Source of the DNA: Planctomycetota bacterium
GTDB lineage: Bacteria; Planctomycetota; Phycisphaerae; UBA1845; UTPLA1
DNA length: 40,277 nucleotides
Assembly: GCA_016235815.1 (NCBI GenBank)
Contig: JACRIM010000008.1
Location: 1 to 40,277 of the forward strand
Reading direction: 5' to 3'
Below, one piece after another: positions 1-40,277 of this stretch. Numbering within the stretch: the stretch's first letter is position 1; the number at the start of each line of letters is the position of its first letter. The notes beneath the pieces were generated by a model. That model was not told the DNA's origin and searched no databases. It was given only the letters and a program-made list of their open reading frames with translations. Made by a program: the position numbers and the translations under genes.

Positions 1-62
1 CCGCCAATCATGCGCCGCCAGAACGTCTCTTTCTTCAGGTCACGACTTCTCTCGCGCGGCAT
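1..62 (-). CDS. IS66-type element accessory protein (TnpA-like), amino-terminal fragment cut by window edge
   Basis: On the minus strand an ATG at 62 opens a frame that runs off the left edge and begins MPRERSRDLKKETFWRRMIG. A perfect GGAGG lies 5 nt upstream of this ATG, so the start looks real although only 20 codons are visible. The R-x-K-K-E-x-F-W-R-R pattern is how the small helix-turn-helix accessory proteins of IS66-family elements usually start; they sit ahead of tnpB and the tnpC transposase and are needed for transposition. The fragment is too short to confirm the family, and the rest of the element would lie left of the window. Seen: start, Shine-Dalgarno, motif. Inferred: IS66 identity. 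Confidence 0.6.
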   Translation of the reverse strand, partial: MPRERSRDLKKETFWRRMIG

Positions 63-172
63 ACGTTCCTCCGTCCATTACGGAAGCAGCATGACCGCCT
101 CGCTCAGAGATTGGTAGACGGGGTTGGCCGGACGAATACGATGATGCCGCATTCATTTTTGAGAGCGAACGG

Positions 173-973
173 TTGACATTTGAGTCCGAAAAGGCGATGA
201 AGATAGCGGGGGTACCCGAAGAAAACAGTTCCAAGTTCTTTGTTGAGTGGACAGCTAAGCAAAGAGCTGCGAATGACCAACTTGCACTGATAGTCGATGG
301 TTACAATAGATTTGCAAGTCACGAATATGTCGAGGCACAGGTGACTTTTCAAAAGGCGATCAATGGTACACCTAGCGAAAATGAGTATTTGGCTCACTAT
401 GGAAAGGCCATGTGCATTATTCGTGGTAATGAAGACACTCGCGAGTGGATGAATGCAAAGCAACCATTGGAGATTGCTCACAAGCAAGCACCGGATTTCG
501 TCCCAGTACTTTACCAATTAACAAGGTTGCTTCAGGTGAACGATAAGAATATTGAAGCGCTCGTGGCTGCGGATCGCTTGGTTGATCGAATGCCTTATTG
601 GCATGAAGCGTATTCGATGCGTGGAGTATTGTGGGCAAAACTAAAAGTTCGCGAACGATTCAAGGCAGACTTTGACAAAGCGTTAGAATTGAACCCAGGG
701 GATGCAAACACACTGATTAGCATGGGTGATAGTTATTTGGAGTTTGACTTATATGACTTAGCTATATCGTGTTTTGAGAGCGCAATTCGCGCAGACGAAT
801 CGTATTGGTACGGCTATTACAGGCTCGCTTTGTGTCAAGGATCGCGACGGAACTACGCGCAAGCAATAACGATGATGGAAAAAACGATCAAGCTGCTCGG
901 TCTCGACGGCCCGATTACGAAGGATTGCGAAGCGCGACTTGCAGAGTGGAAATCAATCTTGTCTCGGCCGTAA
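173..973 (+). CDS. TPR-repeat protein, possibly 5'-truncated
   Basis: Encodes 266 residues if started at the TTG at 173, or 258 from the ATG at 197. The carboxy-terminal half holds tetratricopeptide-like helical pairs: a stretch ending ALELNPGDANTLISMGDSYL, then YDLAISCFESAIRADESY and YAQAITMMEKTIKLLG. Such repeats form a protein-binding superhelix; the partner is unknown. No signal peptide or enzyme domain is visible. Neither start has a convincing ribosome-binding site. The frame stays open upstream to a stop at 92, and those residues (DEYDDAAFIFESERL) look like coding sequence, so the natural start may have been lost when the neighbouring IS66-type element arrived. The gene is visibly AT-richer than the rest of the window, which hints at foreign origin. 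Confidence 0.7.
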   Translation: MTFESEKAMKIAGVPEENSSKFFVEWTAKQRAANDQLALIVDGYNRFASHEYVEAQVTFQKAINGTPSENEYLAHYGKAMCIIRGNEDTREWMNAKQPLEIAHKQAPDFVPVLYQLTRLLQVNDKNIEALVAADRLVDRMPYWHEAYSMRGVLWAKLKVRERFKADFDKALELNPGDANTLISMGDSYLEFDLYDLAISCFESAIRADESYWYGYYRLALCQGSRRNYAQAITMMEKTIKLLGLDGPITKDCEARLAEWKSILSRP

Positions 974-1595
974 CGGCTCGTATCGTGGCAAACACCCATC
1001 ACTGAGATTCGTACAATGACGGCCTTATTTGCATATTCCCCGATTCCAACTCCCGCCCCCAAAACGACATATCACATTTCACTACTCCTACGAAACACCG
1101 AGCAAGATTGATAGGCATAGGCAAGGGTGCATCCCATCGCCGCGAACCGTGTTCGCGTGCGACAGCGCCCATTTCGCGCGCCGCATCAATGGAGCCTTGA
1201 TATGTTGCAACGCAACCGTATTCCACGCTCTGCATTCGCTCTTCGCCATTCTGCATTAACCCCGTCCCAGATAATCCCACTTAATCCCAGGTCGTCCCAG
1301 GTTTTTTTTGTGTTGCGAAGCAAACCCTCCAAGCCCTTGGCCCCTCGATCCCTCGGCCCCGTTGGATGTACGCCGGCAAACGCCAGCAAACGCCGGCTGT
1401 TTTCAAGACCAACTCCCTTTTTTACCGCAATTCGCGCCAATCGGCGGATCCTCCTGCATTTCCGCGTCGCGCAGCGACCCCGTCCTGTTTCGCTATTCGC
1501 AATTCGACATTCTGCATTTGTCATGTCAAAAGGCATCCCCTTGTCTGCCGGGCCGCATTCGACGCCCCGTGCCCCATTGCGGTATCCTTGCCCCC
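974..1595. other. Gene-free repeat-rich stretch
   Basis: I see no convincing gene in these 620 bases. They contain short repeated phrases: ATTCTGCATT occurs near 1249 and 1508, each preceded by TTCGC-rich sequence, and TCCCA-based units repeat at 1264-1300. On the complementary strand the first phrases read as a repetitive peptide (NAECRIANSE and NAEWRRANAE), a known kind of spurious translation. A dispersed element at 1371-1481 also occurs near 36850. Confidence 0.6.
1371..1481 (+). repeat. Dispersed intergenic repeat, copy 1
   Basis: This segment starts with CGCCGGCAAACGCCAGCAAA, continues to GCTGTTTTC, then CCGCAATT, and ends CGTCGCGCAGCGACCCC. The same blocks in the same order occur at 36850-36945, about 35 kb away, with diverged spacers. 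The terminal GTCGC-GCA-GCGAC can form a small hairpin and the start carries the direct repeat AAACGCC. It encodes nothing recognisable. It is either a non-autonomous mobile repeat or a structured element. Confidence 0.6.
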
Positions 1596-2033
1596 ATGGA
1601 CCGCATCCGGCGAAACCGCCTCTGCGTCAGGCTCATCATCCTCGGCCTGTCGAACTTCATCGCCTACGCCATCCTCTATGCCATGATCGGCGGCGATGCT
1701 CCGAACGGGTACATCAAGAATGTCGACGGTGCCGCCGTTTATTACGTCCGCGGGCATTTCGTTCATCGAAACATTGGCTACGAGCAGGACGTGCCCAAGT
1801 GGGTCTGGATCTACAGCTACATCCACAGCATCAGCATCTGGCCCAGCATCGCCACCGTCCTGCTGGCCATGCTCACCCTTGCACGGCCGCACATCATCGC
1901 CACCTACACCGACGGCATGATGAACGGTTCAACGCTGGTGACCGTCATGGCCACCGTGATCGTCGTGATCACGTCGGCCTCCATGGTCTGGTTCGTCAAA
2001 GATTTCATCGTGACGCTTTATTACCGACCGTGA
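1596..2033 (+). CDS. Small multi-pass membrane protein, unknown function
   Basis: Encodes 145 residues from the ATG at 1596. Three hydrophobic segments are visible: near residues 10-30 ([20 protein letters not shown]), 72-92 ([19 protein letters not shown]) and 112-135 ([20 protein letters not shown]). A soluble loop containing [20 protein letters not shown] lies between the first two. The open frame extends upstream to 1308, but that part is repeat DNA without protein character, so the internal ATG is preferred. There is no Shine-Dalgarno; a TATCCT hexamer 7 nt before the ATG could be a -10 box giving a leaderless message. The helicase gene starts 5 nt after the stop, so the two are probably co-transcribed. 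I do not recognise the family. Confidence 0.75.
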
Positions 2034-2037
2034 CGGC

Positions 2038-4116
2038 ATGGATGCTGCCCCCGTGACACCGCCGAACACCGCCAAGCCATCGGCCCCGACTGCTGCGCCG
2101 GATTCCGTGGCGACGCTCCTCGCCCGCGCCCTGCGCGACTACGAGGTGCGCCCGCAGCAGCTCGCCATGGCCGACGCCGTCGCCGCCGCGATGAAGGACC
2201 ATCGCCATCTGGTCGTCGAAGCAGGCACCGGCGTGGGCAAGAGCTTCGCCTATCTGCTGCCGGCCATTCAGGAAATCTTCCGCACGCGCCGGCGTGTCGT
2301 TGTTTCGACGCACACCATCGCGCTGCAGGAACAGCTCATCAACAAAGATATCCCCGCGCTGGCCGCGGTCGCGCCGGAGAAGTTCAAGGCCGTGCTGGTG
2401 AAGGGACGGCAGAACTACGTCGGGCTGCGTCGTCTAATGCAAACGAGCCGACGCCAACAGGCCATTTTCTCCAGCCCGCGCGAGATCGACCAACTCCATC
2501 AGATCGAGGACTGGACCTATGAAACGTCGGACGGTTCGCTCTCCGACCTCGGTCTTCGGCCACTGCCGCAGGTCTGGCAACGCGTTCGCAGCGAAAGCAA
2601 CAACTGCATGGGCCGCCGCTGCGACTTCTATGAGAAGTGCTTCTACCAGTCGGCCCGGCGCGAGGCGGAACAGGCCGACCTGCTCGTGGTGAACCACGCC
2701 TTGTTCTTTGCCGACCTGGCCCTTCGGCGAAACAACGTCACCTTCCTGCCCGACTACGACGTGGTCATCTTTGACGAAGCCCACAACATCGAGGGCGTCG
2801 CCGGTGATCACTTCGGCTGGAGCGTTTCCGACGGGGCGGTGTCGCATCTGCTGGCAAGTCTCTTCAACGACCGCACCGGCCGCGGCTTCCTCGGAATGCT
2901 TGAGTGTCCGGACGTCATCAAACTCGTCACGCGCGCGGGCGGCATGGCCGACGATTTGTTCGGCCAGTTGCGGCGCGACTACTCCGATCGCCACGGCACC
3001 GTCCGCCTTCATGGGCCGCCGAACGTGACCAACACGCTCAGCCCCGTGTTGAAGGAGCTGGGCGATGCGCTCAAGGCCCTGCGCGAGTCGTTCGAGAAAG
3101 AGGACGAGCGATTCGAGTGCGGCAGTTACGCCGACCGTTGCAATGAGATGGCGACCGCGCTTGAAAACCTGATGACGCAGCACCATGAAGATTATGTCTA
3201 TTGGATCGAGTGCGCGGCCCCGCGGCGCGACGATGCCGATGCCTATGAGGAAGAGTCGTTTGCTCCGAAGGGAAAAGGGAAGCCGGGGCGATCGACGGGG
3301 CGGCGGGGGCCATCGGCGGCATCGCAGCGCGTCACTCTGCGAGCCGCGCCGCTTCGAGTCGATGGCATCCTCCGCGAGTCGCTCTTTGAAAAAACAAAGT
3401 GCGTGATCCTGACCAGTGCGACGCTTTCCACCGGCGGCGCGAAGGGGTTCGACTACATCCGCTCGCGCCTCGGGGTCGCGGAATGCCAGGAATTGCAACT
3501 CGACTCGCCGTTCGATTATCAGCGGCAGGCGTCAATCCATGTCGAAGTGTCGATGCCCGATCCGAATTCGCCCGCTTTTATTCCCACGGCCTGCGACCGC
3601 ATCGAGCATTATCTGCAGGTGACGCGCGGCCACGCCTTCGTGCTCTTTACGAGCTACTCCGCGCTCAATCAGGCCGCCGCGCGGCTGGAACCGTTCTGCG
3701 CCGAGCAGGGCATGACGCTTTTCGTGCAAGGCAAGGACCTGTCGCCTGCGATGATGCTGGAGCGATTCCGTCGGACGCCCAACGCCGTGATCCTCGGCAC
3801 CGATTCATTCTGGCAGGGCGTTGATGTGCCGGGCGATGCGCTGCAGTGCGTGATCATCACAAAGCTGCCATTCGCCGTGCCCGATCGCCCGCTCGTGCAG
3901 GCCCGCATTGAAGCCATCGAGGCGGCAGGGGGGATCCCATTCATGGAGTATCAGTTGCCCGAGGCGTTGCTGAAACTCAAGCAGGGGTTCGGCCGGCTCA
4001 TCCGCACCAAGTCGGACACCGGCATGGTGGTGATGCTCGACCCGCGCGTCAAGACGAAGGCCTATGGTCGTCGTTTTATCGAGGCGCTCCCCAAGTGCCC
4101 CGTCGAGTGGCATTGA
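2038..4116 (+). CDS. dinG: DinG/XPD-family ATP-dependent DNA helicase
   Basis: Encodes 692 residues of a superfamily 2 helicase of the DinG/YoaA/XPD group, which unwinds 5'-to-3' and is linked to DNA repair and R-loop or quadruplex removal. Visible motifs: Walker [10 protein letters not shown] near residues 60-68, motif Ia [11 protein letters not shown], the DEAH box (FDEAHN) near 245, LTSATLS (motif III-like), [13 protein letters not shown] (motif V region) and QGFGRLIRT (motif VI). Three cysteines (C190, C195, C201) match the 4Fe-4S domain of this family, followed by [16 protein letters not shown]. The position where most cluster-bearing relatives have the first cysteine is glycine here (G129 in [11 protein letters not shown]). 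A low-complexity basic insert ([14 protein letters not shown]) lies near residue 415. It starts 5 nt after the membrane protein gene. Confidence 0.85.
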
Positions 4117-4164
4117 TTCGGTAAATCCGAGCCGCGCCCGTGAGGAAGCGGGTTCGAATGCCGT

Positions 4165-4812
4165 TCACGCGGTCGCACTAGGCGGCGCTTCAGGTGACGA
4201 TGCCGGCGGTGAAGCGACGTCAACCTTTGGCGCCGCGGGTTTGTCGGCCTTCGGCGCAGCCGGCTTGTCGGACTTTGGCGCGGCGGGCTTCGGTTTTGTC
4301 GTCGGCGGCAGTTTGGCCGGCACGAGCAGCATGGTCATGCGCTTGCCGAACATCCTCGGCGGCGACTCAACCTTGGCGATGTCGGCCAGCGCCGTGATGA
4401 TATCCTGGAAGGACTCGTTGCCGATGTCCTGATGGAATCGCTCGCGCCCCTTGAACATCATCGTGAACTGCACGCGATCCCCATGCGAGAGAAACTCGCG
4501 GGCGTGGTTCAGCTTGATCACGCGATCATGCGGATCGGTCTTCGGGCGGATGCGGACTTCCTTGAGCTTCTGCTCGTGGTGCTTTTGCTTGGTCTTTTTG
4601 GACTGAAGGTATTTGTGCTTCCCGTAGTCCATGATCTTGCAAACGGGCGGGCGCTCGCTCGGCGAGATCTCGACGAGGTCCAGCCCCAGGTCGCGGGCGC
4701 GACGCAGAGCCTCATCGGTGGGCACGACTCCCTGCATGGCCCCGGTCTCGTCAATCAGACGAATGGGCGAGAGTCGAATCTGTTCGTTACAGCGTTGATT
4801 GCTAATGGTCAT
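4165..4812 (-). CDS. infC: Translation initiation factor IF-3 with Ala/Pro/Lys-rich tail
   Basis: IF-3 binds the 30S subunit and checks start codon-initiator tRNA pairing. Family features: amino-terminal NEQIRLSPIRLIDETGAMQG, then VEISPSERPPVCKIMDYGKHKY, and the carboxy-terminal KEVRIRPKTDPHD and GDRVQFTMMFKGRE. The ATG at 4812 is preferred over a GTG 3 nt upstream because an AAGGA lies 5 nt before it. The protein has 215 residues against about 180 in typical IF-3; the excess is a carboxy-terminal tail with KPAAPKSD/KPAAPKAD/KPAAPKVD repeats. It follows thrS by 30 nt, the conserved thrS-infC order, but rpmI and rplT, which usually come next, are absent. Confidence 0.95.
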   Translation of the reverse strand: MTISNQRCNEQIRLSPIRLIDETGAMQGVVPTDEALRRARDLGLDLVEISPSERPPVCKIMDYGKHKYLQSKKTKQKHHEQKLKEVRIRPKTDPHDRVIKLNHAREFLSHGDRVQFTMMFKGRERFHQDIGNESFQDIITALADIAKVESPPRMFGKRMTMLLVPAKLPPTTKPKPAAPKSDKPAAPKADKPAAPKVDVASPPASSPEAPPSATA

Positions 4813-4842
4813 CACCTTCCTTTCAAGAGTGTTCTGTTCTTA

Positions 4843-7059
4843 TTACGACTTCACTGCGGCAAGCTTCTCGCCGCCGGGCTTGCTGTGCTGGAGCAGCATT
4901 TCCACGAACGTCTCCAGCGTCATGTTGTCCACGGTTCGCCCCTCGCGGTCATTGAGGTTCACCGTCTTGGCGTTGGCCTCGGCCTCGCCGATGACCACCG
5001 TGAACGGGATCTTCCACTTGCGGGCGCGGTGTTTCTTCGGACCGATCTTCTCGGCGGAATCGTCCAGTTCCACGCGGAAGCCCGCCTCACGCAGCATCGC
5101 CGTCACCTTTCGGGCATAGTCCACGCTCTTTTCGCTGATCGTGGCGATCATCACCTGCGTCGGCGCCAGCCACGTCGGGAAGGCCCCTTCGAAATGCTCG
5201 ATGAGGATGCCGACGAAGCGCTCCATGCTGCCGAACGGTGCGCGGTGAATCATGATCGGCCGGTGGGGGCGGTTGTCGCGGCCGATGTATTCGAGGTTGA
5301 ATCGCTCGGGGTTGATGTAGTCGCACTGCACGGTGCCAAGCTGCCACTCGCGGCCGATGCAATCCTTGACGACGAAGTCGATCTTCGGCCCGTAGAACGC
5401 AGCCTCGCCGATTTCCTCGGTGCCGCTCATGCCGCTGGCCGCCGCCGCCGCGCGGACGGCCGCTTCGGATTCAGCCCAGGCCTGCGGGTTCTTGATGAAC
5501 TTCTTGTCGTTCGGGTCGTGCAGGCCGATGCGCACGCGGTAGTCGTTCAGGCCGAGCATCTCCAGCACGTAGCGCGTGAGCTTGAGGCAACTGCCCAGCT
5601 CTTCCTGCAACTGCTCCGGCGTCACAAAAAGGTGTGCGTCGTCCTGCGTGAAGCCGCGGACGCGCGTCAGCCCCGACACTTCCCCCGATTGCTCGTAGCG
5701 ATAGACCGTGCCGAACTCGGCGAGTCGCACGGGCAGATCGCGATAGCTGCGCGGTTCGCTGGCATAGATGCGCATGTGCATCGGGCAGTTCATCGGCTTG
5801 AGCAGGAAGCCATCCGACTCCTGAAGGTATTCTCGAATCAGCGCCTGGTTGGCCGCGGTCATGCCGGGGCCATTCTCGAATCGCTTGCCGGACGACATCT
5901 TCCCATCAGCCGTGGACGACGCGGGCTGGACAAGTCGCCCCCACATCGACGTGTCCGCGACCTTGAGTTCGTCCAGGAGTTGCTGCTCCCGTGCGGAGAT
6001 CGGTCCATCATCCGCCTTTTCGGCTCCGGCGATCCAAAGTTCATTCAATATGCGGGCGGTATCCGTCTCATAGAGCGGCGGGAACTGGGCATCGCGGTAA
6101 TAGGGAAAGTGCCCGCTGGTGCGATAAAGCTCCAACCGGCCGATGTGCGGGGTATAGACCGGTTCGTAGCCGGCTTCGAACAGCTTCGTTCGCAGGTGCT
6201 CCTCCAGCAACATGCGCACCATGGCCCCGCGCGGCTTCCACAGGATCAGCCCGCTGCCGACCATCGGGTCGATGGTGAACAGGTTCAACTCCTGGCCGAG
6301 CTTGCGGTGGTCGCGCTTCTTGGCCTCTTCCAACCGCGTCAGGTGTTCGGCAAGGTCCTTCTTGTTATGAAAGGCCGTGCCATAGACGCGCTGAAGCTGC
6401 TGTTTGGTCGCGTCGCCATGCAGGAAGGCACCCGAGACGTTCAGCACCTTGAACGCACCGATCCGCCCGGTGGACGGAATGTGCGTGCCCATGCAGAGGT
6501 CTTCCCAGTATTTGCCGGGCTCGGCGCCGGTGACGTAGAAACTCAGCGTGTCGCCTTTGGCGCGCTCGGCGTTTTCGACTTTGTAGGGGTTGCCTTCTTT
6601 GTGCAGCTTTGCCAGGCCGGCCTCACGCGTCATCTCGTAGCGCGTGAACGGGCGGTCCTCCTGCACGATCGCGGCCATCTCCGCCTCGATCTTGATGAAG
6701 TCCTCAGGCGTCAACTTCTTCGAGAGATCGACGTCGTAATAAAAGCCGTCGTCGACCGGCGGACCATAGACCAGCTTCGTCTCGGGGTAGAGCTTGCAGA
6801 GCGCCTCGGCCATGACGTGCGCCGTGCTGTGTCGCAGGATGGTGAGCGATTCGGGGCTTTTGTCAGTGAGCAGGGCCAGCTTGCAGTCCCCGGTCAGCGG
6901 CGCGGCGAGATCGAGCGTGGTCATGCCCTGGCCAAAGTCGGCCTTGGCGCCGAGGGCCGCACGGGCCAGGCCGGGGCCGATCTTGGCGGCGACATCCCTG
7001 GCGGTCGCGCCGTCGGGCATTTCGAGAATCTTGTTGTCGGGAAGGGTGACGCGAATCAT
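4843..7059 (-). CDS. thrS: Threonyl-tRNA synthetase with a catalytic-core insertion
   Basis: Charges tRNA-Thr with threonine using ATP. Domains in order: TGS domain (from MIRVTLPDNKILEMPDG), the editing/SAD domain (RHSTAHVMAEAL and the GTHIPSTGRIGAF region), the class II catalytic core (ERY-type TSGHFPYYRD, KPMNCPMH, RVRGFTQDDAH, IHRAPFGSMERF) and the anticodon-binding domain (ATISEKSVDYARKV). Zinc ligands appear present: the Cys of NCPMH, the His of DDAHLF and the His of MIHRAP. The ATG at 7059 was chosen because homology starts there; the frame opens further upstream without protein similarity. Length is 738 residues against about 640 in E. coli. Much of the excess is an approximately 80-residue insertion between YYRDAQFPPLYE and FLLKPMNCP, encoded near 5815-6075. 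Confidence 0.95.
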   Translation of the reverse strand: MIRVTLPDNKILEMPDGATARDVAAKIGPGLARAALGAKADFGQGMTTLDLAAPLTGDCKLALLTDKSPESLTILRHSTAHVMAEALCKLYPETKLVYGPPVDDGFYYDVDLSKKLTPEDFIKIEAEMAAIVQEDRPFTRYEMTREAGLAKLHKEGNPYKVENAERAKGDTLSFYVTGAEPGKYWEDLCMGTHIPSTGRIGAFKVLNVSGAFLHGDATKQQLQRVYGTAFHNKKDLAEHLTRLEEAKKRDHRKLGQELNLFTIDPMVGSGLILWKPRGAMVRMLLEEHLRTKLFEAGYEPVYTPHIGRLELYRTSGHFPYYRDAQFPPLYETDTARILNELWIAGAEKADDGPISAREQQLLDELKVADTSMWGRLVQPASSTADGKMSSGKRFENGPGMTAANQALIREYLQESDGFLLKPMNCPMHMRIYASEPRSYRDLPVRLAEFGTVYRYEQSGEVSGLTRVRGFTQDDAHLFVTPEQLQEELGSCLKLTRYVLEMLGLNDYRVRIGLHDPNDKKFIKNPQAWAESEAAVRAAAAASGMSGTEEIGEAAFYGPKIDFVVKDCIGREWQLGTVQCDYINPERFNLEYIGRDNRPHRPIMIHRAPFGSMERFVGILIEHFEGAFPTWLAPTQVMIATISEKSVDYARKVTAMLREAGFRVELDDSAEKIGPKKHRARKWKIPFTVVIGEAEANAKTVNLNDREGRTVDNMTLETFVEMLLQHSKPGGEKLAAVKS

Positions 7060-7317
7060 GCGGGGTGTTTCAGTCTGATGAAGTTCGTTGGACAGGGTGA
7101 AATGGACGCGGGAGCGAGAAAAACTGGGCGCAGGGCGACAGCGCGATGCAAGCACATCAGGTTGTGCAGGATCGCGGACATCAAGCTGTGTAAGGTGTTT
7201 GGATCAAGCGGCGAACTCTCGATGACTCTTGGCGGACGGTTTCAGCCGGCCAGCCCCGTTCCAGATACATGGATGATACCGTCACACGATTGTGCCGGTC
7301 AAGGTAGGCGACGCCCG

Positions 7318-8421
7318 CTACTGACCGATCTTAAATGGCGCTGTTAGCCCAAAAGCAGCAATTGCGTCATTCCATGAGTTGCTTAGATCAGTAATCTGCG
7401 AGTCCTTGGGAAGATACTGGTGAGGGTTGCTGGCGGTCAGATCACCCTGGGTTTCGGCATGCCCGTCATAAAACACGAGATTCAACTTAAACGCATTGGC
7501 AGCGGCACCATAGGGAGGTTCTGCGCTCGAATGGCGAAATGCATAAACACGGCCATCGGATGAGCCGGTTGGAAAATTGGACCCATTCCCGGGTGCCATT
7601 CCACGATCCCAAGACTTCGATATCTTGAGTTGGGGTCCGCCGTCAGAAAAGGCACCGCCCCATGCCGCATCGACGGCGAGATCGCGACTTGGTTGCTCAC
7701 CGGGGAGACTACTCGAATGTCGCGCGCCATCGGCGGCAAAGACCTTCGCCGCCGCCACTCCCATGCGCGTTACGTTTGGTCTCCACCCGCCGGGTAGCTT
7801 TGTTTCGTAGCTGTTGGGGTAAATGCTCTTCCCTACATTGGGATAGTCGCCCGCCGGCATATCAACTTCGGCTGCCGAACGTGCATTGAACATGAGTTGC
7901 CATCGAATTGTGTTATAGCTGACCATGCGTCCGACGCGTGTTTCCGCGCCACTAAAGGGTTTTGCGAGGAAGTTATTTGATTTGCAAAGTAGGGCAGGCT
8001 GGTCCATGAGTCCACGCCACCGAAGCGTTGCCGTGATGTTAGTAGCGGCCGCTAAAGGGACGGGCAGACCCCATTGTTGCGCCAACGGCCCGTAGAAATC
8101 CCATCGTTGGTTCAGGTGGCCTGATCCGCTAGCCAAGACTGTTTGCGAGCCACCAACACGTTTCAACAACATTGAGCCCGAAGTTCCCGGCCCTCCCAAA
8201 ATCGAGTCATCGTTATCGTTCGCGTAGTTTTGCATTCCCTGGCCAATATTCCTGAGGTTGGCCATACATGAAACGCGTTGGCCCGTCCGCCTCGCGCTTG
8301 ACAGTGCCGGAAGGAGAAGCGACACAAGAAGCGCGATGATCGAAATCACCACTAGAAGTTCGATCAGGGTAAAGGCCCCGCGTACTGTCATTGCGTTCTG
8401 AATTTCGCGTGAGTTCCGCAT
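7318..8421 (-). CDS. Pseudopilin-like protein, DUF1559/H-X9-DG type
   Basis: Encodes 367 residues. The amino terminus has a type IV prepilin cleavage and assembly signal: a short basic leader ending G-A, then [20 protein letters not shown] with the conserved Glu at mature position +5. This places it among class III signal-peptide proteins processed by PilD-like peptidase. The C-terminal region contains [15 protein letters not shown], similar to the H-X9-DG motif in the large planctomycete DUF1559 family. The middle is predicted extracytoplasmic ([20 protein letters not shown] is typical). An AGAGGG lies about 7 nt before the ATG. It starts 11 nt after the zinc-ribbon gene, suggesting co-transcription. 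What it assembles into is unknown; planctomycetes carry many paralogues. Confidence 0.85.
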
Positions 8422-8432
8422 ACGCGTTCCCT

Positions 8433-8867
8433 CTATCGTTTCGCTTTCTCTTCTTCGACCGCTGCATCCCAGAACTTCTTTGGCGGGAGCGGATTGTGAC
8501 CAACGACTTCTTTGCCACAGTCCGGGCAGTACGTACGCTCCCGGCTTTCAGGGTTTATTCGCTTCTTGAGAACAACCCAAGTCGGTTTGGTCTTGGCTTT
8601 ATACTTGCCGGCTTCGTCTTTCGTCCAATAGCAAGGCTCTCCGGAATATCCGGTCAATTTGCCAGTATAAGGTGATTTTACCGGCTCCTCTTCATTCTCA
8701 ACAATCTTGTGCTCGAACTCTTTACCTGTCTCAACACAAACGAAAACCCGAACAGCCGCCGCATCAGCGGGAGAATCACCTTTTAGATAATACCACGCCA
8801 CTCCTAGCGACAACGCAAAAATCGCCGACGCAGTTATCGTCAGCGCCTTCCTCTTACCGGGCGACAT
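8433..8867 (-). CDS. Membrane-anchored zinc-ribbon protein, unknown function
   Basis: Encodes 144 residues from the ATG at 8867; a longer frame reaches 8966 but the extra residues look non-coding. A single hydrophobic helix ([21 protein letters not shown]) follows a basic start, so the protein is probably anchored with its body outside the membrane. The body has [16 protein letters not shown], a possible half zinc ribbon, and near the end [14 protein letters not shown], a CxxC knuckle. The pattern of a pilin gene directly after a small zinc-ribbon membrane protein suggests a shared role in the cell envelope. The start codon is not well supported by a ribosome-binding site. Family not recognised. 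Confidence 0.7.
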
Positions 8868-9215
8868 CTCTTCAGAAGACAAGCGGCAGACTCCTGCGGC
8901 GATGGGAGACCATTCCTTAGCTCTGACCTGTATTTTCGACGTTGGGCCGTCGATTTGCAAGCCCAAACCCGGTTAAGAGTTTGTGGGACGAAGGGTTAGG
9001 AGCGACAGCCCGTGCAACCGATACGGGCGTTCCAAACCTCCATGCATACTTTAGCCGTGCCCCGATACACGGCCTGTGAGCTGTTGATGCCCCGGTCGGG
9101 CGAATGCGCCTAAGTCATGGTTTGGCAGGGGGGTTAGAACGATTCGGAGGGCAAGGTGTGAATAGCACGCGAAACGATTGTCACTCGGACGTCAGCGACC
9201 ATGGATCGCAGGTGA
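8868..9215. other. Intergenic stretch, no gene seen
   Basis: About 350 bases between the zinc-ribbon gene and the amidase gene, both on the minus strand. It should hold the promoter of the former and the 3' end of the latter. Two small hairpins are visible: GCCCGT at 9008 pairs with ACGGGC at 9023, and GCCGTG at 9054 pairs with CACGGC at 9068. Neither has a T-run, so they are not called terminators. Confidence 0.5.
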
Positions 9216-9974
9216 TCACGGCTCGGACTCGCTTCGAAGTGGGTCCGCCGAATCGCCATCCGCAATGGACACGGATGCAAGCTGTCGCATCAGCCGAGAC
9301 AGATTGAAGAACTTCCCCGGGCAGGCGGTCTTGTGGGTGATGCCGCCGTGGGTATTGATCTTCGATGTCGGAATGTCGCACTTCTCGCTGAGAAACGTTA
9401 CGAGCTTACCAAGTGTTTCCATCTGCTTGGGCGTAGGTCCGTGGGTCTCAAGATTCCCAATGAGGCAAATTCCGATACCGTGTTCGTTGTAATAATTCCC
9501 CGGCACCTTGCAGTGCGCGCCGTGCTTTTGCTTTGTCCAGCGCGGGCCGACGAACACCTTGCCGTCGCCATAGCCGATGCCGTTTCCGATGACGAAGTGA
9601 TAGCCCAGTTCATCCCAGCCACGCTGCTTGTGCCACGAGGCCATGCCTTCGGGCGTGCTCTTATCACTCTCGGAGTGATGAATGACGATGCACTCCCAGC
9701 GTTTGGAAAAGCCGCCCGGCGGAATCCAGCTCGCCGAACCGCTCGTGTCGCGCCGCGGACGAATTGGTTCGGGCGCCGGCTCTCGATCGGGAAGCTGCGC
9801 CACGGGTGGCGGGCGCTGGCCGACGTAGGGATCGACCTGCGCGATGGTGTTCTTGTTGGGTTGCTGACAACCAATGGCCATCGACGCGACGACGGCGCAG
9901 AGACTCCATTTGGCGAGGCGCGATCGACGAATCACAGGGGGGGTGCTCCTCGATTGATCGGGCGTTGCATTCAT
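9216..9974 (-). CDS. Lipoprotein N-acetylmuramoyl-L-alanine amidase (Amidase_2/PGRP fold)
   Basis: Encodes 252 residues. The start has a basic segment, a short hydrophobic run and a lipobox-like AIGC with Cys36, so it is probably a lipoprotein exported to the periplasm. A Pro-rich linker (residues about 50-75) leads to an Amidase_2 domain: CIVIHHSESD (zinc His near residue 99), YHFVIGNGIGYGDG, GICLIGN and HKTACPGKFF with the second zinc His and the Cys ligand. Enzymes of this fold cut the bond between N-acetylmuramate and the L-Ala of the stem peptide. Likely role: peptidoglycan recycling or remodelling. Planctomycetes were long thought to lack peptidoglycan, so this gene agrees with the current view that they make it. 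Confidence 0.88.
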   Translation of the reverse strand: MNATPDQSRSTPPVIRRSRLAKWSLCAVVASMAIGCQQPNKNTIAQVDPYVGQRPPPVAQLPDREPAPEPIRPRRDTSGSASWIPPGGFSKRWECIVIHHSESDKSTPEGMASWHKQRGWDELGYHFVIGNGIGYGDGKVFVGPRWTKQKHGAHCKVPGNYYNEHGIGICLIGNLETHGPTPKQMETLGKLVTFLSEKCDIPTSKINTHGGITHKTACPGKFFNLSRLMRQLASVSIADGDSADPLRSESEP

Positions 9975-10138
9975 ACGAGCCGCTCATCCATGAATCGGCC
10001 GCGCCCGGTTCCGGCGGCGAATCAACGGTACAGCCTACCATCGGCCGGGCCGCCGGGGCAAGTTGGCACCTTTTGACATCGGCGAATCCGGGGTTTCGGT
10101 CCTTTTTCGGCCCCAGTGATTCCCGGACAGATCGGCCT

Positions 10139-10573
10139 TTATCGCGCGGCAGGGGCGAGGTTGGCGTGCATCGTTTCGAGTTCAGCAAGGTGCCGCTTGT
10201 GGTCGGAAAGGAGGCGGGAGACAAGGGCATCGGCCTCGGCGCTGCCGGTGGGGCCGAGTTTCTCATAGAGCTGAATCAGACCTCGCAGGCCGGCCATAAC
10301 CTGCGGCATGAGATAGCTGAGGTTCAGGTAATGCACGCCGCCGACATACGTGGGGTAGGTCGCCGCGACGGGCGATCCGCGTAGTTTGAGGATCATGTTC
10401 GCCAAATCATGCCGATGCGCGCGGGCGTCGGCGAGCATTCGCTGGATCACGGCGCGATCATCGGCGGCGGGCCAGGTGACGAAGGGGTTGCACTCACTGA
10501 GCCGATGCAAAAGGCTGCCATGCTCGGCCGCAAGGAGCGTGTTGAGCTTGGCGATGGTGGTTTCGTTTGCCAT
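10139..10573 (-). CDS. Helical protein, possibly ferritin-like; function unknown
   Basis: Encodes 144 residues from the ATG at 10573; the frame opens further up to 10639 but would then overlap nuoN. The sequence looks all-helical: KLNTLLAAEHGSLLHRLSE, then DRAVIQRMLADARAHRHDLANMI, then YLMPQVMAGLRGLIQLYEKL, then SRLLSDHKRHLAELETMHA. The spacing of four helices with E/H near the first and D-H-K-R-H in the last resembles a ferritin-like bundle, but the full set of diiron ligands is not seen. No Shine-Dalgarno is visible. It starts 28 nt after the nuoN stop, so it may be the last gene of the complex I operon, though such a neighbour is not a standard complex I component. Confidence 0.6.
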   Translation of the reverse strand: MANETTIAKLNTLLAAEHGSLLHRLSECNPFVTWPAADDRAVIQRMLADARAHRHDLANMILKLRGSPVAATYPTYVGGVHYLNLSYLMPQVMAGLRGLIQLYEKLGPTGSAEADALVSRLLSDHKRHLAELETMHANLAPAAR

Positions 10574-10601
10574 GGGAGGACCGATCAATTGTGAAGGACG
10601 G

Positions 10602-12218
10602 TCAGTGCATTGAATCCGCAGTCGGCCGTTCCGCGACACGAAGGCCCGTGGGCTGCATCGCGCCGTACATGTCGCGGGAACGCTGGTCGGAGAAACTCTT
10701 TAGCTTCCCGGCATAGAACGTGCCGCTCAGCACGATGGCCGCGGCGCACATCAACACGGCGAACTGGCCCATCGCGGGCGCCCGCACGGGGGCCTCGTCG
10801 CTCTGCACGAAGTACATCGCATAGGCGATGCGGGCGTAGTAATACAAACTGAGCAGCGTGTTGAACACGGCAACGAAGATGAGCCAAATCAGACTCGCGT
10901 CGTACAACGCAATGAGCAGGTAATACTTCGTGATGAATCCGCCGAGCGGTGGAAGTCCGACGAGGCTGAACAGGCACGTCGCCATGACGACGCCAAGCAG
11001 GGGGTTCCGCCAGCCGAGACCATTAAAGGCGTCCATCGTTTCGCGGCCGGTGGACCAATAGACCATGGCGACGACGCCGAACGCCGCGAGATTCATCAGC
11101 AGATACACGATCATGTAAGCGATGACGGCCGAGGACGCCGGATGCGGCATGCCCGCGGCCGACTCGCGCGGTTGCCAGATGATCGAAACGGCCATGAGCA
11201 TGTAACCCGCGTGGGCAATGGAGCTGAACGCGAGCAGTCGTTTGAGATTGGTCTGGCGGAAAGCGGAGAAATTGCCCACGGTGCAAGTGATCGCTGCCAT
11301 GATCGCAACGGCGTGCGCCACCCATCGCATGGCGTCGGCCGACTGCACGGTGCAACTTAAGAGCCACATGATGCGAAGCATGAGGCCAAGCCCCGCGGCC
11401 TTGCTGGCGACGGAAAGCCACGTCGTGATCTCGATCGAGGCACCTTCGAAAACATCGGGACACCAGAAGTGAAACGGCACGGCCGAAACCTTGAACGCCA
11501 CGCCGATCAGGAACGCGAACAGGCCGACGCCCGTCAGCACGCTGATTCCCTGGCTGCCGATGGCCGTGCTGATCTTCATCAGGTCAAGCGTGTGAAATTG
11601 CCCGTAAAGCAACGATGCGCCATAGACCGAGATCGCGCTGGTGACAGCGCCGAACAGGATGTACTTGAGGGATGCCTCCGCGGCCGGCCGGTGCTTCTTG
11701 CGGAAGCCGGCAAGTCCGTACGAGGGAAGCGATGCCGACTCCACCGCAAGAATGATCATCAACAGATTCGACGTGCTGACCATCAACGCCATGCCGAACG
11801 CGCTGCCGACAAAGAGAACGAAGAACTCCACCGCGTCCCGTCGACGAGCCGCTTCATCGGGAACGCCCGCGTCCAGGCCCATGAACCACATACCCGTCAC
11901 GAGCACGAGGAACACACTGATCAGAAAGATGAAGAAGCAACTGAACTGGTCGACGACCAGCATCGGCGCAGCGGCCTCAGGAGCGAGGCCCGCGAACGGA
12001 ACCGCGCCGCCGGTGATGCCTCGCCAGCAGAGTGTCGCCGTGAAGACGCCGCCCAGCGTCGCAATCGCGCCGGCCACGCGATAATTCCGGCCGACGAGCA
12101 ACGCCGCGAAGAGCACGGCCACGATCGTCCCGGCCAGGCTCCAGAGGGGGCCGAGTCGTTGAAGGTCCGCCGCGCTGGGCATCCACAGGGGCGTCGCTGC
12201 TAGTAATGCGTGCGTCAT
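10602..12218 (-). CDS. nuoN: NADH-quinone oxidoreductase subunit N
   Basis: Encodes 538 residues of an antiporter-like subunit of complex I, one of three proton-pumping modules in the membrane arm. About 14 hydrophobic helices are visible. Family features include MIILAVESASLPSYGLAGF with the conserved Glu, the helix 7-8 region FKVSAVPFHFWCPDVFEGA with the conserved Lys, and LKRLLAFSSIAHAGYMLMA. An AGGAATAGG precedes the ATG at 12218. It lies 24 nt after nuoM. Confidence 0.95.
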   Translation of the reverse strand: MTHALLAATPLWMPSAADLQRLGPLWSLAGTIVAVLFAALLVGRNYRVAGAIATLGGVFTATLCWRGITGGAVPFAGLAPEAAAPMLVVDQFSCFFIFLISVFLVLVTGMWFMGLDAGVPDEAARRRDAVEFFVLFVGSAFGMALMVSTSNLLMIILAVESASLPSYGLAGFRKKHRPAAEASLKYILFGAVTSAISVYGASLLYGQFHTLDLMKISTAIGSQGISVLTGVGLFAFLIGVAFKVSAVPFHFWCPDVFEGASIEITTWLSVASKAAGLGLMLRIMWLLSCTVQSADAMRWVAHAVAIMAAITCTVGNFSAFRQTNLKRLLAFSSIAHAGYMLMAVSIIWQPRESAAGMPHPASSAVIAYMIVYLLMNLAAFGVVAMVYWSTGRETMDAFNGLGWRNPLLGVVMATCLFSLVGLPPLGGFITKYYLLIALYDASLIWLIFVAVFNTLLSLYYYARIAYAMYFVQSDEAPVRAPAMGQFAVLMCAAAIVLSGTFYAGKLKSFSDQRSRDMYGAMQPTGLRVAERPTADSMH

Positions 12219-12242
12219 CGAAACCTATTCCTGCGATGCAGC

Positions 12243-13817
12243 CTAGCTGCCCTGAATCACTTTGATAATGTCGCTCAGCGTGCCGTTCATCAGATCAAAC
12301 GTGTACTTCGGCAGCACGCCCATGAAGATTGCCAACGCCGCCATCGGAATCAGAATCGCCGTCTCGCGAGCGGTGACATCGGGGAAGTCGGCGTACTGTT
12401 CCTGCTTCTTGCCGAGATAGACGCGCTGAATCATCCAGAGGATGTAAGCGGCGGTGAGGATCGCACCGAACGCAGCGATGACCGCCATGGGCTTGGCCCA
12501 GGGGAAGCCGGCGTTGAAGGTGCCGAGCAGCACCCAGATTTCACCGATGAAGCCGCACAGGGCAGGCAGACCCAGCGACGCAAAGAAGCCCAGCGTTGCC
12601 AGCGAGCCATACTTGGGCATCGCCAGCCACAAACCGCCGAAGCGATTGAGGTCGCGATGGTGCGCCCGGTCATAAATCACGCCAACCAAAAAGAAGCACA
12701 TCGGGCTGGAAACGCCGTGGGCCAGGATTTGGAACATGGCCCCTTGGAAACCGACGTCCGTCATGATCGCCGTGCCGAGTACGACGTAACCCATATGGCT
12801 GATGGAGCTGTACGCAACGAGCCGCTTAAAGTCGGTCTGCGCCAGACAACAGAACGCGCCATAGACAATGTTGATCACGCCGAGCGTGGCAACGGCATAC
12901 GCCGCCCATTTGCCCGCCTCGGGAAAGATCGGATAGCAGACGCGCAGGAAGCCATAGGCGCCGAGCTTCAGCAACACGCCGGCCAGGATCATGGAGATCG
13001 GCGTCGGAGCTTCGACGTGGGCATCGGGCAACCACGTGTGCGTCGGGAAGAGCGGCACCTTGATCATGAAGCCGATGAAGAGCATCACGAACATGGCCCG
13101 GCCAAACGTCCAGCCGAGGAACTTCGTCGTCGTATCGTTGAAGTAGTCGTGGATCTTGGCGTTGATTGCGTAGTCGATGATGTTGAACGTTGAGTTGCCG
13201 GGGTCGCCCATGGCCGTGCCGCTGGCGAAGTACATCGCAATCAGCGCGACGAGCATCAGCACTGAGCCGGCCAGCGTGTACAGGAAGAACTTGATCGCGG
13301 CGTATTCCTTCCGCGGGCCTCCCCAGACTCCGATGAGGAAATACATCGGCAGCAGCATGACTTCCCAGAAGATGTAGAACAGGAAGAAATCCAGCGAGGC
13401 GAAGGTGCCGAGCACGCCGGTTTCCAGCAGGAGGAACAACGCGAAGAAGCCCTTAGCGCCCTTGTTGTTGGTCCAGTGGTCGAAGTTCCAGCTCGCCCAC
13501 GCCGAAAGCCAGGTGATGAGCGTCGTCAGGATAATCAGCGGGAACGAGAGGCCGTCGAGGCCCACGTGCCAGTTGATGTGGAAGTTGCCGACGTGGATCC
13601 ACGGCGTCTGATGCACGAATTGCATCGCCTTGCCGTAGCCGTCGCCGGTCCATGCCGCGCCGCCGGGAAGGAAGGGACCGAACATCGTGCATGACACGAG
13701 GAACGTGATGAACGTCGTCATCCACGCGATCCCGCGAGCCATGGACGACGGCGCGATCAGCACGGCGACCATGCCGATCAGCGGAAGAAAGATCAGCCAT
13801 GTCAGTATGTGTTCCAC
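12243..13817 (-). CDS. nuoM: NADH-quinone oxidoreductase subunit M
   Basis: Encodes 524 residues of the second antiporter-like complex I subunit. Conserved features: FYIFWEVMLLPMYFLIGVWG (essential Glu of helix 5), KVPLFPTHTWLPDAHVEAPT (helix 7 Lys and the broken-helix motif) and FKRLVAYSSISHMGYVVLG. The frame can start at a TTG at 13835, but the GTG at 13817 has GGAG 8 nt upstream and gives the usual short leader VEHILTWLIFLPL, so it is preferred. The gap to nuoL holds a perfect 10-bp hairpin. Confidence 0.94.
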   Translation of the reverse strand: MEHILTWLIFLPLIGMVAVLIAPSSMARGIAWMTTFITFLVSCTMFGPFLPGGAAWTGDGYGKAMQFVHQTPWIHVGNFHINWHVGLDGLSFPLIILTTLITWLSAWASWNFDHWTNNKGAKGFFALFLLLETGVLGTFASLDFFLFYIFWEVMLLPMYFLIGVWGGPRKEYAAIKFFLYTLAGSVLMLVALIAMYFASGTAMGDPGNSTFNIIDYAINAKIHDYFNDTTTKFLGWTFGRAMFVMLFIGFMIKVPLFPTHTWLPDAHVEAPTPISMILAGVLLKLGAYGFLRVCYPIFPEAGKWAAYAVATLGVINIVYGAFCCLAQTDFKRLVAYSSISHMGYVVLGTAIMTDVGFQGAMFQILAHGVSSPMCFFLVGVIYDRAHHRDLNRFGGLWLAMPKYGSLATLGFFASLGLPALCGFIGEIWVLLGTFNAGFPWAKPMAVIAAFGAILTAAYILWMIQRVYLGKKQEQYADFPDVTARETAILIPMAALAIFMGVLPKYTFDLMNGTLSDIIKVIQGS

Positions 13818-13905
13818 GGACAATTCTCCGTTCAACCAAACCGGGATACCCGGTGCATTCGTGACGCTGTGCCTATTCGCAAGCGCCGGTGCGGCTGCTG
13901 CTGTC

Positions 13906-13928
13906 CCCTCCCCTTACGAAGGGGAGGG
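13906..13928. repeat. Perfect GC-rich palindrome in the nuoL-nuoM gap
   Basis: CCCTCCCCTT at 13906-13915 pairs exactly with AAGGGGAGGG at 13919-13928 around a 3-nt loop, and CTAGGGTGGGG follows. No T-run, and both flanking genes belong to one operon, so a strong terminator is unlikely. It resembles REP-type palindromes that settle in intergenic DNA and may act as an mRNA stability or attenuation element. Confidence 0.65.
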
Positions 13929-13977
13929 CTAGGGTGGGGTCATCGAAAGTTCGAGTGCGTCGTTTCGGCACCGACTA

Positions 13978-16440
13978 TCAGGACCCATTTGCCGCCAGCA
14001 CCCTCGTGCCCACGTTGCTCATCAACCACTGCAGACCATCCGCCAGCCGGTGATAGTTCAACACGACCAGCAGCGCGACGGCGGCGCTTCCCGCGGTGAT
14101 CATGACATACATGCGAATCCGACCGCTCTGCGGCCGGCGAATCTCCGAACCAATGTCGAGCATCGTCTGGGCAAGGCCATTGGCAATGGCATCGACGATG
14201 CCCCAGTCGCCGCGCTTCACCGGCATGTCCAACTGGCGGCCCGTAAAGACGCCGACAAACTTGCCGAGCAACGCCGTCATGTTCACGATGCCGTCGACCA
14301 CGATCTTGTCGAACAGACCGCAGACGAAGCCGAACGTGACCGTTCCGCCAACGAGGACGGCGTCATAGACATGGTCGAAATAGAGCTTTTGTTCGAGTGC
14401 GGTGTGGATCGGGCCGAACATGCGTTTCAGTTTGTCGGCCAACCCCAACCCGCGCAGGTAAACCAAGACGGCAAATCCCATGCCGATGAGCCACGAGAAA
14501 CCAACGCCCATTTTCAGCCAGTCATGCGGGTTCTTCCCCGGGGCGTGGTTGAGCATGATCATCGTGCCGCCACCGGCCTCGGCCAACACATGTGCCTCGC
14601 CATCAATGGCCACCACAGTCGAGGAATCGGTCGCAATGACCGCCGCGTCATGAATGAGCGGCCGGAACATCTGATAGCTGGAGAAGAACGTGCCGCCCGC
14701 AAGAATCACCAGCGGCAGGAACATCTTCCAACTCTCATGGGCGTGGTCATACACATGATGATCGCGCGGTTTCCCGCAGAACGTCATCCACCAACATCGC
14801 ATCATGTAGAACGGGGTGATGTAGGCAATGGCGATCGGGAAGAAGAACATCCACTTCGGGATGGCCGGCAGCTTCGCGGCGATGGCCATTTTCTGCGGTG
14901 TGCCCTGTGCATGATCGCCGTGGGCGTGGGCATCGTGTTCCGAGTGTTCGGTCTCAGCGTGTTGAGCGGGTTGATTGTCCGACGCGAGTCGGAAGGGCGA
15001 TGCCACACCCATGTTGGCATTCGATGCGTCTGCGTGTTCACCGGCATCGTCCGCCGCGGCATCAGTCTTTTTCAGTTCGGGAATGTTAAACGCTCGTTCG
15101 TAGGCGACGGCGAGAATTTCATCCTTGCTGAAAAATCCGCCGAGGCCGAGCTTTACATGGCCAATCTCAACTCCCGGCAAACCAAACCCCGCAATCGCAA
15201 GGACGCCAATGAAGAACGTCCAACACGTCACCGGCATCTTCTTTCGCAGGCCGCCCATCTTTCGCATGTCCTGCTCGTGATGGCAGCCTTCGATGACCTG
15301 TCCCGAGCCGAGAAAGAGCATGGCCTTGAAAAAGGCATGCGTCATCAGGTGGAACAGGGCCGCGACCCATGCACCCATGCCCATGCCGAAGATCATGTAA
15401 CCAAGCTGGCTGAGCGTGGAATAGGCGAGCACCTTCTTGATGTCCGTCTGCACGATGGCGATGAGGGCCGTGATGGTCAGCGTGATGCAGCCGATGCAGG
15501 CAATGAAGAACTGCGCCTCGGGTGTCAGCAATCGGAAAATCCGCGCCACGAGATACACACCGGCCGCGACCATCGTCGCCGCATGGATCAGCGCCGACAC
15601 CGGCGTCGGGCCGGCCATCGCATCGGGCAGCCACACATGCAGCGGGAATTGGGCGCTCTTGCCCATCGCGCCGCAGAACAGGCCGATGCCCATGAGCGAC
15701 GCGACGGAGAAGCCGAACAGTGTGTAAGAATTGGCAAATATTCCGACAGCCGGCCCTTCAGCGGACTTGTGGAATTGCTCCGCAAATCGGGCTGCAGCGA
15801 GGTCGAGATCGAGCGTGTTCAGATACAACGCGACCAGCGCCATGCCGAGGATGAAGCCGAAGTCGCCGACGCGATTGGTGATGAACGCCTTGATCGCCGC
15901 ATTGCTGGCGTACTTCCGGTCAAAGTAGAAGCCGATCAGCAGATAGGAGCAGAGGCCGACCAACTCCCAGAAGATAAACAGGAAGAGCAGGCTGCTGCTG
16001 ACCACCAGTCCCAACATGCTGAAGCAGAACAGCGACAGATACGTGAAGAACCGGTGGTACTTGCTGACATGATCCACCTCATCGCTGTGGCCCTCCATGT
16101 AACCGATGGAGAAGAAGTGAATCCAGAAGGCGATGAAGGTGACCATGAAGTACATGATCACGGTGAGGCTGTCGAGCTTGACGCCGACGGTCAGCGGCAT
16201 CGAACCGAGCGTCCCCCAGTCGAAGCGATAGGCCGATGCCGTGAGTTCCGTCCGCTCGGGTGTGCTGAGTTTCAACCAGTTCACCAGCACATACGTCGAA
16301 AGTGCGCAGCTGATCCCGATGGCCAGCAGGGCTACGTACGACGACTTCGGCTTGCCAAGGCGCGGCCCGAACAAGGCCAGGAAAAAGAAGCTGGCCAGCG
16401 GAACGACGACGCCTAATGCTAGTGCTGTCTGATACTGCAT
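13978..16440 (-). CDS. nuoL: NADH-quinone oxidoreductase subunit L with His-rich insertion
   Basis: Encodes 820 residues of the distal proton-pumping subunit of complex I; E. coli NuoL has 613. Conserved features: LFIFWELVGLCSYLLIGFYF, MGKSAQFPLHVWLPDAMAGP, IQTDIKKVLAYSTLSQLGYM-like (here VQTDIKKVLAYSTLSQLGYM) and FFSKDEILAVAYE. The ATG at 16440 is chosen because it gives the normal leader MQYQTALALGVV; a GTG lies 21 nt upstream. A hydrophilic insertion rich in His, Asp and Ala (for example ETEHSEHDAHAHGDHAQG), encoded near 14880-15080, lies between two membrane helices. Most of the remaining excess lies toward the carboxy terminus. Confidence 0.94.
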   Translation of the reverse strand: MQYQTALALGVVVPLASFFFLALFGPRLGKPKSSYVALLAIGISCALSTYVLVNWLKLSTPERTELTASAYRFDWGTLGSMPLTVGVKLDSLTVIMYFMVTFIAFWIHFFSIGYMEGHSDEVDHVSKYHRFFTYLSLFCFSMLGLVVSSSLLFLFIFWELVGLCSYLLIGFYFDRKYASNAAIKAFITNRVGDFGFILGMALVALYLNTLDLDLAAARFAEQFHKSAEGPAVGIFANSYTLFGFSVASLMGIGLFCGAMGKSAQFPLHVWLPDAMAGPTPVSALIHAATMVAAGVYLVARIFRLLTPEAQFFIACIGCITLTITALIAIVQTDIKKVLAYSTLSQLGYMIFGMGMGAWVAALFHLMTHAFFKAMLFLGSGQVIEGCHHEQDMRKMGGLRKKMPVTCWTFFIGVLAIAGFGLPGVEIGHVKLGLGGFFSKDEILAVAYERAFNIPELKKTDAAADDAGEHADASNANMGVASPFRLASDNQPAQHAETEHSEHDAHAHGDHAQGTPQKMAIAAKLPAIPKWMFFFPIAIAYITPFYMMRCWWMTFCGKPRDHHVYDHAHESWKMFLPLVILAGGTFFSSYQMFRPLIHDAAVIATDSSTVVAIDGEAHVLAEAGGGTMIMLNHAPGKNPHDWLKMGVGFSWLIGMGFAVLVYLRGLGLADKLKRMFGPIHTALEQKLYFDHVYDAVLVGGTVTFGFVCGLFDKIVVDGIVNMTALLGKFVGVFTGRQLDMPVKRGDWGIVDAIANGLAQTMLDIGSEIRRPQSGRIRMYVMITAGSAAVALLVVLNYHRLADGLQWLMSNVGTRVLAANGS

Positions 16441-16458
16441 GAAATCTCGCGTCTGTGG

Positions 16459-16526
16459 CACCGGTTTCCAACCGGTGTGGCACCAGCTAATAGCCGGAGC
16501 AATTCGGAGGGTCCGCTGTGCGGACC
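16459..16526. repeat. Two perfect palindromes in the nuoK-nuoL gap
   Basis: CACCGGTT (16459-16466) pairs with AACCGGTG (16470-16477), and GGTCCGC (16510-16516) pairs with GCGGACC (16520-16526). Each has a 3-nt loop. They fill most of the 91-nt gap inside the nuo operon. The short stem with a tiny loop is REP-like. There is no T-run. Confidence 0.65.
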
Positions 16527-16531
16527 ATGCC

Positions 16532-16843
16532 TTAGTTTCTCAACTCATCCCCACGATCGACGTCGATCGTCTGGAGCGTGTTGTAGAAGTTCATAAATAT
16601 CGCAATGCCGATCGCCGCTTCGGCGGCCGCCAGCAAAATCACAAACACCGCGAACATGTGCCCGTCGGCCGCCCCGGTCTGATACCGGCTGAACGCGACG
16701 AGATTTACGTTGGCCGCGTTGAGCACCAACTCAACGCCAATGAGAATCCCCAGGGCATTACGCTTCGTCACCATACACAGGATGCCGAGCGAAAAGACAA
16801 TCGCCGAGAGGACGAGATAGTGGTTTAAGCCGATGGTCAGCAT
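16532..16843 (-). CDS. nuoK: NADH-quinone oxidoreductase subunit K
   Basis: Encodes 103 residues with three membrane helices, the usual size of NuoK (an MrpC-like complex I subunit that links the antiporter modules). The two membrane glutamates of the family are present in LIGVELVLNAANVNLVAF and LLAAAEAAIGIAIF. A GGAG/AGGA stretch precedes the ATG at 16843. It starts 4 nt after nuoJ. Confidence 0.96.
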   Translation of the reverse strand: MLTIGLNHYLVLSAIVFSLGILCMVTKRNALGILIGVELVLNAANVNLVAFSRYQTGAADGHMFAVFVILLAAAEAAIGIAIFMNFYNTLQTIDVDRGDELRN

Positions 16844-16847
16844 CGTC

Positions 16848-17339
16848 CTATTTCTCCGGCCTTGCCAAATACGCCGCGCCGATCATCACGACCAGCAGCA
16901 ACACGCTCGCCGCCTCAAAGGGCACCAGATAGTCTGTCAACAGCATCGTCCCCACGTCTTTCACGTGCGGCGACGCCGTCATCGCCGTGCCGGCCGGCCA
17001 CTCATTTCCGACCAACAACATGCAAAGCCCCGTCGCCAGCAGGATGGACACGATTACCGCGCCGACCACTTGTCCGCGCGTCGGATCGAATACCACCCAC
17101 GGCGACTTGCTCGTGAGCATCACGCCGAACACGATCAGGATCAACGTTCCGCCCGCATAGACGATCAGTTGAATCGCCGCGAGCAGATTCGCATTGAGCA
17201 GGAAATACAAACACGCCACGCCGCCGAGCGTGCCAAGCAGGCACACCGCTGAGCGGACGATGTTGCGCGAGGCGACGACGCCGATGGCACTGACCAACGT
17301 CACCGCGGCAAAGATGTAAAACGCGAGCGCTTCCAACAT
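16848..17339 (-). CDS. nuoJ: NADH-quinone oxidoreductase subunit J
   Basis: Encodes 163 residues with five hydrophobic segments. The conserved helix-3 region LIVYAGGTLILIVFGVML (the pi-bulge helix that couples quinone reduction to proton pumping) is clear, after SAVCLLGTLGGVACLYFLL. NuoJ, K and H form the coupling region of complex I. It follows nuoH by 16 nt with no nuoI in between. Confidence 0.95.
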   Translation of the reverse strand: MLEALAFYIFAAVTLVSAIGVVASRNIVRSAVCLLGTLGGVACLYFLLNANLLAAIQLIVYAGGTLILIVFGVMLTSKSPWVVFDPTRGQVVGAVIVSILLATGLCMLLVGNEWPAGTAMTASPHVKDVGTMLLTDYLVPFEAASVLLLVVMIGAAYLARPEK

Positions 17340-17355
17340 CGCGAGACTTCCGCCT

Positions 17356-19116
17356 TTACGAACCCGGCAGGTGATCGATCACCAGGCTGCCGACCAGCTT
17401 TCGGCGATTCGAATAGCCGTTGTAGCCGATCCAGATCATTCCAATCACCAAGACCGCGCCAATCAAAACCAAAACCTTGTGGATGAGCGAGTCAATCGTG
17501 CCCAGCCACTCAATCTTCATATGCTCGATTCCAAGAATCCAAAGCGTATTGCCGAGCAGGATGACCATCGTCAGCGGCAACAGCACCTGCACGCAGGCGT
17601 ACAGCACCTGATCGATGCGAATACGCGGCAACGTCCAGCGGATCCACAATTGCACGTAATAAAGGAACGCCGACTTAAGCACGAACAGAATCGGACCTTC
17701 CTTAAACAGCACACCGTTTAGAACATGCACAACGAAGTCCACATACCACGTGCCGTTCGTCTTGAGTGCAAAACCCGGCGGGAAAGGCGACTTCCATCCG
17801 CCGAGGAACAGAATGACCGCGATTCCCGACACCACGAACATCGCCACATATTCGCCGAAGAAAAAGAGCGACCATCGAAAGCCGCTGTATTCCGTGTGGA
17901 AACCGGCAACCAGTTCCGATTCCGATTCCGGCAGATCGAACGGGGCACGCTTGCACGACGCAAGTGAAGCGATGTAGTAACTGAAAAACGCGATGAAGCA
18001 CCAGATGTTCTTAAAGATAAACCACGTGTGAAATCCGCCGCCTTGCTGGTCGGCGATGGCCGTCAGTTGCAGCGTGCCGGCCGTCATGACTGGAATAAGC
18101 AGGCTCATGCCCATTGGGATTTCATACGAGACCATCTGACAGGCCTCGCGCATCGCTCCGTAAACGCTCCACTTATTGTTGCTGGCCCAGCCGGCAAGGA
18201 TCACGCCGACGACTTCGATGCCAAGCATCGCAAGGATAAAGAGCAAAGCCACATCCAAATCGCGGAACACCCACGCCCCGGCAAACGGCAACGCGATCAT
18301 CGCACAGATCGGCGGCACAAACGTGAGATACGGCGCGAGCTTGAATAACGCTTGATCCGCATCCGGCGGGATCATGTCTTCTTTGAAGAGCAGCTTCACA
18401 CCGTCAGCCGGGGATTGTGCCCACCCGTGCCAGCCGCCGACACGCATCGGGCCAAGACGCGACTGCATGCGCCCGGCAATCTTGCGCTCCCACCAGATAC
18501 CAAAGACGGGGATGACGCTTACAAAGCCGACAATGCCACCGACGGCGAGCAGATCGCGAAGCAGTTCAAACTGCAGCGGCCACAGCACATACGCCACAAT
18601 GGGATTTGATAGTCGCGGCAGATTCGCTGACAGATAGTCGGCTATTTCGCGCGCCGTCAGGCTCGCATCAAAAATCGCAAGCGAAACCACTTCGGCGCCG
18701 TTCTGCGGAGATGCCAGCATGTCTTTGGAAAGAGTGAACACCAGCGAATGCAGCCAGACGAGCAGGCAAACACCGATCACACCGCCGAAAAAGACGCTCG
18801 CCGCCGTATATCCATATTTCAACGTATTGCCGATTTGCTTGTAGAAGAGCACGCCCAGTCCACCGGCGATCAATGCCAGCCCGACGGCCAATGGAGCGAG
18901 GAATCCAATGATGGAGATGGCAATCTTGAGGTTCGTCACCTTCGCGGTGGACCCAAGATCAAAGAATCCAAAGATCCCAAGCGCGAGCACGACATGGACG
19001 ATTCCGCCCGCAAGCAGGTTGCGAATCGCCGTCCGCCGATAGGTTTGATAAACCGCCGGGTCTTTCGCGACCCAAGGCAGGGACAACTGGCTCAAGGTTG
19101 CACTCCAACCGGCCAT
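17356..19116 (-). CDS. nuoH: NADH-quinone oxidoreductase subunit H with long amino-terminal membrane extension
   Basis: NuoH forms the quinone chamber of complex I. The carboxy-terminal two thirds match the family: WWERKIAGRMQSRLGPMRVG (near residue 205), DGVKLLFKEDMIP, GWASNNKWSVYGAMREACQM, FDLPESESELVAGFHTEYSG and the last helices with RWTLPRIRIDQVL. The whole protein has 586 residues against about 325-430 normally. The extra ~185 residues at the start contain about four hydrophobic helices (for example LLAGGIVHVVLALGIFGFF and ASVFFGGVIGVCLLVWL) and a loop before the normal first helix. No Shine-Dalgarno is seen before the ATG at 19116. As first gene of the cluster it faces a divergent gene at 19249. 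Confidence 0.92.
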   Translation of the reverse strand: MAGWSATLSQLSLPWVAKDPAVYQTYRRTAIRNLLAGGIVHVVLALGIFGFFDLGSTAKVTNLKIAISIIGFLAPLAVGLALIAGGLGVLFYKQIGNTLKYGYTAASVFFGGVIGVCLLVWLHSLVFTLSKDMLASPQNGAEVVSLAIFDASLTAREIADYLSANLPRLSNPIVAYVLWPLQFELLRDLLAVGGIVGFVSVIPVFGIWWERKIAGRMQSRLGPMRVGGWHGWAQSPADGVKLLFKEDMIPPDADQALFKLAPYLTFVPPICAMIALPFAGAWVFRDLDVALLFILAMLGIEVVGVILAGWASNNKWSVYGAMREACQMVSYEIPMGMSLLIPVMTAGTLQLTAIADQQGGGFHTWFIFKNIWCFIAFFSYYIASLASCKRAPFDLPESESELVAGFHTEYSGFRWSLFFFGEYVAMFVVSGIAVILFLGGWKSPFPPGFALKTNGTWYVDFVVHVLNGVLFKEGPILFVLKSAFLYYVQLWIRWTLPRIRIDQVLYACVQVLLPLTMVILLGNTLWILGIEHMKIEWLGTIDSLIHKVLVLIGAVLVIGMIWIGYNGYSNRRKLVGSLVIDHLPGS

Positions 19117-19234
19117 AGCTGCGGGCCGGTAAAGGGCTTGCGGTTATAGCAGGCGGTTGGGTTTTTGCAAGTGCATGAACGACCGGTTCCGCCCGGTTTG
19201 TGATGGCTGTGAATACACACCGGCGGCAAAGGGC

Positions 19235-19240
19235 TACAAT
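19235..19240 (+). promoter_or_regulatory. Candidate -10 box for a leaderless message
   Basis: TACAAT ends 8 nt before the ATG at 19249, and no Shine-Dalgarno is present. This spacing would put the transcription start at or next to the ATG. No good -35 box was found, so this is tentative. Confidence 0.4.
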
Positions 19241-19248
19241 TGTATCGC

Positions 19249-19452
19249 ATGTGGCAGGATATCCTCACATACGTAATCGTCGCTGGCGCTTCGTTCTTCC
19301 TTATACGGGGAATCGTGCAGTCGTTTCGCGGCGGTGAAGCGGGTTGCGGCGGCAATTGCGCTTGCGATGCGGTGAAGAAGCCGACCTCCAACCTCGGTAC
19401 CCAGCGGGAACTCGTCCAAATCGGCATCGACCGCGCAAACAGCGAGGCATGA
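19249..19452 (+). CDS. FeoB-associated-type Cys-rich small membrane protein
   Basis: Encodes 67 residues from the ATG at 19249. One hydrophobic helix (ILTYVIVAGASFFLIRGIV) is followed by GGEAGCGGNCACDAVKK. This layout, a single helix then a C-x3-C-x-C cluster, matches the small FeoB-associated proteins (attachment helix plus Cys cluster) encoded near ferrous iron transporters. No feoA or feoB lies in this window, so the role in iron uptake is inferred only from family resemblance. It is 6 nt upstream of the SDR gene. Confidence 0.65.
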   Translation: MWQDILTYVIVAGASFFLIRGIVQSFRGGEAGCGGNCACDAVKKPTSNLGTQRELVQIGIDRANSEA

Positions 19453-19458
19453 CCCGGC

Positions 19459-20172
19459 ATGTCGACGGTCGATCTGCGAAACAACGTGGCGATCGTGACG
19501 GGGGCCGGGCGCGGCATCGGCCGGGCAATCGCCCAACGGCTGGCCAAGTCCGGCGCGTCGGTCGTCGCGGTCGCTCGCACGCTTAGCCAAATCACGGAAA
19601 CGTGCAGCCTCATTAAGGCAAACGGTGGTACTGCGATCCCCATCGCGGCCGATGTGACGCAAGAAGCAGATGTTTCCCGGCTCGTCGAACAGACAATCGC
19701 AGCTTTCGGCCGTGTTGATGTGCTGGTGAACAACGCCGGCGTTGCCCCGCTCATGCGGATCGAGCAAACGTCCACCGACGATTTCGACACCGTCATTGCG
19801 ACCAATGTTCGTGCGGTCTTTCTGTGCTGTCGAGCCGTTTGGGCGCCGATGGCGAAGGCCGGCAGTGGGGCGATTGTGAACATTTCGTCGGTGGGGGCAT
19901 TCGACCCGTTTCCCGGTTTCGCGGCCTACGGTGCGGCCAAGGCATTTGTTAACACGTACACCAAGGCTCTGGCGGCAGAGGGAGCCGAGCGAAACATTCG
20001 CGTTTATGCCGTCGCGCCGGGGGCCGTGGAAACGACGATGCTTCGCGGCGCATTTCCAGATTTTCCGACAGACAAAGTCCTGGCTCCCGACGATGTGGCC
20101 GCACTTGTTGAGGCGCTCCTTGCTCCGGCCTGCCAACACAGCTGCGGCCAGACGGTCATCATTCAGAAGTAA
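19459..20172 (+). CDS. Short-chain dehydrogenase/reductase (SDR)
   Basis: Encodes 237 residues, the usual size of classical SDRs. Nucleotide-binding TGAGRGIG lies at residues 14-21, the NNAG motif near 91, the catalytic serine in NISS (143-144) and the active-site YGAAK with Tyr157 and Lys161. It should be an NAD(P)-dependent oxidoreductase in the cytosol. The overall pattern resembles 3-oxoacyl-ACP reductase (FabG)-like enzymes, but the carboxy terminus (CGQTVIIQK) does not settle the substrate. It lies between the small Cys-rich gene and guaA. Confidence 0.9.
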
Positions 20173-20227
20173 TCTGACAATTCACAGGCATCCGTGCGGA
20201 GTTGTCGCATCGGATAGACTGCGCGAC

Positions 20228-21778
20228 ATGGCCCTGCAGACCATCGCCATCCTCGACTTCGGCGCGCAATACGTCCAACTCATCGCCCGCCGCGTCCGCG
20301 AGAATCAGGCACACTCGCTCATCTTCGCGCCGGATGTCTCAGCGGCAAAACTTCGTGAGAGCGGCATCGTCGGCATCATCCTGAGTGGTGGTCCTTCCAG
20401 CACCTACGACGCAAACGCCCCACGCCCCGACCCGGCCATTTTTGATCTTGGCGTACCCATTCTCGGCATTTGCTATGGGATGCAAGTTGCGTGCGAGTGC
20501 CTTGGAGGTCGAGTCTCGCCTGCGAGGGTGCGAGAGTATGGCCGCACCCGTCTCGAGACCATTTCGCCCGATCCCATCCTCGCCCACGTTCCGCATGCCA
20601 CGACCGTGTGGATGTCGCACGGCGACTTCGTTGAATCGGTCGGCCCGGATTTTGTCGCGCTCGCCAAAACTCCGACCTGCCCCCTCGGCGTCGTAAAGCA
20701 CAAAAGCCGCCCGGTCTATGGCGTGCAATTCCACCCAGAAGTCACGCACACCCCCGAGGGTGGCCAGATCCTCCGCAATTTCCTTTACGAAATCTGCAAA
20801 TGCAAAGGCACGTGGAACGCCGGCAACATCATCGACGATGCCATTGCGGCCGTGCGGGCAAGAGTGCCAAACGACGCGGCCGTCATCTGCGGCCTCTCCG
20901 GTGGAGTCGATTCATCGGTTACGGCTGCACTCCTGCATCGCGCGTTGGGTGGCCGCCTGACTTGCATTTTTGTTGACAATGGGTTGCTTCGAATGCACGA
21001 GCGGCAGCGCGTGGAGGCCATCTTCCGCGGGCATTTCAAAATGGATCTGCACGTCGTCGATGCCGCGGAGCGATTCCTGTCGCGCCTCGCAGGCGTGAGC
21101 GAGCCTCAGGAAAAACGAATCCGCATCGGTCACGAATTTATTGAAGTCTTTAAGGAAGAAGCGACACGAATCCCCAACGCGCATTTCCTTGCGCAGGGCA
21201 CGCTCTATCCCGACGTGATCGAATCCGGCCACAGCCATTCCGGAAAAACGGCGAACATAAAGCTACATCACAATGTCGGCGGCCTGCCCAAGGAACTCGG
21301 CTTTCAACTTGTGGAGCCGCTCCGCGATTTGTTCAAAGACGAAGTTCGCATCCTCGGTGAAGTGCTGGGCCTTCCCGAGGAAATCGTCTGGCGGCATCCC
21401 TTCCCCGGCCCCGGCTTGGCCGTGCGAATCATCGGCGAGGTCACGCACGAGCGGTGCGACCTGCTCCGCCGGGCCGACCAGGTCATCATTGAGGAACTGA
21501 TCGCCGCCGGGTGGTATCGCAAGGTGGCTCAGGCCTTTGGCGTGTTGCTTCCCGTTTCCAGTGTCGGCGTCATGGGCGACGGTCGCACGTACGCCGGTCA
21601 GAATGCCATCGCCGTCCGATTTGTGGAGAGCACCGACTTCATGACGGCTGACTGGGTCCACATCGAGCATTCGCTCCTGGCCCGAATCTCCACGCGAATC
21701 ACCAACGAAGTCGCCGGGATAAACCGGGTGGTCTACGACATCACCAGCAAACCGCCCGCGACGATTGAGTGGGAGTGA
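20228..21778 (+). CDS. guaA: GMP synthase (glutamine-hydrolysing)
   Basis: Converts XMP to GMP using ATP and glutamine, the last step of GMP synthesis. Encodes 516 residues. Amino-terminal class I amidotransferase: [18 protein letters not shown], catalytic Cys82 in GICYGMQ and the His169-Pro-Glu171 pair in VQFHPEV. The ATP pyrophosphatase domain has SGGVDSS at 224-230, and the carboxy-terminal dimerisation domain ends KPPATIEWE, as is typical. The frame opens upstream to 19931, inside the SDR gene, but homology begins at the ATG at 20228. No strong Shine-Dalgarno; a TAGACT lies 7 nt before the ATG. Confidence 0.97.
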
Positions 21779-21865
21779 TCGTCGGCCTGGACGGTTGCAT
21801 CCCCGGGGTTCTACGGGTACGGTCCCCCCTCAATTCATCGCCGCCACCAACGGAGTTCGTTCCGT

Positions 21866-23488
21866 ATGAGCCAATCAAAAGAACAATGGGGAAGTCGCCT
21901 TGGCATCATCCTTGCTGTCGCAGGATCGGCCGTCGGCTTGGGCAACTTCCTTCGCTTTCCGGGCCTTGCCGCGCAAAACGGCGGCGGGGCATTTATGGTT
22001 CCATACTTCTGTGCATTGCTGTTCCTCGGCATTCCCATTTGCTGGGCCGAGTGGACCATGGGCAAGTATGGCGGACAATTTGGCTTCAACTCCTGCCCCG
22101 CCATCTTCGGTGTCTTGGGTCGTCGGCCGATCTGGCGTTACCTTGGCGTGCTGGGCCTGGTGATCCCGGTCGTTATCTACATGTATTACGTGTACATCGA
22201 ATCGTGGTGCCTTCAGTACTCGTTCAACTATTTGTTTGGTTCAATCAATCTCGGGAGCGACCCCACCCACTATGTCCAGCGAAGCAAGGAATTCTTCACT
22301 TCGGTGACGGGAGATGATGCCGACGGTGTTATGCTCGGAAGCTCACTCCATCAAAGCGTTATCTTCTGGGCCATCACCTTCGCCGTCAATTTCTACTTCA
22401 TCTATCGAGGCCTCTCCAAAGGCATTGAGGCTTTCTGCACGTGGGCCATGCCCATCATGGGACTCGCCGCCATCGTCGTGCTGGTGCGCGTTCTGACCCT
22501 TGGCACGCCCAACCCGGATTTGCCGAATCAAAACGTCATGAACGGTCTGGGCTTCATGTGGAACCCCAAGCCCAAAGTTGCAGGCGGTTCCTGGTGGCAG
22601 CCGCTGTTGAACGCCGACGTCTGGATGGCCGCAGCCGGGCAGATTTTCTTCACGCTTTCCGTCGGTTTTGGCGTCATCATCAATTATGCCAGTTACTTGA
22701 AGCGAAAAGACGACGTGGTCCTCTCAGGCCTCACGGCATCGGCCACGAATGAATTCTTCGAGGTCTGCCTCGGCGGACTTATCACCATCCCCGCTGCGTT
22801 TGTCTTTTTGGGGGCCATCGGAACGGAGGGAAGTTCCTTCCAGGTCGGCTTCAAAACGCTTCCGGTGGTATTCCAATACATGCCGGGCGGTCGATTCTTC
22901 GGCGCGATCTGGTTCTTCATGCTGTTCCTCGCGGCGATCACAAGTTCGCTCTCGATGCTTCAGCCCGCCATCGCGTTTTTGGAGGAAGGGTTGAAGATCG
23001 GCCGTAAAGCCTCGGTTGCCCTGCTCGGATTGGTCACTGCACTGGGATCGTTCTTCGTGATTTGGTTCAGTAAGGGCCTGGCCGCGCTGGACACGATGGA
23101 TTTCTGGGTCGGCACCGCCATGATCTTTGTCCTGGCGATGGTGCAGGTGTTTCTCTTCTCATGGTCCTTTGGTGTGAAAAAGGGCGTTCGTTTCGCCCAC
23201 ATCGGCGCGGAGATGAAGCTGCCCCGCTGGTTCCCGTTTGTGATCAAATACGTCACGCCAACTTATTTGACAGCCGTGTTTGTGATGTGGTGTACGAACA
23301 ACCTCGGCGGCTATCTGAGCCAGCTCAAGCAAGGCGGCGTGCCGCTTCTTTCGGTCTGTGTAATCGCCACCGTGTTGGTGTTCTTCCTGATTCTCATCAA
23401 GATCGCCGGGCCTCGCTGGGGCGCGGAATCGAAAGACACATCAACGGACACCAGCGCATTTCCAGTCATCGCGGAGGGCAAGTCATGA
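21866..23488 (+). CDS. Neurotransmitter:sodium symporter (NSS/SNF) family transporter
   Basis: Encodes 540 residues with about 12 membrane helices, LeuT-fold. The family signature at the start is clear: WGSRLGIILAVAGSAVGLGNFLRFP, the unwound helix 1 that binds sodium and substrate, then AQNGGGAFMVPYF. Helix 6-8 features include FFTLSVGFGVIINYASYLKR and FLAAITSSLSMLQPAIAFLEE. Such transporters import amino acids with sodium; the exact substrate is not predictable. A small membrane protein gene overlaps its stop by 4 nt, as in the MetP-MetS pairs. Confidence 0.93.
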   Translation: MSQSKEQWGSRLGIILAVAGSAVGLGNFLRFPGLAAQNGGGAFMVPYFCALLFLGIPICWAEWTMGKYGGQFGFNSCPAIFGVLGRRPIWRYLGVLGLVIPVVIYMYYVYIESWCLQYSFNYLFGSINLGSDPTHYVQRSKEFFTSVTGDDADGVMLGSSLHQSVIFWAITFAVNFYFIYRGLSKGIEAFCTWAMPIMGLAAIVVLVRVLTLGTPNPDLPNQNVMNGLGFMWNPKPKVAGGSWWQPLLNADVWMAAAGQIFFTLSVGFGVIINYASYLKRKDDVVLSGLTASATNEFFEVCLGGLITIPAAFVFLGAIGTEGSSFQVGFKTLPVVFQYMPGGRFFGAIWFFMLFLAAITSSLSMLQPAIAFLEEGLKIGRKASVALLGLVTALGSFFVIWFSKGLAALDTMDFWVGTAMIFVLAMVQVFLFSWSFGVKKGVRFAHIGAEMKLPRWFPFVIKYVTPTYLTAVFVMWCTNNLGGYLSQLKQGGVPLLSVCVIATVLVFFLILIKIAGPRWGAESKDTSTDTSAFPVIAEGKS

Positions 23489-23637
23489 CGCTTGGCGGAT
23501 GGATTTTCATGCTCAGCTCCGTGGGATTCGTGCTCTGGCTCCTGACATGGTGCTTCTACAAAGTGCTCACCCACCCCGGTGCCGCCAAACACATGCACGC
23601 GCCGCTGGACATCGACACGCACGATCAAAACACCTAA
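23485..23637 (+). CDS. NSS transporter small subunit, MetS-like
   Basis: Encodes only 50 residues: MTLGGWIFMLSSVGFVLWLL followed by TWCFYKVLTHPGAAKHMHAP and a short acidic tail. One membrane helix. Its ATG overlaps the TGA of the NSS transporter gene (ATGA), which indicates translational coupling. Tiny one-helix partners of this layout are known for methionine/alanine NSS transporters (MetS, MaAIMP small subunit), where they are needed for transport. The match here is by size, position and topology. Confidence 0.75.
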   Translation: MTLGGWIFMLSSVGFVLWLLTWCFYKVLTHPGAAKHMHAPLDIDTHDQNT

Positions 23638-23649
23638 CCCACGGCGTAC

Positions 23650-24873
23650 TCACGGCCCCAGCAGCACCTTCACGAACGGCCCCACGTCGCGCCCGTTCAC
23701 CAGCCCATCCTCATTGCAATCCGCCGCGCAGAGCTGCGCCGCCGTGGCGAATCCCGGCTGCAATACGGTGGTAACGAATGACGCGATGTCCGCCGTCGTC
23801 CACACGCCGTCCACGTTCATGTCCGCCAGTTCGCACTTGCGGAACCACGGGGTCGCCGCCCGGTCGGTCAGCATGAAGTTCCGCAGCATCGTGCCGACCT
23901 TTTGCTCGCCGGTCATCGAAGGGTGCGTACCATCCGCGTCAAGATTTGTGCAGATATAAGTGAGCCCGTCACTGCGCGGCGTCGTTCCGTCGGCCCATAG
24001 ATACGGCCCCCACGCCACCCATGGCGCCACCGTGTTGTAATTCATGTCGCCCGCAATCGGATCGATCGGCCCGCCGCTCATCTGGGTGATTTGTGCCTCG
24101 ATCAGCCATTTCATCGCGAAGCCTGATTCATACGCATAAGGCTCTGGATTAAGCGCGCTGGCTGTCGGAATCGGGTATCCCGCATACCCCGCATAAATGC
24201 GCGACGAGACGAACGCCAATAGCAAATTGGGGTAACGAATCTTCGCCGAGCGGAGGATGTTCGCCGTCTGTGACTTGAGTGTGAACGCATCGGCGCCGGC
24301 GTTCGGAAGTTTGATCGTCGGACCCGGATTCGCCACCTTCACCCAGATGACATAGACATCCGCCTCGGTGTGCCCCTGCGGCGCCAGCACCATGTCCCGC
24401 ACTCGGTCATAATTCGGATCGGTCGGGCTGTCCCACGTCGACGCCGCCTGACCGCCGGCCGCGCCGTTCACCATTCGCAGTTGCGCCGTGTTCACGCGCG
24501 GATCGGCGAGGGATTGCCCCATAAACGTCCACGCATCGCATGGCAACCCGCCGCCCGCGGAACAATATTCCTGCGTCGTGTTCGACATTCCAATGGACAG
24601 AAGCAAATACTTCGGGAGCGCCCGAATCGCCAACGCCCGCGAACGGCCGATCGCCCCATGCGCTGCGGGGATCAGGTTCGAGCCGCCGGGATAAAGCCCG
24701 CCCTGAAAAGGCGTCCCGCTCGGGCTGTAAAATCCCGCTCCGAGATCATTGAGCGGCGTGAAGCCCACGCTGGTCACCGTGCAATCAGACGCGGAAACGG
24801 CACTAGGCTGATTTGCTGCAAGAAATCCCACGGCAATGCAGGCGCAGCCGACGAGTTGGGGTCGAAGCGTCAT
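23650..24873 (-). CDS. Secreted protein with carboxy-terminal dockerin-like repeats
   Basis: Encodes 407 residues. A signal peptide is visible at the start (LVGCACIAVGFLAANQPSAVSA). The body has YLLLSIGMSNTTQEYCS and DGTHPSMTGEQKVGTML, which resemble the G-S/N block and the D-x-x-H block of SGNH/GDSL hydrolases, so it may be an esterase-like enzyme; this is not certain. The end has two EF-hand-like calcium loops, ADMNVDGVWTTADI and ADCNEDGLVNGRDVGPFV, spaced like a type I dockerin. Planctomycetes often carry such domains without cellulosomes. A GAGAGG precedes the ATG at 24873. It converges with the transporter operon, the stops being 12 nt apart. Confidence 0.75.
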   Translation of the reverse strand: MTLRPQLVGCACIAVGFLAANQPSAVSASDCTVTSVGFTPLNDLGAGFYSPSGTPFQGGLYPGGSNLIPAAHGAIGRSRALAIRALPKYLLLSIGMSNTTQEYCSAGGGLPCDAWTFMGQSLADPRVNTAQLRMVNGAAGGQAASTWDSPTDPNYDRVRDMVLAPQGHTEADVYVIWVKVANPGPTIKLPNAGADAFTLKSQTANILRSAKIRYPNLLLAFVSSRIYAGYAGYPIPTASALNPEPYAYESGFAMKWLIEAQITQMSGGPIDPIAGDMNYNTVAPWVAWGPYLWADGTTPRSDGLTYICTNLDADGTHPSMTGEQKVGTMLRNFMLTDRAATPWFRKCELADMNVDGVWTTADIASFVTTVLQPGFATAAQLCAADCNEDGLVNGRDVGPFVKVLLGP

Positions 24874-25003
24874 AGTCCCTCTCCTCCACCGGTTTCATTG
24901 TACCGAGCCACCATGTGGCCAAACGATTCACAGGGGCCGGTATTTCAAGGTTTTCTGCGGCACCGCCCGCCCCGTAGAATCGGCCGAACCAGCAGGACGC
25001 CAC

Positions 25004-26179
25004 ATGCAACCGCAATTCTACATGTATTGCTACCCGTGGGACTTGGAGGACGAGGGCCTCGAAGAATCCATCGGCCGCCTCGCGGGGGAGATCGGCGTTG
25101 ATGGAATCAATGTCGCGGCAACGACGTCGGAGGTCCTTCACTATCGCCCACGAAAACCCCTGGAGAAACGCGTCTTTAAGACTGAGGCCGGCGCCCACTT
25201 TCAGCCCGACAAGAAATTCTATTCCTCCTGCCGCATCAAGCCCCATCCTGCTGCATGGATGAAATCGCGAAATGCCCTGGAGCGAATCGTCAAGGTATGT
25301 GAAAAGGAGAAGTTGAAGGTCCGGGCATCGATCAACTGCTGCGTCGGCCGGGCCCTTGTAGAGCGATACCCGTTTGCTGCGTGTGTGAATGCGCTAGGTG
25401 TCATAAGTGAGCGAGTGCTGTGCCCAACACACCCCGACGTGCGCGAATTCCTCGCGGCCATGGTGGAAGATCTGTCGACCAACTACGGACTGGAAGCGTT
25501 GGAAATTCGCGAATTGCGATGGGAGGATGTAACGGACCACAACGAGAATGAGGTGTGCCGCCCCCCATGGTTGCCGGTGGCTGCGGATCTTCTTTCACAT
25601 TGCTTTTGTTCATCTTGCCGTCAGGCCGTCTCAGCCCAGAGCGTCGGGGGCGATGCAGTCTTGCAGGCGGCGACTGCAAGGCTCGAAGAGTGGTTGGATC
25701 ATTCGGGCACGGAGAACACAAAAGATCGCAGTACTCTTCTATACGACCCAGATGTGCTTGAATACAGCATGTCAATGCGTGGCTTCGTGCTCGAATTGGT
25801 GTCAGAGCTAAAGCAACGCGCAAAATGTGAGCTGGCCGTGCGATACAGCGCTCGCGTATTTCCCGCCGACGCCGATTTCATTCAGGAACATCTGATGGAG
25901 CGGATTGACGCTGTGGTCGTCTCTTCGAGAATGCTCGGAGATGGCGCAACCGAATCAACACTGGACAGCCATGTCAGTCTGATTCCGTCGAAACTCGATG
26001 TTATCAAATCGGTCGAGCAGACGGATACCAGCACGATGCAGGCCCTCGTCGCAAGCACCCTCGCCCTGGCGGAGCGTGGCTATCGCTCGATCTCATTCTC
26101 TGACTATGGACGTGCTCACCAGCACACCCTCGACGCCATCCGCCAGGCCATCCGCTTCGCCCGCCGCGAAACACGATAA
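25004..26179 (+). CDS. TIM-barrel-like protein, unknown function
   Basis: Encodes 391 residues from the ATG at 25004, which has AGGA 8 nt upstream. No signal peptide, so probably cytosolic. The start YCYPWDLEDEGLEESIGRLA, the middle VLCPTHPDVREFLAAMVEDL and the cysteine-bearing SHCFCSSCRQ match a pattern I associate with uncharacterised TIM-barrel, glycosidase-like proteins, but no catalytic residue can be assigned with confidence. Alternating segments such as LEALEIRELRW and RIDAVVVSSRML fit beta-alpha repeats. The gene looks slightly less GC-rich in the middle than its neighbours. It is divergent from the dockerin-like gene. Confidence 0.65.
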   Translation: MQPQFYMYCYPWDLEDEGLEESIGRLAGEIGVDGINVAATTSEVLHYRPRKPLEKRVFKTEAGAHFQPDKKFYSSCRIKPHPAAWMKSRNALERIVKVCEKEKLKVRASINCCVGRALVERYPFAACVNALGVISERVLCPTHPDVREFLAAMVEDLSTNYGLEALEIRELRWEDVTDHNENEVCRPPWLPVAADLLSHCFCSSCRQAVSAQSVGGDAVLQAATARLEEWLDHSGTENTKDRSTLLYDPDVLEYSMSMRGFVLELVSELKQRAKCELAVRYSARVFPADADFIQEHLMERIDAVVVSSRMLGDGATESTLDSHVSLIPSKLDVIKSVEQTDTSTMQALVASTLALAERGYRSISFSDYGRAHQHTLDAIRQAIRFARRETR

Positions 26180-26204
26180 TCCACAAACACCGCTCGGCCC
26201 TCCG

Positions 26205-28304
26205 CTACGGCGCATCCCCCAGCGCCCCAAGGTCAAACCGCCCCGCAGGCCGCGCGGCCCCATCCTGATACACGTCAATCGACAAGCCGAACTGCGCCGC
26301 AAACGTGGCATACGCATCATCCGCCACGCCCGTTGTTCGCGCAGGGCTGTCGGCCGTCAGGTGAAAATCCAGCACCGACGGATCGACAAACTTTGGATCA
26401 GTGATCACGTCCGCATTTCCCACGCCGGTCGCGGCCACCAGATCTGTCACCGAGTTGAACGGCACCTCAATCAGTCCCGGCTGCGTAATGTTGAATCGCA
26501 CCTGGCCGGAGTCTTCGAAGTAGAGGTTGTGATCTTGTGCCGTAAATGGCAGGATCGCATCCGTCCGAATGTAGACCTGCATCCCATCTTTGCCGGTCTG
26601 CGATTTGAAACGCTCCGTGAGGTCGTAAATGATGTTGTTGCGCACGACCTGGGTGCATGCATCGGGGCGCGCAAGCGTCGGTATTCCAAGCCATATGCCA
26701 TGATCGCAATTGTAAATGGTATTGTTGATGATGCGCGATTGCGCCTCCTGCCCCTTGTAAATGGCCACGCCCGTAAGCAGCGGATTCCCGCGAATATTCC
26801 GAACGTCAAAGATGACATTGCCGACGAGATACGATCGCGACGGTTTGCCGATGGGAAATACGTTCAAATTCTCGTGTGCAATCGCGATTTCCGCATCATA
26901 GAGGGTGTTAAAAAGAATCCAGACATCATCGCTGCCCGGCCATTCCGCCGATGGGTCGTCGTCATGCAATGTGATGGCTGCGCCGGTGGAGGAGTCCGAC
27001 GTTCGAACCGTATGGCACACATTCTGCGAGAAAACGCTGGTGACGCCGTTCTTGTAGTCGATGATGTTTTCCTTGCAGTTGTGTAAATAGTTTCGACCGA
27101 TATACGAGTTTCGCGCCGCCGCTTGATTGGATTTCGGATTAGCCCGATTTACGCTCACCGCATCGCCCCGAATGTGGTGCAGGTGACAATCAAGCACCCA
27201 GCAATGACGACTGTTCGACGCCAGAATCACGCCGGCGTTGTCATTGCTGCCCGTGAAGTTGTCCCATTGGCTGTAATTACGCACCTCAACATCGTACACC
27301 ACGATGTTTTCGATCAGGCTCGTCGCATCATTCAGCGATGGGTTGGAATGCCCTACCTGAACACCAAAGGGCGTTGAATTATCATTGGTCGGCTGGTCAC
27401 GCCCCAGGCTGTGTCGTATCGCAACATGGTGATACACCTTGAATGGCGCCGCATCGCTCGCCGTCACGGCGATCCAGCCGGCGCCAAACGTACCAGTGCC
27501 CCAATCCCGCGCGTCGTATTCCAGATTCTCGCAGATAACAAAGTTACATTCGATCTTCAGTCCCACGCGAAACAGCGGCTTACTCGCAGCGTTCGCTCCA
27601 CGAATGAAGATTGGCTTCGCAAGCGTCCCCTCCCCCGTGATATTAATGCGCGAGTTGTAATTTATGTCCGTCCCGTGAATTTCCACCACGCTGCCCGGCG
27701 TCAGGTTGTCAGGAATCGTCCGCCGCGGGGCCGCAACGGTTCCAAATGGATTGCCCGCGTCGCTCCCCGTGTTGAAGTCGACATAATGTGTGAACGGCCC
27801 GTTCCCCGCGTCGCCATAGGGCGCCATCGTTCCGTTGTAGTCATAATTCTGCCCGGCATACATCATGTGGCTCTGCGTGATGCCAAACTCCGGAGTGGGA
27901 ATCCCAATCGGAGGAACAAACGTCGACGCCACCGCGAGGTTCACCGTGCGATCACGCGATTGCCCTCCGCCTTCCGCGCGATACGTAAAGCTGTCAGCCC
28001 CCTCAAACCCCGCATTGGGAATGTACGTCACGTTCGGCGGCGTCCCAATGAGTTGCCCATTTGCAGGCGGCGCCAGAATCGAAAACGTCACCGCATCGTA
28101 TTCGACGCCGGGAAAGTAGCCGGTTAATCCGATGACCTTTTGTCGATTCGTCAAAACAAAGAAATCGACGGTCACATCGACATCGGGCGGCTGAACGATG
28201 ATCATCGGGGGCTGGCACGACATTCCCCCGGCTGTGACAACTTGCAAAACTGCAAGCACGGCGACCCCAAACCCCGCAAATCTCCCGCGCGTTGCCATTC
28301 TCAT
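26205..28304 (-). CDS. Secreted right-handed beta-helix protein
   Basis: Encodes 699 residues from the ATG at 28304, which has AGGA about 8 nt upstream. The start has a signal peptide (GFGVAVLAVLQVVTAGGMSC), possibly with a lipid-modified Cys. It is followed by an Ig-like/cadherin-type domain (PPANGQLIGTPPNVTYIPNAG, ADSFTYRAEG). The remainder shows repeated short strands such as VIENIVVYDVEVRNYS, HCWVLDCHLHHIRGDAVSVN and RIINNTIYNCDHGIWLG, typical of parallel beta-helix (polysaccharide lyase-like or right-handed beta-helix) proteins. HYVDFNTGSDAGNPFGTVAAP is a common opening for such proteins. Likely extracellular, with polysaccharide binding or cleavage possible; no catalytic residue was identified. 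Confidence 0.78.
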   Translation of the reverse strand: MRMATRGRFAGFGVAVLAVLQVVTAGGMSCQPPMIIVQPPDVDVTVDFFVLTNRQKVIGLTGYFPGVEYDAVTFSILAPPANGQLIGTPPNVTYIPNAGFEGADSFTYRAEGGGQSRDRTVNLAVASTFVPPIGIPTPEFGITQSHMMYAGQNYDYNGTMAPYGDAGNGPFTHYVDFNTGSDAGNPFGTVAAPRRTIPDNLTPGSVVEIHGTDINYNSRINITGEGTLAKPIFIRGANAASKPLFRVGLKIECNFVICENLEYDARDWGTGTFGAGWIAVTASDAAPFKVYHHVAIRHSLGRDQPTNDNSTPFGVQVGHSNPSLNDATSLIENIVVYDVEVRNYSQWDNFTGSNDNAGVILASNSRHCWVLDCHLHHIRGDAVSVNRANPKSNQAAARNSYIGRNYLHNCKENIIDYKNGVTSVFSQNVCHTVRTSDSSTGAAITLHDDDPSAEWPGSDDVWILFNTLYDAEIAIAHENLNVFPIGKPSRSYLVGNVIFDVRNIRGNPLLTGVAIYKGQEAQSRIINNTIYNCDHGIWLGIPTLARPDACTQVVRNNIIYDLTERFKSQTGKDGMQVYIRTDAILPFTAQDHNLYFEDSGQVRFNITQPGLIEVPFNSVTDLVAATGVGNADVITDPKFVDPSVLDFHLTADSPARTTGVADDAYATFAAQFGLSIDVYQDGAARPAGRFDLGALGDAP

Positions 28305-28437
28305 AGGGCGTTCCTGATTGTGCGAGCACACCGACCGGTTTCGTAGCACATCCTATACGCTGATCACAGGTTTGTGCGACCCGAGGCTCGACCACTCCTT
28401 TCGATATCGACGGTTTCGGGTACACTACACTCTCTCG

Positions 28438-29145
28438 ATGGCCCAGATCCGCACGAAACCAGCCCTGCGTCGATTTGCCCTCTACGGGCTTATCCTGCTT
28501 GCCTTTGCGCTCGTAACGGGCGTCGTGTTCGTTTTGGTTTCCGACCGAAGCACGATCAACATCGCCGAGGCCTTTCCAGAGCCGGTGATCCTCGATCCCG
28601 AAAACCGTCCCTACTTTGTTTTCCCGGAGGCCGTTCGCACGACGGATCTCTCGCTGAATCTTTTCGTCGACCGCTTCGCCCGCGTCTGCATGGAAGGCAA
28701 ATACTCCGACTTCCGTTTGATGCTCAGCAATCAGCGACCGCCCATCCTTCCGGCTCGCTTCGAGGCCAACTTCAACGCCCTGAAACAGGTCCGTATCGAA
28801 GGCCTTGAAAAAGTCCCGGTGGCGGCGGGTGCCCCAGGCGACACGTTCATCATGAAGGTTACCTACGACCTGAAAGATTTCGCCGTCCGTCATGGCGAGC
28901 GCTCCAAGCAGATCTTCGTGGGTATCACGAAGGAAGACGGCGTGTGGCGACTCGGTCCGATACCGAGTGAAGCCCTGGCCCGCCTCGCCGCCTATAAAGC
29001 CGCTCAATCCCAGCCTGCCGCGCCCGATGCGGACGTCGTCACCGAATCCGCTCCGCCCGCAAAGGCCAATGCCGCGACGGCGCCGGTTGAGGCCGGCGCG
29101 TCATCGCGAACCGTGGCCAATAAACCCATGCGCATCGACTCATAG
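28438..29145 (+). CDS. Membrane-anchored protein, unknown function
   Basis: Encodes 235 residues from the ATG at 28438. One amino-terminal helix (FALYGLILLAFALVTGVVFVLV) anchors it. The rest, with NLFVDRFARVCMEGKYSDFR, FIMKVTYDLKDFAVRHGERS and KQIFVGITKEDGVWRLGPIP, reads like a small alpha-beta domain of the NTF2/DUF4878-like type often seen in secreted proteins, though this is a guess. It ends in an Ala/Pro-rich tail. A TACACT hexamer lies 6 nt before the ATG and no Shine-Dalgarno is present, so the message could be leaderless. It lies divergent from the beta-helix gene. Confidence 0.65.
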   Translation: MAQIRTKPALRRFALYGLILLAFALVTGVVFVLVSDRSTINIAEAFPEPVILDPENRPYFVFPEAVRTTDLSLNLFVDRFARVCMEGKYSDFRLMLSNQRPPILPARFEANFNALKQVRIEGLEKVPVAAGAPGDTFIMKVTYDLKDFAVRHGERSKQIFVGITKEDGVWRLGPIPSEALARLAAYKAAQSQPAAPDADVVTESAPPAKANAATAPVEAGASSRTVANKPMRIDS

Positions 29146-29415
29146 AAAACGGACGCAATGCGGCCAGTGTTGATCCGCGCTCGAATTTCGGACCTTCCGA
29201 TATTCAACCACTCGATTAACCTCTTTCGGCAACGCGTGTTGGATTCGCCTGAGCCGATTCCCCCATTTCACTCCTGGCCGCAAGTTATATCTTAGGTTTC
29301 CCGAGTCGATGTGCGAAAACAGCGATGCCAGTGTTGCGGCTCGCCCTCGTGAGAGGTGAACCGACACAGGCAATACTGAAAATCGGGCATCGCCGAAAAG
29401 AAGGGAAAGAAAGTT

Positions 29416-30813
29416 ATGGGTCTTACAGTCACAAACGTCAACACATTGTCCCTGTTGAACATCCTGAACGGAACAACAGCGGACCAGTCGAAATCGCTCC
29501 AGCGATTGTCGACAGGATCGCGAATCAACCGTGGCGCCGATGATCCGGCCGGTCTGATCGTGGTCCAGAGCCTCAGCGCGGAATTGACCGGCACCAATGC
29601 TGCCCTCGACAACAACCAGCGAGCCAAGTCGCTTCTGGGTACGGCCGACGCGGCCCTCACCGAAGTGACCAGCCTCCTCTCCACCATTCAGTCGCTCGCG
29701 GCCAAGAGCAGCAGCTCCGGCGGTTTGACCCCCTCGGAAGTCGCCGCCAATCAGGCTCAGATTGACAACGCCATCAGCTCGATCGACCGTATCATCGGCA
29801 CCACGCAATTCAACGGAAAGCGGCTCCTCGACGGCTCGCAGTCCATCCGCGCGACCGCCAGCGTGCCCGCCAAAGTCTCCGACGTCCGCGTGTATTCAAG
29901 ACCCACAACAACGGCGAACCAGAGTCTCGCTGTCAACGTCGTCGCCGCCGGGGCCGTTGCTTCTGGCACGCTCGTGAACAACCCGGCGGCCGTCAGTGCC
30001 TCGCAGATCAGCATCACAGGTGCGCTCGGCACCGCGACAATTTCGATTGCCAACGGTGACACGCTCGCCAACATCGCCAGCAAGGTCGTCGCTGCCGCAA
30101 ACGACACGGGCGTTTCCGCCACGGTCAACGGCACGACGGTTCGCATCCAGAGCCGCGCCTATGGCTCGAATGCGTTCGTCTCGGCGTCCTACATCAGTGG
30201 TGATGCCGACTTTGCGACCGGTGTGGCTTACACCAAGGGCACCGACGCCTCGGTCACGGTCAACGGCCAGTCGGCCTTCGTCGATGGTCTCCGCGTGTCG
30301 TACAACGCCAGCGGTTTCTCGGGCGAATTTACATTAACCGCCGCGGGCAACGTTGCAGGCGGCGCCGGCAACATCGACATCGCCGGTGGCGGTGCGACGT
30401 TCCAGCTCGGCACGACCACAAACACCCAGTCCACGATCGGCATCAACGCCCTCTTCTCGCAGGGCCTCGGTGACAGCGTGACGGGTTATCTCAGCACGCT
30501 CAAGAGTGGTGGTACCAATGACCTGAACAAGAACCCCGGCCAGGCGACCACCATCGCCAAGACCGCCCTCAGCCAGGTCGCCACGCTCCAGGGCCGAATC
30601 GGCGGTTTCACGCAGTTCCAGGTCGAGACATCCATAAACAGTCTCACCGCTGCAAAGGAAGCCCTGACCAACGCCCGAAGCGTGATCACGGATGTGGACT
30701 TCGCCTCCGAGACGGCCGAGCTGTCTCGACAGAACGTCCTCCTCCAGTCCGCCGTCTCGCTGCTCGGCGTTGCGTCGCAGCAGTCGGCTCAGATCCTGTC
30801 GCTGTTGCGGTAA
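29416..30813 (+). CDS. fliC: Flagellin
   Basis: Encodes 465 residues of the filament protein of the flagellum, secreted by the flagellar type III system and polymerised outside. The conserved amino-terminal D0/D1 region is clear (NTLSLLNILNG, SLQRLSTGSRINRGADDPAG) and so is the carboxy-terminal one (DVDFASETAELSRQNVLLQS, then QQSAQILSLLR). The middle D2/D3 part is Ala/Gly/Thr-rich and variable. There is no cysteine, as usual. An AAGGGAAAG precedes the ATG. No other flagellar gene is seen nearby. A strong terminator follows, so it is probably a single-gene unit. Confidence 0.95.
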   Translation: MGLTVTNVNTLSLLNILNGTTADQSKSLQRLSTGSRINRGADDPAGLIVVQSLSAELTGTNAALDNNQRAKSLLGTADAALTEVTSLLSTIQSLAAKSSSSGGLTPSEVAANQAQIDNAISSIDRIIGTTQFNGKRLLDGSQSIRATASVPAKVSDVRVYSRPTTTANQSLAVNVVAAGAVASGTLVNNPAAVSASQISITGALGTATISIANGDTLANIASKVVAAANDTGVSATVNGTTVRIQSRAYGSNAFVSASYISGDADFATGVAYTKGTDASVTVNGQSAFVDGLRVSYNASGFSGEFTLTAAGNVAGGAGNIDIAGGGATFQLGTTTNTQSTIGINALFSQGLGDSVTGYLSTLKSGGTNDLNKNPGQATTIAKTALSQVATLQGRIGGFTQFQVETSINSLTAAKEALTNARSVITDVDFASETAELSRQNVLLQSAVSLLGVASQQSAQILSLLR

Positions 30814-30848
30814 AGCCGTAGCAGCCCAGGTCTGGTGGGAAAAACTTC

Positions 30849-30891
30849 TCGGCGGGGTAGAGGAAAGCCCTCGACCCCGCCGATTTTTTTT
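30849..30891 (+). terminator. Intrinsic terminator of the flagellin gene
   Basis: TCGGCGGGG (30849-30857) pairs with CCCCGCCGA (30875-30883), the inner arm extends the stem with one mismatch, and eight Ts follow. It lies 35 nt after the flagellin stop. Confidence 0.92.
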
Positions 30892-31187
30892 CGCCCAGCG
30901 CGGCGAAACAGCCCTGCGTTTCGACTGCCACCGTCAATCGATCCATGTCACAATGGCAGCCCTCGCTTTGGCGGCCGTGTTGCCATGCGTCGTAATTGTC
31001 TGTGCAGACTAAGCTTACGATTTCTCGTTCAGTTCGTTGGCGTTGGCATCCCCCTTGCTATTACTCGTAAAGGACGCGGTCTGCCCGAGAGGCTCCGCGA
31101 GATTCGTCATTGCCTCTGCCGCCCCCAATGGCTGCGTAGACGGCATGGGTTGCAACCAAGCTCGACCATTCGAGAAGGAGTAGCGAT
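30892..31187. other. Leader region of dnaK, no gene seen
   Basis: These 296 bases separate the flagellin terminator from dnaK. I looked for a CIRCE operator (TTAGCACTC-N9-GAGTGCTAA) and for a good heat-shock promoter and found neither. A promoter must lie here, but I could not place it. The only clear signal is the AAGGAG at 31175-31180. Confidence 0.45.
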
Positions 31188-33098
31188 ATGTCCAAGATCA
31201 TCGGAATTGACCTCGGTACCACGAATTCGGTCGTGGCCGTCATGGAAGGCGGACAGCCCAAGGTCCTCACCAACGCACTCGGCGCCCGAACCACGCCGTC
31301 AGTGGTCGGCTTCTCCGACAAAGGCGAGCGGCTTATTGGCCAGATCGCCAAGCACCAGCAGGTCACCAACCCGACCAACACCGTCTACAGCGTGAAGCGC
31401 TTCATGGGTCGGCGACATAACGAAGTCGCCTCCGAAGAGAAGCTTGTTCCCTATGGCGTCGTCGGTGGCCCCGATGAGTTGGTGAGTGTCAAGGTTCGCG
31501 ACAAGAACTACACGCCGCCCGAGATCTCCGCGATGGTCCTGCAAGACCTCAAGAAGACCGCGGAGGATTACCTCGGCGAAAAAGTCACCGCCGCGGTCAT
31601 CACCGTCCCGGCATACTTCAACGACGCCCAGCGCAAAGCCACGCAGGAAGCCGGCATCATCGCCGGCTTCGACGTGAAGCGCGTCCTCCCCGAGCCGACC
31701 GCCGCGGCACTCGCCTACGGCATGGATAAGAAAAAAGGCGGCAAAATCGCCGTCTTCGACCTCGGCGGCGGAACCTTTGACATCAGCATTCTTGATGTCG
31801 GCGACGGTGTCTTTGAAACGCTCTCCATCAACGGCGACACGCACCTCGGCGGCGACGACTACGACATGGTCCTCATCGACTACGTCGCGGACGAATTCCG
31901 CAAGCAGTATGGCGTCGATCTCCGCAAAGACCCGATGGCCCATCAACGCCTGAAGGAAGCCTGCGAGAAAGCCAAGTGCGAACTCTCCGGCAACATGGAG
32001 ACGACAATCAATCTGCCGTTCATCACCGCCGACGCCAGCGGGCCGAAGCACCTGAACCAGACGCTCACCCGCGCCAAGTTCGAACAGCTCACCGGCCCGC
32101 TCACCGAGCGATGCCGCGGACCCGTGCTCAAAGCCCTTTCCGACGCCAAGCTCAGTCCGCGCGATATCTCCGAAGTCATCCTCGTCGGCGGCTCGACGCG
32201 CATTCCCGCGGTGCAAAAGCTCTGCCAGGAAATCTTCGGCAAAGAGCCGAACAAGAGCGTCAACCCCGACGAAGCCGTCGGCATCGGTGCGGCCATTCAG
32301 GCCGGCATCATTGCGGGCGACGTGAAGGACATTCTCGTGCTCGATGTCACGCCGCTCTCCCTCGGCGTCGAAACGCTCGGCGGCGTCATGACCGTCATGA
32401 TCCCGCGAAACACGACGATTCCCACCAGCAAGAAAGAGACATACTCAACCGCCGCCGACAATCAGCCCGAAGTGTCGATCCACGTCCTCCAGGGCGAGCG
32501 ACCCATGGCCGTCGATAACCGAACCATCGGCCGGTTCAACCTCGCCGGCATCCCGCCGGCCCCGCGCGGCACGCCGCAGATCGAGGTCACGTTTGACATC
32601 GACGCCAACGGCATCCTCCACGTCTCCGCGAAAGATCTCGGCACCGGCAAGGAACAGAAGATCAAGATCGAAGGCTCCAGCGGCCTCGACCCGGCCGACG
32701 TCGAGCGAATGCGCAAGGAAGCCGAGGCCCACGCCGAAGACGACCGGAAGAAGCGCGAACTCATCGACGCCCGCAATCAGGGCGACTCGGTCATCTATCA
32801 GACCGAGCAAACCCTCAAGGAGCACGGCGACAAAGTCCCGGCCGACGAGCGCAGCAAGGTCGAGTCCGCGATCAACAACTTGAAGGAACGCTTGAAGTCC
32901 GACGACGCCGGCTCCATCAAGAAGGCCGTGGAAAACGTGCTGACCGCCTCGCAGGCCATCGGCAAGATCATCTACGAGCAATCGGCGAAGGCAGCCGGCG
33001 CAGCTGGTGGCCCGCAACCACCCCCGCAAGACGGCGGCGGCAAGTCGGCAAAGAAGGACGAAGACGTCATCGATGCGGAGTATGAGGTGAAGTCGTAA
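31188..33098 (+). CDS. dnaK: Chaperone protein DnaK (Hsp70)
   Basis: Encodes 636 residues. ATP-driven chaperone that binds exposed hydrophobic segments and works with DnaJ and GrpE. The nucleotide-binding domain is standard: [63 protein letters not shown] and [12 protein letters not shown]. The linker [13 protein letters not shown] and substrate-binding domain (QVQ-type [17 protein letters not shown]) follow, then the helical lid and a tail ending [13 protein letters not shown]. An AAGGAG lies 7 nt upstream. No dnaJ or grpE lies next to it. Confidence 0.98.
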
Positions 33099-33112
33099 CA
33101 GCGATCCCAGTT

Positions 33113-33143
33113 AGCCCCGGGTTAATGACTCGGGGCTTTTTTT
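33113..33143 (+). terminator. Intrinsic terminator of dnaK
   Basis: AGCCCCG (33113-33119) pairs perfectly with CGGGGCT (33131-33137) and a run of Ts to 33143 follows. It lies 15 nt after the dnaK stop. Confidence 0.93.
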
Positions 33144-33162
33144 GCTTTAAGCGAATCCAAAA

Positions 33163-33399
33163 ATGCCGACGATTGCCCGAATAGGCCCCTATCGCATATA
33201 CTTTGTGAGTCACGATATGAAGGAGCCGCCGCACGTCCACGTGGACCGGGACGACAAATCGGCGAAGTTCTGGCTAACCACAGTCTCGTTGTCTCGCAAT
33301 ATCGGCTTTGGCTCCAGGGAACTACGCGACCTCGAACGTATCGTGACAGAACACCAGCAGGAGTTTCTCAATGCCTGGCACAAATACTTCGGTCGTTAG
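33163..33399 (+). CDS. DUF4160 family protein
   Basis: Encodes 78 residues. The pattern IGPYRIYFVSHDMKEPPHVHVDRDDKSAKFWL and the closing ELRDLERIVTEHQQEFLNAWHKYF is typical of DUF4160. The HVHV segment is the most conserved part. The family has no proven function but is usually encoded in front of DUF2442, a layout like a toxin-antitoxin pair. No Shine-Dalgarno; the gene begins 20 nt after the dnaK terminator. Its end overlaps the next gene by 29 nt. Confidence 0.85.
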   Translation: MPTIARIGPYRIYFVSHDMKEPPHVHVDRDDKSAKFWLTTVSLSRNIGFGSRELRDLERIVTEHQQEFLNAWHKYFGR

Positions 33400-33655
33400 C
33401 GCAGGACTGCGTGTGATGAGTGTTGCATGCGACGATGACGCGCTCAGCGTCGATCTGGCCGACGGTCGCCGAATCACCGTCCCCCTTGCGTGGTACCCGA
33501 GTCTGCTCCATGCCACACCGCAACAACGAGGCAACTGGAAACCGGCTGGCGGCGGCTATGGAATCCACTGGCCGGACATTGACGAGGACCTATCCGTCGA
33601 AGGTTTGCTCTTCGGCGCACCGGCACCGAACGTCAAATTGAATGCGGTAGCGTGA
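33371..33655 (+). CDS. DUF2442 family protein
   Basis: Encodes 94 residues. The DUF2442 features are VACDDDALSVDLADGRRITVPLAWYPSL, then GNWKPAGGGYGIHWPDIDEDLSVEGLLFG. An AGGAG lies 7 nt before the ATG at 33371, inside the upstream DUF4160 gene, which supports this start and coupled translation. Members are thought to be DNA-binding or antitoxin-like partners of DUF4160; that is inference. Confidence 0.87.
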   Translation: MPGTNTSVVSAGLRVMSVACDDDALSVDLADGRRITVPLAWYPSLLHATPQQRGNWKPAGGGYGIHWPDIDEDLSVEGLLFGAPAPNVKLNAVA

Positions 33656-33782
33656 TCGATGCGGAGTAGGAGATGGCGTTGTAAATGCGATGCAGAATTG
33701 CCTCGGCGCACTTGCTTTGTGCTTGAGGACTGAATGTCCGTGGCGGATCGACAGAGCGCCGTGGGGCCGCGCTAGGGCGAAT

Positions 33783-33994
33783 AGGCCGGTTCACCGGCCT
33801 TTCCCAAAAGGCTAATAGGCCAGTCCTTTTGGACTGGTCGATAGGGCAGCAGCATCCCAGTTTTCCCCCACTCACCCCCCGCCCGCGTAACGAGCGGGGG
33901 GTGAGTGGGGGGAGTTAGAACCGCCGCGCCACCAATCCCAGCCCTAAAGGACTGGGCTATAAACCCTTCGGGAAACCCCCGTGAACGGGGCTAA
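33783..33994. repeat. Left copy of a ~215-bp composite palindromic repeat
   Basis: Direct repeat of 34689-34907, in the same orientation, left of the transposase gene. It contains, in order: AGGCCGG-TTCA-CCGGCCT (33783-33800); CCAGTCC-TTTT-GGACTGG (33820-33837); an 18-bp perfect stem with arms 33865-33882 and 33894-33911 and an 11-nt loop; CCGCCGCG; CCCAG...CTGGG (33949-33957 region); CCC-TTC-GGG; and CCCCG-TGAA-CGGGG, ending GGGGCTAA. The unit is non-coding. It is either a REP cassette moved by the neighbouring transposase or a structured RNA or DNA. Confidence 0.85.
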
Positions 33995-34120
33995 GGACAG
34001 GTAAATCGATGCGACCTATTTTTGATCCAACCACTCCTCGGAGTCAAAGGTAACCGGACTGAGACAATCCACCAATCCAATAGCCCCAACGATCACCCAC
34101 GCCTGCATCACCAATCTACA

Positions 34121-34549
34121 TCATACGCCAAACCGCTCAATCATCTCCAACCGCTCCTGTGTCGTCCGCTGCGCGTGATGCTCCTTTTGATTGCGTATAT
34201 ACGACACCACCCACGGCAGATCCTTCGATCCGAAACTCACCACACCGTATCCCGTCTGCCACGCCAGCACCTTTCGATTCGCAATCTTACTGTTGATGTA
34301 ATGCGAACTCGCCCCCTTTAACTCCCCAATCCACTCAGAGATCAATAGCGTCGGCGGCAAACTCACCGCCAGATGCACATGGTCCGGCATGCCGCCGACC
34401 TCATGCACAATCACGCCCGACGTTTGCAATGCCCGATGCCGCAAATAATGATGACACCGATTCTCAATCGAATCGATGAGCACCGGCGTGTTGTCCTTCA
34501 CGTGCCATGTAATGTGCAAATTGATTTCGCAATATGCGTTCCGCGACAT
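34121..34549 (-). CDS. REP-associated-type Y1 transposase (IS200/IS605 TnpA superfamily)
   Basis: Encodes 142 residues from the ATG at 34549, which has GGAGG 5 nt upstream, rather than the ATG at 34561. Single-domain HUH endonuclease: the HUH pair is in GMPDHVHLAVSLPP, and the catalytic Tyr is in the carboxy-terminal helix VVSYIRNQKEHHAQRT. Such enzymes nick single-stranded DNA at hairpins and join it through a tyrosine link. The absence of tnpB and the position between two copies of a palindromic repeat fit a RAYT, the enzyme that spreads REP elements. The gene lies opposite to its surroundings. The flanking sequence (34550-34688) holds no other gene. Confidence 0.9.
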   Translation of the reverse strand: MSRNAYCEINLHITWHVKDNTPVLIDSIENRCHHYLRHRALQTSGVIVHEVGGMPDHVHLAVSLPPTLLISEWIGELKGASSHYINSKIANRKVLAWQTGYGVVSFGSKDLPWVVSYIRNQKEHHAQRTTQERLEMIERFGV

Positions 34550-34688
34550 TGAACCCTCCATCTGATTTGATGGACAAGATGATATTCAATGATGTTCGCA
34601 TCCGCCAAACTATTCTCGCTGGCACAGGCAGCGCAACGGCGCGCGATCGCAAGGGAACCACTGCACAACGAGGTGGCACGGTCATCTC

Positions 34689-34907
34689 AGGCCGGTTCAC
34701 CGGCCTTCCCCGAAGGGCTACTAGGCCAGTCCTTTAGGACTGGTCGACCAGGCGACGCAATCTCTCCATTAATTCCCCCTACCCTCCCTCCGGCCCGCCG
34801 CGCGGGCCGGGGGGAGGGTGGGGGGAATTGGAACCGCCGCGCGACAAATCTCAGCCTTGAAGGGCTGGGCTAACGACCCTTCGGGCAACCCCCGTGAACG
34901 GGGCTAA
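34689..34907. repeat. Right copy of the ~215-bp composite palindromic repeat
   Basis: Same orientation and module order as 33783-33994. AGGCCGG-TTCA-CCGGCCT at 34689-34706; CCAGTCC-TTTA-GGACTGG at 34726-34743; a long stem of 27 bp (arms 34771-34797 and 34803-34829, two G:T pairs, 5-nt loop); CCGCCGCG; CAGCC-TTGAAG-GGCTG; CCC-TTC-GGG; CCCCG-TGAA-CGGGG, ending GGGGCTAA at 34907. The long stem differs in sequence from the left copy but still pairs. Confidence 0.85.
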
Positions 34908-34985
34908 TCCAATTAATCTCACTTTCAGAAAATTCCACGATATTATGAAACCAGTCGACACAGAATATCTTCCTTGAGACTCCTC

Positions 34986-35669
34986 ATGATCCGCATCGCC
35001 CAATCCGCCAACCCCCTCGAAGCCCGCCATATCCAGGGCGTCCTTGAGGAACACGGCATCCGCGCCTCCATTCAAGGAGAAGCCCTCTGGGGCGTGCGCG
35101 GCGAGCTGCCCTTCACCGCTGAATCCGCCCCGTCCATCTGGGTCGCCGACGAGGCCGACGCCGCCCGTGCGAAACAAATCCTCGCCGAACACGCCGCCCC
35201 CGCGAACCCCACGCACTGCCGATACTGCGGCCACGACCTTCACGGCATCACCGAACCCGCCTGCCCGAATTGCAAGATGCCATTCCGCAAGGTCGGCACC
35301 TGGACCTGCCCCGAATGCCACGAACACATCGGCACCCAATTCACCCATTGCTGGAGCTGCAACCGCGAGCGCGGCGACACCGCCGAAACCGTGACAGCCC
35401 AAGAATCCGCCATCGCGTCCCCATGCGAACACTGCAACGGCACCGGCTACACCGGCGGCTTCCTTGCACCGTTCATTCTCTTCGGCTTCGGACTGTTCTT
35501 TGCATACGCAGCGCTTCACGAGTTGGTTGAACTGACCCCCGTGCTCGCCATCCAGCCCAACCGCCTCGTCGGCCGCCTCCTCTTTGCCCTCCTCGCCGCA
35601 GCCTGCTTCCTCGTCGCCAACCGCTCCCGCCAAACACCATGTACCTGCACAGAATCGCCCGAGACCTAA
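34986..35669 (+). CDS. DUF2007-like protein with zinc ribbons and membrane helices
   Basis: Encodes 227 residues from the ATG at 34986 (a TTG lies 12 nt upstream). The start IRIAQSANPLEARHIQGVLE and IWVADEADAARAKQIL match the DUF2007 putative signal-transducing domain (ferredoxin-like fold). Zinc-binding knuckles follow: CRYCGHDL, CPNC, CPEC, CWSC, then CEHCNGTGYTGG, which resembles one DnaJ-type CxxCxGxG repeat. Two hydrophobic helices (FLAPFILFGFGLFFAYAAL and LLFALLAAACFLVANRS) close the protein. Function unknown. It lies 79 nt right of the repeat. Confidence 0.75.
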   Translation: MIRIAQSANPLEARHIQGVLEEHGIRASIQGEALWGVRGELPFTAESAPSIWVADEADAARAKQILAEHAAPANPTHCRYCGHDLHGITEPACPNCKMPFRKVGTWTCPECHEHIGTQFTHCWSCNRERGDTAETVTAQESAIASPCEHCNGTGYTGGFLAPFILFGFGLFFAYAALHELVELTPVLAIQPNRLVGRLLFALLAAACFLVANRSRQTPCTCTESPET

Positions 35670-35817
35670 GCGGGGCGGGTTCTACTCGACCCACTGAATT
35701 CGAACACGATGCGCGCAGTTAAGAAAACCAGCGATGCAATTCGTTAGTGATCCCCGTCACGGGATCCGTCCATCCCTTATGGCCGGCACGTCCAAGACGG
35801 CGGCCTCGTTAAGCAGG

Positions 35818-35823
35818 TATAAT
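35818..35823 (+). promoter_or_regulatory. -10 box giving a probable leaderless PIN-gene message
   Basis: TATAAT lies 8 nt before the ATG at 35832, and no Shine-Dalgarno is present. Normal spacing puts the transcription start at about the ATG. No clear -35 was found. Confidence 0.55.
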
Positions 35824-35831
35824 CGCACCGG

Positions 35832-36311
35832 ATGAAACGAACGGTCTTTATCGAAACCACCATTCCAAGCTTCTACTTTGAAGTCAGGCAAGAACCGGAG
35901 ATGGTTGCCCGTCGCGAATGCACGAGGCGCTGGTGGGCGCAAGAGCGCATCCGATACGACCTCGTCTCTTCCGTATTCACGCTCGCCGAGCTTGATCGCG
36001 GCAACTATCCCGGCAAGGCGGATGCGCTTCAGTTGGTTCAGGATTTACCGGTCCTCGGCGTTACGCCAGAGATCGAATCGATCGCGGAGGTCTACATTCG
36101 CAGAAAATTGATGCCGGCCGAGGACGCCGGCGATGCCTATCATCTCGCGGCGGCCTCGTATTACGGTATTTCGTTCCTGTTAACGTGGAACTGCAGACAT
36201 TTGGCGAACGCCAATAAGGCTTTCCATGTGCGATCGATCAATGCCGAGTTGGGACTTTCGATTCCCGTGATTACAACGCCGGATATGCTGTTTGCGGAGG
36301 ACGAATCATGA
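35832..36311 (+). CDS. PIN-domain protein, VapC-like toxin candidate
   Basis: Encodes 159 residues. Motifs of the PIN-fold RNases: VFIETTIPSFYFE at the start (acidic residue E8, where many PIN proteins have Asp), FTLAELDRG with the second acid near residue 54, AGDAYHLAAASYYG (third acid) and LLTWNCRHLANANK. The fold cleaves RNA, often tRNA, when freed from its antitoxin. The next gene overlaps its stop by 4 nt and could be that antitoxin. The message is likely leaderless. Confidence 0.82.
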   Translation: MKRTVFIETTIPSFYFEVRQEPEMVARRECTRRWWAQERIRYDLVSSVFTLAELDRGNYPGKADALQLVQDLPVLGVTPEIESIAEVYIRRKLMPAEDAGDAYHLAAASYYGISFLLTWNCRHLANANKAFHVRSINAELGLSIPVITTPDMLFAEDES

Positions 36312-36502
36312 CCCAAGACGATCCAGTCGTTCAACGTGTCCGGGAGGCCCGTCGGCAGATCGCAGCCGAATGCGACTTCGATGCCCATAAACTCTATCTC
36401 TGGGCCAAAGAGCGTGAAGCGGAGTTGGTTGATCGCGTGGTAAAGTTTGAACCGTGTAGAAGTGCGAGCGAAAACGCAAATGGCGTGCGGGATGCTACCT
36501 AA
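36308..36502 (+). CDS. Small partner of the PIN protein, antitoxin candidate
   Basis: Encodes 64 residues. The ATG overlaps the PIN gene's TGA (ATGA). VQRVREARRQIAAECDFDAH KL-like helices (here QRVREARRQIAAECDFDAHK) then LYLWAKEREAELVDRVVKFE give a basic, helical protein. The size and position fit a small antitoxin, but it carries no recognisable DNA-binding domain and the order is toxin first, which is less usual. The last residues look disordered. Confidence 0.7.
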   Translation: MTQDDPVVQRVREARRQIAAECDFDAHKLYLWAKEREAELVDRVVKFEPCRSASENANGVRDAT

Positions 36503-36849
36503 TCTTTCAGCCGAATGCTTAGCACGGCAGTAGTCACCTATCCACGACGTCGACGCTCCACGTACGTTGAACCTGCCATCAAACACCGCCTAAACATCCG
36601 GCGGCCCATTCATTGGCTGCCTATGGCCCGTCCTCCCCCAACCCCCGGCCCGCCCGATACTTACCGAACGCCAAGAAAAAACAGAACGCCCCCTTGCCTT
36701 TTCGTGCCCGCGTGCTACATTAGTTAGGGAAAGGTTTGGTTCCACACAGGCCGGAGAAGGAGGCCCCATCAATGATCCGCGCCCGCAAATGCATCAGCCG
36801 TCGCGCAGCAAAAATTCACCCTCTCGGCCCACTCGATCACCCAAGGGCA

Positions 36850-36945
36850 CGCCGGGAAACGCCAGCAAACGCCAGCTGTTTTTCATTTCCCACGCCAATT
36901 TGCCGCAATTACATCCCACTCCACCCTGCGTCGCGCAGCGACCCC
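36850..36945 (+). repeat. Dispersed intergenic repeat, copy 2
   Basis: Shares CGCCGG(G/C)AAACGCCAGCAAA, GCTGTTTTTC, CCGCAATT and CGTCGCGCAGCGACCCC with 1371-1481 in the same order. The sequence between these blocks has diverged. Upstream both have CTCGGCCC. The element carries no gene. Confidence 0.6.
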
Positions 36946-36952
36946 TTCCTCC

Positions 36953-37048
36953 CCTTTGTGCCTTCGTGCCTTTGTGCCTTCGTGCCTTCGTGCCTTTGTG
37001 CCTTCGTGCCTTCGTGCCTCTGTGCCTCCGTGCCTCCGTGCCTCCGTG
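36953..37048 (+). repeat. 8-bp tandem repeat, about 12 units
   Basis: Twelve consecutive 8-bp units from 36953 to 37048, first alternating CCTTTGTG and CCTTCGTG, then CCTCTGTG and CCTCCGTG. The unit is not a multiple of three, so three units make 24 bp and the reverse strand translates as a repeated HEGTKARR-like peptide; I regard that as spurious. It lies directly right of the dispersed repeat. Confidence 0.9.
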
Positions 37049-37176
37049 CCTCTCCCAATCCCTTTGTGCGTTTTGTGCAAGGTAAAACGGTTTTTTGCGC
37101 TTTTTTTGGGGGTGTGTTTTTTTTCGAGATCGGCCGTCGGGCAGCGCACACCTGATGGCCGGCCTGCCGCGTCGTC

Positions 37177-37620
37177 TTATTCCGCCGCGTCGCTGCGCTG
37201 CGGTCGCTCATCCGGGCGCTTGCCGTGCGGGCCGGGGATGGAGAACCCCTTGATGGCCGGCATGTCTTCAGGCTTCTCCTTCGGGTGAACCGCAAAGATC
37301 TCAACGCGAATGATGTCGTCGAACGGAATCGTGACCACGAATGCGCCGACCTTGTACGCATCGTCCGTCGGCATGCACTCGAAGCTCAGGGCGTTGGTCG
37401 TCTCCAGCGGAATGATCTCTTTCACCTCGTACGAGAATCCGTCGCGAAGATACAGAATCGTGCGGGCCTCCACCTCTTTGAAAAACTTCTGAAACGCCGA
37501 ATCCGTCTCGGCCGCCTCCGGCGAGACGGTGGGGTAGTGCGCCCGCGTGCAGCGCAGCTTGGCCTCATCCAGCCGCGTCGGATAGGCGGAGCCGAACCAC
37601 CAGTCGTAGTTAAAGATCAT
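37177..37620 (-). CDS. Conserved-looking hypothetical protein
   Basis: Encodes 147 residues. Begins MIFNYDWWFGSAYPTRLDEA and has IPLETTNALSFECMPTDDAY, FVVTIPFDDIIRVEIFAVHP and a charged tail (KRPDERPQRSDAAE). No signal peptide or membrane helix; it looks like a soluble, mainly beta protein. I do not recognise the family. Start at 37620 is the only ATG, with a weak GGGAA upstream. Confidence 0.65.
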   Translation of the reverse strand: MIFNYDWWFGSAYPTRLDEAKLRCTRAHYPTVSPEAAETDSAFQKFFKEVEARTILYLRDGFSYEVKEIIPLETTNALSFECMPTDDAYKVGAFVVTIPFDDIIRVEIFAVHPKEKPEDMPAIKGFSIPGPHGKRPDERPQRSDAAE

Positions 37621-37760
37621 CGCGGAGTTTCCCGTTTGAGCGAAAACGGGGAATCTTACAGGAATCGGTGGGGGAGGGCAATGCGAGCGGCGTGCCGTTC
37701 AGGGGATCAAGGTTAACGGTTGTTCACCGCACAACAGACCAGGTGCGGGGCACAACCCGA

Positions 37761-37807
37761 AAGGCCGGGCTGCGAACAGCATCCCCCGCTGTTCGCGGCC
37801 TGGCCTT
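37761..37807. repeat. Long palindrome after the lipoprotein gene
   Basis: A 20-bp stem with two G:T pairs (arms 37761-37780 and 37788-37807) and a 7-nt loop (ATCCCCC) sits 6 nt after the stop of the minus-strand lipoprotein gene. No T-run follows on that strand, so it is either a REP-type element or a factor-dependent terminator. Confidence 0.7.
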
Positions 37808-37813
37808 GTAATT

Positions 37814-38128
37814 CTATCGTCGCAGCTTGCCGGGGTTCTTGGCCTTCCAGTCGTCGTCCCAATAGCCCTCGCTGTAGTAGTCTTCTTCGTAGTAGTCCGA
37901 GCCATAGAAACCGCCGTCGTCGTAAAACCCTCCGACGTCGTAATAGCCGGACTCCTCATAAAACGATTCCGAGTATCCGCCGCCGCCAAGAAACGTCGGC
38001 AGAAAGCCGAAGCCGACATCGACATTCGTGTACGATCCGCCGCGGCCTCTCCTGCATCCGCTCGCCGGCAAGAGCAGGGCGACAAGAGCCAAGGCCAGAA
38101 CGACGTTTCGAGTGATGCTCCTCCACAT
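37814..38128 (-). CDS. Small lipoprotein rich in Tyr, Gly, Asp and Glu
   Basis: Encodes 104 residues from the ATG at 38128, with GGGAG about 6 nt upstream. Signal peptide and lipobox: VVLALALVALLLPASGC with Cys25. The mature part is FGFLPTFLGGGGYSESFYEE, then repeats such as GYYDVGGFYDDGGFYGSDYY. It is low-complexity and acidic. Function unknown. Structural or envelope-associated use is a guess. Confidence 0.7.
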   Translation of the reverse strand: MWRSITRNVVLALALVALLLPASGCRRGRGGSYTNVDVGFGFLPTFLGGGGYSESFYEESGYYDVGGFYDDGGFYGSDYYEEDYYSEGYWDDDWKAKNPGKLRR

Positions 38129-38478
38129 GACAGTCTCCCGAACTTCTTTCAACGGCGCGCGACATCTCCCGTGACGCCGGGCCGGCGCCTTCTCCCAGTC
38201 GTCCCACCCGCCGGCATTTCGCCGCCCGGGCCTCACCATGAGGGGGTTTATCGCGAGGGTTGAAGCGGCGTTCCAACTCGCCGCGTTGTTTGTCGAAGGG
38301 CTAGACACAGCGGTTTGGGAAAGGTTGGACAATGCTTCAACCATGCTTTTCCGGTCCCATCGGGAAGGGGCGAATAATTTGCCCCGTCGGGCGAATACCC
38401 TGATGACGACGGCGTCGTTCGTGGCCGGCGTGGTAGGATGGCGGGTTGTAAGTACGGCCCGAGACAGGGTTTCGAGCA
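38129..38478. other. Divergent intergenic region
   Basis: 350 bases between the lipoprotein gene and the FHA gene, which point away from each other, so both promoters should lie here. A frame of 82 codons from 38238 to 38486 exists but has no ribosome-binding site and overlaps the FHA gene; it is not called. Confidence 0.5.
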
Positions 38479-40101
38479 ATGTTTAATCGACTGGCAACCG
38501 CACGAATCAAGGCCGCCGAGGACGCCATGGCGGCCGGCCGTCTGGAGGAGGCCTATGACGTGGCAACGCTTCCCGACGTCGCCGACAGCCGCGCGGCACG
38601 ACCACTTCGCGAAAAACTCGTCACCGCCTTCCTGACACGCGGACAGGAGCGTCTGCTCAGTCGGCAGTTCACCGAGGCGATTGCAGACTTCGACAAAGCC
38701 GCCCGATGCGGCGCGGCGGCGGATGTCGTAAAAGAATGGCGAACGCGGGCCGTCGATGCCCAGCGCGACGACGCGAATGCCCAGATTAAAAAGGCGTCGG
38801 CACTTCGTGAGGCGCACCAGCGACTCGCCGCGGGCAGCCTGGCGGGCGCGGCCGACGCAGTGGCGAAGTCGCCGGTACAGGATCGGGATGCAGCAGCCAT
38901 GAGTGACGAAATCGAACGTCAGCGATCGCGGGCGGAAACAGCGCTTGCCGCGGCGCGAACTGCGTTTGACGCCGGGCATCTGGCGACCGCGGTGCAGCAG
39001 TTGCTCGCAGCACGCACGGCTCACGCGAAACTGAATGGGATCATCGAATTGGAGGCCGGCATCGTGGCGCGTATTGTGGATCAGGGCCGAGCGTCGTTTG
39101 CCGAGGGTCGATTGGATCGCGCAGAGAAGGAACTCGCCGTTTTGTCCGATCTCGGACGGCATTCGACACAGCGAAGCGAGTTGGAGGAAGCCGTACGGAT
39201 CGCCAAGGTAGCGGCGTCGGCCATGTCGGATGGTCGCTATTCCAAGGCCGGTGTGTTGATGGGTCGCCTTGGCCAGATGGAAATTAATGCAAATTGGGTC
39301 GACGCGGTGCGCAAGCAGTTGGACACGATCGACGATCAGCGTCGCGTGCTCTTGGAAGGGCCGCTGGGCTTGTTGCTTGGTCGCAAAACGCCGACTGAGT
39401 TGGACGCGGCATCGCTGATCGGCCAGGAGACGATGGCCAAGCCGGCGAACATCAAGGTGCCGCCCGTGATTGCGGCGGTGGCAAAAAGCCCGGCTGCGAA
39501 TGGATTGTTTTCACGGCACCTGATGCTCCGCATCGACGGCGTGGGCAGCTTCCTCCTGCTGCGCGGCGATCGCATCGGCATCGGCCGAAGCGGGCCCGAT
39601 GCAACCGCCGATCTGCAATTGCTAAGTGATTTGTCGGAGCGACAGGCCGAAGTCGTCCGTGCGGGCGAGGATTATTTCCTCGTCTCAATGTCCGGCGTCG
39701 AGTTGGCCGGTCGGCCGGTAGAGCACGCGCTTCTTCAGGATGGCGACCGGATTCGCCTGGGGCATCGCGTGAAGTTGAAGTTCTTGCGCCCGAGCCTCAA
39801 AAGCTCCGCGGCCGTTTTGGAACTGGGCGACGGTGTGCGTACGACAAGCGATTGCCGGCGTGTAATCCTCTGGAGCGGGCCGTTGCTGTTAGGTGGGACG
39901 CGCGAGTGTCATGTGCCGATTCGCGGCGCGGCGGCCGGCGTAATTCTCATGGAGCGCGGCGGTGTCGTCTCCGTGCGCTCGATGGTCTCCGGCGGACAGC
40001 CTGTGACGCTGTCGATGGGCGTGCCGGTGGAGTTTAACGGAATGCGTCTCAGCGTTCAGGAAGCGGCACGAGGTTCGGGCCTTGGTCGTGTCATCGGGTA
40101 G
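38479..40101 (+). CDS. FHA-domain protein with helical repeat region
   Basis: Encodes 540 residues. The first 300 are helical and TPR-like (AAEDAMAAGRLEEAYDVATL, GQERLLSRQFTEAIADFDKA, ALAAARTAFDAGHLATAVQQ, GRLDRAEKELAVLSDLGRHS). After a linker an FHA domain starts near residue 365: GRSGPDATADLQLLSDLSER QAE with the GR...S.R pattern and LLQDGDRIRLGHRVKLKFL. FHA domains bind phosphothreonine peptides. A second FHA-like segment may follow (GPLLLGGTRECHVPIRG). The next gene, 45 nt on, encodes a Ser/Thr kinase, so this protein probably binds its targets or the kinase itself. No membrane segment. Confidence 0.85.
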   Translation: MFNRLATARIKAAEDAMAAGRLEEAYDVATLPDVADSRAARPLREKLVTAFLTRGQERLLSRQFTEAIADFDKAARCGAAADVVKEWRTRAVDAQRDDANAQIKKASALREAHQRLAAGSLAGAADAVAKSPVQDRDAAAMSDEIERQRSRAETALAAARTAFDAGHLATAVQQLLAARTAHAKLNGIIELEAGIVARIVDQGRASFAEGRLDRAEKELAVLSDLGRHSTQRSELEEAVRIAKVAASAMSDGRYSKAGVLMGRLGQMEINANWVDAVRKQLDTIDDQRRVLLEGPLGLLLGRKTPTELDAASLIGQETMAKPANIKVPPVIAAVAKSPAANGLFSRHLMLRIDGVGSFLLLRGDRIGIGRSGPDATADLQLLSDLSERQAEVVRAGEDYFLVSMSGVELAGRPVEHALLQDGDRIRLGHRVKLKFLRPSLKSSAAVLELGDGVRTTSDCRRVILWSGPLLLGGTRECHVPIRGAAAGVILMERGGVVSVRSMVSGGQPVTLSMGVPVEFNGMRLSVQEAARGSGLGRVIG

Positions 40102-40146
40102 TTGGGATTTTTTCGGGAACCGGTTTTTCGACCGGAGTGTGTAACG

Positions 40147-40277
40147 ATGTCGTTTCGATTCAATCAGGGAGATCGGCCTCTATCGGGCTACACGATCCAG
40201 CGTGGGGTGGGTCGCGGCGGCTTCGGAGAGGTCTACTACGCGACGAGCGACGGCGGCAAGGAAGTCGCGTTGAAGTA
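40147..40277 (+). CDS. Serine/threonine protein kinase, amino-terminal fragment
   Basis: The visible 43 codons encode the start of a Hanks-type kinase: the glycine loop [13 protein letters not shown] and the ATP-anchoring lysine in VALKY at the edge. The catalytic loop and anything behind it lie outside the window. Its position after the FHA gene suggests a shared phosphosignalling function. Confidence 0.88.

Follow-up and report, generated by a model that had tools for sequence, protein, structure and literature searches.

Composite multi-hairpin repeats around a Y1 HUH transposase gene with subclass 1.2 motifs suggest a REPtron-like system in a planctomycete

Results

A transposase gene between two near-palindromic repeats

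The window analysed here, a stretch of 40,277 nucleotides from contig JACRIM010000008.1 of a Planctomycetota bacterium (assembly GCA_016235815.1), carries a gene for a small Y1 HUH transposase, tnpA, between two copies of a composite repeat and near a dnaK-like gene. Matches to R1, a covariance model of the repeat arm described below, are included among the features:

31188..33098, + strand: dnaK-like gene, outside the element; the neighbour common to the tnpA locus in three species
33783..33995, + strand: left composite repeat, made of a three-hairpin arm, a long central hairpin and an inverted three-hairpin arm
33780-33843 (+) and 33932-33995 (-): R1 covariance-model matches in the left composite
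33783..33841, + strand: left composite, downstream-type arm (the one found downstream of tnpA in arm-tnpA-arm elements), with hairpins 1-3, hairpin 2 being weak
33865..33911, no strand: left composite, central long hairpin
33937..33992, - strand: left composite, upstream-type arm with hairpins 3', 2' and 1'
34121..34561, - strand: tnpA, encoding a 146-aa Y1 HUH transposase with TnpAY1 subclass 1.2 motifs
34689..34907, + strand: right composite repeat, with its modules in the same order as in the left copy
34686-34749 (+) and 34845-34908 (-): R1 covariance-model matches in the right composite
34689..34747, + strand: right composite, downstream-type arm
34771..34829, no strand: right composite, central long hairpin
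34852..34905, - strand: right composite, upstream-type arm

A preliminary description of this DNA had reported two direct repeats of about 215 bp bracketing an HUH/Tyr transposase gene, and both observations hold, with the repeats at 33783-33995 and 34689-34907 (213 and 219 bp) and the open reading frame at 34121-34561 encoding a Y1_Tnp protein. It had further counted six palindromic modules in the same order; the order is indeed shared by both copies, while the count is corrected to seven per composite, namely three in each arm plus the long central hairpin. The left and right composites are 86% identical (179 of 209 aligned positions), and their central hairpins are not the same in sequence and have arms of 21 nt (left) and 28 nt (right). 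Each composite also resembles its own reverse complement (78% and 81% identity); the repeats are near palindromes and therefore simultaneously direct and inverted. Folding of the composites as single-stranded DNA gave z values of -8.7 and -8.8, none of 200 shuffled sequences being equally stable. The minimum-energy folds contain hairpins 1 and 1' and the central hairpin as local structures, and the remaining arm sequence pairs from arm to arm, with hairpins 2 and 3 not formed separately.

Stable palindromes in intergenic DNA could serve as regulatory or structural elements unrelated to the transposase, such as terminators, insulators or RNA stabilisers, and such roles have been ascribed to REPs in the available text of a survey of these enzymes (PMC6006769). 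However, the two copies in the window occupy different kinds of intergenic gap, one convergent (33656-34120) and the other divergent (34562-34985), an Rfam search of 33000-35700 returned no family at the gathering score (the best matches being miRNA models on the long central hairpin), and related tnpA genes are likewise bracketed by hairpin arms, all of which makes this explanation highly improbable.

Motifs and relatives of the transposase

The tnpA product matched the Pfam family Y1_Tnp with 85 bits (cut-off 23) and the NCBIfam IS200/IS605 family with 75.7 bits (cut-off 55). Among solved structures its best relative was 2xm3 (E=2.4 × 10−8), which we take to be that of ISDra2, and the IS608 TnpA structure 2a6m was matched at E=3.6 × 10−7. 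The catalytic motifs DHVH, WQTGY and YIRNQKEHH are intact. Y1 proteins were sorted by their HuH, W and Y motifs in the survey of Quentin et al. 2018 (PMC6006769), in Table 1 of which the HuH motif of subclass 1.2 is DH[IV]H, satisfied here by DHVH; the WQ and Y---Q--HH motifs of the same subclass are satisfied by WQTGY and YIRNQKEHH. In the accessible part of that survey, subclass 1.2 is characterized as low-copy, generally without terminal structures and REP 'no' (PMC6006769).

The preliminary description had pointed to RAYT genes flanked by REP sequences as known cases, but the protein is not a typical RAYT: the Y motif is Y---Q--HH rather than the Y---NP given for TnpAREP in the consulted part of the survey (PMC6006769), and the match to NCBIfam REP_Tyr_transpos, at 26 bits, falls below the cut-off of 80, so identity with RAYT/TnpAREP (class 2) was rejected. 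TnpAY1 class 3, known from Planctomycetes, Acidobacteria and Proteobacteria and placed between insertion sequences and REPtrons in the available text of Quentin et al. 2018 (PMC6006769), was rejected on motifs as well, which are Y----Q and NHVH there and Y---Q--HH and DHVH here.

The Y---Q--HH motif is kept in 36 of 39 non-truncated homologues, the exceptions being L078, L079 and L174; the last, from genome G051, has W at the position of the catalytic tyrosine, and the other G051 tnpA copy, L060, retains the Tyr. A tree of 41 rows, including two plasmid genes, is split with 100/100 support into 20 and 21 rows. The former clade comprises the rows that share at least 40% identity with the window protein and, with few exceptions, carry a terminal RLE motif; in the latter, most rows have a longer C-terminal stretch in common. 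Subclass 1.2 is also characterized by a conserved C-terminal domain of its own, and it is in this region that the two clades differ. Read by eye, the tnpA frame of L074, L075, L078, L079, L082-L084, L060 and L175 seems to end inside the inner hairpin next to the gene, the protein end of these relatives being translated inner hairpin that reads PAEAG, PAQAG or EAR before the stop.

Structure and spread of the arms

The R1 model was built from 13 arms of this genome and used to score 150 candidates in this genome, 86 per genome across 61 genomes and 13 in a class sample, and the resulting counts are lower bounds, those of the class sample being capped at 13. At least 14 arms were found in this genome, a draft of 60 contigs, where they form eight copies arranged as four pairs on contigs C47 (the window), C41, C4 and C32. 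Six of the eight copies are two-armed; both C32 copies, whose pair begins 158 bases from the contig end, are one-armed, and the C4a copy is without the central hairpin. R1 had a match at E=0.01 in at least 20 of the 61 genomes (60 relatives and this genome) and at E=10−8 in at least 16 of 397 genomes of the class sample. Comparison of the repeat with the host genome and its relatives, as the preliminary description had proposed, thus reveals a dispersed sequence. The arm motif was absent from the nine stretches around other Y1_Tnp matches of this genome (L023-L031).

The conservation of the hairpins was assessed with 111 arms from fetched loci relative to shuffled arms. Stems of 5 bp or more were present at hairpin 1 in 79% of arms versus 7% of shuffled ones, a figure that is favoured because R1, by which the arms were found, contains the pairs of hairpin 1; at hairpin 3, which is not part of R1, the corresponding values were 62% and 13%, and at hairpin 2 they were 50% and 9%. 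Hairpin 1 occurs as 43 different strings when shortened stems are counted, most of them with the loop TTCA, and pairing persists across the 111 arms although the stem sequences differ. Counted at hairpins 1 and 3, the GT[AG]G foot was absent on either strand (0 of 80 and 0 of 65, respectively), and TAGG precedes hairpin 3 in 44 of 65 cases. The repeat is in this respect unlike a canonical REP, a short hairpin with a GT[AG]G foot, and its copies in the window are 213 and 219 bp long.

Association of arms and tnpA across genomes

At several loci of other genomes (L060, L048, L059 and L074-L079) the gene lies within one element, in the order arm, inner hairpin, tnpA, inner hairpin, arm. Gene-less arm-arm composites of about 220-290 bp occur in G042, G051, G401, G343 and others; copies lacking a transposase, which the preliminary description had proposed to list, therefore exist.

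The flanks were compared for 41 TnpA entries, a subset of the matches listed plus L060, after removal of two truncated and two short-flank entries. For 34 of the remaining 37 tnpA genes, inverted similarity between the flanks exceeded that of all 40 mononucleotide shuffles (the exceptions being L073, the intact G001 orthologue, L183 and L188), and for 27 of the 37 two or more hairpins were present on both sides, the rest of those loci having about 0.5 hairpin per 350 bp on average. The 34 genes with inverted flanks depart from the tendency of subclass 1.2 to lack terminal structures and its REP 'no' entry, as stated in the available text of the survey (PMC6006769). Inverted flanks above shuffles were also found for both Bacteroidota plasmid tnpA genes examined (Persicobacter and Bernardetia), which come from eight plasmid records matched.

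The number of arms varied with the presence of a closely related transposase. At least eight arms were detected in all six genomes that have a close tnpA (at least 57% identity), G007 among them, and in none of the 55 others (Fisher P=2 × 10−8), this limit of eight having been picked after the table was seen and R1 having been derived from this genome; for any arm at E=0.01 the numbers were 6 of 6 versus at least 14 of 55 (P=7 × 10−4). If the truncated tnpA of G015, which has one arm, is counted in, these become 6 of 7 for eight or more arms and 7 of 7 for any arm. Genomes G008 and G020 hold at least seven arms each and gave no tnpA match at E=10−25, and the tnpA of G042 begins at a contig end. 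Restriction of the repeat to this locus, or equal occurrence in genomes with no such transposase, had been named beforehand as findings that would speak against the proposed unit; the repeat is found elsewhere too, and the 6 of 6 against at least 14 of 55 is an unequal distribution.

A tandem array of several hairpin units was observed downstream of another Y---Q--HH tnpA gene (L185, in G028).

History of the tnpA locus

In three species of two genera, namely in this genome (G000), G001 and G015, no more than 3 kb separate tnpA from a dnaK gene, and a complete or partial composite lies beside tnpA in each of them. The G001 tnpA is 76% identical to that of the window and is flanked by one arm on one side and, on the other, by a composite split by about 1.5 kb of other DNA; G015 has a truncated tnpA beside one composite copy. 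Between the G000 and G001 genes we obtained, with our own script, a dN/dS of 0.15 at a dS of about 1. The shared dnaK neighbourhood in two genera together with this ratio indicates that the tnpA gene is old, and purifying selection apparently acts on it, which is also the case in descriptions of REPtrons. The genome has ten places that match Pfam Y1_Tnp, and the window tnpA is the only gene of its clade there, the next match of the same query being 28% identical. In G008, dnaK is directly followed by the gene that lies beyond DUF2007 in the window, and the 2.7 kb between them are absent; this gap is not a precise empty site, because the 2.7-kb stretch holds other genes too.

These data bear on whether the locus is an ordinary IS200/IS605 insertion sequence whose ends are complex by chance. 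The NCBIfam assignment of the protein to IS200/IS605 is in keeping with such an element, as is the position of the gene inside one arm-tnpA-arm element in other families. An insertion sequence of this kind has its gene between one LE and one RE, whereas here two complete composites flank the gene; furthermore, the genome has a single gene of the clade, the neighbourhood is the same in three species and the TnpA motifs are those of subclass 1.2 rather than 1.1, so that we regard an ordinary insertion sequence as quite improbable.

The window also holds an imperfect repeat (73%) of the 3' end of the dnaK-like gene (33065-33120 and 33651-33706), the second copy lying after a DUF4160 and DUF2442 two-gene module, which is also found 3' of dnaK in G015. 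In L032 (G001), the interruption of about 1.5 kb between positions 7908 and 9560 looks like another, putative insertion sequence.

A REPtron-like reading

The explanation that we favour, with a probability of roughly 0.6, is that a Y1 HUH transposase belonging or close to TnpAY1 subclass 1.2 forms the basis of a REPtron-like system. Alongside the shared dnaK locus, the genomes contain tnpA genes between inverted arms, arm-tnpA-arm elements and gene-less composites, and these suggest that the repeats could be miniature mobile elements on which enzymes of this type act. The gene-less composites look like non-autonomous, REPIN- or PATE-like derivatives, since the gene elsewhere is enclosed in a single arm-tnpA-arm element and the same genomes also hold composites with no gene. 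The REPtron-like unit considered in the preliminary description agrees well with a repeat that is dispersed, has gene-less copies and tracks the transposase across genomes. The other possibility raised there, a family moved as a whole, is suggested by four repeat-gene-repeat pairs in this genome and stays hypothetical; no empty site was found.

By analogy with the chemistry of IS608 and ISDra2 TnpA and of TnpAREP, as told in the available text of the survey (PMC6006769), TnpA would bind the hairpins while the DNA is single-stranded, as during replication, and its tyrosine would nick near the feet of the outer hairpins, upon which the segment from arm to arm might be excised and then re-inserted. 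Gene-less composites could be mobilised in trans, like REPINs or PATEs, and the tnpA locus itself would now stay put. The copies beside tnpA and three other genes may have arisen by local duplication or because new copies inserted close to old ones. That the composites are mobile is inferred from their dispersed and diverged copies; neither excision nor insertion nor a precise empty site was observed.

With REPtrons and REPINs served by RAYTs the system shares palindromic repeats that flank a transposase gene, inverted doublets elsewhere in the genome and a stable locus, and here too the repeats that flank the gene are also present elsewhere in the genome. Unlike in REPtrons, the repeat is about 215 bp long with seven palindromic modules, and the enzyme has Y---Q--HH where RAYTs (TnpAREP, class 2) have Y---NP. 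The protein agrees with TnpAY1 subclass 1.2 in its HuH, W and Y motifs, its length and the presence of one clade gene per genome here, whereas the survey, in its available text, gives no REP and generally no terminal structures for this subclass (PMC6006769). TIRtrons similarly have a tyrosine transposase (TIRYT) flanked by long inverted repeats that are in part complementary to themselves and are also found on their own, according to the part of the source available (PMC3733652), and 20 of 26 TIRYT examples belong to subclass 2.1 in the corresponding part of the survey (PMC6006769); the present system differs by its subclass 1.2 motifs and multi-hairpin plan. The PATEs of Haloquadratum, in the accessible text of their description (PMC3119063), are relatives of IS605-type elements that have no transposase and carry palindromes close to their ends, as opposed to the several hairpins per end here and, in this genome, the additional long central palindrome. 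The system would accordingly be one that works like a REPtron or TIRtron, with composites that resemble REPINs and PATEs, and that differs in its transposase subclass and its multi-hairpin plan.

In the available text of the main survey, subclass 1.2 is described as neither IS-like nor REP-associated, and its role is therefore left open (PMC6006769). Our data suggest a subclass 1.2-type gene that goes together with palindromic repeats, an association absent from that text (PMC6006769); a literature search, in which subscription papers and preprints were mostly outside the coverage, did not turn up any description of such repeats at subclass 1.2 genes. The inverted arms and gene-less composites provide a candidate substrate for subclass 1.2 enzymes, the function of which is testable by binding and nicking.

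Four direct pairs and the genes inside them

The arms detected in this genome all belong to four direct composite pairs with a spacing of 0.86-1.21 kb, and each pair encloses one gene: tnpA, a gag-type aspartyl protease (PF13975), a DUF642/HpiC1-like gene and a weakly PEP-CTERM-like gene (13.9 bits, below the cut-off of 20.7). Mobile insertion cassettes consist of transposase-free ends around a passenger gene. The four pairs, each around one gene, resemble what would be expected of such cassettes, with two direct composites bounding a larger mobile unit, an idea that we consider unlikely. In such a unit TnpA, acting in trans, would pair the outer ends of both composites and move the enclosed gene, a mode that we hold equally doubtful. 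Genes would then be shuffled in trans by an IS200-like enzyme through a single-strand route, with tnpA itself merely one cargo, a consequence standing at the same long odds. The likeness to mobile insertion cassettes applies only if the cassette reading is right, and mobility here is hypothetical.

Complete pairing within 1.3 kb would be expected about 10−11 times by chance, by a rough formula and with a distance limit chosen afterwards, and members of a pair tend to be alike, the real pairing ranking 2 of 105 by similarity (within-pair identity is 93% for the C41 copies and 86% for the C47 copies). The aspartyl protease is patchily distributed (L122-L134): 7 of the 61 genomes carry it, and four of these, G003, G054, G019 and G052, have at least two copies. 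However, the flanks of seven loci of its homologues, read by eye, showed no such repeats, and R1 found no arm among the candidates scored in G003 or G054, which carry such homologues. In other genomes the copies are mostly single, close copies being seen in L051, L059, L104 and L106; moreover, both C32 copies are one-armed and C4a has no central hairpin. No empty site was found: those sought via the DUF2007 gene, the gene after it, the gene beside the aspartyl protease pair and the Mu gp37-like gene included none that was precise, the genes flanking the aspartyl protease and DUF642 pairs were not found together in the stretches of relatives inspected (1.5 kb on either side), and exact-pattern scans of genome contigs, with a narrow pattern and near genomes possibly outside the scan, returned nothing. 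In the repeated loci L092/L094/L096 (G401) and L033/L034 (G001), the shared flanks extend beyond the composite, with no clean boundary. Pairs would also result if a copy inserted close to another one or was duplicated locally, and this is our default explanation for them, the cassette being a minority reading. If paired composites did carry genes, they would represent a new route of gene movement.

The DUF642 pair sits just downstream of a Mu gp37-like gene (L021 3198-3965; L155-L168), which is present as a single copy in 15 of 17 family genomes searched, with its neighbours conserved on one side; this locus is possibly a domesticated phage or injection cluster.
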